Part shown: one piece after another, positions 1-64,000 of the stretch | How the letters are laid out: every line of letters begins with the position of its first letter | Numbering within the stretch: the stretch's first letter is position 1 | Source: Akkermansia muciniphila | GTDB taxonomy: Bacteria > Verrucomicrobiota > Verrucomicrobiia > Verrucomicrobiales > Akkermansiaceae | Assembly (NCBI RefSeq): GCF_002884975.1 | Contig: NZ_PJKB01000003.1 | Span: 226,743-290,742 of the forward strand | Direction of reading: 5' to 3' | Length of the DNA: 64,000 bases | Position numbers and translations under genes: made by a program | The notes under the pieces: generated by a model | The model's database searches: none | Told to the model about the DNA's origin: nothing | What the model saw: the letters and a program-made list of their open reading frames with translations, nothing else

Positions 1-840
1 CAGGGAAAAGAGCTTATCCGTGATGATGGAATAGTTGCCGTAGTAAGCCACCATCTGCAGGGAGACAAAGGCATAAACCAGGAGCGGCGTTATCTGGAAC
101 TGGGCAAAAGCCCCAATCCTGTGAACAAACAGCTGCCTGGTATATTTGATAACTTCCGGATACTTCCTGAATAACTGGCGGCCCATAGCAACACTGCTTT
201 TCAGCCACGGATATACCTGGTTGATTTTCCAATTCAGGATGAATGAATAGATTCCTCCAAACAACAGTTCTATCGCGATCCACAGATAGTAGCTGCCGGT
301 ATACCAGGCGGACAGCATTTGAAATAAAATCTTGATGATGGTAGCCGTCTGGAAATAGACGGCTACCACGTAATTCCTCTGGTCCGCTCCCAGGAGAGCC
401 TGCCTGTAATTGGCGAAGTAGCCAATCAGGGAAGACGCCAGAAATGAAAAATAGGCAAAATAGATGATTCCATAGGAAAACCCCGTGGAAGGAAAAATCA
501 ACGGCAGAAAACATGCCAGCACCAACCCGGCACCGATGATGACCAGGCCTATCCAGCGGTACATGTAGCCCAAGACGGAAATGATTTCATTAATCCTGGT
601 TTTATCCTGGTTAAAAATCGGTTTATAAAGCACATAGCCGATCGCCGTACTTACACCCAGTTCCGCCAGATTGAGAAAATTCAGCAGGTTTAATAAAGTT
701 CCTGTCAAGCCGACAAAATCGGCTCCCAGACAATTTAAAAATATTTTTCTGGAAAAAAAGGAGATGCACAGAATCAGGATGTAAAAAACAAGATTCACAC
801 GAGCGTTCTGCAAACTCTTTTTTACGCGGGATTCGTTCAT
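1..840 (-). CDS. Wzx-like polysaccharide flippase (3' end cut by window edge)
   Basis: The minus-strand frame is open from an ATG at 840 to base 1, giving 280 residues without a stop. It is very hydrophobic, with repeated membrane segments (for example around residues 17-30, 45-70, 95-120 and 125-145). It begins with a short basic N-terminus followed by a long helix pair rich in Leu, Asn and Gly, as in MATE-like MOP-superfamily O-antigen flippases (Wzx/RfbX). Such proteins move lipid-linked oligosaccharides across the inner membrane. The three glycosyltransferase-type genes on the opposite strand support a role in surface-glycan assembly. The C-terminal part lies outside the window, so full length is unknown. 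The family call rests on hydrophobicity pattern and context. Confidence 0.8.
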   Translation of the reverse strand, partial: MNESRVKKSLQNARVNLVFYILILCISFFSRKIFLNCLGADFVGLTGTLLNLLNFLNLAELGVSTAIGYVLYKPIFNQDKTRINEIISVLGYMYRWIGLVIIGAGLVLACFLPLIFPSTGFSYGIIYFAYFSFLASSLIGYFANYRQALLGADQRNYVVAVYFQTATIIKILFQMLSAWYTGSYYLWIAIELLFGGIYSFILNWKINQVYPWLKSSVAMGRQLFRKYPEVIKYTRQLFVHRIGAFAQFQITPLLVYAFVSLQMVAYYGNYSIITDKLFSL

Positions 841-1108
841 ACCATTTATTTCAGGAATTCAACCTGGCCTTATCAGGAAATATAAAATACAGCCACTGCA
901 CAAACCCGGCTTTATTTATTCAGCCTGTAAAATAAAGCAAAATATTCCGCCAATAGTATACCCATGAAAGCGGCATTACCCTAACACATCGTTGCACTAC
1001 ATCAATACTTTTTACTAATACCGGCATAATCCATTTAATTCCAGTTATTCAAACAAGGCACACAAAGCATCCTTGCCTTATTTCCGCCTTCCATCTATAT
1101 TGGAGCTC
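841..1108. promoter_or_regulatory. AT-rich divergent intergenic region
   Basis: This gap separates the divergent flippase and glycosyltransferase genes, so it should hold promoters for both. It is strongly AT-rich. A 9-bp inverted repeat (GCTTTATTT at 909-917 and AAATAAAGC at 930-938) is present with a 12-base spacer. It could be an operator or a weak hairpin. I could not assign convincing -35/-10 pairs. Confidence 0.4.
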
Positions 1109-2299
1109 ATGAGTAAAGGCCGTATTTTAATCGTCGCCTATACATTTCCTCCGGGAGAGGGAGGGGTAGGAATGGCGTCTTTTGAAATGGCAAAAGGGCT
1201 GCGCGCCTTAGGATGGGACATTCACGTCCTCACCCGCGAACAGAACCTTCCGGATGATCAATCCCGTCCGGAATGCTGTTCCGTCACCTCCATGCCGGAT
1301 TCCTTAACGGAAGACAGCCCGCGTTTAAGGGAATACCTGGATACCCTTCTGGAGGGCCTCAAGCCGGATTTCATCATATATCATTCCTGGTCAAACTGGT
1401 GCAGGGAGGAACTCATGGAATATGCCGGGGCACACCGCATCCCCTTCATCCTGCGCTCGCATGGCACGGGCACCAATTTTTCAGCCTTCTTCCGACTTCG
1501 TTACCCCCCCTTCTTCGGAATGAAAAAATGGATCGGCTCCTTTCTCAGTACCAGGAAGTCCGTTCTCCGTACGGGTAAAGATGCGCCCTTGAACCAACTT
1601 GTCTTTCTTGAACCCTGCGGAACCTTATTTAAAGGATTTGATTATTATTATGCCAGCAAGCTCAAGCTGCCCAACGCCTGCTGCATTCCCAACACTTTTC
1701 CGGCGTTGCAACGCGGGACCCCCTTCTTCAGGGAAAAATACGGATTAGCCGGTGTCTCCCTGTTCACCTGTGCGGCCAGCGCCTGCACGACAAAACAACA
1801 GCTTCTCTTCATCCGCCATGCAAAACGCATGAATTTGCAGAACATCGTTTTCCTTTTTCTCGTCCCTCAACGCAACCCGTATGCAGAGCAAATGGAAAAA
1901 GCCATTGGGGACCATCCCGGATTCCGCATTCTTTACAATCTTCCAAGGCATGAGGTGGAGGCCGCCATCTCGGAAAGCGACGCCATGTTCCTCTACTCCT
2001 ACCAGGAACAACAGCCTTTGTGCATTTTGGAGGCCATGTCCTGCGGCATTCCCTGGATAGCTCCGGACATCGGCTGCATTTCCGTTTTAAAAGGCGGCAT
2101 CATGCTGAAGAGCAGAACTGCCGGCTGCCTTAAAAAAGCTCTAACCTCCATGCTGGATCCTGATACCCGGAAAAGTTTAGGCGCCGCCGGGCTCCGGCAG
2201 TGGCAGCAGCGCTATGCTCCCCATGCCGTCTATGCCCAGTGGGAAGCCCTGCTCCGTTCCGCCAAAAAATCTGAAAGCATTCAAGCACATGAATTATAA
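1109..2299 (+). CDS. Glycosyltransferase, GT4-like
   Basis: A 396-residue cytoplasmic or membrane-associated glycosyltransferase with a two-Rossmann GT-B layout. The N-terminal half has the glycine-rich donor/acceptor loop after the first strand (FPPGEGGVGMASFEMAKGL). The C-terminal half has the GT4 signature EQQPLCILEAMSCGIPWIA near residues 300-320, equivalent to the EPFG...LEAMA.G.PV motif, although the EPFG part is degenerate. The ATG at 1109 has GGAG six bases upstream. An in-frame TTG at 1073 would add 12 residues without family similarity. It heads a three-gene run (1109-4371) probably co-transcribed. Substrate and linkage cannot be read from sequence. Confidence 0.82.
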   Translation: MSKGRILIVAYTFPPGEGGVGMASFEMAKGLRALGWDIHVLTREQNLPDDQSRPECCSVTSMPDSLTEDSPRLREYLDTLLEGLKPDFIIYHSWSNWCREELMEYAGAHRIPFILRSHGTGTNFSAFFRLRYPPFFGMKKWIGSFLSTRKSVLRTGKDAPLNQLVFLEPCGTLFKGFDYYYASKLKLPNACCIPNTFPALQRGTPFFREKYGLAGVSLFTCAASACTTKQQLLFIRHAKRMNLQNIVFLFLVPQRNPYAEQMEKAIGDHPGFRILYNLPRHEVEAAISESDAMFLYSYQEQQPLCILEAMSCGIPWIAPDIGCISVLKGGIMLKSRTAGCLKKALTSMLDPDTRKSLGAAGLRQWQQRYAPHAVYAQWEALLRSAKKSESIQAHEL

Positions 2300-2321
2300 A
2301 TGATTTTAATCTCCTCTTTAC

Positions 2322-3491
2322 ATGATCCCTTCCAAACATACCCGGCCCGTTCTCGCCATTGTCTCGGACATGCCGTTGGGGCGCCTGATTCCCAGCGAGT
2401 TTCAGGAAAAAGATCGTTCCCTGACACCATGGATTTTCTCTCTGTTCAAGGCTCTGGCAAACCAAACGGAATACGACATCCACTGGATCACCCTTAAGAA
2501 ATATGTTTCCGGGTATACGGTCAAATCCCTCCATCATCAGACTATCCATATTTTGCCGGACTCCAGCCTGGCGATAGGTTTGCTCACCCACCATTTTTCC
2601 GCCTCCAGGAAAATCCGCCGTCTTCTGGACCAACTGAATCCGGACTTGATTCACGTCTGGGGCATTGAACTGGCATACGCGACCGCTTGTAAAACGCAAC
2701 CGCGCCCCAAGCTGTTATCCTACCAGGGCTCACTGATTGCTTCTTGCCAACGTTCCAAAATGAAAATGTTCCCGAAGATTCAAGCTTTTTGGGAAAAACG
2801 GACCACTCCGGAATACCATCACATCACCTGTGAATCACCATGGATACATGACCGTATTCTGGAAATATCCCCTTCCGCCCAGGTTTCGCTCATTGAATAC
2901 GGAGTGGAGGAGTCATTCCATCATGTTGAAAGATCACCCTCCGCTACTCCGGAATGCCTGTTTGCAGGAAACCTCAACGAATTAAAAGGCGTCAGGTACC
3001 TGATTCAGGCATTTATGAAACCCTCACTGCAGCATGTTCAACTTTATGTTGCCGGATCAGGCGAATTGAGGAAAAAACTGGAACCCGCAAGCACGCCCAA
3101 TATCCATTGGGTTGGCACCTTGCAGCGCCCTGAACTGCAAAAACGGCTGTCGTCAGCATGGTGCCTGGTACACCCCACCCTGGGGGATGCCTCTCCCAAC
3201 TGCGTCAAGGAGGCAAGAGTCATCGGGCTTCCCGTTATCACCACTTGCGAAGGGGGGCAGACCCAGTATGTCGTTGACGGCAAGTCCGGGTACATTATTC
3301 CCGTCAGAGACAGTGAAGCCCTTGGCCAGGCAGTCCTGTCCCTGACTGAATCCTTGGAAAAAAACATGGCCATGGGGCTTTACGGGGTTGATGAAATTAG
3401 AAAAGCTCTGAAAATTGAACTGACTTGCAGCAAATTCCTTTCCCTGTACGGCTCTTTGTTGAACGGCAAACCATCCTCCCTTCCGGATTGA
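2322..3491 (+). CDS. Glycosyltransferase, GT4-like
   Basis: A 389-residue GT-B fold protein. After residue 210 it has the typical start of the nucleotide-sugar domain (LFAGNLNELKGVRYLIQAF), and near residues 286-305 the motif GDASPNCVKEARVIGLPVI. Here the acidic/LEAMA motif of GT4 enzymes is replaced by CVKEARVIG, a variant in which Glu of KEA is the likely donor-binding acid. It starts 22 bases after the preceding glycosyltransferase, so they very likely form one operon. The role is probably sequential sugar addition to a surface glycan; the specific sugar is unknown. Confidence 0.82.
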   Translation: MIPSKHTRPVLAIVSDMPLGRLIPSEFQEKDRSLTPWIFSLFKALANQTEYDIHWITLKKYVSGYTVKSLHHQTIHILPDSSLAIGLLTHHFSASRKIRRLLDQLNPDLIHVWGIELAYATACKTQPRPKLLSYQGSLIASCQRSKMKMFPKIQAFWEKRTTPEYHHITCESPWIHDRILEISPSAQVSLIEYGVEESFHHVERSPSATPECLFAGNLNELKGVRYLIQAFMKPSLQHVQLYVAGSGELRKKLEPASTPNIHWVGTLQRPELQKRLSSAWCLVHPTLGDASPNCVKEARVIGLPVITTCEGGQTQYVVDGKSGYIIPVRDSEALGQAVLSLTESLEKNMAMGLYGVDEIRKALKIELTCSKFLSLYGSLLNGKPSSLPD

Positions 3492-3549
3492 TCCACCCGC
3501 ACATGAACCCGGCTCTGCGCCCGGTCATCCTCCTTCATTCTCCGTTTCC

Positions 3550-4371
3550 ATGAAAAAGGTCGTTTTCATTAACTTCGGTTCCGCCCGGTTTACGCACCGG
3601 CAAATGCTGCAGCTTCTTTCCGCCAAACTGGCCGGAAAAGCGGATCAAGTATATGGATTCCAGCCTAAACACTTAAAAGAGCTCGGGTTTTACGGCACCC
3701 ACCCCTGGTTTCATCCCTCCCAGAGAGGATTTGCATTCTGGTCATGGAAACCCTTCATCATTCACCATGCCCTGCGGCAGGTGCAGGACGGAGACATGGT
3801 CATCTATTCGGACGTCGGCAGGCCATGGGTGCGGATGTTCCACCATTCCCTGGGCTCGGTCCAGCAATGGCTGGAAGAACTGCGCCAGGACATCATGCCC
3901 GGAATATACATTCCCTATACGGGCACGATAGAAAATTGGACCAAGGCCGCCACGCTGAACCAAATGGAAGCGCTCTCCCCGGATATGTTGAATTCCCCTC
4001 CCATCCAGACCTCCTTCTCCGTCTGGAGGAAAACTCCGGCGACCGTGAGACTGGCGGAGGAATGGGAAGAAAAATGCCGCCATTTGCCGCTGGTAGGAGA
4101 TTACGACGCAAATACGGACATTCCGAACGGCCCTTCCTTCAAGGACCACAGGCACGACCAAGCCATCTTCTCCATCCTGTGTTTTCAGCGCCACCTAAAG
4201 GCATTGGACTCCATCGGGGGACAACGGCCGGAAGTTGACAAGGATATGGACGCCTGGCTTCAGCTTCAGGGAGCTCCGCCGTCAGGCGCCTGTACAGATG
4301 CCCTGTTAAACGGCCTTTCCGCCACCGCCAGAAAACTGGAAAGCGCCGTCAGAACTTGTTTGAAAAAGTAG
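3550..4371 (+). CDS. Putative glycosyltransferase-like protein (RGxxxWxWKP family)
   Basis: A 273-residue soluble protein. Its N-terminal half carries RGFAFWSWKPFIIHHAL (about residues 58-75) followed by DGDMVIYSDVG (about 80-90). This resembles a group of proteins in polysaccharide loci with a GYWxWKP...GDxxxYxDxG signature. The acidic YSDVG segment sits where a metal- or nucleotide-sugar-binding DxD would be expected in GT-A enzymes. It lies 58 bases after a GT4 gene in a glycan locus. The glycosyltransferase call is inference from that motif and context; no reaction can be assigned. The stop at 4371 lies 32 bases before the miaA ATG. Confidence 0.6.
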   Translation: MKKVVFINFGSARFTHRQMLQLLSAKLAGKADQVYGFQPKHLKELGFYGTHPWFHPSQRGFAFWSWKPFIIHHALRQVQDGDMVIYSDVGRPWVRMFHHSLGSVQQWLEELRQDIMPGIYIPYTGTIENWTKAATLNQMEALSPDMLNSPPIQTSFSVWRKTPATVRLAEEWEEKCRHLPLVGDYDANTDIPNGPSFKDHRHDQAIFSILCFQRHLKALDSIGGQRPEVDKDMDAWLQLQGAPPSGACTDALLNGLSATARKLESAVRTCLKK

Positions 4372-4403
4372 CCCTCTCCCTTTCCGGCCACCACAGAATC
4401 TCC

Positions 4404-5312
4404 ATGCAGCCATACCCAGCCACCCTCTCCACCCTGTTCCTTGCCGGTCCCACCGGATCCGGAAAATCCGCCGTGGCCGTGGAACTGGCGGACATGCTGG
4501 GCGCGGAGATCGTCAGCTCGGACGCCTACCAGGTGTACCGTGAAATTCCCGTCCTGACGGCGGTCCCTTCCCCGGAAGAACAGGCGCGCATCCCCCATCA
4601 CATGATTTCCGTCATTCCCGTCCAGATGCCCTGGGACGCCACGGAACACTACCACCGGGCCATGCGGTGCGTGGAAGACATCCATGCGCGGGGAAAAACG
4701 GCCATCGTCACGGGAGGCTCCGGCCTGTACTTCAAATTCCTTTCCCACGGCCTGTCGGAAGCTCCGCCGGGAGACGCCTCCCTGCGCGCCGCCTTTGCAG
4801 GCTACTCCACGAAAGAGCTGTACGCCCGGCTCTACGCCCTGGACCCGGAAGGCGCGGCAACTACCAGCCCCGCCAACCGGCGTTACGTGGAGCGCAACCT
4901 GGAAATCGTCCTTGCAGGAGGAAAACCCCTTTCCTTCTGGAAGCGGAACTGGTTGAAACCGCCCCGTGGCCCAGGCTGGGCCATCACCCGGGAAGTTCCG
5001 GAACTGGACGGCAGAATAGCCGCCCGCGCCGCCCGCATGATGCAGGAGGGAGCCGTGGAGGAAGTGGAGCGGCTGGGCCCCTGCTCCGCCACGGCGGAAC
5101 GCACCCTTGGCCTGACGCTCATACGCAGCATGCTGCGGGGGGAAACCACCCGTGAAACCTGCCAGGCGCAGCTGGCCCTGGCCACCCGCCAGTACGCCAA
5201 ACGGCAGCGGACCTGGCTGAAACGCGAACAATGGCTCCGGGAGCTTCCCGCCTCCCCGTCCACCTCCCCCCGGGAACTTGCGGAGCGCATCATGAGGGAG
5301 CTGGAGCGTTAG
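4404..5312 (+). CDS. miaA: tRNA dimethylallyltransferase
   Basis: A 302-residue cytoplasmic enzyme that transfers a dimethylallyl group to N6 of A37 in tRNAs reading UNN codons. The N-terminus has the P-loop AGPTGSGKSAVAVELA and the following SSDAYQVYREI, the counterpart of the DSxQVYR substrate motif. Later come GGSGLYFKFL and a C-terminal RQYAKRQRTWLK basic segment typical of MiaA. An in-frame TTG at 4356 would overlap the upstream gene by 16 bases; the ATG at 4404 begins close to the conserved domain and is preferred. It is followed by mnmA and mnmE, forming a group of anticodon-loop modification genes. Confidence 0.95.
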   Translation: MQPYPATLSTLFLAGPTGSGKSAVAVELADMLGAEIVSSDAYQVYREIPVLTAVPSPEEQARIPHHMISVIPVQMPWDATEHYHRAMRCVEDIHARGKTAIVTGGSGLYFKFLSHGLSEAPPGDASLRAAFAGYSTKELYARLYALDPEGAATTSPANRRYVERNLEIVLAGGKPLSFWKRNWLKPPRGPGWAITREVPELDGRIAARAARMMQEGAVEEVERLGPCSATAERTLGLTLIRSMLRGETTRETCQAQLALATRQYAKRQRTWLKREQWLRELPASPSTSPRELAERIMRELER

Positions 5313-5567
5313 CCCTTTTTACACGGCGGCAACATCCGGAACCGTTCCAAACAGTGCTGCGTATTCAGCAATGCCACGTGGCCCGCGGGGAAAGATATGC
5401 CCGGTTGTCCGCACGGAAACACCGCGCTACCGCCTGATGTTGGCGCCGGATGCCTGTCTTCCCCGCTTTTTGTCTTGGCTTGCGGGGGCATCTTTGATTT
5501 ACAGGGGCAGGCGGGAAAGACTTCCCAAACGCAGGTTCCCTATCACACCCATATCCTTTTCAACATC

Positions 5568-6641
5568 GTGGCACGCATTCTTGTAGGCTTATCCGGCGGG
5601 GTGGACAGCTCCGTGGCAGCAGCCCTGCTCGTGGAGCAGGGACATGACGTGGTGGGGGCCTACATGAAAAACTGGGTGAATGACGAGGGCATTCCCGGAG
5701 AATGCCCGTGGGAGCAGGATATCCAGGACGCGCTGGCCGTCGCCAAAAAAATCGGCATTGAATTCCGGGTCATCGACCTGGTGGACGAATACCGTTCCCG
5801 CATCGTGAATTATCTGATTGAAGGCTACCGCGCCGGATACACGCCCAATCCGGACGTGCTCTGCAACCGGGAAATGAAGTTCGGCGTTTTTCTGGATTAC
5901 GCCCTGGAACAGGGGTTTGATTCCGTAGCCACCGGCCACTACGCCCGCAGGCTGGATACGCCGCAAGGTTCCTTCATCCTGCGCGGGCGGGACCCCAACA
6001 AGGACCAGTCCTACTTCCTGTCCCTGATGCGCCCGGACCAGACAGCCCGTGCCATGTTCCCCCTGGGGGACCTGCTGAAGCCGGAAGTCCGCGTGCTGGC
6101 GGATAAATACGGCCTTCCCACAGCGCGCAAGAAGGACAGCCAGGGCATCTGCTTCATCGGCCAGGTGAAGATGAGCGACTTCCTGCGCCACTACCTGCCG
6201 GACAAACCCGGCAAAATCGTGGATACGGAGGGGAAGGCGCTTGGCTCCCACAACGGCCTGCACCTGTTCACCATGGGCCAGAGGAAAGGCCACGGCGTCG
6301 CCTCCCCGCGGGAAGGAATCGCCTACGTGGTGGTGGGGAAGGACGTCAAACGCAACCGCCTGATCCTGGGGTATGAAGACGCGTCCACGCAGGGACTGTA
6401 CGCAGCCCATGCGGTGGTTGGCGGCATTTCCAATACGCTGTCTCCCCTGCCCTCCCGCGTGATGGCGCAGCCCCGCTACCGCGCCAAGGCGGAATGGGCC
6501 TCCTGCGAATATCTGGAAGAAGGAAAGGTGCGCCTGAGCTTTGATACGCCCCTCCGGGCGCTGGCCGTGGGACAGGTCTGCGCCTTTTACGACGGAGGCA
6601 AGCTGCTGGGCGGCGGTTTTTTTGAATCCATAGAACCATGA
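5568..6641 (+). CDS. mnmA: tRNA-specific 2-thiouridylase
   Basis: A 357-residue ATP-dependent enzyme that installs the 2-thio group on wobble U34 of Lys, Glu and Gln tRNAs. The PP-loop SGGVDSS sits at residues 9-15. The catalytic cysteine pair is C99 (in NPDVLCNREMKFG) and C195 (in QGICFIG). KDQSYFLS is also conserved. I chose the GTG at 5568 because the conserved domain starts three residues later. The open frame extends upstream to 5397, but the extra 57 residues are low-quality and match no known MnmA N-terminus. The stop overlaps the mnmE start as ATGA, showing translational coupling. Confidence 0.95.
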   Translation: MARILVGLSGGVDSSVAAALLVEQGHDVVGAYMKNWVNDEGIPGECPWEQDIQDALAVAKKIGIEFRVIDLVDEYRSRIVNYLIEGYRAGYTPNPDVLCNREMKFGVFLDYALEQGFDSVATGHYARRLDTPQGSFILRGRDPNKDQSYFLSLMRPDQTARAMFPLGDLLKPEVRVLADKYGLPTARKKDSQGICFIGQVKMSDFLRHYLPDKPGKIVDTEGKALGSHNGLHLFTMGQRKGHGVASPREGIAYVVVGKDVKRNRLILGYEDASTQGLYAAHAVVGGISNTLSPLPSRVMAQPRYRAKAEWASCEYLEEGKVRLSFDTPLRALAVGQVCAFYDGGKLLGGGFFESIEP

Positions 6642-7987
6642 TTGACCCGGAACGCACCATAGCCGCGCAGGCCACCGCCGCAGGACAGGGAGCCATCGCC
6701 GTCATCCGCATGAGCGGTCCCGGCTGCATGGCCGTCCTGAAACAATGCACCCCCGCGGCCTTCACGGAACACCTCCAGCCGCGCCGGGCAACGCTGGCCC
6801 GCATTCTGGACGCGGAGGGAACCGCCATTGACCAGGCGCTCATCACCTGGTTCCCGGCCCCGGCCAGTTATACGGGGGAAGATACCGTGGAAATCTCCTG
6901 CCACGGCGGCATGCTGGTGACAGACCGCCTGCTGAAACACCTGTACCAGTGCGGAGCTTTCCCGGCGGAACCGGGCGAGTTCACAAAGAGGGCCTTCCTG
7001 AACGGGCGCATGGACCTGACCCAGGCGGAAGCCGTCATGGACGTGATTTCCGCCGGAAGCGACCTGGCCCTGAAGGCCGCGCAAAGCCAGTTGGGCGGGG
7101 GCATCGGCTCCCAGGTGAACGAACTGAAGGACAGCCTGGTTCATGTTCTGGCCCATATTGAGGCCTATATCGATTTTCCGGATGAAGACATTTCCCCGGA
7201 CACCGCCTCCGGTTTGCTGGCGCGTCTCCGGAGCATGGAAGAAAAACTTTCCGCCCTCCTCCGGACCGCCGAGGGCGGCCGCCTGCTGCGGGAAGGAATC
7301 CGCACCGCGATCGCCGGACCGCCCAATGTCGGAAAATCCAGCCTGCTGAATACCCTGCTGGGGTATGACCGGGCCATTGTCAGCAATATTGCCGGAACCA
7401 CGCGGGACACGGTGGAGGAATCCGTCCAGCTTGCCGGGCTGGCCCTGCGGCTGATTGACACGGCAGGCGTCCGGGAATCTTCCGACGTCATTGAACAGGC
7501 CGGCATCACCCGCACCAACAGGGCGCTGGAATCCGCGGACCTAGTTCTGGAAGTGGCGGACGCCTCCGCGCCCCGGACAGAGGCGTTCCCCACCGCCGCC
7601 CGTACCGCGCCCCGGCTGCTAATTCTGAACAAGTGCGACCTGGGAATCCACCCGGACTGGGAGGCCGTTCCCGGCATCCGGTTCTCCTGCGCCACCGGAG
7701 AAGGCAGAAAGGAATTGGAAGAAGCCATCGTCCGGGCCTTCGCCTCCTCCCTGCCCGGTGAAACGGGCAGCTCCCTGGTAGCCATCAACGCCCGGCACCA
7801 GCATGAACTGGGCCTGTGCCTGGAGCATGTGCGGATGGCTTCGGAATCCATCTCCCGGCAGGAAAGCCCGGAATTTACGGCGCTGGAACTGAGGGAAGCC
7901 CTGACGCACCTGGGGGAAATCACCGGGGCTGTGGATACGGAGGACGTGCTGGGCGCCATTTTCTCCTCCTTCTGCCTGGGCAAATAA
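6638..7987 (+). CDS. mnmE: tRNA modification GTPase MnmE (TrmE)
   Basis: A 449-residue GTPase that works with MnmG to add the carboxymethylaminomethyl group at C5 of wobble U34. Order: N-terminal tetrahydrofolate-binding domain (starts TIAAQATAAGQGAIAVIRMSG, with SYTGEDTVEISCHGG), helical domain, inserted Ras-like G domain with GPPNVGKSSLLN near residue 228, IAGTTRDTVEE, DTAG and NKCD. The C-terminal CLGK (446-449) matches the essential CxGK motif. It overlaps mnmA by four bases. Having MnmA and MnmE adjacent couples the two modifications of the same nucleotide. Confidence 0.96.
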   Translation: MIDPERTIAAQATAAGQGAIAVIRMSGPGCMAVLKQCTPAAFTEHLQPRRATLARILDAEGTAIDQALITWFPAPASYTGEDTVEISCHGGMLVTDRLLKHLYQCGAFPAEPGEFTKRAFLNGRMDLTQAEAVMDVISAGSDLALKAAQSQLGGGIGSQVNELKDSLVHVLAHIEAYIDFPDEDISPDTASGLLARLRSMEEKLSALLRTAEGGRLLREGIRTAIAGPPNVGKSSLLNTLLGYDRAIVSNIAGTTRDTVEESVQLAGLALRLIDTAGVRESSDVIEQAGITRTNRALESADLVLEVADASAPRTEAFPTAARTAPRLLILNKCDLGIHPDWEAVPGIRFSCATGEGRKELEEAIVRAFASSLPGETGSSLVAINARHQHELGLCLEHVRMASESISRQESPEFTALELREALTHLGEITGAVDTEDVLGAIFSSFCLGK

Positions 7988-8030
7988 CCCTCCGGAACGT
8001 CCGGAAACGCCATTCAACGAGCGGAAACCG

Positions 8031-8717
8031 TTACTTCCCGCCGGACTTCCCGGCAAGGGCTTCCTTCTCCTCCTCTTCCATGGCTTCCGGTTCCGCCTCC
8101 GGGGAGAACAGGGGGATGTAGGAAGGCAGGTTCCAGTTCCAGCGGATGGCCGCCAGGCGCACGGAGAGCGTGACTACGAACCCCGTCACGAAGCAGGTGG
8201 AGGAGTCGATTCCAAAGTAGTAAAGCACCGCGTACGCCACACCGCCCAGCAGGGCCGCGGTAGCATACAGTTCCCCGGGACGGAACACGTAGGGAACGTT
8301 CCCGGTAAGCACGTCGCGCAGCAGGCCGCCCGCCACGCCGGTGCAGATGCCCATCATCACGGAAACGGTAGGCGTATAGCCGTGGAGGTAGGATTTTTCC
8401 GTGCCGATCATGCCGAAGAGGGCCAGCACAATGGCGTCCGCCACGCGGATAGTGCCCATGGGCGGCGGATATTTCTGGGCCAGGTAAAAAGTCACCAGGC
8501 TGGTGACGACGGCGGCCAGAACGAAAATTTCACCGGAAGGCAGCGTCCAGTATACCGGGATATCCAGCAAAAGGTCACGCACGGTTCCGCCCCCCAGGGC
8601 CGCCAGCGTGCCGCAGACAATCACGCCGAACAGGTCCATTTTCACCCGTGAAGAAGCAATGGACCCCGCCAGGGCTCCAATGATCGTGCTCATGATTTCA
8701 CAGATGGAGAGGAACAT
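8031..8717 (-). CDS. UPF0126/TRIC-family membrane protein
   Basis: About 228 residues with seven likely membrane helices arranged as two similar halves. Each half has the UPF0126 (TRIC, YadS/YicG) signature: GGGTVRDLLLD in the first and GGLLRDVLTG in the second. Bacterial members are cation channels or glycine transporters of the inner membrane. The C-terminus is an acidic and basic tail (EPEAMEEEEKEALAGKSGGK). I start at the ATG at 8717, just before a hydrophobic helix. The longer frame to 8834 would overlap the upstream metallo-hydrolase and adds a Pro/Cys-rich stretch unlike a membrane N-terminus. It converges on mnmE. Confidence 0.85.
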   Translation of the reverse strand: MFLSICEIMSTIIGALAGSIASSRVKMDLFGVIVCGTLAALGGGTVRDLLLDIPVYWTLPSGEIFVLAAVVTSLVTFYLAQKYPPPMGTIRVADAIVLALFGMIGTEKSYLHGYTPTVSVMMGICTGVAGGLLRDVLTGNVPYVFRPGELYATAALLGGVAYAVLYYFGIDSSTCFVTGFVVTLSVRLAAIRWNWNLPSYIPLFSPEAEPEAMEEEEKEALAGKSGGK

Positions 8718-8745
8718 GGCGGGGGAAAGGAGGAAGAGGAGAGCT

Positions 8746-9525
8746 TCAGCAGACCCGTATCCACGGCAGGCAGGAGTCCTGGCTGGCGCAGAACAGGGAG
8801 GTGGAAGCCAGTCCCATGTCATGCAGGGTAGCACGCATCAGGCTTTCTGCCAATGCCGGAGAATTGCTTTCTGCGCTCAGGTGCGCCAGCACCACGTTTT
8901 TCAGGGCGTCATGGGCGATGCGCCGCAACAGGTCGCAGGCCTGCTCGTTGGACAGGTGCCCGTGCTCGGAGGCAATGCGCTGCTTCAGCGGCCAGGGACG
9001 CTTGGGGGTGGCGGCCAGCATGTCCGGATCATAGTTTGATTCCACCACCAGGCTGTCCACCATGGAGAGGTATTCCGCCACGCTGCCGGGGGCATGCCCC
9101 GTATCGGAAATGAAGCCCAGGCTGGACTGTTCCGTTTCAAACTTGAACCCCACGGGGTCCACGGCGTCATGGTAGGTGGCAAAGGGGGTGACCACGATGT
9201 CCCCTATTTTAAAGGACTGCCCCTTTTCAAAGTAGGCCCAGGGGGCTTCCGGCGCCTTTTCCTGAACGCACATGGCCGTATGGCGGGTGGCATAAACGCG
9301 CACGGTGTACTTCTTGGTGAACTGGTGCACGCCTTTCATGTGGTCGTTGTGCTCGTGGGTGAGCAGAATGGCGTCCAGGTCATCCGGTTCCACACCGGCG
9401 GATTTCATTTTATCCCGCAGTCTGGCGGCGCTGAACCCGGCATCCACCAGCAGCACGGTTTCCCCCGCCTTCACGATGGTGGCATTTCCTCCGCTGCCGC
9501 TGCCCAACACGCAAAACTGCATCAT
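8746..9525 (-). CDS. MBL-fold metallo-hydrolase (YycJ/WalJ-like)
   Basis: A 259-residue metallo-beta-lactamase-fold protein. The zinc motif THEHNDH gives H57, H59, D61 and H62, preceded by GSGSGGNATIV and VDAGFS, the glycine-rich start of YycJ/WalJ-type phosphodiesterases. A further VVESNYD and a later HLSNEQ are also typical. Relatives act as 5'-3' exonucleases or phosphodiesterases in DNA repair or cell-wall signalling, but the substrate here is unknown. ATG codons at 9525 and 9522 are both possible starts. It is divergent from mraZ and 29 bases upstream of the TRIC-type gene. Confidence 0.85.
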   Translation of the reverse strand: MMQFCVLGSGSGGNATIVKAGETVLLVDAGFSAARLRDKMKSAGVEPDDLDAILLTHEHNDHMKGVHQFTKKYTVRVYATRHTAMCVQEKAPEAPWAYFEKGQSFKIGDIVVTPFATYHDAVDPVGFKFETEQSSLGFISDTGHAPGSVAEYLSMVDSLVVESNYDPDMLAATPKRPWPLKQRIASEHGHLSNEQACDLLRRIAHDALKNVVLAHLSAESNSPALAESLMRATLHDMGLASTSLFCASQDSCLPWIRVC

Positions 9526-9625
9526 GCGCGGAATATAATACCGGTCCCGGAGCGGCGCAAGACCGGATCAATGCTTTTTTTTCACGACATGAACACAATA
9601 AAAAATACTTTTTTCCAGTACGGTG

Positions 9626-9654
9626 TTGACATTTCAAGTGCATTAAAGTGTATT
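9626..9654 (+). promoter_or_regulatory. Promoter of mraZ / dcw cluster
   Basis: A perfect -35 hexamer TTGACA lies at 9626-9631. After a 17-base spacer, TGTATT at 9649-9654 matches four of six -10 positions. This gives a start point about 25 bases before the mraZ ATG at 9684. The spacer and -10 region are overlaid by three 10-bp-phased repeats, so a factor bound there would block this promoter. Assignment is from consensus only. Confidence 0.7.
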
Positions 9655-9660
9655 GAAGTC
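9636..9660 (+). promoter_or_regulatory. Candidate MraZ box: three phased AAGTG/AAGTC repeats
   Basis: AAGTG at 9636-9640, AAGTG at 9646-9650 and AAGTC at 9656-9660 recur at exactly 10 bp, one helical turn. A perfect 12-bp palindrome CACTACGTAGTG follows at 9660-9671. MraZ is known to bind short direct repeats upstream of its own gene, and in Mollicutes the repeats contain AAAGTG, which occurs here at 9645-9650. Binding and repression here are inference. Confidence 0.6.
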
Positions 9661-9683
9661 ACTACGTAGTGTACTTGCATGTG

Positions 9684-10139
9684 ATGAGCAGTGTATCTGA
9701 CAACCTTTTTGGTGCATACACCCACAAGCTGGACCCCAAAAACCGGATTGCAATTCCGACTGAATGGAGGCCTACCGAAGGTTGCGCCCTGCTCCTGCTG
9801 TCCGGACGGCGCCTTGAACTGCCGACTGTTAAAGCCTACACGCGGGAAAAATTCCAGCAAATCATTGATAAGATTGAATCCACCCCCGGATACACGGAGG
9901 CGCAGATCGACCTGTTTATCGGCAGATTATACGCCAACTGCGTGGAGGCTGTCATTAACGCCCAGGGTAAATTGCTGATACCCAAACAAATGTGCGAACA
10001 CGCACAATTAAGTTCCTCCGTCAAGCTGGCCGCGCGGAGAGGATACTTCGAATTATGGGAACCGTCTCTCTACGAAGAGGTTTCCCGGCGGGAAAACGCC
10101 AGCATTTCCGATATTAACCAATCCTACGGCATTCTCTGA
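9684..10139 (+). CDS. mraZ: Transcriptional regulator MraZ
   Basis: About 151 residues, first gene of the dcw cluster. It carries the SpoVT/AbrB-like MraZ pattern: GAYTHKLDPKNRIAIPTEWR near the N-terminus and a second copy later (NCVEAVINAQGKLLIPKQM). MraZ forms a ring-shaped oligomer that binds repeats before its own gene and represses the cluster. I chose the ATG at 9684; an in-frame GTG at 9669 would add five residues. The phased repeats immediately upstream suggest autoregulation. The rsmH start follows 12 bases after the stop. Confidence 0.93.
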   Translation: MSSVSDNLFGAYTHKLDPKNRIAIPTEWRPTEGCALLLLSGRRLELPTVKAYTREKFQQIIDKIESTPGYTEAQIDLFIGRLYANCVEAVINAQGKLLIPKQMCEHAQLSSSVKLAARRGYFELWEPSLYEEVSRRENASISDINQSYGIL

Positions 10140-10151
10140 TCTCCATCCTTC

Positions 10152-11717
10152 ATGCCCCCTGACTCCACCATTCCGCCCTCGCACCAGGCCCATCCGTACG
10201 CAACGCTTGCGCTGCGCCCGGGCTGGCTTGTTTCCAGCCTGGGCGTTGGAGCCAGAACCGGGCTGGATGCGGAAGTCACGGCATATTCCATTGTTTTCTG
10301 GGGGCACGACGCCCTTCCGGCGCAGGACATGATCGCCTGGCAGCAGGAAAAAACGCGCATCACCGGGGAAATGTCCCTGGCGGGCCAGAAGGGCGCCTAC
10401 GGCAAATTGGGCGCATTGTCCTCCAGCCTGAACCGGGCTTTTGACAGCCACGTTGAGCTTTCCTTACGCGCGGGCGCGGGTACGCACATCCGCCCGGACG
10501 AGGTCCAGGCCCTGGCGGACGGCCTGGCGGATACCACCTCCTGCCGCGTGCTGGCGTGGAGCATCTGCCGCAACCATGTGCATGTGATTGCGGAGCTGAC
10601 GGAGGAGATGGGCGTGGATGAGCTGGTCTGCTCCTGGAAAGCGCTCGCCCCCTCCATGGCCTGGGAAAACGTGTACCATACGGAAGCCCTGAAGGCTCCG
10701 GAAGCCGGAGCCAAAGTGGACGCCCTGGTTGCCGAGCTGGGGGATGACGCCATTTCCGCCACCGCTGACGCGGAAACGGACGAAGCCGTCTCCGGCAACG
10801 GCTTCAGCCACATCACCGTCCTGCTGCATGAGACGGTGGACATGCTGGCGGCTGGCCCCGGCAAACTCATCGTGGACTGCACGCTGGGCGGCGGCGGCCA
10901 CACGGAACTTCTTCTGGAACAGGGCGCTACCGTCTGGGGCATTGACCGTGACCCGGACGCACGCCGCGCCGCCACGCTCAAGCTGGCCCGCTTCGGCTCC
11001 CGCTTCAAGGTGCTCGCGGGCAATTTCCAGGATGTGGAAGCCATCCTCGCCCAGCAGGGAGTTTCCCGGGTGGACGGCCTTTTGGCGGACCTGGGCGTTT
11101 CTTCCCACCAGCTTGACACCGCCTCCCGCGGCTTTTCCTTCCGGGAAGACGGCCCGCTGGACATGCGCATGGATACCCGCGCCGCCTTCTCCGCCCGGAA
11201 CCTGGTTAACGAGGCTCCGGAGGAAGAGATCGCGGACATTCTCTGGCAGTTCGGCGAGGAACGCGCCTCCCGCGCCATCGCCCGCGCCATCGTGAAGGCC
11301 CGCTCCCAGGCTCCCGTCACCACCACCGCCCAGCTTGCCCGCGTGGTGGAATCCGTTCTCCCCCGCAAAGGCAGGCAGCATCCCGGCACCCGCACGTTCC
11401 AGGCCCTGAGAATTGCCGTCAACGGCGAGCTGGACGCCCTGGACTCCCTGCTGGATTCCTCCGTGCGCCTGCTCGGCAAGGGGGGCCGCATGGCCGTCAT
11501 CACCTTCCACAGCCTGGAAGACCGCAGGGTCAAGCAGTTCTTCGACCTCCGGAGCCGTCCGGAGATCGACCGCCCGGAATGGCCGGCGCCGCGCCCCAAT
11601 CCGGATTACTGCTTCCGCCTGCTTTCCCGCAAGCCAGTCACCGCGGGAGAAGAAGAACTTTCAACCAACCACCGTTCCCGCAGCGCCAAATTGCGCGGTG
11701 TGGAAAAAATCGTCTGA
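10152..11717 (+). CDS. rsmH: RsmH 16S rRNA C1402 N4-methyltransferase with N-terminal HUH/Y1-transposase-like domain
   Basis: 521 residues; RsmH is usually about 300-320. Residues 219-521 are a full RsmH: SHITVLLHETVDML, VDCTLGGGGHTELLL (SAM-binding, about 241-255), LADLGVSSHQLD, FSFREDGPLDMRMD and the C-terminal NHRSRSAKLR. It methylates N4 of C1402 in 16S rRNA. Residues about 95-180 look like an IS200/RAYT HUH domain: a strand HVELSLRAG, a helix, then VLAWSICRNHVHVIAEL with H142-V-H144, a helix with SWKALAPS, and W171-ENV-Y175 as possible catalytic Tyr region. No alternative start codon lies just before the methyltransferase, so the fusion is real in this reading frame. The N-domain assignment is by motif only. 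Confidence 0.9.
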   Translation: MPPDSTIPPSHQAHPYATLALRPGWLVSSLGVGARTGLDAEVTAYSIVFWGHDALPAQDMIAWQQEKTRITGEMSLAGQKGAYGKLGALSSSLNRAFDSHVELSLRAGAGTHIRPDEVQALADGLADTTSCRVLAWSICRNHVHVIAELTEEMGVDELVCSWKALAPSMAWENVYHTEALKAPEAGAKVDALVAELGDDAISATADAETDEAVSGNGFSHITVLLHETVDMLAAGPGKLIVDCTLGGGGHTELLLEQGATVWGIDRDPDARRAATLKLARFGSRFKVLAGNFQDVEAILAQQGVSRVDGLLADLGVSSHQLDTASRGFSFREDGPLDMRMDTRAAFSARNLVNEAPEEEIADILWQFGEERASRAIARAIVKARSQAPVTTTAQLARVVESVLPRKGRQHPGTRTFQALRIAVNGELDALDSLLDSSVRLLGKGGRMAVITFHSLEDRRVKQFFDLRSRPEIDRPEWPAPRPNPDYCFRLLSRKPVTAGEEELSTNHRSRSAKLRGVEKIV

Positions 11718-11739
11718 CACCCTCTCCTTCGCCACCACC

Positions 11740-12084
11740 ATGAAAAAATTCAAACAGCGTTTCACCGGCCACCAGATCAGCGTAAGCATGATCATGTGGC
11801 TCATTGCCTTCGCCGCCCTGACCTGCGGAGCGGGCATCACTTATGCCGTGCTGAAGAACGACCAGATCCAGGTCGCCCGCGACATCAAGCAAATGAACGA
11901 GGAGATCGCCTCCTGCGAACTCACGAAGGAATACTACCGCTCCAAGACTTCCTCCCTGACCAGCCGCTGGGCCATCCGCGACCGGCTGGCCCAGGACAAG
12001 TCCAGCCTTCAGCCTATTGAGCCCTCCGCCATCGAATACATTTCTTCCGAAAACGCCTCCCGCATTGCCGCGGCAGGCAATTAA
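11740..12084 (+). CDS. ftsL: FtsL-like small division protein
   Basis: 114 residues with a short basic cytoplasmic tail (MKKFKQRFTGHQIS), one membrane helix (about residues 15-38) and a periplasmic segment predicted to be helical (QIQVARDIKQMNEEIASCEL), which could form a coiled coil. FtsL sequences are poorly conserved; the call rests on topology and on position between rsmH and ftsI, where ftsL sits in most dcw clusters. FtsL bridges FtsB/FtsQ and FtsW/FtsI in the divisome. Only 22 bases separate it from rsmH and 15 from ftsI. Confidence 0.75.
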   Translation: MKKFKQRFTGHQISVSMIMWLIAFAALTCGAGITYAVLKNDQIQVARDIKQMNEEIASCELTKEYYRSKTSSLTSRWAIRDRLAQDKSSLQPIEPSAIEYISSENASRIAAAGN

Positions 12085-12099
12085 TGCGTTGAGCCGTTC

Positions 12100-14199
12100 A
12101 TGACCACGATCACGAAGTCCAGATTTGCCAGAAGAAGCCTCGTCCTGTGCGGCGTGGCGGGAGCTGCGGTCATCTGGCTGATGCTGACTCTGGTCAACCT
12201 CCAGCTGGTTTCCCCCCGGAAAACGAGCGGCGTTCCCAGCGGCGGCATCATTGAACGGGAGGTGCTTCTGCCCCAGCGCGGCCGCATCATGGATGCCAAT
12301 GAGGAAATCCTGACCAACAACATGCAGAGCTCCGAGCTGATTGCGGATGGCTACCACCTGAACGATCCCAAGACCATCAGCTGGGCGCTTGCCTATTCCA
12401 AGGCCGTCCATTCCGCCTTCTGGGAGAAAGCCGTGACGGAAAAGGAAAAAGAGAAGCTCGTTTCCGGCTTCCGCAGCAAGATTCTGGGCCAGGCGGCCAG
12501 CAAAAAAGACGGCAGCAAGGAACATAATCTGGCCAAAATCCTGCTGGAAGAACCTGAAGACGGCCCGGAAGGGGTGGACATGGCCAGGAAAAAGCTGGAA
12601 GAGCTGTACGAGCCGGAGATGGTGAAGGAATACGTGCAGGCCCATCTGGAATACGCCGCCAACGTGATTGCCCCCTTCCTGCCGGACGTAAGCGTGCAGG
12701 ACATCATCAACACGGTGGAAAAGGACGGGGAGATTCCCAAAAAGCGCATCGTCATCGCCAAGAACCTGTCCGAGGAAAAAGCGGAGCTGCTGCGGCAGGC
12801 CATCCAGAACGCCCGCGTCCAGGGGTTCCGGTTTGAAACCTCTTCCAAGCGCGTCTATTCCGTACCGGAATGCATGGTGCACATTCTGGGCTACATTGCC
12901 CAGACGAAGGACAGCGGCCCCCGGCCCGTGGCTCTTTCCGGCCTTGAAAAGCAGCTGGACGACCAGCTTCTGGGCCACAACGGCATCAGGGAGTACCGGA
13001 AGGACAGCCGCGGCCGCATCATCCCCTCCGCGGATTCACGGTTCAAGGACGCCGTGGACGGCCTGAACGTGCGCCTGACGGTGAACATGGAGTACCAGAC
13101 CATCGTGGAGGAGGAACTGGATGCCGCCATCTCCTTTTACACGGACCAGACCCACAAGCCCCGCGGCTGCATCATCGTGGTGGAGCCCAAGACCGGCAGC
13201 ATTCTGGCGATGGCCAGCCGCCCCCACTATAATTTAAATACGCGCGAGGGGCTTCAGGAGGGAGCCTACCACTTTGCCGTGCAGTCCCTGTACGAACCGG
13301 GCTCCACGTTCAAAATAGTTTCCGTCACTTCCGCCGTGGATACCGGGAAAGCCACGTTTGACACCATGATCAACTGCACGCCGTACATGGTGCCCGGCTC
13401 CCGCCCCGTCACGGACGCTCCCCGCTTCTACAGCGGCCTGACCGTAGCGGGCGTGCTGAAAAAGTCCAGCAACCCGGGCGCCTTCCGCATTGCGCTCAGG
13501 TCCGGCTGGCCCACCTATAAAAAGTACTTTGACCTGTACGGCTTTTCCTCCAAGACGGGCATTGACCTGCCGGGAGAAACCAGCAGCCAGTGCCAGGACG
13601 GCAACAACTTCGTCAACTTCTCCCGCATCAGCTTCGGCTATTCCCTGATGGTCTCCCCTCTGCAAGTCGCCATGGCTTATGCCGCCATCGCCAATGACGG
13701 GGTGCGCATGCGCCCGCGCCTGGTGGACGGCATTTATGTGGATGACAAGAACTTCCAGCCCTCCCCGCCCGTGGAAGCCTGCCGGGTCATGAGCGTTAAA
13801 ACGGCCCGCAGCCTCCGGAACGCCCTGTTCCATGTCACGGACCTGGACGGCACCGCCAAAAGGGCGCGGATTGAAGGTTACAACGTGGGGGGCAAAACCG
13901 GAACCGCCCACAAGGTGAAGCCCACGGGCGGCTACTTTGAAAACCGCTATACCGTCTCTTTCGTAGGGATGCTTCCGGTGGAGGACCCTGCCTTCGTCTG
14001 CCTCATCGTCATTGACGACCCCACCTCCAAGCACTGCCATCCCGGCGGCGGCACCGTCTGCGCCCCGGTCTTCCAGAAACTGGCCACACGCCTGGCGGCG
14101 GCCATGAACATCCCCAAAAACACGCCTTCCGCAGAGGCGGACAAGAAAGCCTCCCGGGCGCAAGCCTCTTCCTCCACGTCCAAACCGCCGCGCAGATAA
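12100..14199 (+). CDS. ftsI: Penicillin-binding protein / FtsI septal transpeptidase
   Basis: 699 residues, class B PBP. There is an N-terminal membrane anchor (about 13-38), then the pedestal motif LLPQRGRIMDANEEILTNN. The transpeptidase domain has SxxK (S402-TFK), SxN (S456-S457-N458) and KTGT (from K599). It crosslinks septal peptidoglycan with FtsW. The region between about residues 100 and 250 is long and charged (many Lys/Glu), longer than in E. coli FtsI (588 aa). The C-terminal tail is Ala/Ser/Lys-rich without PASTA domains. Position between ftsL and murE supports the septal role. Confidence 0.93.
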   Translation: MTTITKSRFARRSLVLCGVAGAAVIWLMLTLVNLQLVSPRKTSGVPSGGIIEREVLLPQRGRIMDANEEILTNNMQSSELIADGYHLNDPKTISWALAYSKAVHSAFWEKAVTEKEKEKLVSGFRSKILGQAASKKDGSKEHNLAKILLEEPEDGPEGVDMARKKLEELYEPEMVKEYVQAHLEYAANVIAPFLPDVSVQDIINTVEKDGEIPKKRIVIAKNLSEEKAELLRQAIQNARVQGFRFETSSKRVYSVPECMVHILGYIAQTKDSGPRPVALSGLEKQLDDQLLGHNGIREYRKDSRGRIIPSADSRFKDAVDGLNVRLTVNMEYQTIVEEELDAAISFYTDQTHKPRGCIIVVEPKTGSILAMASRPHYNLNTREGLQEGAYHFAVQSLYEPGSTFKIVSVTSAVDTGKATFDTMINCTPYMVPGSRPVTDAPRFYSGLTVAGVLKKSSNPGAFRIALRSGWPTYKKYFDLYGFSSKTGIDLPGETSSQCQDGNNFVNFSRISFGYSLMVSPLQVAMAYAAIANDGVRMRPRLVDGIYVDDKNFQPSPPVEACRVMSVKTARSLRNALFHVTDLDGTAKRARIEGYNVGGKTGTAHKVKPTGGYFENRYTVSFVGMLPVEDPAFVCLIVIDDPTSKHCHPGGGTVCAPVFQKLATRLAAAMNIPKNTPSAEADKKASRAQASSSTSKPPRR

Positions 14200-14207
14200 A
14201 CCACATC

Positions 14208-15713
14208 ATGAAGCTACTTACGCTACTCAAAGACCTTCCCGCCCATACGCTCACCGGCTCCCCCCAGGTGAAAATCTCCCATCTGGAATGCGACAGCCGC
14301 CGTGTTCTGCCCGGCTCCTGCTACATCGCCGTGAAGGGGACCCAGACAGACGGGCACGAGTTCATCCCGGAAGCCATCCGCCGCGGAGCCTGCGCCATTG
14401 TCGCGGAAATGCCCTGCACGAAGGAAGCCCGGGACGGCGGCGTCTCCTGGGTGGAGGTAAATGATTCCCGCCTGGCCGTCAGCCTGCTGGGCGCGGCCTG
14501 GAACGGCCATCCCTCCCGCCACATGACCATGATCGGCGTAACGGGGACGAACGGAAAGACCACCACGGCCTACATCGCCCATTCCCTGCTCAAACAGTCC
14601 TGGCTGCGCGCCGGGCTGATCGGCACCATCGCCTATGACAACGGGGAGGAAATCACCCCCTCCACCCACACCACGCCCGGCCCGCTGGAACTGGAACACC
14701 TGTTGAAGGAAATGAATGAAAACGGCTGCCGCGGCGTCTCCATGGAGGTATCCTCCCATGCGCTGGACCAGGAACGCGTGGCAGGCATCAATTTCAACGT
14801 GGGCATTTTCACCAACCTGACCCAGGACCATCTGGACTACCACCACACCATGGAAAACTATTTCCAGGCCAAGGCGAAGCTGTTCGAGCAGATGGCGCAG
14901 GAAACCAAGTCCCGCCGCAAGCCCGTGGCCGTCATCAACATTGACGACGCCTACGGCCGACGCCTGGCGGAGATGTTCTCCGGCCGCATGACCGTGAAGA
15001 CCTACGGTTCCGCCCTGGGCGCGGATTTCCGCATGCTGGTGCACCACGCCACGGCCAAGGGCAGCGAGTATGAACTGGAATACAAGGGGAAAAGCTACCT
15101 GGTGCGCGTGCCCCTGATCGGCAAATTCAACATGTACAACAGCCTCGCCGCGCTGGCGGCCGTGATCTGCGCCGGCATCCCGGTGCGGGACGCCATCGCG
15201 AACCTCCAGAACATTCCTCAGGTTCCCGGCAGGCTGCAATTGTTCACCCACCCCGGAGGCGCCCAGATCTTCATTGACTACGCCCATACGCCGGACGCCC
15301 TGGAAAACGTCTGCAAGACGCTCAAGGAAATCTGCTCCCGCCGCCTGATTACCGTGTTCGGCTGCGGCGGGGACCGGGACAAGGGCAAGCGTCCGCTGAT
15401 GGGCGCCGTGGCCGCGCGCCTGTCTGACGCCAGCATCGTCACCTCCGACAATCCCAGGAGCGAGGAACCCCTCTCCATCATCAACCAGATTACGGCGGGC
15501 ATGCCGGAAGGCAGGTACGCCATCATTCCGGACCGCGCCCGGGCCATCGCCACAGCCATTGAACAGGCCCGGCTGGGGGACGTCGTCCTCATTGCGGGCA
15601 AGGGCCATGAAAACTACCAGGAGCTTTCCACCGGGCGCATTGATTTCAGCGACGCCAAGGAAGTTCGCCGCAACATGTTCATCAAGGAGAGGGAAGAATT
15701 CCCGCAGGCATAA
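14208..15713 (+). CDS. murE: UDP-MurNAc-L-Ala-D-Glu--2,6-diaminopimelate ligase
   Basis: A 501-residue Mur ligase that adds the third residue to the peptidoglycan stem. The ATP loop GVTGTNGKTTTAYIA is near residue 112. TTPGPLELEHLLKEM and MEVSSHALDQERV are MurE signatures. The DNPR motif at about 414-417 (SDNPRSEEP) is the marker for meso-diaminopimelate selection, so the stem peptide should contain meso-DAP, as in most Gram-negatives. The catalytic carbamylated Lys region is also visible. It starts 9 bases after ftsI and is followed by murF after 19 bases. Confidence 0.95.
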   Translation: MKLLTLLKDLPAHTLTGSPQVKISHLECDSRRVLPGSCYIAVKGTQTDGHEFIPEAIRRGACAIVAEMPCTKEARDGGVSWVEVNDSRLAVSLLGAAWNGHPSRHMTMIGVTGTNGKTTTAYIAHSLLKQSWLRAGLIGTIAYDNGEEITPSTHTTPGPLELEHLLKEMNENGCRGVSMEVSSHALDQERVAGINFNVGIFTNLTQDHLDYHHTMENYFQAKAKLFEQMAQETKSRRKPVAVINIDDAYGRRLAEMFSGRMTVKTYGSALGADFRMLVHHATAKGSEYELEYKGKSYLVRVPLIGKFNMYNSLAALAAVICAGIPVRDAIANLQNIPQVPGRLQLFTHPGGAQIFIDYAHTPDALENVCKTLKEICSRRLITVFGCGGDRDKGKRPLMGAVAARLSDASIVTSDNPRSEEPLSIINQITAGMPEGRYAIIPDRARAIATAIEQARLGDVVLIAGKGHENYQELSTGRIDFSDAKEVRRNMFIKEREEFPQA

Positions 15714-15732
15714 CACACGCACCATCATTTTC

Positions 15733-17106
15733 ATGACCTCCCTCACGGCACACGGCATCTGCAATGCCATCGGCGGAAAACCGGTCAGCGGCCCCTTGGA
15801 AAGGGTCGCTTCCGGAGGCGTGTGCACGGACAGCCGCTCCCTGCCGCCCCATGCCGTTTTCTTCGCGCTGGGGGGAGAAAATTTTGACGGCAACCTGTTT
15901 GCGCCGGAGGCATCCCGCACCGCGGCGGCCGTCGTCGTCAGCCGCGTGGAACCGGGCATTGACCCCTCCTGCGCCGTCATCCTGGTGGAGGATACGCTGA
16001 AAGCCCTTCAGAAGCTCGCCTCCTGGTGGCGCACGGGCCTTACCCTCACCGCCGTCGGGCTGACGGGGTCCAACGGAAAAACGTCTACGAAGGACCTGAC
16101 GGCCTCCGTTCTTTCCCAGGGCCTCCGGACCATTGCCACGCAGGGCAACCTGAACAACCACATCGGCGTTCCCCTCAGCATCCTCCAGGCCTCTCCGGCG
16201 GATGAAGCCGCCGTGTGGGAAATGGGCATGAACCACCCGGGAGAACTGGCCCCCCTGTGCGACATGACGCGCCCTAAGATCGGCATCATCACCAGCATCG
16301 GCACCTCCCACATTGAATACATGGGGTCCCGGGAAAACATCGCCCGGGAAAAATGCACGGTGGCGCGCTGCCTGCCGGAAGACGGCTTCATGATTTTCCC
16401 GGCGGACTGCGACTACGCGGACATGATCCGCCAGTCCACCCGCGCCGCCTGCATTGACTGCGGCATTGACGCCGGAACCGTCCGCGCGGAAAACCCCGTT
16501 TCCACGGAAAACGGGACGCGCTTCACCCTCTCCATCCCGGACTTCTGCCGGGAGGTGGTGGAACTGCCCGTCCACGGCCGCCACATGGTGAAAAATGCTC
16601 TGCTGGCCGCCGCCGCGGGCTGGGTGGCAGGTCTTGCGAAGGAGCAGATCGTCTCCGGCCTCAACAGCGCGCAGCTTACGGGGGGCAGGCTCCACTGCAC
16701 CCGGGTCAACGGCATCCTGGTGGTGGACGATACCTATAACGCCAATCCGGATTCCATGCAGGCCGCCCTGCACACCGTAGCGGAACTCTCCTGCCCTGGC
16801 AGGCGCTTTGCCGTGCTGGGCAGAATGGGGGAACTGGGCACGTTCTCCGCGGAAGGCCACGCCCTGGTGGGCCGCACGGCGGAAAAACTCCGCTTTGACT
16901 GCGTGGTCAGCGTAGGGCCGGACGCGGCACGCATCACGGACGCCATTTCCCCCGGCTCCTCCACCCAGGCCGTAAACCTGGGCACCGCGGAAGAAGCCGC
17001 GGAGTGGCTCCGCAGCCACACATCCCCCGGGGACATCGTCCTGTTCAAGGGCAGCCGCCTTGCCCGGATGGAGCAAGTCATGAACCTCACCTTTCCGCCC
17101 CAGTAA
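15733..17106 (+). CDS. murF: UDP-MurNAc-tripeptide--D-Ala-D-Ala ligase
   Basis: 457 residues. MurF adds D-Ala-D-Ala to the UDP-MurNAc-tripeptide in the cytoplasm. The ATP loop GLTGSNGKTSTKDL lies near residue 110, followed by GNLNNHIGVPLSIL, EMGMNHPGELAPL and the late DDTYNANPDSMQAAL, all diagnostic of MurF. The ATG at 15733 is preferred over in-frame upstream starts that run back into murE. It supplies the dipeptide made by Ddl, whose gene is later in the same cluster. Confidence 0.95.
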   Translation: MTSLTAHGICNAIGGKPVSGPLERVASGGVCTDSRSLPPHAVFFALGGENFDGNLFAPEASRTAAAVVVSRVEPGIDPSCAVILVEDTLKALQKLASWWRTGLTLTAVGLTGSNGKTSTKDLTASVLSQGLRTIATQGNLNNHIGVPLSILQASPADEAAVWEMGMNHPGELAPLCDMTRPKIGIITSIGTSHIEYMGSRENIAREKCTVARCLPEDGFMIFPADCDYADMIRQSTRAACIDCGIDAGTVRAENPVSTENGTRFTLSIPDFCREVVELPVHGRHMVKNALLAAAAGWVAGLAKEQIVSGLNSAQLTGGRLHCTRVNGILVVDDTYNANPDSMQAALHTVAELSCPGRRFAVLGRMGELGTFSAEGHALVGRTAEKLRFDCVVSVGPDAARITDAISPGSSTQAVNLGTAEEAAEWLRSHTSPGDIVLFKGSRLARMEQVMNLTFPPQ

Positions 17107-17111
17107 ATTTT

Positions 17112-18215
17112 ATGCATTCCCTCATTGAACAGCTCAGCCCCGCAGGGGCGCTTGCAGAACCGGCAGGGAGAGCCCTGCTGGCCTGCCTCATCTCCTTTGT
17201 CCTGACCATGATGTTCGCCCCGCGGGTGATCCGCGCGCTGATTTCCCTGAAAATCGGCCAGCCCATCAGAACGGCGGAGGAAGTGCACAAGCTGGCGGAG
17301 CTCCACGGCGCCAAGGCGGGCACGCCCACCATGGGCGGCGTGCTGATTACAGGCTCCATGACGGCAGCCACCCTGCTGTGCGCCAGAATGGGCAATCCCT
17401 TCATCATCGCCTGCCTGTTCGTCACGCTGGCGCTGGGGCTGCTGGGCTTCCGGGACGACTACCTGAAGGTGGCCAAGAAAACGTCGGACGGCATCTCCGC
17501 GCGCAAAAAACTCCTCATCCAGTTTCTGGCCGGGCTGGCTGGCGTCACGTTCCTGTACCTGTACCCGGAAGGCGCTCCCCGCGTGGAACTGAATGACTAT
17601 GTTTCCTCCCTCTTCATCCCGTTTTACGGCCAGGTAAACCTGCCGTGGTATGTTTACATCCCCTTCGGCACCGTGGTGGTCATGTCCGCTTCCAATGCGG
17701 TGAACCTGACGGACGGCCTGGACGGCCTCGCCTCCGGCTGCTCCGTCACCACGGGCATCTCCTATGCCATCCTTGCCGCCGTCTGCGGGAACTGGCTGAT
17801 GGCGGATTCCCTGGACATCCCCTTCCACCCCGGCGCAGGTGAAATCAGCGTCTTCATGATGGCCCTGGTGGGGGCCTGCCTGGGCTTCCTGTGGCATAAC
17901 TGCTACCCGGCCAGGGTTTTCATGGGGGACACCGGCTCCCTGGCCCTGGGCGGGGCGTTCGGCATGGCCGCCGTCTGCACGGCGCAGGAACTTCTCTTCA
18001 TCGTCATCGGGGGCGTCTTCGTCATGGAAGCCGTATCCGTCGTCCTCCAGGTAGGCAGCTTCAAACTGCGCCACGGCAAGCGCATCTTCGCCATGGCCCC
18101 CATTCACCACCACTTTGAACTCAAGGGATGGAAGGAAACGCAGGTAATCACCCGCTTCTGGATGATCAGCCTCCTGCTGGCGTTCCTGGGCCTGTTCCTG
18201 ATCACCACCGCCTGA
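17112..18215 (+). CDS. mraY: Phospho-MurNAc-pentapeptide transferase (lipid I synthase)
   Basis: A 367-residue polytopic inner-membrane enzyme that joins the UDP-MurNAc-pentapeptide to undecaprenyl phosphate, forming lipid I. Conserved acidic loops are visible: FRDDYLKV, NAVNLTDGLDGLASG and FMGDTGSLALGGAFG, plus the late PIHHHFELKGW histidine cluster. About ten hydrophobic helices can be drawn. The ATG at 17112 is six bases after the murF stop; the longer in-frame opening at 17004 lies within murF and is rejected. Confidence 0.96.
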   Translation: MHSLIEQLSPAGALAEPAGRALLACLISFVLTMMFAPRVIRALISLKIGQPIRTAEEVHKLAELHGAKAGTPTMGGVLITGSMTAATLLCARMGNPFIIACLFVTLALGLLGFRDDYLKVAKKTSDGISARKKLLIQFLAGLAGVTFLYLYPEGAPRVELNDYVSSLFIPFYGQVNLPWYVYIPFGTVVVMSASNAVNLTDGLDGLASGCSVTTGISYAILAAVCGNWLMADSLDIPFHPGAGEISVFMMALVGACLGFLWHNCYPARVFMGDTGSLALGGAFGMAAVCTAQELLFIVIGGVFVMEAVSVVLQVGSFKLRHGKRIFAMAPIHHHFELKGWKETQVITRFWMISLLLAFLGLFLITTA

Positions 18216-18227
18216 CAAGCCACGGAC

Positions 18228-19538
18228 ATGCAGCTCAACAACCTCAACATAGCCGTCCTGGGAGCGGGAAGAAGCGGACGCGCCGCCGCGCGCCTCGCCA
18301 TGAAGCACGGCGCCCGCGTACGCGTGTTTGACACCTCCGCCTCCATCGGAAACTGGCCGGAAGACATTCCGCTGCACGCTGCCGCCACGGAGGAAGACGG
18401 GCGCGCCTTCCGCGCGGACCTGGTAGTCATTTCCCCCGGCATTGAGACGGACAGCCCCTTTGTCAGGGCCTTCGGGCGGGAAGGCGTGGAAACCATCGGT
18501 GAAATGGAGCTGGCCTGCCGCTTCTACCATGGCCGCATCATCGCCATCACCGGAACCAACGGAAAAACCACCACCACGTCCCTGGTGGAAAAAATCCTGC
18601 TGCGCGCCGGAAAGGATGCCGTGGCCTGCGGCAATTACGGCGTTCCCATGGCGGAAATCCTGCTCCGTGATTCCGTGCCGGAAGTGCTTGCGCTGGAAGT
18701 CAGTTCCTTCCAGCTGGAAACCATCCGTGACTTCCACCCGGACGTGGCCGTATGGCTCAACTTTGCGCCGGACCACATGGACCGCTACAAGTCCGTGGAG
18801 GATTATTACCAGGCCAAGCTGCACATCTTCGACAACCAGACGGAAAACGACCTGGCCGTGGTACGCTCCGGAGAGCGGCTTCCGCACCTGGACGCCCCCG
18901 TCCGCACCTTCAGTTCGGAAGATCCGGCGGCGGACCTTTATTACCGGGAACCGCAGGTCATGGAGGGAGACAAGCCCCTGCTGAACCTGGCGGATACCAC
19001 CCTGAACCAGCGCCACAACGCGGAAAACGCCATGGCCGCCGTGCTGGCCTGCCGCCACCTGGGCATTCCCACGGAAACGGCTGCGAAAGTATTGAAGGAG
19101 TTCACTCCCCCCGGCCACCGCTGCGAGACCGTCCGCACGCTGGACGGCGTGCTGTGGCTGAACGATTCCAAGGCCACGAACCTGCACGCGCTGGAAGCGG
19201 CGCTGAAATCCCAGAACTCCCCCGTGGTCCTCATTGCCGGAGGCAAGGACAAGGGACTGGATTACCTGCCCCTGCGGCCCATGCTGAAGGAAAAGGTGCG
19301 CGCGTGCGTCGTCTTCGGCCAGATCGCGGACCAGCTTCAGAATGCCTTTTCCCCCGTGGTTCCCACGGAAAAAGCCGCGGACGTGGCGGACTGCGCAGCC
19401 AGGGCCCGCGCCCTGGCGCAGCCGGGAGACACCGTCCTGTTCTCCCCCGGCACCTCCTCTTTTGACATGTTCACCGGGTATGTCCAGCGCGGCCAGGCCT
19501 TCCGGGACGCGGTGAACGCCCTCACACCCCTTCCCTGA
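18228..19538 (+). CDS. murD: UDP-MurNAc-L-Ala--D-Glu ligase
   Basis: 436 residues. MurD adds D-glutamate to UDP-MurNAc-L-Ala. The N-terminal Rossmann-like start AVLGAGRSGRAAARLA, the ATP loop AITGTNGKTTTTSLVEK near residue 110, EVSSFQLETI, HRCETV and the late KATNLHALEAAL are typical. The protein is slightly shorter at the N-terminus than some but all three domains are present. It starts 12 bases after mraY. Confidence 0.95.
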   Translation: MQLNNLNIAVLGAGRSGRAAARLAMKHGARVRVFDTSASIGNWPEDIPLHAAATEEDGRAFRADLVVISPGIETDSPFVRAFGREGVETIGEMELACRFYHGRIIAITGTNGKTTTTSLVEKILLRAGKDAVACGNYGVPMAEILLRDSVPEVLALEVSSFQLETIRDFHPDVAVWLNFAPDHMDRYKSVEDYYQAKLHIFDNQTENDLAVVRSGERLPHLDAPVRTFSSEDPAADLYYREPQVMEGDKPLLNLADTTLNQRHNAENAMAAVLACRHLGIPTETAAKVLKEFTPPGHRCETVRTLDGVLWLNDSKATNLHALEAALKSQNSPVVLIAGGKDKGLDYLPLRPMLKEKVRACVVFGQIADQLQNAFSPVVPTEKAADVADCAARARALAQPGDTVLFSPGTSSFDMFTGYVQRGQAFRDAVNALTPLP

Positions 19539-19561
19539 CAACCCACCAGAAACCCACCATC

Positions 19562-20362
19562 ATGAAAACGACCAAGACCCCCGATCACAATCCGACCGGA
19601 CGCACCCGTCCGAAACGCAAAATGGGCACCGTACTCCGCGCCAAGCTCAGCAGGTACCGCGCCCGCGTCTCCGAATTTGAAGATGACGCTCCCAGCAGCA
19701 CCGTCGTGCGCTGGCTTGTCGTCCTCCTTCTTCTCCACCTTCTCGTGATCGGCGGCGTCTATATCCGCAGCACCTGGTTCAGAAACACCACGGAAACAGT
19801 GGAAATGGCAACCACGCTGCCTGCGCCGCCCACTGTTGCCCAGACGCCCGCGCCTGCGGCTGCCCCCGCGGCGCTGCCCCGTGTTCCGCAAGCCGCTCCC
19901 GCCGCCCCGGTCACCATCACGCAGCCGGAACAGGTAGTGGACGCCCGCCCGGACAGGCAGCCTGCGCCCGCCGCCCGGGAACATATTCCGGACGCCGCTC
20001 CGGTGGCAGGTCCTGCGCGCCACATTGTACGCACGGGGGACACGTGGGACCGCGTTGCCCGCGACAACCGGGTGGCCGTCAATGACCTGAAGGCCGTCAA
20101 CCCCAAGGTGCAGCGCCTTGTCAGCGGAAGCACGCTGGTCATCCCCGCACGCCCGGGGGACAAGCCCGTGCAGGAAAAGACCGCCGCGGCTGAGGCGGAA
20201 CTGGACGGCGTGCCGCACGTTGTGAAAAAGGGAGAAACCCTCTCCGTGATTGGCCGCAAGTACAAGATGAACTGGCGCAGTATCCAGAAATTCAACAAGA
20301 TGAGCGACAAGGACGTAGCGCGCCTCAAGATCGGCCAAAAGATCATGATCCCCAAGAAGTAG
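19562..20362 (+). CDS. LysM-domain single-pass membrane protein
   Basis: 266 residues. A very basic N-terminal tail (1-48), one membrane helix (about 49-69), a long Ala/Pro-rich linker (about 85-150) and two LysM domains: HIVRTGDTWDRVARDNRV... (about 154-196) and HVVKKGETLSVIGRKYK... (about 219-264). LysM domains bind GlcNAc-containing glycan, so the protein probably tethers the inner membrane to peptidoglycan in the periplasm. It is embedded between murD and ftsW, where standard dcw clusters have no such gene, suggesting a role at the septum. No catalytic domain is visible. Confidence 0.88.
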   Translation: MKTTKTPDHNPTGRTRPKRKMGTVLRAKLSRYRARVSEFEDDAPSSTVVRWLVVLLLLHLLVIGGVYIRSTWFRNTTETVEMATTLPAPPTVAQTPAPAAAPAALPRVPQAAPAAPVTITQPEQVVDARPDRQPAPAAREHIPDAAPVAGPARHIVRTGDTWDRVARDNRVAVNDLKAVNPKVQRLVSGSTLVIPARPGDKPVQEKTAAAEAELDGVPHVVKKGETLSVIGRKYKMNWRSIQKFNKMSDKDVARLKIGQKIMIPKK

Positions 20363-20390
20363 CTCTCCTCCCGCCCCCAACCCTCCCGCC

Positions 20391-21533
20391 ATGTCTTCCA
20401 AAGTCTGCATGATTCTGGTCTGGTTTTTCGTCATCTGCCTTCTGGTCGTGGGCCTGGTGATGGTATCCAGCACGGCGGCGTGGGCGGAGGAAACCACGCA
20501 TCCGTACGAGCCCCTGTTCAAGCAGACGGCCTTTGCCTGCGCGGGCCTGCTGGGGGCCCTGGTCCTCTCCCGGATAGATTACCGGATATGGAGGAAATAC
20601 ATCTGGTGGATCCTGGGGTTCGCCTCCTTCCTGCTGGTGCTGTGCTACGTGCCGGGCATCGGGAAGGAAATCAACGGGGAACGCCGCTGGATCACCATCG
20701 GCATGCAGTTCCAGCCCAGTGAATGCGCCAAGCTCTGCATGATGATGGCGCTGGCCCACTGGCTGGCCCTGTACCGGGACCGCACCACTTCCTTCTGGTG
20801 GGGGTTCGCCATGCCCGGCCTCATCTTCGGCATTCCGCTGGCGCTGATCCTTTTTGAAAAGGACATGGGCACCTCCGTAGCGCTGGCCCTGGCCGCGTTC
20901 TGCGTGATGTTCGTGGCGGGAACGCGTAAAATTTACCTGGGCGGCGCCCTGGCCCTGGCCGGGGGAGCCCTTTACGTTCTGGTCCAGAGCAACGCCAACC
21001 GCCTGGAACGCTTCCTGGCCTGGAAGGACCTGGACGCCCACCGCCTGGGCGCGGGGCTCCAGCAGTACCGCGCCTCCATCGCCCTGTCCCGCGGGGGACT
21101 GGACGGGGTGGGCCTGGGCAACAGCGCGGAAAAACACGGCACGCTGCCCTTCGCCCATACGGACTTTATCTTCGCCCCGCTTGGCGAGGAATTCGGCTTT
21201 TACGGAACCATGTTCGTCCTGCTCTGCTACTTCCTGATGACGTACGCGGGCATCGGCGTAGCCATGCAGTGCCGGGACGCCTACGGGCGGTTCCTGGCCG
21301 TGGGAATCGTCGCCATCATCTTCTGTCCCGCCATCCTGAACATTGCCGTGGTGACCAACGCCGTGCCCAACTCCGGCCTTCCCCTGCCCTTCATCAGCTT
21401 CGGGGGCACCAACCTGGTTTTCACGCTGGCCGCCCTGGGCATGCTCACCAGTATTCAGAGATTTTCCACCGGAGCACAGCCCAATTGTGAAATCACCCGC
21501 AAAGACGAACGTTCCATTGATGTAAGATTATGA
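20391..21533 (+). CDS. ftsW: Lipid II polymerase FtsW (SEDS family)
   Basis: 380 residues with about ten membrane helices. SEDS-family marks include MVSSTAAWAEE near the N-terminus, KEINGERRWITIG, QPSECAKL, FEKDMGTSVALAL and the late NSGLPLPFISFGGTNL. FtsW polymerises lipid II at the septum together with the FtsI-type PBP encoded upstream. The last four bases overlap the murG start as ATGA. Confidence 0.94.
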   Translation: MSSKVCMILVWFFVICLLVVGLVMVSSTAAWAEETTHPYEPLFKQTAFACAGLLGALVLSRIDYRIWRKYIWWILGFASFLLVLCYVPGIGKEINGERRWITIGMQFQPSECAKLCMMMALAHWLALYRDRTTSFWWGFAMPGLIFGIPLALILFEKDMGTSVALALAAFCVMFVAGTRKIYLGGALALAGGALYVLVQSNANRLERFLAWKDLDAHRLGAGLQQYRASIALSRGGLDGVGLGNSAEKHGTLPFAHTDFIFAPLGEEFGFYGTMFVLLCYFLMTYAGIGVAMQCRDAYGRFLAVGIVAIIFCPAILNIAVVTNAVPNSGLPLPFISFGGTNLVFTLAALGMLTSIQRFSTGAQPNCEITRKDERSIDVRL

Positions 21534-22654
21534 CTGACCCCTCCTCCACGCGTCCCACCCTGAACATCGTGATTGCCTGCGGCGGCACGGGGGGACACCT
21601 TTTCCCCGGCATCGCCGTGGCCCAGGAACTTAAAAAGCGCGGCCACAACGTCACCCTGCTCATCTCCCAGAAGAAGGTGGACGCCCAGGCCAGCCGGAAT
21701 TACGGCGATCTCAACTTCCGCACCATTGAAGCCATTGCCATGCCCAAAATCCCGTCCATGGCCCTGCTGGGGTTCGGAATCAAGCTGTACAAGGCCATCC
21801 GTTTCAGCCGCAGCCTGCTGGACGAGGTGAACGCGGACGTCGTCATCGGCATGGGGGGCTTCACCTCCTTTCCGCCCGTGTACGCCGCCCACCGCAAGGG
21901 CATCCGCACTTACGTGCATGACTCCAACGCGCTGCCCGGCAAAGCCAACCGCATGACCGCCAAATGCTGCACGAACGTGCTGCTGGGCATTGAGGAGGCC
22001 AGGCACTATTTCAACCCCGCCAAGTGCATCGTCACCGGCACCCCGGTGCGCCAGGAGATGGAGGAGCGCAGGGACAAGGATGAATCCCGGGCGGAGCTCA
22101 ACCTGCCGAAGGACCGCCGCGTAGCCCTGGTGATGGGCGGCTCCCAGGGGGCCAAGAACCTGAATTCCCTGGTCATTGAAGCGGCCCGGCAGTGCGCGAA
22201 CCTGTGCGACTTCCTCATCATCACCGGCTCCGCGGACTTTGCGCGCGTGAGCCAGCTGACGGCGGACATGCCCCATGTGCACGTCATTGAGTTCTGTTCC
22301 GCCATGGCGACCGCGTATGCCGCGGCGGACGTGGTCATTTCCCGTTCCGGGGCGTCCAGCCTGACGGAGCTGGCCCACATGGGGAAGGCGGCCCTGCTGG
22401 TTCCCTACCCCTTTGCCGCGGATGACCACCAGGCGCACAACGCGCGCGTCTTCGCCGCCCACGGGGCGGCGCGCATGATGCGTGAAAACACCCTCACGCC
22501 GGACGATATTACGGCCTTTCTGAACGAAGTCTTCAAGGATTCCTCCCTGCTGGCCTCCATGAATGAATGTGCTTTACGTCTGGATACGCCTGATGCAGTA
22601 TCCCGCATCGCCAATGTCATTGAAAACACGGACCATGCAGCCATCCATGATTGA
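21530..22654 (+). CDS. murG: UDP-GlcNAc:lipid I GlcNAc transferase
   Basis: A 374-residue GT-B membrane-associated enzyme (GT28) that converts lipid I to lipid II. The first glycine loop ACGGTGGHLFPGIAVA is at about residues 13-28. The second domain has VMGGSQGAKNLN and SRSGASSLTELAHMGKAALLVPYP, the UDP-GlcNAc-binding region. FtsW and MurG overlap by four bases, and the murG stop overlaps the next start, implying tight coupling. Confidence 0.95.
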   Translation: MTDPSSTRPTLNIVIACGGTGGHLFPGIAVAQELKKRGHNVTLLISQKKVDAQASRNYGDLNFRTIEAIAMPKIPSMALLGFGIKLYKAIRFSRSLLDEVNADVVIGMGGFTSFPPVYAAHRKGIRTYVHDSNALPGKANRMTAKCCTNVLLGIEEARHYFNPAKCIVTGTPVRQEMEERRDKDESRAELNLPKDRRVALVMGGSQGAKNLNSLVIEAARQCANLCDFLIITGSADFARVSQLTADMPHVHVIEFCSAMATAYAAADVVISRSGASSLTELAHMGKAALLVPYPFAADDHQAHNARVFAAHGAARMMRENTLTPDDITAFLNEVFKDSSLLASMNECALRLDTPDAVSRIANVIENTDHAAIHD

Positions 22655-24944
22655 AACCTTACGCAAACGCCTGATGGACAGGGAACACCCGGCACGCCTG
22701 CATCTCATCGGCGTAGCGGGTTCCGGCATGTCCGGCCTGGCTCTCATGCTGATGGAAATGGGCCACCGGGTGAGCGGCTGCGACCGGGTAACCAGCACGG
22801 AAACGGAACGGCTCCAGAGCCTGGGCCTGTCTTTTTCCTGCCCTCACTCCGCGGACGCCGTCTCGGACGCGGAAATCGTCATTTATTCCAGCGCCATCCG
22901 GGAAGACAACCCGGCCCTGTCCGCCGCGCGCAAGCTGAACATCCCCTGCATGCGCCGCGCGGAATGCCTGGCGGCCATCCTGAACGGTAAGAAGGGCGTC
23001 GTGGTCTCCGGAACGCACGGCAAAACCACCACGTCAGCCCTCTGCGCCCACCTGATGCGGGAAGGGCGCATGCGCCCGTGCCATTACGTGGGCGCGGAAA
23101 TTCCCGTGCTGGGCACCAACGCCCACTGGAACGAGGACAGCGAATACCTGGTGGCGGAAGGGGACGAGAGCGACGGCACGCTGGTGAACTACATTCCGGA
23201 GCACAGCATCGTCCTCAACATTGAGCCGGAACACCTGGACCACTACAAGGATCTGGATGAAATCAAGACCGTATTCAACCAGCTGTGCTCCCAGACGCGG
23301 GGCAAGATCATTTACTGCCGCGCCCATCCCGGCGCTGCGGACGTATGCGCCGCGTACCCCAATTCCGTTTCCTACGGCTGGTCCGATGCGGACTACACCG
23401 CCACGGACGTGGTGGAACGCCGCGGCCGCACCCTGTTCACCGTGCTGAAGGGGCAGGAGGAACTGGGCCGCGTGGAGCTGGGCATCCCCGGACGCCACAA
23501 CGTGCTGAACTCCCTGGCGGCCATTGCGCTGGCAACGGAACTGGGCGTGGATTTCCCGGCGGTGACGCGCGGGCTGGCCTCCTTTGCCGGAGCCAAGCGC
23601 CGCTTTGAAACCAAGTACCTTTCCCCCTCCATCCGGATTGTGGACGATTACGGCCACCATCCCACGGAGATAGCCGCCACCCTTCAGACCGCCCGTTCCC
23701 TCCAGCCCAACCGCCTGGTAGTGTACTTCCAGCCGCACCGCTACACGCGCACGCAGATGCTGGCGGACGACTTCGGCAAGGTGCTCCAGGCGGCGGACCT
23801 CGTCTTTGTGGCGGACGTTTATCCCGCCAGCGAACTACCCATCAAGGGAGTAAGCGGGCAGACCATCATTGACGCCATGCACAAGCACGGCCCGGTGGAA
23901 ACCCATTACCTTCCCAACCTCGCCACGGCGCACCACGCCATCGGCAACGCGCTGAACCCGGGAGACCTGTTCCTGACGCTGGGAGCCGGGAACGTCCATG
24001 AATGCGGCATGCGCATCGCCCGTGACCTGGCCCTGCTGGAAGACCTGGAACGCACCGCGGGGGAAGACTTGAAAGGCAGGCTGTATGAACCCATGTCACG
24101 CCATACCACCATGGGCGTGGGCGGCTGCGCCCAGTACTGGCTGGAGCCTTCCACCTTTTCCGGAATGCGGACGGCGGTCAACTACTGCCGGGACCGGAAC
24201 ATTCCCGTGCACGTCATTGGCCGCGGCTCCAACATCATCGTCAGGGACGGCGGCCTGCGCGGCGCCGTCATTCACCCCTCCGGCGGCGAATTCGACGTGC
24301 TGGACATCCAGGGCAGCCATATCTCCGCAGGTGCGGGCGTACGGCTGAAAAAGCTGGTCTCCGCCTCTGTCCAGAACGGCCTGGGCGGCCTGGAATGGAT
24401 GGACGGCATTCCCGGCAACGTGGGGGGAAGCCTCCGCATGAACGCCGGAGCCATGGGCATGGATATGATCCAAAACCTGATCTCCGTCGTCTGCCTGGAT
24501 GAAGACGGGGAAATCCGCAGCCACACAAAGGAGGAACTGAATGCCCAGTACCGTTCCATTCCGGACCTGGCCCATAATTTTGTTCTTCAGGCCGTGTTTG
24601 AGACGCAGCCCGCTTCCCCCCAGGAAATGGAGCAGCGCCTGGAAGAAGCCCGCGCCAAGCGCAAGCTTACCCAGCCCGTAGGAGCCAGCGCAGGCTGCAT
24701 CTTCAAGAACCCGGCGGAAATCCCGGCGGGCAGGCTCATTGACGAACTGGGCCTGAAAAACGCCTGCGTGGGAGATGCCTGCGTGTCCGACGTGCATGCC
24801 AACTTCATCATCAACCGCGGCCGCGCCAGGGCGCGGGACATCACCATCCTGATTGACATGATCCGGAAGGAAGCCATGGAAAACCGCGGCATTGACCTGA
24901 AATCGGAAGCCCAGGTCATCGGTGACCGGGAACCTCAATTTTAA
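22647..24944 (+). CDS. murC/murB: MurC-MurB fusion: UDP-MurNAc--L-Ala ligase / UDP-GlcNAc-enolpyruvate reductase
   Basis: About 765 residues. Residues 1 to about 465 are MurC: GVAGSGMSGLALML, GTHGKTTTSALCAH (about 121-135), EGDESDGTLVNY and DDYGHHPTEIAATL. From about 474 a complete MurB follows: TTMGVGGCAQYWLEP, GRGSNIIVRDGGLRGAV, MDGIPGNVGGSLRMNAGA and GASAGCIFKNP with the proton-donor Ser region. One chain would thus carry both UDP-MurNAc formation (FAD-dependent) and L-Ala addition. Starts at 22635 or 22647 are possible; 22647 overlaps the murG stop. There is no stop or frameshift between the domains. Confidence 0.95.
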   Translation: MIETLRKRLMDREHPARLHLIGVAGSGMSGLALMLMEMGHRVSGCDRVTSTETERLQSLGLSFSCPHSADAVSDAEIVIYSSAIREDNPALSAARKLNIPCMRRAECLAAILNGKKGVVVSGTHGKTTTSALCAHLMREGRMRPCHYVGAEIPVLGTNAHWNEDSEYLVAEGDESDGTLVNYIPEHSIVLNIEPEHLDHYKDLDEIKTVFNQLCSQTRGKIIYCRAHPGAADVCAAYPNSVSYGWSDADYTATDVVERRGRTLFTVLKGQEELGRVELGIPGRHNVLNSLAAIALATELGVDFPAVTRGLASFAGAKRRFETKYLSPSIRIVDDYGHHPTEIAATLQTARSLQPNRLVVYFQPHRYTRTQMLADDFGKVLQAADLVFVADVYPASELPIKGVSGQTIIDAMHKHGPVETHYLPNLATAHHAIGNALNPGDLFLTLGAGNVHECGMRIARDLALLEDLERTAGEDLKGRLYEPMSRHTTMGVGGCAQYWLEPSTFSGMRTAVNYCRDRNIPVHVIGRGSNIIVRDGGLRGAVIHPSGGEFDVLDIQGSHISAGAGVRLKKLVSASVQNGLGGLEWMDGIPGNVGGSLRMNAGAMGMDMIQNLISVVCLDEDGEIRSHTKEELNAQYRSIPDLAHNFVLQAVFETQPASPQEMEQRLEEARAKRKLTQPVGASAGCIFKNPAEIPAGRLIDELGLKNACVGDACVSDVHANFIINRGRARARDITILIDMIRKEAMENRGIDLKSEAQVIGDREPQF

Positions 24945-24967
24945 CCTACTTATTATTTTATTTCAAT

Positions 24968-25903
24968 ATGAGCACTCTCAAGCGCGACCTCAGGATCGCC
25001 CTTCTTCTGGGCGGTCCCGGAGCTGAACGGGAAGTATCCCTCGTCTCCGGCAAATCCGTTTACGACGCCCTGCTCCAGGCGGGCTTCACCCATGTAACGC
25101 AGGTGGACGTGCACAGCCCGGACTTACACCTGCCGGAGGGCACGGAACTGGCCTACAACATCATCCACGGCACCTTCGGCGAGGACGGAGCCCTTCAGGC
25201 CATTCTGGAGGAACGCGGCGTTCCGTATACGGGGGCCGGCTCCCGTTCCAGCGCCCTGTGTTTTGACAAGGCCAAGTCCAAGAAAGTGTTCCTGGCCGCC
25301 GGAGTGCCCACTCCCCGCGCAGAAATTCTGGACTGTTCCGGCGGCATCGTGATGCCCTCACTTCCCCTGCCCTTTGTCATCAAGCCCCCCTGCGAAGGTT
25401 CCAGCGTGGGCGTCCACATCGTCCACAGGCAGGAAGACGTGCTCCCCGCCATGGAGGAAGCCGTTACCCACGGCTCCACCGTGCTGGTGGAGGAATTCAT
25501 TCAAGGCCGTGAACTTACGGTAGGCGTTCTGGACGGGGAAGCCCTCCCCGTCATCCATATCTGCCCCCGCTCCGGGTTCTATGACCTGAGCAACAAGTAC
25601 CCGTGGATGAATATGGGCGGCGGCACGGACTACATCTGCCCCGCGGACCTGCCGGAGAAAACCGCCCAAAAGGTGCAGGAAGCCGCCCTGAAGGCCTACC
25701 GCGCCGCCGGCGTGGAAGTGTACGGCCGCGTGGACGTGCTGCTGCGTGAAGAGGACGACGAACCCTTTGTGCTGGAAATCAACACCATTCCCGGCATGAC
25801 CCCCTCCAGCCTGCTGCCCAAGGCCGCCGCCGCCGCAGGCTGGTCTTACGGCGCCCTCTGCGAAAAAATAGCGGAATTATCGCTAGCCACCCCCCGGAAA
25901 TAG
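24968..25903 (+). CDS. ddl: D-alanine--D-alanine ligase
   Basis: 311 residues of the ATP-grasp Ddl family, forming the D-Ala-D-Ala used by MurF. The first motif is LLGGPGAEREVSLVSGKSV; most relatives have GGxSxEHEVS, so two positions vary. LAYNIIHGTFGEDGALQ, KPPCEGSSVGVHIV, VEEFIQGRELTVGVL and the C-terminal EINTIPGMTPSSLLPKAA are conserved, including metal-binding Glu/Asn. Located between the murC-murB fusion and ftsQ, the usual place. Confidence 0.95.
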   Translation: MSTLKRDLRIALLLGGPGAEREVSLVSGKSVYDALLQAGFTHVTQVDVHSPDLHLPEGTELAYNIIHGTFGEDGALQAILEERGVPYTGAGSRSSALCFDKAKSKKVFLAAGVPTPRAEILDCSGGIVMPSLPLPFVIKPPCEGSSVGVHIVHRQEDVLPAMEEAVTHGSTVLVEEFIQGRELTVGVLDGEALPVIHICPRSGFYDLSNKYPWMNMGGGTDYICPADLPEKTAQKVQEAALKAYRAAGVEVYGRVDVLLREEDDEPFVLEINTIPGMTPSSLLPKAAAAAGWSYGALCEKIAELSLATPRK

Positions 25904-25950
25904 CGTAATATCTGACAGAGGGCGGGGAGTCGCCCCTCCTACACCCCCCG

Positions 25951-26901
25951 ATGTCGCACAAAGCCACAACGCCAGTCCCCCGTTCCGCCAAAAGGCCGGA
26001 GCTGCTCCAGCTGGAGCGGGAGGCGAGAAAAGAAACCATTGAGCGCAAGGGCCGGAACTACCGTTTCTGGCTCTTCCGGCGCAGGCTGTTCCACATCCTC
26101 ACCGTTTACACGCTCATCTTCGGCCTCATCGGGGCCATCGTTTTCCTGTGGAAGGACTACATCCTTAAATACGACTGGCTCTCCATTGATACCGTTACGC
26201 TGAAAAGCAACGGCATCTTCAACGCGGAGCAGGCCTTCTCCCTCATGGGCGTGGGTCCCGGGGACAACATCTTTTCCATGGACGCCGCAGAGCTGGAACA
26301 GCGCCTGCTGAAATGCCCGGCCATCCGCAGAGCGTCCGTCAAACGCCAGATATCTTCTGATCCCACCCTGCTGGTAGATATTGACGCGCGCATCCCCGTG
26401 GCCTGGATTGACTGCCCAGAACTCGGCATCCGCCCCGGGGACGCCAGGTACGGCGTTCTGGCGGACAAGGAGGGCGTCATCTTCCCCTGCATGGAGCAGG
26501 TCCACCTGCCCTACATCCAGGGCAAGCACATGCCTTCCGTGACCCTCAGGCCGCCCAGCTCCGGCCAGCTTACTTACGGAATCAGCATCCGTGAGCTGGA
26601 AGCGCCCATGCAGCTCATTGAACTGCTGTCCGGCAGCGTGACGGAATTCCTGCCCAGCATCGTCTCCATCACCATGCCCAACGACTGGTCCTTCTGCGTG
26701 CGCTTCTCCAATGACTGCCAGGCCACCTTCAGCCATTACGGCCTGGAGCACCAGGTGGAAAAACTCTCCAAGGCACTTGAGCACGCGCGCCAGACGCACC
26801 GCAAAATCAGCGCCATCAACCTGATTCCGGAACATAACATCCCCGTCATTTTTGACGACGCCTACGAGGATATCCCCCTGGCGGAACCGATTGAGGAATG
26901 A
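25951..26901 (+). CDS. ftsQ: Cell division protein FtsQ/DivIB
   Basis: 316 residues: a basic cytoplasmic tail (about 1-45), one membrane helix (about 48-70, YTLIFGLIGAIVFLWKDYI) and a periplasmic POTRA-type domain starting around IDTVTLKSNGIFNAEQ. GVGPGDNIFSMDAAELEQRL and the following CPAIRRASVKRQ give the FtsQ pattern. FtsQ recruits FtsL/FtsB at the septum. It is last in the cluster; the next gene is recA, not ftsA or ftsZ. Confidence 0.85.
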   Translation: MSHKATTPVPRSAKRPELLQLEREARKETIERKGRNYRFWLFRRRLFHILTVYTLIFGLIGAIVFLWKDYILKYDWLSIDTVTLKSNGIFNAEQAFSLMGVGPGDNIFSMDAAELEQRLLKCPAIRRASVKRQISSDPTLLVDIDARIPVAWIDCPELGIRPGDARYGVLADKEGVIFPCMEQVHLPYIQGKHMPSVTLRPPSSGQLTYGISIRELEAPMQLIELLSGSVTEFLPSIVSITMPNDWSFCVRFSNDCQATFSHYGLEHQVEKLSKALEHARQTHRKISAINLIPEHNIPVIFDDAYEDIPLAEPIEE

Positions 26902-26960
26902 CGCGCCCCTGCCGCCCTTTCCCGGTGGCGGGCCCTCTCCCATTCCTCGTGCCCACTCAC

Positions 26961-27039
26961 GGAGAATTCTCCATTTTTCTTCAATTCCCAACGGAGGGAA
27001 TACCCGGTTTTCACAGGATTTTCCCCATGTCAGAATTCT
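26961..27039. repeat. Palindrome GGAGAATTCTCC and repeated AGAATTCT before recA
   Basis: A perfect 12-bp palindrome lies at 26961-26972. Its core AGAATTCT (26963-26970) recurs at 27032-27039, 69 bases downstream. Both lie upstream of the recA promoter, so they might be operators, but LexA-like spacing is not evident. Confidence 0.4.
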
Positions 27040-27084
27040 ATTCTTTCTCAACGGGAAATGAGGCCGTGAAGACCTACTGAACAC

Positions 27085-27112
27085 TTGCCATCAAGGCCGC
27101 GTCAGCTATAAT
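27085..27112 (+). promoter_or_regulatory. Promoter of recA
   Basis: TTGCCA at 27085-27090, 16-base spacer, then a perfect TATAAT at 27107-27112. This places the transcription start only a few bases before the recA ATG at 27125, implying a very short leader. Strength is predicted high from the -10 match. Confidence 0.75.
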
Positions 27113-27124
27113 TCCCACGATATT

Positions 27125-28165
27125 ATGAGCAACGAAACACCTTCATCCCCCGAAGCTGAAAAACTGGCGGCGGCCCGCAAGCGCAACCTTGACCTGGCCC
27201 TCTCCCAGATCCAGAAAGACTTCGGTGAAAACGCCATCATGCGCCTTGGCGACAACGCAAAAATGGAAGTGGACGTCATTCCCACCGGCAACCTTCTCAT
27301 TGACCGCGCGCTGGGCGTGGGCGGCTTCGCCCGCGGCCGCATTGTGGAAATCTACGGACCGGAATCCTCCGGCAAGACCACGCTGACCCTGACGGCCATC
27401 GCCCAGGCCCAGAAGGCCGGCGGCCTGGCCGCGTTCATTGACGTGGAACATGCGCTGGACCCCCAGTACGCCGCCCGCCTGGGCGTGAACCTGGACGACC
27501 TGCTGGTCTCCCAGCCGAGCTCCGGTGAAGAAGCCCTTCAAATCTGTGAAGCCCTGGTGCGCTCCAACTCCATTGACGTCATCGTGCTGGATTCCGTAGC
27601 CGCCCTGGTCACCAAGCAGGAACTGGAAGGGGAAATCGGGGACTCCACGGTGGGCGCCCAGGCCCGCCTGATGTCCGCCGCCCTCCGCAAGCTTACCAGC
27701 TTCATCTCCAAGGCGCGCACCGTCTGCGTCTTCACCAACCAGATCCGTGAAAAGATCGGCGTCATGTTCGGCAACCCGGAAACGACTCCCGGCGGACGCG
27801 CCCTGAAATTCTACGCTTCCGTGCGCGTGGACATCCGCCGCATCGGCCAGATCAAGGCCAGCGACGGAACCGTGGCCGGAAACCGCACCAAGATCAAGGT
27901 GGTCAAGAACAAGGTGGCTCCGCCCTTCACGGAATGCGAGTTCGACATCATGTACAATGAAGGCATATCCTCCGTGGGAAGCCTGCTGGACCTGGCGATG
28001 GAATACGACATCATCCAGAAGCGCGGCTCCTGGATCAGCTACAACGGCAGCCAGATTGCCCAGGGCAGGGACGCCGCGAAGGAAGCCCTCAAGTCCAATC
28101 CGGACCTGTACAAGGAAATCGAAGAACTGGTCAAGGCCAGGATGGACGAGAAGGCGGCCAAATAA
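27125..28165 (+). CDS. recA: Recombinase RecA
   Basis: 346 residues. RecA coats ssDNA, drives homologous strand exchange and stimulates LexA self-cleavage. Walker [10 protein letters not shown] spans residues 78-86. [20 protein letters not shown] (Walker B), and [22 protein letters not shown] (loop L2 region with the conserved [11 protein letters not shown]-type sequence) are all present. Standard length. It has its own -35/-10 promoter and a strong terminator downstream, so it is a single-gene unit. Confidence 0.97.
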
Positions 28166-28192
28166 CCCGTCGCCTTCCCTCTCCCCTCCTCC

Positions 28193-28230
28193 AAGGCGGC
28201 TTCCGGAAACGGAAGCCGCCTTTCCTCTTT
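28193..28230 (+). terminator. Rho-independent terminator after recA
   Basis: A 13-bp perfect stem (28193-28205 pairing with 28210-28222) closes a GAAA tetraloop and is followed by a T-rich tract. It begins 27 bases after the recA stop. Confidence 0.9.
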
Positions 28231-28281
28231 ACGGACGCGGGCGCAAAAGAATCTTTCACGGAAACTTTTCTCTTGTGCGTC

Positions 28282-29337
28282 ATGAAAAATCCGTTAGTCT
28301 GGACGCGATATCGTCCTATGTATCCGACCTCTCGCACATCATTTGCAGCCATGCTCGGCGTTTTGGGCATGTTTCTGCTGACGCTGTCTACGGCCTTCGG
28401 ATGGAACCCGGAAACCATCAACGGAATACAGTATATTCCTATGTCCGAGGTGCGCACCCATTACAAGCTGACCCGTGAGCGCACGGAAGGACGGCAGAAA
28501 GTTTACGAAGTGCCGGAAAAGATTCAGATCCGCATGCAGGCGCACAGCCAGGACATGTTCATGAACAATATGAAGTTCGTGCTGTCCTATCCCGTGGCTG
28601 ACCATCCTTCCAAGGGGCTGATGGTCTCCAACATGGACCTGCATAAAATCATTGATCCGGTTCTGCGCCCCATTTACATCGCCAACCGCCGCAGCTTCAA
28701 CACGGTAGTCATTGATCCCGGCCACGGCGGCCATGACAGCGGCACGCGCAACCGCATCAGCCGGGAGGCGGACATCAACCTTTCCGTGGCCAAAAAACTG
28801 CGCGACCGCCTCAAGGGCATGGGCTACCAGGTGGTGATGACCCGTGACACGGACAACTTCATCACCCTCCAGGACCGCGTCCGCATTGCCAACAGGCATG
28901 ACAACGCCATTTTCATCAGCATCCATTTTAATGACGGAGGCTCCTCCGCCCGCGGAGTGGAAACCTTTACGCTGGCTCCTGCAGGAACTTCCTCCTCCAT
29001 GTCCCGCAACATCCGGCAGGACGCGCTCCAAGGCAACGCCCAGGACAGCATGAACATTGCCCTGGCTACGGCCGTGCAGGGGCACATGCTGAAAGGGCCG
29101 CTCGCCATCAAGGAGGGCATCTCCATGGTTGACCGCGGCATCAAGCGCGCGCGTTATTCCGTGCTGTGCACCATCAAGCACCCGGCCATCCTGGTGGAAG
29201 GGGGTTTCATGTCCAACCCGCAGGAGGCCCTGCTCATCGCTACGGAACGCTACCAGAACTTCATGGCCTCCTCCCTGGCCGCCGCCGTGCGCCAGTACCG
29301 CACCGCCCTGGGCCAGCAGGCGCGCAGAACGCGTTAA
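28282..29337 (+). CDS. N-acetylmuramoyl-L-alanine amidase (Amidase_3)
   Basis: About 351 residues, secreted: a hydrophobic signal segment follows the basic start (AAMLGVLGMFLLTLSTAFG). The catalytic Amidase_3 domain begins near residue 148: VVIDPGHGGHDSG supplies the first zinc His, EADINLSVAKKL the Glu, and SIHFND the second His; a late VEGGFMSNPQEA is typical. It cleaves the amide between MurNAc and L-Ala in the periplasm. Starts at 28282 or 28318 are possible; 28318 gives a shorter, more usual signal peptide. The non-catalytic N-terminal part (about 40-145) is unrecognised. Confidence 0.9.
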   Translation: MKNPLVWTRYRPMYPTSRTSFAAMLGVLGMFLLTLSTAFGWNPETINGIQYIPMSEVRTHYKLTRERTEGRQKVYEVPEKIQIRMQAHSQDMFMNNMKFVLSYPVADHPSKGLMVSNMDLHKIIDPVLRPIYIANRRSFNTVVIDPGHGGHDSGTRNRISREADINLSVAKKLRDRLKGMGYQVVMTRDTDNFITLQDRVRIANRHDNAIFISIHFNDGGSSARGVETFTLAPAGTSSSMSRNIRQDALQGNAQDSMNIALATAVQGHMLKGPLAIKEGISMVDRGIKRARYSVLCTIKHPAILVEGGFMSNPQEALLIATERYQNFMASSLAAAVRQYRTALGQQARRTR

Positions 29338-29369
29338 ACCCGGTCCTACCGGGCATTGCCTCCCGCCGC

Positions 29370-30026
29370 ATGAACATCATCCGCATTCCCGGCCTGGCAG
29401 ACTATCAGGAAACCCTCCAGCTCCAGGAACAACTGGTCCGCGCCCATCAGGAAAACCCGGAGCGAGAAGACGACCTGCTCCTGCTGGAACACGCCGGGGT
29501 TTACACCATCGGCCGCACGCGGGACCGCGCCAGCCTGCATCCCGGTTCCATGCTCCCCTTCCCCGTTTATGAAATCAACCGCGGAGGGCAGGCCACCTAC
29601 CACGGCCCCGGCCAGCTGGTAGGGTACCCCATTACGGACCTGAACCGCTGCGGCAGGGACCTGCACAACTACGTTACCGCTCTGGAAAATGCCCTGATTG
29701 AAACCTGCGCCCGGTTCGGCGTGCATGCCCGCATCCGGGAAGGGCTGGTGGGCGTGTGGGTGGAGGACCGCAAAATAGCCTCCATCGGCGTAGGGGTGAA
29801 AAAATGGATTGCCATGCACGGCTTTGCCTTCAACGTGACCCGTGAATCCCTGCCTCCCTTCCAGGCCATCACCCCCTGCGGCATCCAGGGCGTGCAGATG
29901 ACCTGCCTGGAGAACGAGATGCCGGACCCTGGCCCCGGGGACGCGCTGCTGACCCGGTTCGGGGACGTTTTCGCAGAACTGTGGAAGGAAAAATTCCACA
30001 GGAATTCCGGCGCAGGAGAGCGTTGA
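29370..30026 (+). CDS. lipB: Octanoyltransferase LipB
   Basis: 218 residues. LipB transfers octanoyl from acyl-carrier protein to lipoyl domains. The motif RGGQATYHGPGQLVGYPI (residues 71-88), K135 in RKIASIGVGVKKW and catalytic C170 in AITPCGIQGV are all in place. The ATG at 29370 lies 32 bases after the amidase stop; the frame stays open upstream into the amidase gene but without family similarity. No lipA is visible in the window. Confidence 0.94.
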   Translation: MNIIRIPGLADYQETLQLQEQLVRAHQENPEREDDLLLLEHAGVYTIGRTRDRASLHPGSMLPFPVYEINRGGQATYHGPGQLVGYPITDLNRCGRDLHNYVTALENALIETCARFGVHARIREGLVGVWVEDRKIASIGVGVKKWIAMHGFAFNVTRESLPPFQAITPCGIQGVQMTCLENEMPDPGPGDALLTRFGDVFAELWKEKFHRNSGAGER

Positions 30027-30199
30027 AAGCCTTCTTTCCTTGAAGACGTAAATGCGCCAAAGACTGGGAAGCGGCCATTTCAGACCATGAATGCAGTGAA
30101 AATGTTCAAAAAAACACTTTCTGTAAGACACAGACCGTGTCAGCAATACGCCCTTGCATCTTGACGCGGTTCCCGAACGGACGGATGCTTATGCCAGCT

Positions 30200-31612
30200 A
30201 TGGGGAAAACGCTTTTCCAAAAAATCTGGGACGCTCATTCCGTCGGCATCCTGCCGGACGGAAGAACGCAAATGTTCATCGCTACACACCTGCTGCATGA
30301 AGTCACCTCTCCGCAGGCCTTCGGAATGGTCCGGGACCTGGGCCTTGCCGTGCGCCATCCGGAACGCACCTTTGCCACCGTGGACCACATCATTCCCACG
30401 GACAACCAGGCGGAACCGTTCGCGGACGCCACGGCTGACGCCATGATCAAGGAACTGCGCCGGAACTGCGCGGAAAACGGCATCCGCTTCTTCGACCTCC
30501 CTACCGGGCTCCAGGGCATCGTTCACATGGTGGGTCCGGAACTTGGCATCACCCAGCCGGGCATGACCATCGTGTGCGGTGACTCCCACACGGCCACGCA
30601 CGGCGCCTTCGGCTCCATTGCCATGGGCATCGGCACCACGCAGGTGCGCGACGTGCTGGCTACGCAGACCATGGCGCTCAGCCCGCTCAAGGTGCGCCGC
30701 ATCAATGTAAACGGAAAGCTGGCTCCCGGCGTTCGCGCCAAGGACGTGGCCCTGCACATCATCGGCCTTCTGGGCGCCAAGGGCGGCCTGGGCTTCGCCT
30801 ATGAATACGGCGGCAGCGTCATCGACGCCATGAGCATGGACGAACGCATGACCCTCTGCAACATGTCCATTGAAGGCGCGGCCCGCTGCGGTTATGTAAA
30901 TCCTGACCAAACCACGGTGGAATATATCAAGGGACGCCTGTTCGCCCCCACCGGCGCGGACTGGGACAAGGCCGTGGAACGCTGGCTGGGCTTCGCTTCC
31001 GATGCGGACGCGGAATATGACGAGATCGTGGAGATTGACGGCGCCGCCATTGAACCGACGGTAACATGGGGCATTTCCCCGGACCAGAACACGGGCATCA
31101 GCGGCAGCACGCCCAGCCCGGCCTCCGCCAAAGATGATGACGAACGGAAGATGATTAATGAAGCGCTGGAATACATGAAATTCCCCGCTGGAATGCCTCT
31201 CAAGGGACTGCCGGTGCAGGTGTGCTTCGTAGGCTCCTGCACCAATGGCCGCATCTCTGACTTCCGGGAAGTGGCCGCCCTCATCAAGGGGCGCCATGTG
31301 GCGCCCGGCGTAAGGGCGCTGGCTGTTCCCGGCTCCCAGATGACTGCAAAGCAGTGTGAGGAGGAAGGCATTGCGGACATCTTCCGTGAAGCCGGCTTTG
31401 AATGGCGCCTGGCGGGGTGCTCCATGTGCCTGGCCATGAACCCGGACAAGCTCCAGGGGGACCAGCTCTGCGCCAGCTCCTCCAACCGGAACTTCAAGGG
31501 ACGCCAGGGAAGCCCCACCGGGCGCACCCTGCTGATGAGCCCCGCCATGGTGGCCGCCGCCGCCCTGACCGGGAAAGTCTGTGACGCCCGCGAAGTATTC
31601 TCCTTTAATTAA
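30200..31612 (+). CDS. leuC: 3-isopropylmalate dehydratase large subunit
   Basis: 470 residues, aconitase family. LeuC with LeuD isomerises 2-isopropylmalate to 3-isopropylmalate in leucine synthesis. Starts [13 protein letters not shown], then [19 protein letters not shown] and cysteine ligands for the 4Fe-4S cluster in VGSCTNGR and [13 protein letters not shown] codons at 30185 and 30191 are in frame but the canonical family start is at 30200. leuD begins 19 bases after its stop. The leuA and leuB genes are not seen. Confidence 0.95.
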
Positions 31613-31631
31613 CTTTCCAACTTTTTCCTTT

Positions 31632-32240
31632 ATGTCTCTGACCAAATTCACCTCCATCACCGGCACCTGCGTTCCCGTTCCCGGACCGGACATGGACACG
31701 GACCGCATCATTCCTTCCCGCTTCCTCAAGTGCATCACGTTTGACGAGCTGGCAGGGGTCATGTTCTGGGACGAACGTTTTGATGAAAACGGACAGTCCA
31801 AATCCCACCCGGTGGACGATCCCCGTTTCAAGGGGGCTTCCATCATCCTGGGGGGCTCCAACTTCGGCTGCGGCTCCTCCCGCGAGCACGCTCCGCAGAC
31901 CATTAAACGCTCCGGCGTCAACGCCGTCATCGCGGAATCCTTTGCGGAAATCTTCTTCGGCAACAGCACCGGCATCGGCCTGCCCTGCGTGTGCGCGTCC
32001 GCCGGGGACATTGCCGCTCTGGCCCAATACATCTCCAGTCATCCGGAAACGGAAGTGACGATCGACCTCCTGAACATGACAGCCTCCTGGAAGGAAGGTT
32101 CCTTCCCCATCCGGATGCCTGCGGAAGCCCGGGAAGCCCTGAGCAGGGGCCGCTGGGATTCCATCGCGGAACTGCTTGTCAACATGGAGGCCGTGGAAAA
32201 GAAGAATGCGGAGCTGCCCCAGGTAACGGCAGCCTGCTGA
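31632..32240 (+). CDS. leuD: 3-isopropylmalate dehydratase small subunit
   Basis: 202 residues. The swivelling domain of the LeuCD dehydratase. It contains MDTDRIIPSRFLK near residue 22, then GGSNFGCGSSREHAPQTIK and SFAEIFFGNS, which form the substrate-specificity region. Normal length. It is translated right after leuC. Confidence 0.95.
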   Translation: MSLTKFTSITGTCVPVPGPDMDTDRIIPSRFLKCITFDELAGVMFWDERFDENGQSKSHPVDDPRFKGASIILGGSNFGCGSSREHAPQTIKRSGVNAVIAESFAEIFFGNSTGIGLPCVCASAGDIAALAQYISSHPETEVTIDLLNMTASWKEGSFPIRMPAEAREALSRGRWDSIAELLVNMEAVEKKNAELPQVTAAC

Positions 32241-32280
32241 TCCTGTATTCACCAATCTCCCCCTACCCCCCGCTCCCCAT

Positions 32281-33402
32281 ATGATTTTCAGAATTACAGA
32301 CTACGTCCACTACGGCACCCTGGACAACCGCGAACGCGGAACCGTCAAACTTACGCTGCAGCTCATGGGGATGTCCCATCCGGTGAACATCACCCTGCAG
32401 GGAGATTGCTTGCAGGATCTGGCCGGATGCACGGTGGACTTCAGGAACCCCTCCCCCCAGCGGCTCCCTGCGGAGCTCACCCAGCTCCCGGAAAACATCC
32501 GGGGCGTGGCGGGAGACATGACGGCCAGCCGCCGCATGCCCGTCAAGGGGAAGAAAACCATGGAAAACTCCCTGTACCTGGAATGGTTCACGGACCATCA
32601 CGACATGGTGCTGCTGGAAAGCACGGCCTTTTCCATCAAGGTGTCCCTGCCCGAATGGGTCATGGACTCCTGTGAGGAACAGGCGCAGATCATGGCGAGC
32701 CAGCAGATGCTGCGCACCCAGGTAAAGGAATGGTCCAGAGCCTATTCCAACAACCAGGAGGACGGCAACCTGCCGGACCACCACTGGGACAAGCGTCTGC
32801 GGGAGGCGGAAGCCATCGCCATCGCCTACCAGGAGGTGTTCCAGAAATACAGGCTGAACCCCAGCGGGGACATCCGCCTTGCCTTTGTAATGGGCTGGGA
32901 CGACGTGCTGGACAACATTGCCCAGTCGGAAGAAACGGGCACCCCGTGCTCCTGTAAAAGCACCGGCATGCTCAGCCTGTTTGACATCCTCAATGAGGAG
33001 GAGGCCCAGGAAGTGCAGTCCTGCATGTTCCATCCCCTGTTCCAGCAGGTCATGGAGCTGACAGACCTGTGCCAGCGCCAGTTCAGCAGGGAGATCAGCA
33101 AGTCCCAGCGGAACCGGACGGAACCGCCGGAACCCCTGAGCCAGATTTTCTACTGCATCCGCTACATCACTCCGCGCATTCTTTCCTGCCTTCTCCAGGA
33201 GAAGGACAACGATGCGGACTACTGCACCATGGCGGCCCGCATGGCCCTGTGCGTGGAACAAACGCGCCAGACCGTCGGCACTCTGGACAACCGCGGCAAC
33301 CAGGTGGACGACGAGGTGACGGAGCGTTTCTCCTCCCTGCTGGAAGAAGTCAACTCCTTCCAGGAAAGCCTGGCCACCCAAAGCCGGAAGAGCAATTTAT
33401 AA
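32281..33402 (+). CDS. Conserved-looking protein of unknown function
   Basis: 373 residues, no signal peptide or membrane helix. I do not recognise a family. It begins MIFRITDYVHYG and has several acidic/Gln-rich helical stretches (for example residues 125-160 and 280-300), five or more Cys (such as SCEEQAQ and CSCKSTGM) and a helical C-terminus. Its codon use looks like its neighbours, and it sits in the gap after leuD (40 bases) and 46 bases before an HtrA-like protease. It may be cytoplasmic. Function cannot be inferred. Confidence 0.7.
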   Translation: MIFRITDYVHYGTLDNRERGTVKLTLQLMGMSHPVNITLQGDCLQDLAGCTVDFRNPSPQRLPAELTQLPENIRGVAGDMTASRRMPVKGKKTMENSLYLEWFTDHHDMVLLESTAFSIKVSLPEWVMDSCEEQAQIMASQQMLRTQVKEWSRAYSNNQEDGNLPDHHWDKRLREAEAIAIAYQEVFQKYRLNPSGDIRLAFVMGWDDVLDNIAQSEETGTPCSCKSTGMLSLFDILNEEEAQEVQSCMFHPLFQQVMELTDLCQRQFSREISKSQRNRTEPPEPLSQIFYCIRYITPRILSCLLQEKDNDADYCTMAARMALCVEQTRQTVGTLDNRGNQVDDEVTERFSSLLEEVNSFQESLATQSRKSNL

Positions 33403-33448
33403 ACACCATTCCCTTTCTTAACAACATCACCTTCAACCGCTGACCACC

Positions 33449-35020
33449 ATGCATCCCCATACTTGCTTCCAAGGACTGTGTGCAGTCCTGGCCGCCGCCG
33501 CCCTTTCCCATGCGGATGAACCGGCCGTTTCCCTCTCAGACTTCGGCGTGGACAAGGTCATGTCCGGCCCTGTCCTTTCCATTAACGACCAGTACAAGGG
33601 AGTCGTTAAAATTGAAGTGGACTCCCTGACGCCGGATTACGCCACGCCGTGGGACACGGGCCGCTACCAGGGCGGCATCGGCACCGGCTTCCTGATCGGG
33701 GAAAACGCCTTCATGACGAATGCCCACGTAGTCAGCAACGCGGAGCGCATTTACATCTCCATGTACGGGGACTCCCGCAAAATTCCCGCCAGGGTCAAAT
33801 TCATCGCCCATGACGCGGACCTGGCCCTGCTGGAAGCAGAGGACCCCAAGCCCTTCAAGGGCATCAAACCCTTTGAATTCAGCAAAAACCTGCCCCACCT
33901 GGAAGATGAGGTGCGGGTGATCGGCTACCCCATCGGCGGGAACAGGCTTTCCGTCACGCGCGGCGTGGTCTCCCGCATAGACTTCACCACGTACGCCCAT
34001 CCCCGGAACACGGAGCACCTGACCATCCAGGTGGACGCCGCCATTAACCCGGGCAACAGCGGCGGTCCGGCCCTGATGGGGAACAAAGTCATCGGCGTGG
34101 CCTTCCAGGGCCTGAACAATGCCAATAACACGGGTTACGTGATTCCCACGCCCGTCATCCGCCACTTTCTGGAAGACATCAAGGACGGCGTCTATGACGG
34201 CTATGTGGACATGGGCATCCAGGCCGCTCCCATCCTGAACCCCGCCATGCGCAAGGCGTTCGGCCTGCCGGACGACGAAAAGGGCGTGCTGATCGGTAAG
34301 GTGCTCAAGGGCTCCTCCGCGGACGGCGTGCTCCGCAACGGAGACCTGCTGATGAAGGTGGACGGGTACGATGTGGACAGCTCCGCCATGATTGAACTGG
34401 ACGGCCAGAAAATCAGCATGAAAGAGCTTATTGAGCGCTGCTTCAAGGATGACCGGCTCCCGCTGGACATCATCCGGGACGGCAAGCCCATGAAAGTGGA
34501 CATGGTCATGAAACCCTCCCTTTCCAAGGATCTGCTGATGGCGGAATACGATAAAATGCCCCGTTACGTCGTCTTCGGCGGCCTGGTGTTCCAGCCCATC
34601 CAGCGCAACGTGCTGGCGGCGGCGGACATCTCCCTGCTGGACGTGGCCCTGGACATCCGGGATTACCAGGAAGACGGGGGCTGCGTGGACCATGAAGACA
34701 TGGTGATCATTACCAAGGTGCTGGATGATGAAGTGAACGCCCGCCTGTCCGGCTCCATCTCCAACGCCATTGTGGAAAAAATCAACGGCGTGAAGGTCAA
34801 GGGCCTCACCCATGCCTACGAGCTCCTTTACCCGAAGAACATGCCGGAATACGTGGTCATTGAACTGAAAGACGGGGAACGCCCCCTGGTCTTTGAAGGC
34901 AAAGCCATGGAAGCGGCCAACAAGCGCATTTCCAAAACCTACAATATTCCGAAAAACGCCCGTCTGGACAGCGCCATTCCCGGCCGCCAGCCTGAACGGA
35001 ACACCAATCCCGCCCGTTAA
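33449..35020 (+). CDS. HtrA/Deg-like serine protease with PDZ domains
   Basis: 523 residues with a signal peptide (cut near residue 22). A trypsin-like S1C protease domain has H93 (MTNAHVV), D124 (HDADLALLE) and S204 (INPGNSGGPAL), the full triad. After it come a PDZ-like domain (about 235-330; GVLIGKVLKGSSADGVLRNG) and a second PDZ-like region (about 430-495; VVEKINGVKVKGLTHAYEL pattern). It is likely a periplasmic quality-control protease. It is longer than E. coli DegP (474 aa). Immediately followed by a paralogue lacking the triad. Confidence 0.9.
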   Translation: MHPHTCFQGLCAVLAAAALSHADEPAVSLSDFGVDKVMSGPVLSINDQYKGVVKIEVDSLTPDYATPWDTGRYQGGIGTGFLIGENAFMTNAHVVSNAERIYISMYGDSRKIPARVKFIAHDADLALLEAEDPKPFKGIKPFEFSKNLPHLEDEVRVIGYPIGGNRLSVTRGVVSRIDFTTYAHPRNTEHLTIQVDAAINPGNSGGPALMGNKVIGVAFQGLNNANNTGYVIPTPVIRHFLEDIKDGVYDGYVDMGIQAAPILNPAMRKAFGLPDDEKGVLIGKVLKGSSADGVLRNGDLLMKVDGYDVDSSAMIELDGQKISMKELIERCFKDDRLPLDIIRDGKPMKVDMVMKPSLSKDLLMAEYDKMPRYVVFGGLVFQPIQRNVLAAADISLLDVALDIRDYQEDGGCVDHEDMVIITKVLDDEVNARLSGSISNAIVEKINGVKVKGLTHAYELLYPKNMPEYVVIELKDGERPLVFEGKAMEAANKRISKTYNIPKNARLDSAIPGRQPERNTNPAR

Positions 35021-35025
35021 CCGCC

Positions 35026-36609
35026 ATGAAAATTCTTTCTCTTTTCTCCCTTGCTTCCCTGATTCTCCTCAGCGGCTGCCAGCCGCGCGAAGACGGCCGT
35101 ACGGCCCCCACGCCGCAGCCTAAACAGCAACAGCCGGAACCCTCCCGGGAACAGCTGGAGGAAGCGTCCGCCCCGGCCAGGCTCCCCTCCCCCACCAACT
35201 CCATGGTGGGCATCAACGCCACCAACCAGGGCTATGCCATGGTTCAGCCGTGGAGCAAGGAAAACCCGGCGTACAGCCAGGGCTTCGGCATTTACCTGGG
35301 GGACGGCAACATCCTGACGGCGGCCAACATCGTTTATTCCGCCAGTTTTGTGGAGGTGACCTCCGCGGACGGCTCCCAGACGGTTCCCGTGACCGTAACC
35401 GCCTTTGACCCGGAGGCCAATCTTGCCCTGCTGCGCCTGAAAAATGAAAAGGACGCCTCCTTCCTGGACAAGCTGGTGCCCGTTACGCTGGGGAGCGCTC
35501 CCCGCCTGGGGGACAAGGTAGTCTTCTGGCAGTTCAATGACGACGGCCTCCCCATCACTACCTCCGGCACCCTTCTGGCTACGGAAAGTTCCAGCCCTTT
35601 CACCAACAGCGAACCTTTTGTCCTGTACAATGTCAAATCTTCCGTCACGCCCCTGAAAGGCGGCGCGGGCAACCCCATCATGAGGGATAATGAACTGGTG
35701 GCTCTCAGCGCCAACTGCGACCCCTCCGCCCAGAAGGCGCTGGCCGTCACCCAGACCATGATTTCCCGCTTTCTCAAGCAGGCCCGGTCCGGCAATTACA
35801 TCGGCTTCCCGGCGGACGGCACCCAGGTCACGGAGCTGACGGACCCCGTTTTCCGCAAATTCCTGGGCCTTCCGGAAACCGGAGGCGGCTTTTACGTGGT
35901 AAAGCTGCCTGTTTACGGCTCCTTTTACAAAGCCGGCGTGCGTCCCGGAGACGTAGTGGAAAGCGTCAACGGAATCCCGCTGGACAGCAAGGGACTGATC
36001 AAGGACCCCGCGCTGGGCCCCGTATCAGCCAACGTCCTGTTCCGTGACTCCGCCATGCCGGGGGACACTATCACGCTGGGCATTCGCCGCAAGGACAAAG
36101 ACGGCGTCAGCCAGCCCATGACGCTGGACGTCAAGCTGGACCGCAGCGCCCTGGACGGTGACCTGGTCAATCCCGCCCCCTTCGTCTCCAATCCCCCCTA
36201 CCGCATTTACGGCGGCCTGGTCTTCGTTCCTCTGACCGGAGCCCTGATAGGGGAAATCAACAAGCTCAGCAAGAACCGCCCCCCGCTCAACCTGGTGGAA
36301 GCCATTCAGAAGAAAGAGGACATCCGGAAAAAGGGCGTGGACGAAATTGTGGTCTTTCTGATGGCGTTGCCCACCCAGGCCACGCTGGGCTACGCCCAGA
36401 TGAGCCCCTCCATTGTGGAAAAAGTGAACGGCGTCCAGGTGAAAAGCCTGAAGCATCTGAACCAGCTCCTGGACCTGCCCGCTCCCGGCGGCACGCACCG
36501 CATTGAGGTAAGCCAGCAGCCGTACGCCATGTACATGTCCCAGAAGGAGGCTGCCAAGGCAGACCGCTTCATCCAGATGAGGGCCGTGCCCGTACTCCGC
36601 AGGGATTAG
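35026..36609 (+). CDS. Catalytically dead HtrA-like lipoprotein (pseudoprotease)
   Basis: 527 residues, six bases after its active paralogue. The lipobox LLSGC (C18) makes it a lipoprotein. The protease domain aligns with the neighbour, but each triad residue is replaced: His becomes N101 (LTAANIV), Asp becomes N132 (EANLALL), and the Ser in GNSGG becomes GG-A-G (PLKGGAGNPIM, about 209-218). PDZ-like segments (YKAGVRPGDVVESVNGIPL and VEKVNGVQVKSL) remain. So it probably binds substrates or the active protease rather than cutting. This is deduced by alignment by eye. Confidence 0.85.
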   Translation: MKILSLFSLASLILLSGCQPREDGRTAPTPQPKQQQPEPSREQLEEASAPARLPSPTNSMVGINATNQGYAMVQPWSKENPAYSQGFGIYLGDGNILTAANIVYSASFVEVTSADGSQTVPVTVTAFDPEANLALLRLKNEKDASFLDKLVPVTLGSAPRLGDKVVFWQFNDDGLPITTSGTLLATESSSPFTNSEPFVLYNVKSSVTPLKGGAGNPIMRDNELVALSANCDPSAQKALAVTQTMISRFLKQARSGNYIGFPADGTQVTELTDPVFRKFLGLPETGGGFYVVKLPVYGSFYKAGVRPGDVVESVNGIPLDSKGLIKDPALGPVSANVLFRDSAMPGDTITLGIRRKDKDGVSQPMTLDVKLDRSALDGDLVNPAPFVSNPPYRIYGGLVFVPLTGALIGEINKLSKNRPPLNLVEAIQKKEDIRKKGVDEIVVFLMALPTQATLGYAQMSPSIVEKVNGVQVKSLKHLNQLLDLPAPGGTHRIEVSQQPYAMYMSQKEAAKADRFIQMRAVPVLRRD

Positions 36610-36650
36610 GGCTCCGCAGCATTCCGCCATTCCATTGCCTCTACCCTGAA

Positions 36651-37808
36651 ATGTCCCTCCATACGCTGAACATCCGTCTGGATTTTCCCTACAGAACAGG
36701 CTTCACCCACGGAGCCTTCCAACCGGAAAACAGCGCGCTGTCCAGCCTGATGGAGCAGAGGCCCGGTGGCCGCATCCTCGTCCTGATGGAGGAAGGCCTG
36801 GAACGGTTTTACCCGGAACTCCCCGCGGAGATTGACCGTTATTTTGAAAAAAACGCCGGGGAACTGGCTTATGCGGGCTGCCATCCCGTTCCGGGAGGGG
36901 AGGCCGCCAAAACTACCTTCGCCGCCTGGGAAACGGCCCTGCGCCACATTGTGGAAGCGGGCATTGACCGCCATTCCTACATCATTGCCGTGGGCGGCGG
37001 GGCGTTTCTGGACGTAGCGGGCTTTGCCGCCGCCACCGCCCACCGCGGCATCCGCCTGCTGCGCGTGCCTACCACCACCCTCTCCCAGGCGGACTCCGGC
37101 GTTGGCGTCAAAAACGGCATCAACTTCATGGGGCAGAAAAACTACCTGGGAACCTTCGCCGTGGCCTGGGCCACGCTTAACGACTTCCTGTTCCTTCATT
37201 CCCAGCCCCTTGCCCTGAAAAGGGCCGGACTGGCGGAAGTGGTGAAGGTGGCCGTGGTAAAAGACGTCGCCTTCTTTGACTGGCTGGAAGGGAACGCCCA
37301 CGCGCTGGCCGCCTGTGAGCGGGATGCGCTGGAATATGCCGTGGAGCGTTCTGCCCTGCTGCACGCCTCCCACATCGCTAGGGGAGGGGACGCCTTTGAA
37401 CTGGGGTCCAGCCGACCGCTGGACTTCGGACACTGGGCCGCCCATTACCTGGAAACCATGTCCGGCTACACGCTGGGCCATGCGGAAGCCGTTTCCGTGG
37501 GCATGTGCCTGGACATCCTTTACTCCGTTAAAAAGGGATGGCTGCCTGCCGGAGAGGCGGAAAGAATCATCTCCGTGCTGAAAGCCCTGGAACTGCCCGT
37601 GTTCCATCCCCTGCTCTCCCACAGGACGGAGGACGGCCAGTGTGAAGTCCTGAAGGGCCTGGAAGCCTTCCGCGAACATCTGGGCGGCCATTTGACCATC
37701 CTGATGCTCACCGGCATAGGCCGTGGAAAGGATGTCCATGAAATAGACGCCGCGCTGATGGAGGAATGCATCCGGGAAATGGAGGAAGCCGCCCGCTGTT
37801 CCGGCTAA
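36651..37808 (+). CDS. Sugar-phosphate cyclase, EboD-like (3-dehydroquinate-synthase superfamily)
   Basis: 385 residues. NAD-binding fold shared with AroB: AVGGGAFLDVAGFAAATAHRG and RVPTTTLSQADSGVG. But where AroB has GGKTAVN, this has GVKNGIN, and where AroB has NLGHTFGHA, this has ELGSSRPLDFGHWAAHYLE. Those changes match the EboD branch. It may not make 3-dehydroquinate. No other ebo genes lie next to it. The C-terminus has KDVHEID, as in EboD. Reaction product is unknown; the call is by signature residues only. Confidence 0.78.
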   Translation: MSLHTLNIRLDFPYRTGFTHGAFQPENSALSSLMEQRPGGRILVLMEEGLERFYPELPAEIDRYFEKNAGELAYAGCHPVPGGEAAKTTFAAWETALRHIVEAGIDRHSYIIAVGGGAFLDVAGFAAATAHRGIRLLRVPTTTLSQADSGVGVKNGINFMGQKNYLGTFAVAWATLNDFLFLHSQPLALKRAGLAEVVKVAVVKDVAFFDWLEGNAHALAACERDALEYAVERSALLHASHIARGGDAFELGSSRPLDFGHWAAHYLETMSGYTLGHAEAVSVGMCLDILYSVKKGWLPAGEAERIISVLKALELPVFHPLLSHRTEDGQCEVLKGLEAFREHLGGHLTILMLTGIGRGKDVHEIDAALMEECIREMEEAARCSG

Positions 37809-37834
37809 GGGAGCGCGAACCCTGAATGCCTCCT

Positions 37835-39052
37835 TTATTTGGCGTTCAAATAATTCAGGATCATTTGAACCTCGGTCTTGATTCCGTTGTAAATCGCTCC
37901 GTCATCCGCTTTAAAGCCGGGATGATGGTTGGCGGGACCGTCTCCGGAACCCACGGTAATGAAATAGGTGGGAGCCACCTGCGCATAATAGGAAAAGTCC
38001 TCGCTGGCCGGAATTCTGGGAGCGTCAAAAACATTCTTCTCACCTACCGCTTCAATAGCCGCCTTCTTCACCAGTTCCCGCAGGGCGGCATTATTCTGGA
38101 TGGACGGATAGCCCAGCACGTAATCCAGCTTGTACTGCGCCCCGTTTGCCTTGCACACGTGGTCAATGACGGTCCGGACGCGTTCCTCCAGCAATTTGCG
38201 GGTTTCCGGCGTTACGGAGCGGATGGAGGCCCCGAGCTCCGCCTTGTCCGGAATGACGTTGGGAGCGTTGCCGGACTGGAACTTGCCCACGGTCACCACG
38301 GCCATGTCTCCAGGCGTGGCGCTGCGTGAAACGACCGTTTGCAGCGCCATGACGATTTCAGACCCCGTGACGATGGGGTCCACGCCCAGCTGGGGCATGG
38401 AGCCATGGGAGCCCTTTCCCTGGATGGTCAGGGAAAAACCGTCTGAGGCGGAGGAAGCGGCCCCCGCCGGCAGAATGCCGATGGAGCCCGCGGGGGCATT
38501 GGGCATCACGTGGGCACCGAAAATGGCGTTCACCTCCTTGAGCACTCCGCTCTTGATGATCGGGAGGGCGCCGCCGGGCGCCTTTTCCTCTCCGGGCTGG
38601 AAAATGAAATAAACCGTCCCGGGCAGCTCCTTCTGCATGGAGGCCAGGACCCTGGCTGTTCCAAGCAGCATGGCTGTGTGCATGTCATGTCCGCAGGCAT
38701 GGCTTACGTCCGGCGTTTTGCTGGCAAAGGAAAATCCTGTCTCCTCCTGCACGGGAAGCGCATCCATGTCCGCCCGGAAGCCGACGGTTCTTCCGGGTTT
38801 TCCTCCTTTCAGGATGCCGATCACGGAAGTCTTCGTAGGGCGCAGGACTTCAATGTGGCCGAACGAAGCAAGCAGGTCCGCCACATAATTGCTCGTTTTG
38901 TATTCTTCAAAAGATAATTCCGGATTCTGGTGGATGTGGTGCCTCCACTCCACGGCGTCCCTGGCGGCGCTCTGCACGTCCGGTTGTCCCGCCGCTATTG
39001 CGGCCAAAGGACAGCAAAAAAGAAACAGCGGGATCAAAAATGAGTTTTTCAC
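37835..39052 (-). CDS. Secreted M20-family amidohydrolase
   Basis: 405 residues with a signal peptide (NSFLIPLFLFCCPLAAIAA). M20 peptidase/aminoacylase of the hippurate-hydrolase type: EWRHHIHQNPELSFEE, GFRADMDALPVQEETG, and HACGHDMHTAMLLGTAR with metal ligands Cys/His/Asp/His, followed by QPGEEKAPGGA and the HAD-like lid region. Likely hydrolyses N-acyl amino acids or peptides in the periplasm. Translation begins at GTG at 39052. Converges on the EboD-like gene with only 26 bases between. Confidence 0.9.
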   Translation of the reverse strand: MKNSFLIPLFLFCCPLAAIAAGQPDVQSAARDAVEWRHHIHQNPELSFEEYKTSNYVADLLASFGHIEVLRPTKTSVIGILKGGKPGRTVGFRADMDALPVQEETGFSFASKTPDVSHACGHDMHTAMLLGTARVLASMQKELPGTVYFIFQPGEEKAPGGALPIIKSGVLKEVNAIFGAHVMPNAPAGSIGILPAGAASSASDGFSLTIQGKGSHGSMPQLGVDPIVTGSEIVMALQTVVSRSATPGDMAVVTVGKFQSGNAPNVIPDKAELGASIRSVTPETRKLLEERVRTVIDHVCKANGAQYKLDYVLGYPSIQNNAALRELVKKAAIEAVGEKNVFDAPRIPASEDFSYYAQVAPTYFITVGSGDGPANHHPGFKADDGAIYNGIKTEVQMILNYLNAK

Positions 39053-39349
39053 GGTATCAGGAGATTGGGATGATGTCTTATTCAGACAATTTTCCGGTTG
39101 CCTTCATTCGGAAAAAATTACGCCACCAGGTTAAAAATTTTCCCAGGAGAAGAGAAAAAGGGTTATCCCGGCAGAAAAGCGTGAACCCTCCGGAAATCCG
39201 TCCTTTCCACTCGTCATTTCCGCCCTTCCTCCATAACGTTCCGGACTGGTTTCCCTTTTCTTTCAAAAAGGAGATGAAGGAAAAGGCATGAGAGCGTTCC
39301 GGAATAAGGAAAAAGGAACACATGCCTCAACACTAAAGAAAATACAACC

Positions 39350-39517
39350 ATGAAATACGTACTTTACGAACGCCAGTACTACACCGCCAACCAGAAGCCC
39401 CAGGCGGAAGCGGACATCACTGCCTTTGCCAAGGCAAACAACGCGGAAGCCGTGGGCATCATGCCCATTCCCGGCACCAATTCCATCTATATTCTTTTCA
39501 AGGTTCCCGAAAACTAA
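39350..39517 (+). CDS. Small 55-residue protein of unknown function
   Basis: ATG at 39350 to TAA at 39515-39517. Begins MKYVLYERQYYTANQKPQAE, has no signal peptide, and ends ILFKVPEN. It has even composition with a predicted beta-alpha-beta layout (YVLYERQYY, helix QAEADITAFAKANN, GIMPIPGT, IYILFKV). The 297-base region before it has no other gene, and a strong terminator lies 34 bases after it, which indicates a single transcribed unit. I do not recognise a family. Coding status is likely from structure and isolation but not proven. Confidence 0.7.
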   Translation: MKYVLYERQYYTANQKPQAEADITAFAKANNAEAVGIMPIPGTNSIYILFKVPEN

Positions 39518-39550
39518 ACCGCCGGGCACCATTCGTCGTTAAAGAATTCA

Positions 39551-39580
39551 GGGGCGGCCTCTCCGGAGGCCGTCCCTTTT
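39551..39580 (+). terminator. Terminator after the 55-residue gene
   Basis: An 11-bp GC-rich stem (39551-39561 with 39566-39576, one G-U pair) around a TCCG loop, followed by TTTT at 39577-39580. Confidence 0.9.
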
Positions 39581-39646
39581 AAATGGGCCGCCGCAGGGAA
39601 ACAGGCCTTCCCGGAATCACTTCAGATTTCCGCTCACAGTTTCCAT

Positions 39647-40435
39647 TTACAAGCGCGGCACGGCAGCCAGCAACGCCTGCGTATACTCATGGGCAGGGGA
39701 GGAAAACACCTGTTCCGCCTCCCCGTACTCGACGATACGGCCCTTGCGCATCACGGCAATGCGGTCCGCAATGTAATGAACCACGGACAAGTCATGGGAA
39801 ATGAAAACCATGGTCAGGTTCAAGTCCCGGGCCAGGGAGATAAGAAGGTTCAGAATCTGGGACTGGATGGAGACATCCAGAGCGGAAACAGGTTCATCCG
39901 CAATGATGAGCCTGGGTTCCGGAGCCAGGGCGCGCGCAATCGCCACACGCTGGCGCTGTCCACCGGAAAATTCATGTGGATATTTCCGCATCAGGGAGGG
40001 GTTAAGCCCCACGCGTTCCATCAGTTCCGCCACGGCATCCCTCATCTGGGAAAAGGAGCGCTTGCGGGAACGGCATTCCAAAGCCTCCTTCAGCGTGGCG
40101 TACACGGTAAACCGCGGGTTCAGGGAGGCGTACGGATCCTGAAAAACCATCTGGAAATCCGGACGGCGCTTCCTGACCTCGGAAGGGGGCAGGGCGGTCA
40201 GCTCCTCCCCCTCCAGCCAAATGCGGCCCTCCGTGGGCTTCTGGAGCAGCATGACTGTCCGGGACAGCGTGGACTTGCCGCAGCCGGATTCCCCCACCAG
40301 GCCCAGGATTTCCCCTCGCTCCACGGACAGGGATACCCCGTCCACCGCCACCACGGGCGCCGGTTTACGGGAGGAGAGAAGCCCCTGCACCGCAGGAAAG
40401 ACAACGCTCACATGATCCAGTTCCAGAAAAGCCAT
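39647..40435 (-). CDS. OppF/DppF-type ABC transporter ATPase
   Basis: 262 residues. Walker A GLVGESGCGKSTLSRTV, Q-loop MVFQDPYASLNPRFTV, signature FSGGQRQRVAIARAL and Walker B IIADEPVSALDVS. The long QDPYASLNPR sequence is characteristic of oligopeptide/dipeptide importers. No permease or binding protein is adjacent in the window, so its partners are elsewhere. Lies between the small-protein terminator and a small membrane protein. Confidence 0.9.
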   Translation of the reverse strand: MAFLELDHVSVVFPAVQGLLSSRKPAPVVAVDGVSLSVERGEILGLVGESGCGKSTLSRTVMLLQKPTEGRIWLEGEELTALPPSEVRKRRPDFQMVFQDPYASLNPRFTVYATLKEALECRSRKRSFSQMRDAVAELMERVGLNPSLMRKYPHEFSGGQRQRVAIARALAPEPRLIIADEPVSALDVSIQSQILNLLISLARDLNLTMVFISHDLSVVHYIADRIAVMRKGRIVEYGEAEQVFSSPAHEYTQALLAAVPRL

Positions 40436-40512
40436 ACCATCACTCTAACAAGCCTCCCGAGGCAAGACAAGACCCCAGCCGTGCCAGCTTCGTCAACATA
40501 CGGGCCGCGGCA

Positions 40513-40956
40513 TTATTGCTCCCTCTTTTTCTTCCCGGTGCAGGCACGGGCAAGGAGGGAGAGAAGAACCACCCCGGCATCACCAGCAAGAGCCGCCATT
40601 CCCGCCCAGATCGGACCGAATACGAAAGCCAGCCCTGCCTGGGCATCGCTCCGCAAGTACTCGGGAGTTACCTTCGACCAGTAAATCTGATAGTAGCAGA
40701 CGACGCCAATGATGACAAAAGCAGCCGTTTCCCATTTCCACCGCCTCTTCGTCTTCATGAAGAACGCCAATACCGCGAGGAAATACCAAAGCCCGAATAC
40801 AAGGGCAAAAAGCAACCCCATTATGCCGCAGCACTGCCCTGCCATAAAGACATTCCAGAAGAATGCGCCCACAATGGAGGCAATGACAAGCATCAGGACC
40901 GGATCGCTCTCTGCGGACTCTTCCTTCTGATCCGTCGTTATGGGTGACCCTTGCAT
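40513..40956 (-). CDS. Small membrane protein of unknown function
   Basis: About 147 residues from the ATG at 40956 (a TTG at 40992 would add 12). It has an acidic N-terminus then hydrophobic segments at about residues 20-65 (two helices), 76-92 and 118-140, and a basic tail TGKKKREQ. The first helices are rich in Gly, Cys and Met (GQCCGIMGLLFALVFGLWYF). I do not recognise a family. Orientation matches the neighbouring OppF-type gene, though 77 bases separate them. Confidence 0.6.
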   Translation of the reverse strand: MQGSPITTDQKEESAESDPVLMLVIASIVGAFFWNVFMAGQCCGIMGLLFALVFGLWYFLAVLAFFMKTKRRWKWETAAFVIIGVVCYYQIYWSKVTPEYLRSDAQAGLAFVFGPIWAGMAALAGDAGVVLLSLLARACTGKKKREQ

Positions 40957-41036
40957 GATGATGAAAATAAACAGTTGAAAGTCAAATAACAAGAAGAAAA
41001 GTGGCCGGAGCCGGAAGCACAGCCAGCGCGGTATGC

Positions 41037-41068
41037 AAAAGAGCCGTTCCCCGCGAAGGGAACGGCTC
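41037..41068 (-). terminator. Terminator of the rpsB-tsf operon
   Basis: A perfect 11-bp stem (41041-41051 with 41058-41068) and a six-base loop. Read on the minus strand it ends in four T (41040-41037), 25 bases after the tsf stop. Confidence 0.88.
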
Positions 41069-41092
41069 CTGAGATTGATGCTGCCACGGAGC

Positions 41093-41965
41093 TTACGCGC
41101 CGAGCTGGTAGCGGACGAAGGAGACGACGGAGACGTCGTCGCCGAGTTCCTTGCCGACCTGCTCGAGCAGGGCGTCCACCGTGACGTTGGGATCCTTCAC
41201 GAATCCCTGGTTCAGCAGGCAGGACTGGGCATACAGGGCCTTCAGCTTGCCGGGAAGAATCTTTTCCAGCAGGTGTTCGGGCTTGCCTTCCTGGATGAGC
41301 TGCTGCTTGGCGATTTCCTGTTCCTCGGCCACAAAGGCGGGGTCCAGGCTGTCGGAGCTGACGCTCTTGGGAGCAGCGGCGGCGATGTGCAGGGTCAGGT
41401 CCTTGGCAAGAGCCTTGAACGCGTCAGTCTTGACGGTTTCTTCCTTGCCGGCCTTGATGGACAGGAGAACGCCCACCTTGCCGCCCATGTGGATGTAGGA
41501 GACTACGGCGCCAGCGCCGTCCGCCGTCAGGCGGGCGAACTTGCGCAGAGCCATGTTTTCACCGATGGAGCTGCACATGGCCTTGATGTATTCTTCCGTG
41601 GTGCCTTCCGGCATAGCCACCTGAAGGGCTTCCTCCAGCGTGGCGGCCTTGGAATCCATGAGAGCCTTGGCAACGTCGCTCACCAGGCCCTGGAACTTGT
41701 CGCCCTTGGCGCAGAAGTCCGTTTCACAGTTGAGTTCAAGGATGATGCCGGAGCAGCCGCAGGGAGCCACGGCGGCGCGGATCACGCCTTCCTTGGCGTC
41801 ACGGTCAGCCTTGGCGGCAGCCTTGGCAATGCCCTTTTCGCGAAGATACTTCACGGCGGCGTCCATGTCGCCGTTGCATTCGTTGAGGGCCTTCTTGCAA
41901 TCCATCATGCCGGCGTCCGTTTTGTCACGGAGGGCCTTGACGAGAGCTGCAGTAATTTCTGCCAT
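41093..41965 (-). CDS. tsf: Elongation factor Ts
   Basis: 290 residues. EF-Ts recycles EF-Tu by nucleotide exchange. It starts MAEITAALVKALRDKTDAGMM, and MDCKKALNECNGDMDAAVKYLREKG includes the conserved UBA-like N-terminal domain ending. Then VALGCETDF equivalent ELNCETDFCAKGD, and C-terminal domain. The ATG at 41965 is used; the open frame upstream to 42130 is a false extension into rpsB. It follows rpsB by 28 bases in the same operon, as in most bacteria. Confidence 0.97.
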   Translation of the reverse strand: MAEITAALVKALRDKTDAGMMDCKKALNECNGDMDAAVKYLREKGIAKAAAKADRDAKEGVIRAAVAPCGCSGIILELNCETDFCAKGDKFQGLVSDVAKALMDSKAATLEEALQVAMPEGTTEEYIKAMCSSIGENMALRKFARLTADGAGAVVSYIHMGGKVGVLLSIKAGKEETVKTDAFKALAKDLTLHIAAAAPKSVSSDSLDPAFVAEEQEIAKQQLIQEGKPEHLLEKILPGKLKALYAQSCLLNQGFVKDPNVTVDALLEQVGKELGDDVSVVSFVRYQLGA

Positions 41966-41993
41966 AGTGTTTCTGTTCTTTCTAAATGGGTGT

Positions 41994-42689
41994 TCAGGCT
42001 TCGGCGGGAGCGCCCTTGCCTTCGTTGATGGCCTTGACAATGCAGTCAAGGACCAGACGGATGGAACGGACGGCGTCGTCGTTGCCGGGAATCGGGAAAT
42101 CAATTTCCTTCGGGTCGGCGTTGGTGTCAACCAGAACGCAGACGGGAATGTTCAGGCGGTGGGCTTCGCGGATGGCGATGTCTTCATGATCGGCGCCAAT
42201 GGCTACCATGGCGTCCGGAGAACCGCCCATGTTGCGGATACCCTGGAGGTTGCGTTCCAGCTTCTGGCGTTCGCGGTCCAGAGCGGCCAGTTCCTTCTTG
42301 GACATGCTCTTGAATTCCGGGGTCTTTTCAATCCCTTCAAGATAGGCAAGGCGTTCGATGCTCTTGCGGATCGTGCTCATGTTGGTGAGCATGCCGCCCA
42401 GCCAGCGATGGTTGACGTAGTACTGACCAGTGGCTTCCGCGGCTTCGCGGACGGCTTCCTGGGCCTGGCGCTTGCAGCCGACGAAGAGAATCTTCTTGTT
42501 GCGGCGTGCCAGATCGGCCAGGAAGGAGCAAGCCTTGTCCAGGCATTTTTCCGTTTCCTCAAGGTTGATGATATGGATACCGGCCTTGTCCTTGAGAAGG
42601 TACTTCTTCATGCTGGGGTGCCATTTGCGGGTTTGGTGGCCCAAATGAACACCGGCTTCAACCATCTGGTTAATCAGATCATTAATCAT
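41994..42689 (-). CDS. rpsB: 30S ribosomal protein S2
   Basis: 231 residues. VEAGVHLGHQTRKWHPSMKKYLL near the N-terminus and KKILFVGCKRQAQEAVREAA are S2 hallmarks, with VNHRWLGGMLTN following. It sits on the small-subunit back, between head and body. Shorter than E. coli S2 (241) mainly at the C-terminus. The operon promoter is about 120 bases upstream of the start (see 42807-42835). Confidence 0.97.
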   Translation of the reverse strand: MINDLINQMVEAGVHLGHQTRKWHPSMKKYLLKDKAGIHIINLEETEKCLDKACSFLADLARRNKKILFVGCKRQAQEAVREAAEATGQYYVNHRWLGGMLTNMSTIRKSIERLAYLEGIEKTPEFKSMSKKELAALDRERQKLERNLQGIRNMGGSPDAMVAIGADHEDIAIREAHRLNIPVCVLVDTNADPKEIDFPIPGNDDAVRSIRLVLDCIVKAINEGKGAPAEA

Positions 42690-42993
42690 ATTTGTATGTA
42701 GGTGGCTTTCCTTGCGTCAGGAAAAGCGTTTTTTTGAGGACTTCGCCGCTTTCTACCCCTCCGATCCCCATTGTTTAGGTTGCGACGAATCACGCGAGGG
42801 ACAAATAATGTACTTCAGAACGGCCTTCTTGTCAAAGCATAAATCATTGATTTACGTTGCCATTCCGCCATCCGCGGATATCCTCCGGAAGAGGCTCCCG
42901 GCAGAGTCTTCCATATTCCGCCGAACCCTTATCGTACAAAAAACAGGAACATGCCGCAAAACAGTCTTGGAAAAAACATGGAAGAGGCGTTTC
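42690..42993. other. Divergent intergenic region between rpsB and MATE gene
   Basis: About 300 bases. It holds the rpsB promoter (42807-42835 on the minus strand) and an untranslated leader of about 115 bases for rpsB-tsf. The plus-strand promoter for the MATE gene must also lie here but I could not identify it. Open frames through the region are low-quality and are not called. Confidence 0.6.
42807..42835 (-). promoter_or_regulatory. Promoter of rpsB-tsf
   Basis: On the minus strand a perfect TTGACA (42835-42830) is followed by a 17-base spacer and TACATT (42812-42807; four of six -10 positions). The resulting leader before rpsB is about 115 bases, long enough for S2-mediated autoregulation, though no specific structure was recognised. 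Confidence 0.65.
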
Positions 42994-44400
42994 ATGCGGG
43001 CGTTCCGGATGACCAAGACCCTGACAAGCGGCAATCCCGCTAAATTGATTTTCCTGTTTACCATACCCCTGCTGATCGGCAACCTGTTCCAGCAGCTTTA
43101 CAACATGGCGGACACCCTGATCGTGGGGCGCACGCTGGGCGTGGAGGCGCTGGCGGCCGTGGGCTGCACGGGCGGGCTGATGTTCTTCATCCTCGGCTTC
43201 GTCATCGGGTTTACGGCGGGGCTGGCCATCATCACGGCACAGCGCTTCGGCGCCGGACGCAGGCGCGCAGTGCGGCGCAGCTTTGCCGTCTGCATCGTCC
43301 TGAGTTCCGTCATGACCGTCCTGCTGACGGCTGTCAGCGTCATCTTTGCACGTCCGGTGCTGGAACTGCTGCAAACGCCGCCGGAAATCCTGGATGCGGC
43401 CTACGCCTACATCATTGTCATCTCCTGGGGCATCGGCGCGGCCATGCTGTTCAACCTCCTTTCCAACGTGCTCCGCGCCCTGGGGGACAGCCGGACGCCC
43501 CTTTATTTCCTGGTTCTGGCCTGCGTGCTGAACATCGCGCTGGACCTGGCGCTGATCCTGCGGTTCGGCATGGGGCCTGCGGGCGCGGCCGTCGCCACCG
43601 TAGCCTCCCAGCTTGTTGCGGGGCTGTGCTGCACCGCGTATGTCTTTAAAAGGTTTCCCATTCTCCGGCTGACCCGGGCGGACTGGAACATGAGCCGCCG
43701 CTACCTCTGGGCCCACATCCGCGTGGCCCTTCCCATGGGGTTCCAGGCATCCATCATCGCCATTGGGGCCATTCTGGTGCAGTTCGCCCTCAACCGGCTG
43801 GGAGCGCAGGCGGTGGCCGCTTTCAGCGCGGCCCAGAAAATTGACATGGTCGCCACGCTGCCCATGATGTCCTTCGGCATCACGATGGCTACGTACGTGG
43901 CGCAGAACTACGGAGCCAGGAACCTGGCGCGCATCCGCCAGGGCGTTCTCCAGTGCAACCTGATGTCCGTGGGGTTCAGCATCGCCATAGCAGCCGTCAA
44001 CATTGCCTGGGGGCCCGAACTGATCCGGCTGTTTGTGGGAGACGGGGAAAGGGAAGTCGTCAACCTGGCCCAGACCTACCTGAATATCAACGCCTCCATG
44101 TATTGGGTGCTGGCACTCCTCTTCGTCTTCCGTTACACGCTCCAGGGACTGGGCCAGAGCATCGTGCCCACCTTCGCGGGCGTCATGGAGCTGTGCATGC
44201 GCGCCCTGGCCGCGGTCATCCTGGCGCGCTACCTGGGCTTTACGGGCGCCAGCATGGCGAGCCCCGCCGCCTGGATAGGCTCCTGCGTGCCGCTCGCCAT
44301 CGCCTATTACTTCACCAGTAAAAAGATGGCGCGGGCCATAAGGCAACCCTTCCCGGAATGCTGTGGGGAAGAACCGGAAACCGCCCGGCAGGCAGCGTAA
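42994..44400 (+). CDS. MATE-family efflux transporter
   Basis: About 468 residues with twelve membrane helices. Starts ...MTKTLTSGNPAKLIFLF, with PLLIGNLFQQLYNMADTLIVGR, the classic N-terminal MATE stretch, and LLSNVLRALGDSRTPLYF in the middle. It exports cationic drugs or metabolites using Na+ or H+. ATG at 42994 or 43009 are alternative starts. The extension back to 42712 has no membrane features. It is convergent with the CbiX-like gene. Confidence 0.92.
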   Translation: MRAFRMTKTLTSGNPAKLIFLFTIPLLIGNLFQQLYNMADTLIVGRTLGVEALAAVGCTGGLMFFILGFVIGFTAGLAIITAQRFGAGRRRAVRRSFAVCIVLSSVMTVLLTAVSVIFARPVLELLQTPPEILDAAYAYIIVISWGIGAAMLFNLLSNVLRALGDSRTPLYFLVLACVLNIALDLALILRFGMGPAGAAVATVASQLVAGLCCTAYVFKRFPILRLTRADWNMSRRYLWAHIRVALPMGFQASIIAIGAILVQFALNRLGAQAVAAFSAAQKIDMVATLPMMSFGITMATYVAQNYGARNLARIRQGVLQCNLMSVGFSIAIAAVNIAWGPELIRLFVGDGEREVVNLAQTYLNINASMYWVLALLFVFRYTLQGLGQSIVPTFAGVMELCMRALAAVILARYLGFTGASMASPAAWIGSCVPLAIAYYFTSKKMARAIRQPFPECCGEEPETARQAA

Positions 44401-44442
44401 CTGCGGCTGTGAAAAAGAGCCGTAAGGAATGCCACAAACCTC

Positions 44443-45138
44443 TTAGGGCTCAATTCCGTTTCGCTCCGCCTGCAAGTAAAATGCTCCAAGGGGAGGCAAA
44501 ATTTCAAGTTCCTTGCCAAACTTTGCCGCCAGTTCCGGAGAAGGCATGTCCTCCCTTACATGCTTTCCTTCCCCAATCAGGAACGGCAGCACCACGATCC
44601 TGTCCCCCTTCAATTGCGGAAGCACCTCCTCTACGGAGGGAGAAGCGCCAAAATACGCCAGGGCCATGTCCTTCACCTGCGGCTGCAGCCAGGTGCGGAG
44701 CATCCGCAGGAATTCGGATGGCTCCGGGGGCAGTTCTTTTCCCACCACCCCATGCGCCACCAGCAGCAGGGACGTACCCGGCTCCAGCTCTTTCGCAAGG
44801 GCGGCGCCAATAACGCCGTGAAAGTTTTCCATACTTTCTCCAGCCCCCCAAACCGGCTTGAATTCCAATTCCGGGAGCAGGCCGCGTTCCGCATACAGGG
44901 CACGCAATTTTTCCGGCAGCGCCTCCGTCACCGTCCAGCCGCTCTGCATGAAAACCGGATAAACCCGGACCAGTCCGTCGCCCGGCGGCAAGTCAGCCGC
45001 TTCCATATCCCTGAAGGAAGCCTGCCAGACGGAAGCGTGATCCAGGCTCCGCGCCCGGAGGTCATCAGCCAGATGCTGCCGCAGTTCGGCCCCCGCCTCA
45101 TCATAGGAGACGCATAGCGTGTAAATTTTTCTGGGCAT
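44443..45138 (-). CDS. CbiX/sirohydrochlorin-chelatase-like protein
   Basis: 231 residues. The second half has TSLLLVAHGVVGKEL and RIVVLPFLIGEGKHVREDMP, closely resembling the metal-binding His and GxHVxxDIP motif of CbiX-type class II chelatases (insertion of Co or Fe into sirohydrochlorin). The first half matches the paired half-domain less well. No other cobalamin or siroheme genes are nearby, so physiological metal and product are open. Family call is by motif. Confidence 0.72.
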   Translation of the reverse strand: MPRKIYTLCVSYDEAGAELRQHLADDLRARSLDHASVWQASFRDMEAADLPPGDGLVRVYPVFMQSGWTVTEALPEKLRALYAERGLLPELEFKPVWGAGESMENFHGVIGAALAKELEPGTSLLLVAHGVVGKELPPEPSEFLRMLRTWLQPQVKDMALAYFGASPSVEEVLPQLKGDRIVVLPFLIGEGKHVREDMPSPELAAKFGKELEILPPLGAFYLQAERNGIEP

Positions 45139-45460
45139 GTCAAGTGAGACCCCGGAGGGGAAGCGGCGTTCAGCATCTTTCCCTGTCCGGAGACGCAGGG
45201 CAGTGCATGCCTGCCGTTTGTAACAGAAACTCCGGATTACGGCAATACCATAACCATCTTTTCCATTTATGGGCTCCAGCCCTCCTGGAAATGTAACAAA
45301 AAAATAATTATTATACTGACAATTATTGAGTTATAAATCTTCGAAAGAAGTGTTCCAGATAAAATGCAACCCTTCTTTCCAATCTCCCCCGGAGGCAGGA
45401 TAGCGGCTTGACCGGAGGTCTTGAAACCGTCATAATATAAAGACATACAGGTTTTGTTTT
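45139..45460. other. Intergenic region upstream of kdsA (with AT-rich segment)
   Basis: About 320 bases between the divergent CbiX-like and kdsA genes. An AT-rich stretch at about 45298-45340 contains AATAATTATT. The kdsA promoter is recognisable at 45408-45436. Nothing coding was found. Confidence 0.6.
45408..45436 (+). promoter_or_regulatory. Promoter of kdsA-lpt operon
   Basis: TTGACC at 45408-45413, a 17-base spacer and CATAAT at 45431-45436 (five of six positions). Leader about 18 bases before the ATG at 45461. Confidence 0.65.
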
Positions 45461-46276
45461 ATGTCGTTTTACATTCAATCCGTTGAAATCGGCGGCCCGC
45501 GGCCGTTCTACCTTCTGGGCCCCTGCTCTCTGGAGTGCGAATCCTTCGTCTGGGAAATGGCCCGCTCCATCAAGTCCATTGCGGAAAACCTGGATATTCC
45601 TCTTATCTTCAAGGCCTCCTACGACAAGGCCAACAGGACTTCCATCACCTCCTTCCGGGGTCCCGGCGTCCGGGAAGGCTGCCGCATCCTGTCGGAAATA
45701 GGGAAGGAATTAAAAATTCCCGTGGTCACGGACGTACATACGGCCCAGGAAGCGGAAATTGCAGCCGAGTATGTGGACCTGCTCCAAATCCCGGCTTTCC
45801 TGTGCCGCCAGACGGACCTTCTGGAAGCCTGCGCCAAGAGCGGGCGCCCCGTGAATATCAAGAAAGGCCAGTTCCTGGCTCCGTGGGATACCGTGAACAT
45901 CGGGGAAAAGATGCGCGCTTTCGGCTGTGACAAGTTCATGATGTGCGAACGCGGCACCTCCTTCGGCTACAACAATCTGGTGGTGGACATGCGCTCCCTG
46001 TACTGGATGAAGCAGGAAGGCTTCCCCGTGGTATTTGACGCCACTCACGCCGTCCAAAGGCCCGGAGGCCTGGGCGGAACAACGGGCGGAGACAGTGAGC
46101 TGGCCCCCGTGCTGGCGTCCGCCGCCATGGCGACGGGCAGCATTGACGGCGTGTTCATGGAAGTGCACAAGGATCCGTCCAAAGCGCTTTCCGACGGCCC
46201 CAACCAAATTCCCCTCCACCTGCTTGAAGGAGTGCTGAAACGCCTTCAGTCCATCCATCAGGCGGTTCAATCATGA
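45461..46276 (+). CDS. kdsA: 3-deoxy-D-manno-octulosonate 8-phosphate synthase
   Basis: 271 residues. KdsA condenses PEP and arabinose 5-phosphate to KDO-8-P, the first committed step to the LPS inner core. FKASYDKANRTSITSFRGPGV, TDVHTAQEAE, VDLLQIPAFLCRQTDLL, KKGQFLAPWD and FDATHAVQRPGG are typical. Overlaps the next start (ATGATG), implying coupling to lpt genes. Metal dependence (class I or II) was not resolved. Confidence 0.96.
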   Translation: MSFYIQSVEIGGPRPFYLLGPCSLECESFVWEMARSIKSIAENLDIPLIFKASYDKANRTSITSFRGPGVREGCRILSEIGKELKIPVVTDVHTAQEAEIAAEYVDLLQIPAFLCRQTDLLEACAKSGRPVNIKKGQFLAPWDTVNIGEKMRAFGCDKFMMCERGTSFGYNNLVVDMRSLYWMKQEGFPVVFDATHAVQRPGGLGGTTGGDSELAPVLASAAMATGSIDGVFMEVHKDPSKALSDGPNQIPLHLLEGVLKRLQSIHQAVQS

Positions 46277-46752
46277 TGAAATTATTGTCCACATGCATTC
46301 TGGCGACGGCCATGCACGGCATGGCGGCGCAGGCGGATACCAGCCTGCCCGCAGCCACGCCTTTCGCCGGGGTGGACAAAAAATTGCCCATGCTGGAGCT
46401 TCTGCCCGTGGGCAAGGTACTGCCCAAGGTAAGCCTGTCACGTTATGAGGGCCCGCGCCTTTCCATGCTGCTGACCGCGTCAAGCGTGACGGTAGCCGCT
46501 CCGCAGGAAATCGCAGCCAGCATCCTGAATATTTACCTGTACGGGAAGGACAACCAGACTTCCCGGCTTTTCACCAGGGCCGCGTCCTACTTTCTGGACA
46601 AAAAACTGGTTGTCTCCCATACGGAAACCACTCTCAAGGAAGAGAATATCTCCGCGCGGGGAACCGGCCTTTACCTGGATACCGACATTAAGAGGGGCAT
46701 CATTCTGGGCCCCGTCCAAACAACCATCCGCACGGATCAACGCAACAAGTAA
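46273..46752 (+). CDS. Probable LptC-like periplasmic protein
   Basis: 159 residues with an N-terminal signal-type helix (STCILATAMHGMAAQA). The C-terminal part has the pattern KKLVVSHTETTLKEENISARGTGLYLDTD..GIILGPVQTTI, resembling the repeated beta-jellyroll (A.G..Y....G...GPV) of LptC/LptA proteins. It lies between kdsA and an OstA-like gene in an lpt operon, which is where LptC sits in E. coli. Family call is inferred; sequence similarity is weak. Confidence 0.55.
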   Translation: MMKLLSTCILATAMHGMAAQADTSLPAATPFAGVDKKLPMLELLPVGKVLPKVSLSRYEGPRLSMLLTASSVTVAAPQEIAASILNIYLYGKDNQTSRLFTRAASYFLDKKLVVSHTETTLKEENISARGTGLYLDTDIKRGIILGPVQTTIRTDQRNK

Positions 46753-46763
46753 CCATTACTTTC

Positions 46764-47738
46764 ATGAAGAAACTTTCCTCCCTGCTGCTGCTCGCCCTGA
46801 CCGGGGGCCTTGCCTGCGGCGCCACTGACGGCGTCCCGGCCCACATCGTCCAGCCCCTGCCGAAGGAGCTGGATCCCCGCCTGGAACCGCCCCTGACTCC
46901 TCCCTCCAGCATCGTGCGCCCCATGACGGCGGAAGAGACCGCCCGGAGAAACCAGGAACTGGCCCCCGTTCCGACTGAGCGCCTGAAGGAAGACGGGAAA
47001 AAGGCAATTGACACCTACAACGCGCAGGCAAAGGCCGTTGACAGGCAGATACAGGAGTTCCGGCAAAAGCACCAGGTCACCGGCAATGCCGCCGCCCCGG
47101 CAGCGGAACCCGCTCCCGCTGCGCCCAATCCGGAAGAGAGCTTCATGCGCTCCAACTCCGCAAATAATTTGTACTCCGTGGATTGTGACGGGGACCTGTA
47201 CTTCGACATGGAAGAAGGCGTGCTGGTGTTCATGAAAAACGTCCGGGTGCGCAACCCCAACCTTTCCATGGATTGCGCGGACCACCTGAAGATTTATGCG
47301 GAGTTCGTGCCCAAAAAGCCGGGCGACAAAAAGCCCTCCGAACGCAAGCAGGAGAAAGAGAAGGGAAAGGCCGCGGAAAAAGAGGGGGAGAAGCCCCAGG
47401 TGGCCCTCCCCAACGGCGGCAACTTTGACTATAACTCCATTAAAACGGTCGCGGCTTCCGGCAACGTGAGGGCCAGCTATACCAACAAGGAGGGGGAAAC
47501 CAGCAACGCCCAGGCGGACAAGATCACCTATAACGCCAAAACAGGGGAAATCATCCTGACAGGCTCCCCGGTGATTATCACGCCGGACGCCATCATTAAG
47601 AATCCGAGCAAGGACGCCTTCATCCGCGTATACTCAAACGGAAATATGTACAGCAGCCGGGGGACCAAGACCACGTTCCGCCACATAGATAAAAAACTTT
47701 CCGACCAGGAAAAACAGAAAACCAACCGCAAGCCGTGA
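46764..47738 (+). CDS. LptA-like periplasmic LPS-transport protein (OstA domain)
   Basis: 324 residues, signal peptide cut near residue 20 (KLSSLLLLALTGGLACG). The OstA-type domain begins around SVDCDGDLYFDMEEGVLVF and continues to YNAKTGEIILTGSPVIITPD. Between the two halves is a Lys/Glu-rich insert (KPSERKQEKEKGKAAEKEG). LptA bridges LPS transport across the periplasm. The N-terminal 130 residues (Pro-rich) are unusual for LptA. It overlaps lptB by four bases. Confidence 0.8.
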   Translation: MKKLSSLLLLALTGGLACGATDGVPAHIVQPLPKELDPRLEPPLTPPSSIVRPMTAEETARRNQELAPVPTERLKEDGKKAIDTYNAQAKAVDRQIQEFRQKHQVTGNAAAPAAEPAPAAPNPEESFMRSNSANNLYSVDCDGDLYFDMEEGVLVFMKNVRVRNPNLSMDCADHLKIYAEFVPKKPGDKKPSERKQEKEKGKAAEKEGEKPQVALPNGGNFDYNSIKTVAASGNVRASYTNKEGETSNAQADKITYNAKTGEIILTGSPVIITPDAIIKNPSKDAFIRVYSNGNMYSSRGTKTTFRHIDKKLSDQEKQKTNRKP

Positions 47739-48481
47739 GTTCCTTCCACTCCTCCCCCTTGCTGAGCGCCGAAGGCATCTGCAAAACCTATAAAACGCGC
47801 ACGGTCGTGGACCAGGTCAGCCTGAAGGTGGGCCATGGCGAGATCGTGGGCCTGCTGGGACCGAACGGCGCGGGAAAAACCACCTCCTTTTACATGGTGG
47901 CGGGGCTCGTGCGCCCGGATGAGGGACGCGTGATTTTTGCGGATGAGAACATCACGGAACTGCCCATGAACCTGCGCGCCAGGCGCGGCATGGGCTACCT
48001 GCCGCAGGAGGAATCCATCTTCCGCAAGCTTTCCGTGGAGGACAACCTCCTGGCCATTCTCCAGACCCGCAAGGACATGACCTCCCGCCAGCAGAAGGAC
48101 CGCGCCGTGGAGCTGATGGACCGCTTCGGCATCACCAAGCTGCGCCGCTCCATGGCCATCCAGCTTTCCGGCGGGGAAAAGAGGCGGCTGACCATCGCCC
48201 GCGCCCTCGCCACCAATCCAAAGCTGCTGATGCTGGACGAGCCATTCAGCGGGGTGGACCCCATCGCCGTTTCAGACATCCAAAAGATCGTCATGGAACT
48301 GCGGGACACGGACGGCCTCTCCATCCTGATCACGGACCACAACGTGCGGGAAACCCTCCACATCGTGGACCGCGCCTACATCCTGTTTGAAGGGAAAGTG
48401 ATCAAGCACGGCACTTCCGAGGAAATCGCCAACGACCCCATTGCCCGCAAGCAGTACCTGGGCGACCAGTTCCGCATGTAA
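47735..48481 (+). CDS. lptB: LPS export ABC transporter ATPase LptB
   Basis: 248 residues, GTG start overlapping the lptA stop (GTGA). Walker [19 protein letters not shown]-loop [17 protein letters not shown], signature [16 protein letters not shown], Walker [17 protein letters not shown] and late [11 protein letters not shown], all diagnostic of LptB. It powers LPS extraction from the inner membrane with LptF/LptG, which are not in the window. Confidence 0.96.
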
Positions 48482-48503
48482 CCCCCTCTTTCCGCCAGTA
48501 TCC

Positions 48504-49388
48504 ATGTCCTCCCCGCAGAATACGATCGCCCTGGTGTTCGACTATGACCAGACCTTGAGCCCCTTTTACATGCAGGATCAGGCCATTTTTCCGGAATTCG
48601 GCATCTCCCCGCAGGAGTTCTGGGCCCGGTGCAACGCCACCGGAGAAAAGGAAGGCTGGGACGGCGAACTGATTTACATGAAAAGCCTGCTGGACGCCCT
48701 TTCCCTGGACCGCGTCAGCAATTCCCGGCTCACCCAGCTTGGGAAACATCTCACTTTTTATCCCGGCCTGCCGGAGTTTTTCGACGCCTTTCCGGCCATG
48801 ACCCTCTCCTCCCTTCATACGGACCTGGGCATCAACATCGAATACTACATCATCTCCTCCGGCCTGAAAGCCCTGATTGACGGCTCCGCCCTGCGCCCCT
48901 ACTTCAAGGCCGTGTTCGGCTGTGAGTTCAGCGAGGTGGACGGGCACATCAACTTTCCCAAAAGGGTCATCTCCCACACCACGAAAACCCAGTACCTCTT
49001 CCGCATCAACAAGGGCATGCTGGATTACGACCAGGACGTAAACGACCACATGCCGGAAGACATGCGCCCCATCCCCTTCGCCAACATGATCTACATCGGC
49101 GACGGCCCCACGGATGTCCCCTGCTTTACCGTCATGCGCAGGAACGGCGGCCATGCCGTGGCCGTCTACAATCCGGAAGATGAAACGGGCCGCAGCTTCC
49201 GCAAGTGCTACAACCTGGCCTCCAATTCCGACCGCGTTAACTTCATCGCCCCGGCGGACTACACGCCCGGAAGCCACCTCACCCGCGTGCTGTCCGGCAT
49301 GGTCACGGACATCGCCAACGGCATCGTGCGCCGCCGGGACCGCGCCCTGGCGGATTCCTGCGTAGCGGCGCCCTCCTTTTCCAAATAA
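48504..49388 (+). CDS. HAD-superfamily hydrolase
   Basis: 294 residues. Motif I VFDYDQTL gives D13 and D15; the C-terminal [12 protein letters not shown] is motif IV. It is much larger than KdsC (about 180 aa) and carries a cap region (about 30-140). The 22-base spacing to lptB suggests it is in the same operon. A KDO-8-P phosphatase role would be needed downstream of KdsA but cannot be asserted; any phosphomonoester is possible. Confidence 0.8.
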
Positions 49389-49411
49389 ACCTGCTTCATT
49401 CCTCTTCCGTC

Positions 49412-50794
49412 ATGAACAATCATTTTCACTTTCTCGGCATCTGCGGAACCGCCATGGGGGCGGTAGCCGCCGCCATGGCGCGCCGCGGCTACACCGTCAC
49501 CGGGTCAGACGCCAACGTGTACCCCCCCATGTCCACCTTCCTGGAGGACGAGGGCATCACCCTGTTTGAAGGCTACAAGGCGGCCAACATCCCCAAGGAT
49601 GCGGACGTCATCGTCATCGGCAACGCCATGAGCCGCGGCAATGAGGAGGTGGAAGCCGTGCTCCAGCGCCGCCTGCGCTACCTCTCCCTGCCGGAAACGA
49701 TGAAGGAATATTTCCTGCGCGGCAAGCGCAACTACGTGGTGACCGGCACCCACGGGAAAACCACCACCACATCCATGCTTGCGTGGCTCATGGAAGACTC
49801 CGGCCTGAACCCCAGCTTCATGATCGGCGGCATCGCCCGCAACCTGGGCCGCGGCGGACGTTTCACGGATTCCGACTTTTCCGTGCTGGAAGGGGACGAG
49901 TACGACACGGCCTTTTTCGACAAACGCTCCAAGTTCCTGCACTACCTGCCGGAACTTGTGGTCATCAACAACATTGAGTTTGACCATGCGGACATATACA
50001 ACTCCCTGGAAGAAATCAAACTGAGCTTCCGCCGCCTGACCAAGATCATTCCCCGCAACGGCCTGGCGCTGGTGAACGCGGACGACCCCAACTGCCTGGA
50101 CGTGGTGAAGGGGGCGCCCTGCCCCGTCAAGACGCTGGGCTTTTCCGACTCCTCCAATATCCGCATCCTGGATGTGGAAACTTCCACGGACGGAAGCCAC
50201 TTCACGCTGGAAGGCACCAGGTACTACGTGCCGATGATCGGGGAATTCAACATCCGCAATGCCGCCATGGCGATCACCGCCGCGCAGTTCGCCGGCCTGA
50301 ACGTCAAGCAGCTCGCGGACTCCATGGCCCGCTTTGAGGGCGTGGCGCGCCGCCAGGAAGTCAAGGGCGTGGTTAACGGCATTTCCGTGGTGGACGACTT
50401 CGCGCACCACCCCACGGCCATCAGGCAGGCCATCCTAGGGCTGCGCCAGCGCTACCCGGACTCACGCATCTGGGCCATCTTTGAACCGCGCTCCAACACC
50501 ACGCGCCGCAACATCTTCCAGAGTGAACTGGCCCTGTCCCTCGCCACGGCGGATTTCCCCGTAGTGGCCGCCGTGGACCACCCGGACAAGGTGGCCCTGG
50601 AAGAGCGCCTGGACCTCACCAAGCTTTCCAATGACCTGTCCGCGCTGGGCAAGGACGCGCTCATTGGAGGCCATGCGCAGGAAATCGTCTCCGCCGTCTG
50701 CAAGAAAGCCCAGCCGGGAGACGTTATTCTGGTAATGAGCAACGGCGGTTTTGACGGAATTCACGCCAAACTGCTGGAAGCCCTGAACGCCTGA
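49412..50794 (+). CDS. mpl: UDP-MurNAc:L-Ala-gamma-D-Glu-meso-DAP ligase (murein recycling)
   Basis: 460 residues. Begins HFHFLGICGTAMGAVAAAMARRGYTVTGSD and has VTGTHGKTTTTSMLAWL plus FMIGGIARNLGRGGRFTDSDF and EGDEYDTAFFDKRSKFLHY, which distinguish Mpl from MurC. Mpl attaches recovered tripeptide to UDP-MurNAc, so this cell recycles murein. It complements the MurC-MurB fusion in the dcw cluster. Confidence 0.93.
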   Translation: MNNHFHFLGICGTAMGAVAAAMARRGYTVTGSDANVYPPMSTFLEDEGITLFEGYKAANIPKDADVIVIGNAMSRGNEEVEAVLQRRLRYLSLPETMKEYFLRGKRNYVVTGTHGKTTTTSMLAWLMEDSGLNPSFMIGGIARNLGRGGRFTDSDFSVLEGDEYDTAFFDKRSKFLHYLPELVVINNIEFDHADIYNSLEEIKLSFRRLTKIIPRNGLALVNADDPNCLDVVKGAPCPVKTLGFSDSSNIRILDVETSTDGSHFTLEGTRYYVPMIGEFNIRNAAMAITAAQFAGLNVKQLADSMARFEGVARRQEVKGVVNGISVVDDFAHHPTAIRQAILGLRQRYPDSRIWAIFEPRSNTTRRNIFQSELALSLATADFPVVAAVDHPDKVALEERLDLTKLSNDLSALGKDALIGGHAQEIVSAVCKKAQPGDVILVMSNGGFDGIHAKLLEALNA

Positions 50795-50821
50795 CCCTTT
50801 TTCCCACACCATTCATCTCCA

Positions 50822-52141
50822 ATGAAAAACGCATCCACCATCACCGCCTTCATCATCAGCTTCCTGGTCGTAGGCAGCCTGGCCCTGGTCTTCCTGTTCC
50901 TGGGCAACCGGGAGGACGAGCCTGCCGCCGCGGAACCCGCGGCGCAAACGGAAGTTCCGGCGCGCCAGACGGTGACGCCCCAGCCCACCGTGGACCCGCT
51001 TACCAAGGAGGACATCAGCCGGCAGACGGCCACGCCGTCCTCCCTGGTCAATCTCAGCTCCCCCCAGACGCTGGCCCAGGCCATCGCCAAAGTCATCCAG
51101 GACAGGGATACGGATACCCTGAAATCCCTGGAAATCCAGAAGGCCGTCACGGAAGCGCAGAGCCGCACCATCCGGGAGCTCATGGATGCGCGCCACGTGC
51201 GCCTTTCCACCCCCGGCATTACCAGCATTGGCGCCAACAACCAGGGCACCAACCCTACGGCCAGGTACACGCTCAATTTCAGCAGCGGCGCGCGCGGCTA
51301 CCTGGACATGAAACGCAATGACCAGCAGCAGTGGACGCTGGATAACCTGACGCTGCCCAGCAAACAGGACCTGGCGAAGGACAAGGCCGCCCCCATGGCC
51401 ATGAATGATCCCATGGGCGTCGTCAGTTCTTTCATGGATGCCGTAGCCAAGGCGGACTTCCGCACGGCGCGGAAATTCGTGGACGGAGCCAGGGTGCAGG
51501 ACGCCACCGTGGCCGGACTGTGCATCCTGTTTGAGGAAGGGGCTTTCCGCCTCCGGGAGGATGCCCCCATCAAGACCGCCTATGAGGCGCCCACCAATGC
51601 CGGGTTCTTCGTGCACCTTCAGGACGCCCAGGGCCGGAAAGCCGGCAACGTGGGCCTGACCGTAGCCAAAAAGGATGAACAATGGCTGATTGCGGAAGCC
51701 TCCCTGGACAGCATGCTGGAAGCCTATACCAAACGGCAGGGCGCCGGAGACGACATCTTCATTCCCATTGTGAAAAACCCGCAAGGGGGGGATTCCCTGG
51801 CCCTGTTCTTCGGCTTTAATGAGGATGCCCTCTCCAAACGTTCCGAACGCCAGCTCCAGATCGTGGCTGAAGCCATCAAGATGGACGGCGGCAAGAAACT
51901 GGAAATCAGCGGCCACACGGACGACGTGGGCAGCGAACGCTACAACCAGGGCCTCTCCGAACGCCGGGCGGCGGCAGTCAAGGCCCAGCTCGTCCGGTTC
52001 GGCGTGCCTGCGGAAAGAATCGTCACGAAGGGGTTCGGCAAATCACAGCCGCGCCGCACCTACTCCCCCACGGCGGACGAAGGAACGCGTGATGAAGCCC
52101 GCAAGGAAAACCGCCGTGCGGAAATGTACCTGGACTTTTAA
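50822..52141 (+). CDS. OmpA-domain envelope protein
   Basis: 439 residues. A single N-terminal membrane helix (about 4-27: TITAFIISFLVVGSLALVFLF) and a Pro/Ala/Gln linker. The C-terminal OmpA/peptidoglycan-binding domain starts around residue 325: FFGFNEDALSKRSERQL, then ISGHTDDVGSERYNQGLSERRA and the late GFGKSQPRRTY. The middle portion (about 80-310) has no clear family. It probably anchors inner membrane or periplasm to the cell wall. Confidence 0.85.
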   Translation: MKNASTITAFIISFLVVGSLALVFLFLGNREDEPAAAEPAAQTEVPARQTVTPQPTVDPLTKEDISRQTATPSSLVNLSSPQTLAQAIAKVIQDRDTDTLKSLEIQKAVTEAQSRTIRELMDARHVRLSTPGITSIGANNQGTNPTARYTLNFSSGARGYLDMKRNDQQQWTLDNLTLPSKQDLAKDKAAPMAMNDPMGVVSSFMDAVAKADFRTARKFVDGARVQDATVAGLCILFEEGAFRLREDAPIKTAYEAPTNAGFFVHLQDAQGRKAGNVGLTVAKKDEQWLIAEASLDSMLEAYTKRQGAGDDIFIPIVKNPQGGDSLALFFGFNEDALSKRSERQLQIVAEAIKMDGGKKLEISGHTDDVGSERYNQGLSERRAAAVKAQLVRFGVPAERIVTKGFGKSQPRRTYSPTADEGTRDEARKENRRAEMYLDF

Positions 52142-52151
52142 AGAGTGATTA

Positions 52152-52217
52152 GAGTGGAGAGTGGAGAGAAAAGTTTTTCAGCCAATTCCATTAACTATTC
52201 TCTATTAACTATTAACT
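52152..52217. repeat. Tandem heptamer repeats GAGTGGA and TATTAAC between OmpA-domain gene and helicase
   Basis: GAGTGGA occurs twice in tandem (52152-52165), followed by GAG. TATTAAC occurs twice in tandem at 52203-52216, and TTAACTATT precedes it at 52191. No obvious stem-loop. The purpose is unknown; it could be an unstable repeat or a regulatory region for the helicase gene at 52226. Confidence 0.65.
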
Positions 52218-52225
52218 GAAACCCC

Positions 52226-54235
52226 ATGGCCCGCCGTTACGTCATTAAGCAGGATGCCGCGCCAGCCGCGCCCATCTCAGGGATTGACTACCGCACGGCC
52301 CTCAATGAAGAACAGTACGCCGCCGTTTCCTCGGAACCGGGACCGGCGCTCGTCATTGCGGGGGCCGGTTCCGGAAAAACGCGCACGCTGACCTACCGCG
52401 TGGCGTGGCTTCTGGACCATGGCACAGACCCGTGGAACATCCTGCTGCTGACCTTCACCAACAAGGCGGCGCGGGAAATGACGGAGCGGGTACGCTCCCT
52501 GATTCCGCTGGACCTGTCCCGCCTGTGGAGCGGCACCTTCCATTCCATTGCCAACCGCATTCTGCGCCAGCATGCGGAATACCTGGGCTATACCCCGGCT
52601 TTCACCATCATGGATTCCGACGACCGCAAATCCATGATCAAAAGCGTGGTCAAGTCGCTCAAGCTGGATGAAAAGTCCACCCGCTTCCCCAAGGCGGAGG
52701 TTCTTTCCTCCCTGTTCAGCCTGGCGGATAATGAGGGCGCCAACATCCAGGAAACGCTGGAAAACGCCTATCCGTACCTTTCCAACCATCTGGACGCCAT
52801 CCTGGACGTGCACGGGCAGTACGTGGCCCGCAAGCAGGAGACCAACAGCATGGACTTTGACGACCTGCTGCTCAACGTCGTGAAACTCTTCCAGGAGCAG
52901 GAACACCTGCGCGCCCTGTACGGCTCCCGCTTCCAGCACATCCTGGTGGACGAATACCAGGACACCAATTACCTCCAGAGCCGCTTCATCGACATGCTGT
53001 CCCGGGAGCACGGCCAGCTCATGGTGGTGGGGGACGACGCCCAGAGCATCTACTCCTGGCGCGGGGCGGACATGGAGAACATCCTCAGCTTCACCACCCG
53101 TTACCCGGCCGCAACAACCTTCAAGATAGAGACCAACTACCGCAGCGTGCCGGAGATACTGGAGCTTTCCAACGCCGCCATCGCCGCCAACGAGGTGCAG
53201 ATTGAAAAGCAGCTCCGCTCCGTGCGCCCTACCGGGGAAATGCAGCCCGCCCTTGTCCCGCTCAATGACGACCGGATGCAGGCCAAATTCATCGCCCAGC
53301 GCATCCGGGACCTCATTGAAGAAGGCACGGACCCCAATGAAATAGCCGTGCTCTACCGCGCCCATTTCCACAGCATGGAACTGCAGATGGAACTGACCCG
53401 CGGGGAAATCCCCTTCCGCATCACCAGCGGCATCAGGTTTTTTGAACAGGCCCACATTAAAGACGTAGTGGCGTTCATGCGCTTTGTGGTCAATCCCAGG
53501 GATGAACTCTCCTTCCGCCGCATGGTGATGCTGCTGCCCGGCATCGGCCCCGGCATGGCCCAGAAGCTCTGGACGCGCTGGGCCGCCTGCCCGGAAAGCC
53601 GGATGGAAACGCCGCCGGAATCCTTCTCCGCCCTGATGCTGGACTTTCCGGTTCCGGCCAAGTCCAAAACAGGCTGGACGCAGCTCTGCTACACGCTGGA
53701 TGAACTGGCCCCTGCCGGTAAAACCGCCGGGCCGGCCTCCATGCTCCTCTCCATCAATGAAGCCGTGTATGACGAGTACATGCAGTCCGCCTTTGAAAAC
53801 TATGACCAGCGCAGGCAGGACCTGCTGCATCTGGCCGGATTTTCCGAACGCTTTGACTCCGCGGAGGATTTTCTCTCCCAGCTTTCCCTGCTGGGCAATA
53901 CGGATGATGAAAGCGCGGCCGCGGACCTCTCCGGAGGAGCCGTCACCCTGTCCACCATCCACCAGGCCAAGGGGCTGGAATGGTCCGTGGTCTTCCTGAT
54001 AGGCCTGTGCGACGGCATGTTCCCGCACCAGCGCGTGATTGATGACGGAGACCTGGCGGGGCTGGAAGAGGAGCGCCGCCTCTTTTATGTGGGCATCACC
54101 CGCGCCAAGGACCAGCTTTACCTGACCTACCCCCGCTGGAACTGCCGCGCGCAGGGAGGAACCTTCATGCAGATGCCCTCCCGCTTTCTGGATGAATTCC
54201 CCGCCAGCCTGGTGGAGGAATGGCAGGTGGAGTGA
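52226..54235 (+). CDS. UvrD/PcrA-type superfamily I DNA helicase
   Basis: 669 residues. Walker A GAGSGKT (46-52), TFTNKAAREMTERV, GTFHSIANRIL, VDEYQDTNYLQSRFI, VVGDDAQSIYSWRGAD, NYRSVPEILEL, and late TIHQAKGLEWSVVFL and RRLFYVGITRAKDQL are the SF1A helicase motifs. It is shorter than E. coli UvrD (720) and lacks the extended C-terminal tail, so it might be a short UvrD or Rep-like type. Likely role in DNA repair or replication restart. Confidence 0.92.
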   Translation: MARRYVIKQDAAPAAPISGIDYRTALNEEQYAAVSSEPGPALVIAGAGSGKTRTLTYRVAWLLDHGTDPWNILLLTFTNKAAREMTERVRSLIPLDLSRLWSGTFHSIANRILRQHAEYLGYTPAFTIMDSDDRKSMIKSVVKSLKLDEKSTRFPKAEVLSSLFSLADNEGANIQETLENAYPYLSNHLDAILDVHGQYVARKQETNSMDFDDLLLNVVKLFQEQEHLRALYGSRFQHILVDEYQDTNYLQSRFIDMLSREHGQLMVVGDDAQSIYSWRGADMENILSFTTRYPAATTFKIETNYRSVPEILELSNAAIAANEVQIEKQLRSVRPTGEMQPALVPLNDDRMQAKFIAQRIRDLIEEGTDPNEIAVLYRAHFHSMELQMELTRGEIPFRITSGIRFFEQAHIKDVVAFMRFVVNPRDELSFRRMVMLLPGIGPGMAQKLWTRWAACPESRMETPPESFSALMLDFPVPAKSKTGWTQLCYTLDELAPAGKTAGPASMLLSINEAVYDEYMQSAFENYDQRRQDLLHLAGFSERFDSAEDFLSQLSLLGNTDDESAAADLSGGAVTLSTIHQAKGLEWSVVFLIGLCDGMFPHQRVIDDGDLAGLEEERRLFYVGITRAKDQLYLTYPRWNCRAQGGTFMQMPSRFLDEFPASLVEEWQVE

Positions 54236-54813
54236 ACCTCCCTCCCTTCTGTAATAGAGCAGATATGCACCGTCCCTAATCCTTTTCTACAGGAAAGGAA
54301 AAGCGCTCTCCGGAAATTTGGGAAGCCGCTTGACGCATCCGCCTGAGGGCTTCCGCCAATTCCGGCCCGGCTCCATTTCATGCTTCCCGGAAAGGGATTT
54401 TTTTTCATGGAACGCTGCCTTTTTGAGAACCTTGGCCTCATGGATGATGGTGCGGTTCATCCCTTTTTCCGCCTCACTATATATAATAGCTGTTTTCTCC
54501 TAATTCCTGTTCACATGCCTTTACCATCTGCACAATTCATTCCATGTTCCAGGGGTTCCAAATTTTTGAAGGCCGCGCATCCCCGGTGACGCCATGGCGC
54601 CTATTGACAGAGAAGAGGATTACCCTTCCCCGTCCATATTTGGATCCGGACCTTTTTCAACGGGTGCACACGAAGGAAGGAAACACGGCGTACCCACCCC
54701 AATTACCACTGAAAACAGATTTTTTCCGTCCATGTACTGAACATTTTTGACGTTCCTTATGATGGCAGAGTCCCGGCACGGATGAAAGAGACTTTTGAAG
54801 AAGTCATATCACA

Positions 54814-54950
54814 TTCATTATCAATGCGATTATTTTATTTGTCCGGGGAATGAATTCTCCTCATGCCTCATGGAATTATTGTTCATTATCAGGCTTAAAA
54901 ACTCCGTCATGAATGACACATTTAGAGATTATGCGTAAGTTGTTCATTAT
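54814..54950 (+). repeat. Three TTCATTAT direct repeats upstream of the autotransporter
   Basis: TTCATTAT at 54814-54821, 54882-54889 and 54943-54950. The last two are extended to TTGTTCATTAT. Spacings are 68 and 61 bases. They lie before the promoter at 54998 and could bind a regulator, but the core is AT-rich and short. Confidence 0.45.
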
Positions 54951-54997
54951 GAGACATTTCATTTTCAGGTTCTATCACTTTCCCCCTTGTCATGTCC

Positions 54998-55027
54998 TTG
55001 AACGGCCCGGAATGGGAGCCATCTAAT
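54998..55027 (+). promoter_or_regulatory. Possible promoter of the autotransporter gene
   Basis: TTGAAC at 54998-55003, an 18-base spacer and TCTAAT at 55022-55027 (five of six). Leader about 55-60 bases. Moderate match only. Confidence 0.4.
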
Positions 55028-55090
55028 CTCTTGAGCGCCGTGATTGTCACGAACGCATAACCACCTAATCATTAAACTAATAAAAAAAGC

Positions 55091-58000
55091 ATGAAATTAA
55101 GACTCCCACATATGCTGCTGGCAGCGGTGATCGCCTGCCTCGGTAGTTTATCCGTTGCTACCGCAGCCAACTACACAGCCAACAGCGCCGATACATTCGT
55201 TACGGCCTGGAACGAGGCTGCCGCTTCCAATGAAGCATCAACCATCATTATCACTCCGCCGGCAGGTTCCGACAACATTACGCTGACCCAGGAACAACGG
55301 GCCCAGCTGAATGCCATCTCCGGAACGGGCAATGTGACCGTCCAGATGACGGATGCCAGCGGCAAATTAGTCAATTTCAACTATGATCTGGTTAATGGTC
55401 AGGTCAGCTTCAACGACATCACGCTGAGCGAACCCCTGGGAAGCGACAATGACATCCTGGTGACAAACGCCACGAACACCACCACCATTGACGGCAGGAA
55501 CATCGCCATTGAAGGCACGAATGACGCCGCCAATCCCAAGACGGTCGGCGCCACCGTCACTTCCACCAATGGGCAGGTAGGCATCGGCGACAACGTCACC
55601 ATGGAAAAAGCCGTGACCGTCACCGGCCAGGCAGCCCACACGGTGGACCCCGCCACGCCCCCGGCAGGCCAGGCCTACACCAGGACGACGTACGACACCT
55701 ACAATAATTCCAACGAACAGGCTGTGGTCCTGGGCAACAACGTCACCATGCAGGACACCGTGACGGCTACCGGCCAGATCACCAGCGATCCGGATGCCAA
55801 AGTTACGCTGAACGGAGACGTGACCTCCACGGCGGGAATCGGCACCGTGACTACGGAACAATTTGACGCGGGTAACAACCAGAACAGCAAAACCGTCATC
55901 GACTCCATGGATGACAGCATTTCCGGCGGCATCATCCTTGGTGAAACCACGGCCGGAGCCATCGACATCAAGGCCCAGGGCGGCCATATTTCCCTGGGAG
56001 ACAACACCGTCCTGAACGGCACCACCGTTTCCGCGGAATCCATGGACCTGAACAAGACCGTCTACAGCAATGATGACGGCAACTGGAACACCGTCGTGGG
56101 CACGGAAAAGCTGGACACCATTGAAGGCAGCATCACGCTGGGCAATAATACCACCGTCAAGGGGAACACTACCCTGACGGCGGACGACAACATTGCCATC
56201 GGCAAAGACAGCGTGGTCACCGGCAATACCACTGCTGACGGCGTAATCAACGCGGGAGGCCAAATCTCCATCGGAGACGGCGCCCAGGTTGTAGGCAACA
56301 CCACCACCAACGCCGGCAAGGCCGCCATCAACCTGGCGGACGGCCAGACCCTGTACATCGGTTCCGGCGTAATTCTTTCCGACAACACGTCCAACGGCGT
56401 CCTCGGTTCCGTGCATGCGGGCCAGAACACCCAGATCAACGTTTATACGGACGGGACCGCCTACACCTTCATCAATGACGGCATTGACACTGCGGCGCCC
56501 GCAGCCCCCACGGCTGATCCGGCCCCGCTGGCCGCTGACCAGACTGTCATGACGAAGACCGGCACGGGCACCCTCGTCTACGGCAGCGGCGAAGCCACCG
56601 ATACGTTCGGAGGCACCTACCAGCAGCTTGAAGGGAACCTGATCATCGGCCACGCCACCTTCGGCACTGTGGACGCCGCTACCGGAAAGGTCGGCCCCCT
56701 CCAGTCCATCGGCGCCGCCGTGATGGGAACGGATGATACCGTTTATGACATCCGGACTGGGCAGGTGACTCTGGCGCAGAACTCCACCATGAAGGGGGCT
56801 TCCGCCACCTTCGGCGGTGATTCCACCCTGCTGCTGAGCGACGGCTCCGTGCTTGACTTCGGCACCCCCGCCACGTTCACGGATAATTCCCGCGTGGGCA
56901 TCCAGGTATCCGACGCCACGGGCAACCCCGTGCCGATCGCCCAGCTGAAGAAGGGCTCCGAAAGCGTAAATGTTACGCTGAACGGCACGGATATTTCCGG
57001 ACGCCTGCTTAACAACCTCTTCCTGACCACCACCATGGCTCCGGGAACGACGGAAGGCACCACCACCCTCACCCAGACCATGAGGGGCATTGACGGACCC
57101 ATGTCCGGCTACAACGGCAACGTTTACACCGTAGCCGCGGCCCTGGAAAACAACCGCCTGAACGTGGCCGCCGGTTCTCCCGCCGCCCAGTTCTATGAAA
57201 CCCTGCTGCGCGTGACGGACCCGAATGAAGCTGCCAACATGATTCAGTCCGTCAGCGGTGAAAACGTGATGAACTTCGCGTGGGCCGCCAGCCGTACGCT
57301 GAGGAGCTTCGCCGACCTGGGCCGCATCCAGTCCGCCGCGTCCATGGCGCGCCAGACGGAATCCACCATTGAAGTGGTGGACGCCAAGGGCTCCCCCATC
57401 GCCCGCAAGACGATTGCCCAGGGCAACGGCAACATCTGGGTAGGCGGCATGGGCAACTGGGATGACCAGGACGCCCGCGGAGGAATCTCCGGCTACAAGT
57501 ACAATGCAGGCGGCTATGCCGTGGGCATTGACTACAAGGCCGCCCAGGGTTCCCTGCTCGGCATTGCCGTAGGCCAGAGCTTCGGCGACATCAAGGACAA
57601 GAGCGGATTCGGCTCCGACTATGATGTGGATTCCTTCATGGCCATGATTTACGGCCGCATGCATCCCTTCAGGGAAAGCAAGTTCACGCTGGACGGCTAC
57701 GGCGCCTACGGACGTTCCAAGTTCAAGGGCAATTCCTACATCATGGGAACCGCCGCCAACGGCAATGAGAACGCGGACTCCTTCAGCGGCGGCCTGTACG
57801 CCACCTGGACGGAACATTTCGCCCTCGGCAAAGCCTTCGTGACGCCTTACACGGGTATCGAATTCATGACCACCGAGCTTAAGGGCTTCTCGGAATCCGG
57901 GCCTTACGGCCGTACGTTTGACCACGCCCGCGCCCAGAACTGGACCATTCCGTTGGGCGTGACCATCGCCCGCGCCTACCAGACGGACGGCGGCACCACC

Positions 58001-58249
58001 ATCACCCCGGCCCTGACGGTGGCCGCGGCGCAGGATGTGAGCCGCATGAATCCCAAGTCCAACGTCACCGGACCCCTGGGAGCCTGGAACGTGCGCGGCG
58101 TGAATGTGGGCCGTACGGCCTTCCGCCTGAACGCAGGTATTGACGTGCTCTTCTCCAATAACTGGGGCGCACGCATCTGCTACCAGTTCGAGACCCGCAA
58201 CAAGCTGACCTCCCAGGGCATCAACGGAGCCATCAGCTATACGTTCTAA
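55091..58249 (+). CDS. Autotransporter with beta-barrel domain
   Basis: 1052 residues. Signal peptide (LLAAVIACLGSLSVATA). The passenger (about 30-750) is rich in Asn, Thr, Gly and Ala and made of repeats like GSITLGNNTTVKGNTTLT and DNIAIGKDSVVTGNTT, a right-handed beta-helix pattern. The C-terminal autotransporter beta-barrel begins near 775 (GNIWVGGMGNWDDQDARGG) and ends in SYTF, with the terminal Phe needed for outer-membrane insertion. It is likely surface-exposed and may bind mucin or host glycans; that role is inference. A terminator follows. Confidence 0.93.
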   Translation: MKLRLPHMLLAAVIACLGSLSVATAANYTANSADTFVTAWNEAAASNEASTIIITPPAGSDNITLTQEQRAQLNAISGTGNVTVQMTDASGKLVNFNYDLVNGQVSFNDITLSEPLGSDNDILVTNATNTTTIDGRNIAIEGTNDAANPKTVGATVTSTNGQVGIGDNVTMEKAVTVTGQAAHTVDPATPPAGQAYTRTTYDTYNNSNEQAVVLGNNVTMQDTVTATGQITSDPDAKVTLNGDVTSTAGIGTVTTEQFDAGNNQNSKTVIDSMDDSISGGIILGETTAGAIDIKAQGGHISLGDNTVLNGTTVSAESMDLNKTVYSNDDGNWNTVVGTEKLDTIEGSITLGNNTTVKGNTTLTADDNIAIGKDSVVTGNTTADGVINAGGQISIGDGAQVVGNTTTNAGKAAINLADGQTLYIGSGVILSDNTSNGVLGSVHAGQNTQINVYTDGTAYTFINDGIDTAAPAAPTADPAPLAADQTVMTKTGTGTLVYGSGEATDTFGGTYQQLEGNLIIGHATFGTVDAATGKVGPLQSIGAAVMGTDDTVYDIRTGQVTLAQNSTMKGASATFGGDSTLLLSDGSVLDFGTPATFTDNSRVGIQVSDATGNPVPIAQLKKGSESVNVTLNGTDISGRLLNNLFLTTTMAPGTTEGTTTLTQTMRGIDGPMSGYNGNVYTVAAALENNRLNVAAGSPAAQFYETLLRVTDPNEAANMIQSVSGENVMNFAWAASRTLRSFADLGRIQSAASMARQTESTIEVVDAKGSPIARKTIAQGNGNIWVGGMGNWDDQDARGGISGYKYNAGGYAVGIDYKAAQGSLLGIAVGQSFGDIKDKSGFGSDYDVDSFMAMIYGRMHPFRESKFTLDGYGAYGRSKFKGNSYIMGTAANGNENADSFSGGLYATWTEHFALGKAFVTPYTGIEFMTTELKGFSESGPYGRTFDHARAQNWTIPLGVTIARAYQTDGGTTITPALTVAAAQDVSRMNPKSNVTGPLGAWNVRGVNVGRTAFRLNAGIDVLFSNNWGARICYQFETRNKLTSQGINGAISYTF

Positions 58250-58293
58250 GTAGGACGGCGCATCAGCGCATGCTTTTACTTGGTTATGGTAGG

Positions 58294-58324
58294 CCCTTTC
58301 CCGCCTGGTGCGGGAAAGGGTTTT
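58294..58324 (+). terminator. Terminator after the autotransporter
   Basis: Perfect 11-bp stem (58294-58304 with 58310-58320), five-base loop, followed by TTTT at 58321-58324. It isolates the autotransporter from the PEP-CTERM gene. Confidence 0.92.
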
Positions 58325-58408
58325 CCGTGTGTTTCCACAGCGCATTCTGCCGCGCATTAAATCTTTTCTTTTAAAAACGGCATTCCCCGATAAATGGCTT
58401 CCGTCTTT

Positions 58409-58582
58409 ACGGATTTCCAATCCGGTTCACAGTTTATCGGAAAACAAATATCTCACATATAATGAATTATGAATTAATTAAATACCCCCGGCTCCTTTTT
58501 CCTTTAAACTTGTAATAAAGATATGTTCTTCTGATGTGTTCCTCCTTCAAACATTTGCATTGACCCCGGATTGGAAATCCGT
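58409..58582. repeat. 17-bp perfect inverted repeats flanking a 140-bp segment
   Basis: The sequence at 58409-58425 (ACGGATTTCCAATCCGG) is the exact reverse complement of 58566-58582. Each copy has its own dyad: CGGATT-TCC-AATCCG. The 140 bases between (58426-58565) are AT-rich and contain TATAAT at 58458-58463. This layout matches crossover sites of invertible promoters; operator pairs or alternative RNA folding are other options. No recombinase gene is in the window. Confidence 0.75.
58458..58463 (+). promoter_or_regulatory. -10-like TATAAT inside the invertible-looking segment
   Basis: A perfect TATAAT at 58458-58463 facing the PEP-CTERM gene. No good -35 is found 16-19 bases before it. 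If the segment can flip, this would be the element switched away from the gene. Confidence 0.4.
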
Positions 58583-58614
58583 TATCCGTGTCCTTGTTAA
58601 AGTATCTGTTAAGC

Positions 58615-59358
58615 ATGAAGCTATCTACATTCTGCATTTTATGCTGCCTGTCCGCGGGGATTTCCCAGGCCGCCACTTACGTCTGGAGCGGAGCGGCAGG
58701 AAACGGGATTTACGGAGATTCCAATAACTGGACCGTGAACGGCACGCCAAACGGCTATTATCCGCAGCACAGCACCAATGACAACGCCGTCATTGGGGAA
58801 GATGCCGGAACCGTTACATGGTCCACCGCCCAATCCTTTTTCGGCGCCACCAATACGGTCCAGATCGGTTCCGGAAGCACCCTGGTCTGCACCACCACGA
58901 TAGGGGACCTTAACGTCAATTCCTTTAAGCTGGACGGCAATTCCCAACTGGTATTCGAATCTACCAACGCCTTTGGGCTGGGCCGCGACTTTACGCTGGA
59001 CTTCGGCACCTTTTCTGCAGCGGAACACGGTTCCTGGGTTGCCACGGACCTCACCAACTTCTGGACCAACGGAAAGACCGTCACCTTCACCGGCACGCTG
59101 GACATGAACAGCCTTTCCGGAAGCGGCACCATTGAACTGGCTTCCATCAAATCCGGCCAGCAGGGAGGCAATCTCAACCTGGACCTGAGCGGACTGAACA
59201 TCGCCAGCAACTCCCAGGTTCATGCGACTGTAACGCAGGTCACGGAAAACGGCGTTACCAAGGTGCTCGTGAACTATGAAACCGTTCCGGAACCCGCAAC
59301 GGCTACGCTGAGTCTCCTGGGACTGGGCGCCCTGCTGTTAAGAAGAAAGAGACAGTAG
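58615..59358 (+). CDS. PEP-CTERM-sorted secreted protein
   Basis: 247 residues. Signal peptide (STFCILCCLSAGISQA). The body has TYVWSGAAGNGIYGDSNNW, typical of autotransporter-associated beta-strand repeats seen in Verrucomicrobia. The C-terminal tail VPEPATATLSLLGLGALLLR with RRKRQ is a PEP-CTERM signal: a PEP motif, hydrophobic helix and basic end, processed by an exosortase. It is likely exported to the cell surface or outer-membrane exopolysaccharide. ATG at 58615 is preferred to GTG at 58588. Confidence 0.9.
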   Translation: MKLSTFCILCCLSAGISQAATYVWSGAAGNGIYGDSNNWTVNGTPNGYYPQHSTNDNAVIGEDAGTVTWSTAQSFFGATNTVQIGSGSTLVCTTTIGDLNVNSFKLDGNSQLVFESTNAFGLGRDFTLDFGTFSAAEHGSWVATDLTNFWTNGKTVTFTGTLDMNSLSGSGTIELASIKSGQQGGNLNLDLSGLNIASNSQVHATVTQVTENGVTKVLVNYETVPEPATATLSLLGLGALLLRRKRQ

Positions 59359-59384
59359 CCTCTCTGCCGCAGAAACGATTTTAC

Positions 59385-59424
59385 CCCCGGCTTGCTCCCA
59401 AAGGGAAAGCCGGGGTTTTCTTTT
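59385..59424 (+). terminator. Terminator after PEP-CTERM gene
   Basis: 9-bp GC-rich stem (59385-59393 with 59407-59415) and a T-rich tail (TTTTCTTTT at 59416-59424). Confidence 0.9.
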
Positions 59425-59491
59425 ACCGTAGCGTCAATCCCTCATGTGCCAGAAGCTCCGCTCCGGGCCAGCCTGCGCGTGGCCCGGACGG

Positions 59492-59513
59492 AAAAACGGA
59501 CTGGTTTCCGGTC
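59492..59513 (-). terminator. Possible short terminator overlapping the asnS stop
   Basis: On the minus strand GACCGG-AAA-CCAGTC (59513-59499, one mismatch) followed by five T (59496-59492). Weak because one stem position mismatches and the stem overlaps the stop codon. Confidence 0.4.
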
Positions 59514-60882
59514 AGAACTCACAGTTCCGCGGAGTGCGCGCAAAGGGCAGCACGTCCCGGATGTTAGTCACCCCGGTAATGAACATCAAAAGGCGTTCAA
59601 ACCCGGCGCCGAATCCGGCATGCGGCACGGTGCCGTAACGGCGGAGGTCCGCATACCATTGGTACGCCTCCTCATTCATGCCCATGCGGTTCATGTTTTC
59701 CAGCAGAATATCCAGCCTCTCTTCACGCTGGCTCCCACCCACGATTTCGCCGATGCCGGGCACCAGCACATCCATGGCGGTAACGGTTTTTCCGTCCTCA
59801 TTCAGGCGCATGTAGAAGGGTTTGATCTCCTTAGGGTAGTTGTACACAATGACCGGGCACTTGAAATGCTCTTCCGTCAGGAAGCGTTCGTGCTCGCTCT
59901 GAAGGTTGATGCCCCAGGAAACGGGATAATCAAACGCCTTTCCACTCTTGAGAAGGATGTCCACGGCCTCCGTATAGGAACAGCGCACAAATGGCGTTTC
60001 CTTCACGTGCTCCAGCCGCTCTTTCAGCCCCTTGTCCACAAACCTGGTCAGGAATTCGACTTCCTCCGCACTGTTTTCCAGGGCGTCGCTGACCAGGAAA
60101 CGGATAAACGCCTCCGCCATGTCCATGTCCCCGTGCAGGTCGCAGAAGGCCATTTCAGGCTCCACCATCCAGAATTCCGCCGCATGGCGCGTGGTATTGG
60201 AATTTTCCGCCCGGAAGGTGGGGCCGAAGGTATAAATATTGCTCAGGGCGCACGCAAAGGCTTCCCCTTCCAGCTGGCCGCTCACGGTGAGGTATGCCGC
60301 CTTGCCGAAGAAATCACGGGCAGCGTCATGGGAGGCGGCGTCACCCACCTCCAGCGTCGTTACGCGGAACATTTCACCCGCACCCTCGCAGTCGCTGGCG
60401 GTAATGATGGGCGTGCTGACCCAGGAAAAGTCCCTGGCCTGGAAAAACCGGTGAATGGCAAACGCCAGCCTGCTGCGCATGCGGAACACGGCGCCGAACA
60501 GGTTGGTGCGGGGCCGCAGATGGGCAATGGAACGCAGGAATTCCGGCGTATGCCCCTTTTTTTGCAGGGGGTAGGAATCCGGGGCGGTCCCCACCAGCTC
60601 CAGGGAAGAGGCGCGCAGTTCCCAGCGCTGCCTGCCCTGCCCGGCGACGAGAGCTCCGCGGATGCTCACGGCGGACCCGGTTGTCATTTCCCCGATCCGT
60701 TCATAACCGGGAATGCCTTCATCCGCCACCACCTGAAGGGATGCTACGGAAGAACCGTCATTCACCTCCAGAAAGGAAAAAGCCTTGGAATCACGGCGCG
60801 TCCGCACCCAGCCCTGAATCAGTACGTCCGGCATTTCCGCCTCACTGGCCAGGGCACGCTTCACCAATGTTCTGCTGATCAT
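59512..60882 (-). CDS. asnS: Asparaginyl-tRNA synthetase
   Basis: 456 residues, class IIb. The N-terminal OB fold [26 protein letters not shown] is followed by the catalytic core with [45 protein letters not shown] (motif 2 area; Glu/Asn identity pattern) and the final [16 protein letters not shown] (motif 3). Charges tRNA-Asn. The start is ATG at 60882; an upstream in-frame opening to 60912 adds ten residues. Confidence 0.95.
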
Positions 60883-60987
60883 GGCGCAAGTATAATACAG
60901 CGCCTTTCCCATTCCAGCAGAATTACCTTCCCGCGCGGAGAATAATCCGGCGTTTCCGCCAGCGGAAGAGGGGAAGGAAAAGCCGCT

Positions 60988-62268
60988 TTACTTGGAAGGC
61001 TGCATGACTTGCCGCCCCGTCGTAATGGCGATGGCGTCCGCCAGCGGCATTTCTTTCTCCGTGTGGTCCGCTCCCCAGGAATCCGAGAAGATCAGCGTTT
61101 TCTTTTCCTCATCAAAGCCGATGATGAGCCTCAGGTGGCCCCCGCGCGTCTGGGAAATGCGCATCGGTTCCGGAACTACGCCCAGCTGCACGGACCATAA
61201 TACGGGAATGCCCGCCGAGATGTAGGGCTTGATGGAATTAAGCCATTTATCCATCTGGGAAGGAGATCCGGCCCGCGCCAGTTTCAGCACTTCTCCGTCC
61301 GCATTGTCCCAGAAGCCGGGCCAGTCATACTCATCCTCGAACTTTTCCTTTTTCAATTTGGACGCCGCGCGGTTGTAGGCTTTCAGCAGGTTCCTGAAAT
61401 CCCGGGCATCGGTCAGGGAATCCAGGACCTTGATCCGGATCTGGAAGCGCGCCCCGATCTTTTTCAGGTTCTCCGCCATTTCCTTCGTGCTGGTGCCTCC
61501 TTCAGCGGAGGAATTGGCCAGGGAAGCCAGCTCATGCTGGTCCACGTAATCCATTCCGTAATAGGCAAAAATGCGGGCGGCCGTAGCCACCACGCAATAA
61601 CCCTTCTGCCCCTGGTCCACCATGGGAATATCCTGGATCACCACGCGTTTTCCCTCCTTCCTGACATGCTGTTTCACGTCAGCCTTCTTGGCGCGGGAGG
61701 AAGTGTCTCCCCGCGCGATGGAAGCCTCCGTGGGACCAGCCTTCAACCGGATAAATTCCGCTTCAAATTCCCTGCCATCCTTGGACGTATTGATCTCCAG
61801 GGCAATCGCCCCCTTGTCCCAGCTCCAGGACCAGCCGTTCACCTTCACCACCGCTTCCCGCCGGGAGGCGCGGTATTCCCTGGGCTGCACTCCGGTGAGC
61901 TCTGTCAGGGCCTCCCGGATACGGTCCAGGCGCTTTTCAAACTCTTCCTTGTCAATGGCTCCGTTGTCCCCCTTGTTATACATCATGATGGTCATGGACT
62001 GGGGAACTCCCTCCTTCCAGTGCACCAGCATTTCCCCCAGGGACATTTTCCCCAGCTTGATCGCAGGCTTCGCAATCCGCAGCTGGGTCTTTCCCTTGTC
62101 CACCCAGCCTCCGGACTCTCCGTTAAAATATTTTCCGAACAAATCCGGCTGCGGCAGACTCCAGAACGCACCGGACTTCAAATCCGGAGCAATGTCTCCC
62201 GCGCCCCAGGCGGCGGGAAGAAGACAGCAGGCAGAAAAAAGGGACAGGACTGAAGAGATGAATCGCAT
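60988..62268 (-). CDS. Secreted C39-like cysteine peptidase domain protein
   Basis: About 426 residues, signal peptide (FISSVLSLFSACCLLPAAWG). The first 190 residues are an unrecognised beta-rich domain. The C-terminal half is a papain-like C39 fold: the nucleophile C225 in GQKGYCVVATA, H378 in TRGGHLRLIIGFD and the SDSWG segment. It resembles C39-type cysteine peptidases or bacteriocin-processing domains, here without a transporter. Start 62268 is chosen; an ATG at 62292 would add eight residues. Confidence 0.8.
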   Translation of the reverse strand: MRFISSVLSLFSACCLLPAAWGAGDIAPDLKSGAFWSLPQPDLFGKYFNGESGGWVDKGKTQLRIAKPAIKLGKMSLGEMLVHWKEGVPQSMTIMMYNKGDNGAIDKEEFEKRLDRIREALTELTGVQPREYRASRREAVVKVNGWSWSWDKGAIALEINTSKDGREFEAEFIRLKAGPTEASIARGDTSSRAKKADVKQHVRKEGKRVVIQDIPMVDQGQKGYCVVATAARIFAYYGMDYVDQHELASLANSSAEGGTSTKEMAENLKKIGARFQIRIKVLDSLTDARDFRNLLKAYNRAASKLKKEKFEDEYDWPGFWDNADGEVLKLARAGSPSQMDKWLNSIKPYISAGIPVLWSVQLGVVPEPMRISQTRGGHLRLIIGFDEEKKTLIFSDSWGADHTEKEMPLADAIAITTGRQVMQPSK

Positions 62269-62416
62269 CACGGAAAAGGAGTTGAGGGCCATCCCGCGGT
62301 GCGGGATTTATACTGACAATGTATTCTCCCATGACGGTTCTGCCAAGAAAAAAGGAATCACCCGGACCGGAGGAAAGCGCGGCCGTTTCCTTCCCTGCAT
62401 CAGGGAAATTCCTGTC

Positions 62417-62455
62417 AAAAAAAACGGCCTGCCGCGGTGAATCCGCAACAGGCCG
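62417..62455 (-). terminator. Terminator of trxA
   Basis: On the minus strand, CGGCCTG...CAGGCCG (62455-62449 with 62431-62425) with an inner GCGG/CCGC stem, followed by eight T (62424-62417). It lies 24 bases after the trxA stop. Confidence 0.92.
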
Positions 62456-62478
62456 GCTTGAATGAATAACCAGTCCGG

Positions 62479-62796
62479 TTACATGAACGGGCGCAAGCGC
62501 TGCATGATGGCGTCCTTGGAAGAGGCGCCCACCATCGTGTCCATAATTTCCCCATCCTTGATAATCAGGAGCGTGGGAATGGTGCGCACGCCGTAGGTAG
62601 CGGCCAGGCCGTTATTGGCGTCCACATCCACTTTGCCCACCTTGATCTTGCCGGCCAGTTCCGTGGAGAGCTGGTCAATGATCGGGGCGATCATGCGGCA
62701 GGGACCGCACCATGTAGCCCAGAAGTCGACAAGCACAGGGATGTCGGACTTCAGAACTTCGTCCTCAAAATTTGCTTCGGAAAATACGTTTGCCAT
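62479..62796 (-). CDS. trxA: Thioredoxin
   Basis: 105 residues, canonical size. The active site WATWCGPC has C30 and C33. It ends with [16 protein letters not shown]-type helix. Cytoplasmic reductase for ribonucleotide reductase and other disulfides. It has its own terminator, with the Pro/Ala-rich gene upstream on the same strand. Confidence 0.97.
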
Positions 62797-62834
62797 AGTA
62801 CCGCTTAGAGTATTTCAACAATGATTATGTTCAC

Positions 62835-63533
62835 TTATTCTTCTGCATCCGCACTGTCGGAAGACTCGTCAGCGGCTGTGTCGGAGGAGGCGTCATCGGA
62901 AGACTCGTCAGCAGCCGTATCCTCCGTGGCTTCTTCATCAGAGGAGGAAGGGGCCGCGGCGGCAGGCTTGGAGTCGCCGCCCAGCCAGCCCGTCATGCTG
63001 CGGGCTTCCAGGGTATCCGTGGAATACTGATAGCCAACAAAAATCAGCGCGAAAGCCAGGGCCACGAAGGAAAGGACATTCAGCAGCGTATTGGGGGCGG
63101 CTTGCGTATCCTCTTCAAATTTCTTGGCCGTAAAGGAAGTGGAAGAAACGGGAGCCGCCGCAGGAGCGGTATTCAGCCCGATGGTGGCCTGCGGAAGCTG
63201 GGCGGTAGCCATTCCTGCGCCGGGAGGCGTCAGGGGAACGGTAGGCGCAGCAGCCGCGGGAGCCGCACCGGCAGGAGGCGCGACGGGCGTGGTGGCGGAC
63301 CCAAGAGCAACTGTCTTCAACCCGCCGCCAAGCTTGATGCCTCCGCCAAGTCCGGCGGGACGCAGGGGGATGGTGGGCGCCGCAGCTGCGGGCGGAGCGG
63401 CGGGAGCCGCAGGAGCGCCGGCTGCGGGAGGCGCCGCAGGTGCCGTGGGAACGGAGGGAGCTGCCGGCGGAGTCGGGATGCTGGGCGGGGGCGGAGTACC
63501 GCCCGGAATGGAGGGGGGAGGTGGATTACTCAT
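62835..63533 (-). CDS. Pro/Ala-rich single-pass membrane protein with acidic tail
   Basis: 232 residues. The N-terminal half is low complexity (PPPPSIP, AAPPAAGAP, TVPLTPPGA). A single membrane helix lies at about 149-166 (LNVLSFVALAFALIFVGY). The C-terminal 40 residues are Ser/Asp/Glu-rich with a repeated DTAADESSD. Function is unknown; it could be an envelope linker protein. Coding is supported by the amino-acid patterning and the length of frame, though low complexity could mislead. Confidence 0.7.
   Translation of the reverse strand: MSNPPPPSIPGGTPPPPSIPTPPAAPSVPTAPAAPPAAGAPAAPAAPPAAAAPTIPLRPAGLGGGIKLGGGLKTVALGSATTPVAPPAGAAPAAAAPTVPLTPPGAGMATAQLPQATIGLNTAPAAAPVSSTSFTAKKFEEDTQAAPNTLLNVLSFVALAFALIFVGYQYSTDTLEARSMTGWLGGDSKPAAAAPSSSDEEATEDTAADESSDDASSDTAADESSDSADAEE
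62857..62912. repeat. 39-bp tandem duplication in the acidic tail coding region
   Basis: TCGGAAGACTCGTCAGC occurs at 62857-62873 and again at 62896-62912, a 39-base period. On the protein it encodes the repeated TAADESSD segment. A 39-base unit keeps the frame. Confidence 0.75.
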
Positions 63534-63721
63534 ATCGGAAAAATAGCTGTGCTGAACGATAGCTCTCGCTTATTTCCGTCCGTAAATCAAGAAAAAGAAT
63601 GCGCAAAGCCTGAATTCCGTGCAATTTTTTTTAATTTGAACCGTATTCCATCCTAAACACGCTGTCCGGACTTGCCCTGAAAAGCGTTCTTTCCTACGCT
63701 GTGTATCCGGCATTATTTCAT

Positions 63722-64000
63722 ATGAAACCCATTACCAAATTAGCTTCCACCAACCTGCCTGACGGTTCCCTTCTTGAACTCTGGGAACGGGACGGCTTCC
63801 ATTTTCTTCTCCGTGACGGCATGCAGATGGCGTCCAGTTTTTCCCATGGAAGCAATGAAACGGCCGCAGCCATGGCGGCAGCCCCGGTAAAAAGGGCCAA
63901 CCAGCCCGCTTTTCTCCTGGACGGGCTTGGCCTGGGATTCACCCTATTTGCCCTGATGGACCAGGTCCAGAGGGAAAAGGCCAGCTTCATTGTGGGGGAA
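63722..64000 (+). CDS. Spermidine-synthase-like protein (3' end beyond window)
   Basis: 93 residues visible, no stop before the window end. Starts MKPITKLASTNLPDGSLLEL, with a beta-rich N-terminus ending in the acidic GLGLGFTLFALMD, the glycine-rich SAM/dcSAM-binding strand-loop of spermidine-synthase-like methyltransferases. The catalytic half lies outside the window, so its activity cannot be judged. Confidence 0.65.
   Translation, partial: MKPITKLASTNLPDGSLLELWERDGFHFLLRDGMQMASSFSHGSNETAAAMAAAPVKRANQPAFLLDGLGLGFTLFALMDQVQREKASFIVGE

Follow-up and report, generated by a model that had tools for sequence, protein, structure and literature searches.

An inverton with a putative mobile −35 element upstream of a PEP-CTERM gene in Akkermansia muciniphila

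The locus

A perfect 17-bp inverted repeat lies in the 365-nt gap between an autotransporter gene and a PEP-CTERM gene of Akkermansia muciniphila, within the window (the whole 64,000-nt stretch of contig NZ_PJKB01000003.1 that was analysed). The question it raises is whether the repeat flanks DNA that is inverted to switch the PEP-CTERM gene and, if so, which part of the promoter moves and which enzyme moves it. The locus is read here, with a probability of about 0.85, as an inverton in which a mobile −35 element would switch the PEP-CTERM gene, with the tyrosine recombinase L069 as the most likely enzyme. The features, in window coordinates, are as follows.

55091–58249, + strand: autotransporter gene (1052 aa, PF03797), the upstream neighbour, which ends before the switch
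58294–58320, + strand: 11-bp hairpin followed by TTTT, which probably terminates transcription of the autotransporter gene
58409–58425, + strand: left recombination site ACGGATTTCCAATCCGG, arms CGGATT and AATCCG, centre TCC
58426–58565, no strand assigned: AT-rich invertible segment of 140 bp; its sense is opposite in genome G010 and, judged by which end carries TTGAC, in the diverged G001 and G012
58549–58556, + strand: A/T tract AAACATTT resembling an UP element, upstream of the −35; function putative
58560–58565, + strand: putative −35 hexamer TTGACC, which forms the right-hand edge of the invertible segment and adjoins the site
58566–58582, − strand: right recombination site, an exact inverted copy of the left, which would double as the 17-bp spacer between −35 and −10
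58583–58588, + strand: −10-like hexamer TATCCG, fixed outside the segment, a weak match to TATAAT
58615–59358, + strand: PEP-CTERM protein gene, an open reading frame of 247 aa from the ATG at 58615, PF07589 above cut-off; the putative switched gene

The preliminary description had held that the repeat is longer than chance would give and that each copy is dyad-symmetric about an asymmetric 3-base centre, and both statements are borne out: in 100 dinucleotide-preserving shuffles of the gap no inverted repeat exceeded 12 bp (mean of the longest, 8.1), whereas the real gap holds one of 17 bp, and each copy reads CGGATT-NNN-AATCCG. The gene behind the switch is a surface-protein gene of the PEP-CTERM type, in keeping with the Akkermansia CGGATT..AATCCG invertons. 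The hairpin assigned to the autotransporter gene is absent from the list of a strict terminator scan.

Orientation of the segment in related species

Between unchanged flanks, the 140-bp interior reads in one direction in G000 (the genome of the locus), G008, G009 and G004, and in the opposite direction in G010. Where the interiors have diverged, the end carrying TTGAC is on the gene side in G005, G006 and G007, and on the far (left) side in G001 and G012, the orientation of these last two being read from the position of that end. The centres at the locus vary by species (TCC, CTC, CCC); the two copies agree in every case. Both orientations are thus found between species, and this comparison of assemblies confirms the locus as a genuine inverton; switching within one population is considered likely. 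The phase-variable switch of a PEP-CTERM surface protein proposed in the preliminary description is therefore upheld, as the interior occurs both ways round among related species and the site is a published inverton motif.

A putative promoter divided by the recombination site

At the locus TTGACC, the 17-bp site and TATCCG follow one another without a gap, upstream of the ATG, and the same register recurs at related sites. In G000, a single base separates TTGAC from the 17-mer at 27 of 76 inner ends, with 0–1 of 76 at each of the other offsets from 0 to 11; allowing at least four of its five letters, it is present at exactly one end in 32 of 38 pairs and at both ends in none. In G001, G004 and G008, whose pairs are partly orthologous between genomes, 30 of 43 pairs have it at a single end and 1 pair has it at both ends; overall, 18 of the 81 pairs lack a clear TTGAC where it would adjoin the site. 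On the outer side, the flank starts with TA at offset 0 at 26 of 76 ends in G000 and 35 of 86 in the other three genomes (2–7 at other offsets), and the TA sides face an outward gene in 24/26 and 32/35 cases respectively. Among relatives, the right end of the interior, ...TCAAACATTTGCATTGAC, is conserved; the fixed −10-like hexamer appears as TATCCG, TATGTG, TACCCG or TACATC; and in the family consensus an AAAATTT tract precedes the −35, spaced from it much as AAACATTT is at the locus.

As read from these placements, the promoter is split: inversion carries the −35 along, the −10 stays fixed outside the segment, and the 17-bp site forms the spacer between them, an arrangement unlike that of a classical invertible promoter, which lies wholly inside its segment. 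The preliminary description had placed a TATAAT facing the gene in the AT-rich interior; both are present (TATAAT at 58458–58463), and the role of this hexamer as the −10 is rejected, since its equivalents in relatives differ (TGATAAT, GGATAAT, AATAAAT, ATGAAT). TATCCG matches TATAAT at 3/6 positions and a sigma-70 consensus scan found no promoter at the locus, so transcription from the putative promoter is a point that we infer. The rule of TTGACN, site and TA makes ON and OFF states readable from sequence alone at most loci; in a count confined to pairs that have a −35 at one end and a gene clearly on one side, the assemblies hold 12 ON and 6 OFF in G000, and 5 ON and 14 OFF in the other genomes.

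The proposed mechanism is that the locus toggles the PEP-CTERM gene by relocating its −35 element. In the ON state, the orientation seen here, TTGACC and the A/T tract upstream of it would be held against the right site, which would act as the spacer to TATCCG as the −10. A recombinase, most likely the stand-alone L069 (363 aa), would bring the two sites together and exchange strands within the 3-nt centres, which would have to match. After the flip TGTGAA would replace TTGACC beside the −10, and the −35 would be directed at the left site, the flank of which has no −10-like hexamer; the gene would be OFF. The same design is proposed for about 40 loci before PEP-CTERM proteins, autotransporter-type proteins and capsule or glycan enzymes. 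Site pairs, matching of centres, orientations across species, placement of −35 and −10, and co-occurrence of enzyme and sites were read directly from sequence.

The genome-wide set of sites and the putative switched genes

Further copies of the site, for which the preliminary description had suggested a search of the genome, are abundant: the 2.9-Mb genome G000 holds 63 exact CGGATTNNNAATCCG sites, while a control pattern read backward gives 0 exact sites there. About 40 switches (~38 CGGATT-NNN-AATCCG site pairs) are recognised in G000, and the locus, having paired inverted sites with CGGATT and AATCCG arms, is one of them. Of 23 pairs of adjacent exact sites 100–600 bp apart, 22 share one centre, inverted in one site relative to the other, and 17 centre types are represented; permutation of the centre labels gave a mean of 0.65 and a maximum of 5 matching pairs. 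Equal centres within a pair are what strand exchange in the centre requires, and are not required of a regulator site or an RNA hairpin. The sole exception consists of two neighbouring invertons, each with a true partner that carries one mutated arm.

The genes on the TA side were judged by eye (the Pfam scan was of window genes only); about half of the 25 in G000, a few of which may not be genes, end in a PEP-CTERM signature of the VPEPATA..LLGL..RRRR type. Others start with signal sequences of the MKLHLP or MRLHLP type that belong to autotransporter-like proteins, and several resemble capsule sugar transferases or glycosyltransferases. A broader reading, in which these ~40 split promoters form a genome-wide surface regulon with the site as −35/−10 spacer, all thrown by one tyrosine recombinase descended from local modules of recombinase plus inverton, a family spread across the genus in which sites and enzymes diverge together, is considered fairly probable. 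Switching of this kind would explain how cells of one strain of Akkermansia, a major mucus-dwelling commensal, could differ in surface.

Two arrangements in G000 depart from the simple pair. A recurrent spacing of ~2.0 kb between sites with unequal centres was set aside as a unit in its own right, being two adjacent invertons before consecutive glycan genes; at C3:373260–375600 (L018, L019, L229) two successive invertons, with one mutated arm each, precede consecutive glycan/glycosyltransferase genes. At C2:651526–651721 (L215) the left site is doubled, with two overlapping CGGATTTGGAATCCG copies 13 bp apart facing one right site; a doubled left site of this type is also present in G004.

The candidate recombinase L069

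The preliminary description had looked to a site-specific recombinase nearby; the best candidate, L069 (also L121), is instead encoded on another contig (C1:895107–896195). Its gene is solitary, has an arginine decarboxylase-like gene in its vicinity, and was found to have no inverton beside it; the region is collinear in G000 and G009. It matches PF00589 with 38.2 bits (cut-off 27.1) and conserves R206, K233, R296, H319 and Y329 of the catalytic set R-K-HxxR-H-Y; the first His of HxxR is Asp293 in L069, the family having DxxR. A predicted fold of modest quality (pLDDT 71.9, pTM 0.55) matches lambda Int, Tn1549 Int and XerA, and a sequence search returned no relatives with solved structures; L069 is a putative recombinase.

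Orthologs of L069 at ≥90% identity occur in exactly 12 of 76 genus genomes, all of which have 36–84 sites. Of the other 64, only G045 (88 sites) and G002 (22 sites) are site-rich; both lack a ≥90% ortholog and instead carry paralogs of ~45% identity, one of which in G045 adjoins CGGATT sites, so that another family member presumably acts in these two genomes. The 12 ortholog-bearing genomes probably form one clade, and the co-occurrence of L069 and sites is confounded by descent. G000 has nine tyrosine-recombinase matches; PF00589 genes number four in G009 (74 sites, one contig) and five in G008 (56 sites), and the tyrosine recombinases common to these two site-rich genomes are XerC, XerD and L069. 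L069 is thus the best candidate for throwing the CGGATT set genome-wide; if it is the enzyme, one deletion of L069 would lock many surface genes at once.

Other enzymes were considered and rejected. L063, a third XerC/D-like gene (G000 C1:1122022–1122990), occurs at ≥87% identity in only six motif-rich genomes and is absent from the site-rich G005, G006, G009, G010, G012 and G044. Serine recombinases (PF00239, the family of the invertases Hin, Gin and Mpi) are absent from G000 and nine other site-rich genomes, with a few in G009, G044, G045 and G046 only, and an IS110/Piv-type enzyme is present in 1 of 14 genomes (G044).

Paralogs of L069 bear on the function of the family. An inverton-like site pair lies just upstream of 38 of 78 L069-family paralogs, while 120 shuffled loci gave none and 30 Xer loci gave 3; the arms beside the paralogs vary (AGGATT..AATCCT, CGCATT..AATGCG, CGCTTT..AATCCG and others), and arm distance tracks protein distance (Mantel r 0.32, 0/2000 permutations). 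These own invertons, with arms that track the proteins, support the L069 family as inverton recombinases. In 21 of the 38 the TA flank is on the side farther from the recombinase gene, and in 3 on the nearer side, so that the modules look self-contained, each switching a divergent gene. L069-family genes beside their own variant-arm invertons were noted in many Akkermansia genomes (L151–L210, L135–L149); the divergent neighbours are often secreted proteins of the MKLHLP type, acyltransferase-like (L195, L205) or methylase-like (L186, L193).

Alternative explanations

Instead of serving recombination, the repeats could bind a dimeric regulator or be transcribed into a hairpin; in favour of such a reading, every copy consists of two 6-bp half sites in dyad symmetry, and promoters lie beside the copies. 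It gives no reason, however, for centres that are equal within each pair and co-vary between species, nor for reversal of the interior, and inversion at the CGGATT motif is reported for another Akkermansia locus (PMC13343947), with both orientations already reported from reads at other loci of this motif; this explanation is scarcely credible. A classical switch, in which a complete promoter using the internal TATAAT is flipped whole, is improbable, although that hexamer faces the gene and both fimS and the Bacteroides switches are usually built in this way: TATAAT is unconserved even in close relatives while the TTGAC at the segment end is conserved, and the register of −35, 17 bp and TA is fixed at the site edge across the 81 pairs.

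Inversion may also be the work of an enzyme other than L069, such as host XerC/XerD, a prophage integrase or a recombinase that escaped recognition, with L069 a passenger of its clade; XerC/XerD-like genes are genus-wide, G045 and G002 have many sites and no close L069 ortholog, and the co-occurrence follows a single clade. Such an enzyme is judged unlikely, as genomes poor in sites have XerC/XerD just as site-rich ones do, L063 and further integrases are lacking in site-rich genomes, and paralogs of L069 adjoin related invertons of their own.

Relation to known systems

Mpi of Bacteroides fragilis is a serine recombinase that inverts many surface-related promoters, each within its segment; the system proposed here would share the use of one recombinase for many such promoters and differ in its candidate enzyme, a tyrosine recombinase, and in moving the −35 alone. 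The fimS switch of E. coli, with FimB/FimE, is, like the system proposed here, a tyrosine-recombinase ON/OFF inversion before a surface structure; fimS is a single locus with adjacent recombinases and a complete promoter inside the segment, whereas here there are ~40 loci, a distant candidate and a mobile −35 alone.

The CGGATT..AATCCG motif and its inversion in Akkermansia were described by Jiang et al. 2019, as cited in PMC13343947, and invertons of this motif form inverton group 138, beside which PEP-CTERM genes are enriched, according to PMC11892184. These published invertons have the same arms, the same genus and the same intergenic invertible DNA as the locus, which is a new member of that set; no statement of a promoter split by the site was found in either paper. 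The new parts are the −35-only design and the recombinase candidate, and no description of a split promoter was found in the literature searched, outside of which lay the full text of Jiang et al. 2019. The cps1 inverton of A. muciniphila has the site motif of the locus and a different gene; its ON/OFF orientation tracks capsule in culture fractions and both orientations are found in mice and humans, its recombinase and promoter anatomy being unreported in the portion of PMC13343947 available. Invertase links are given for nine group pairs, with none described for group 138 in the main text of PMC11892184; as stated there, the Akkermansia motif 138-2 failed that paper's promoter criterion, a result that a segment carrying the −35 alone might explain.
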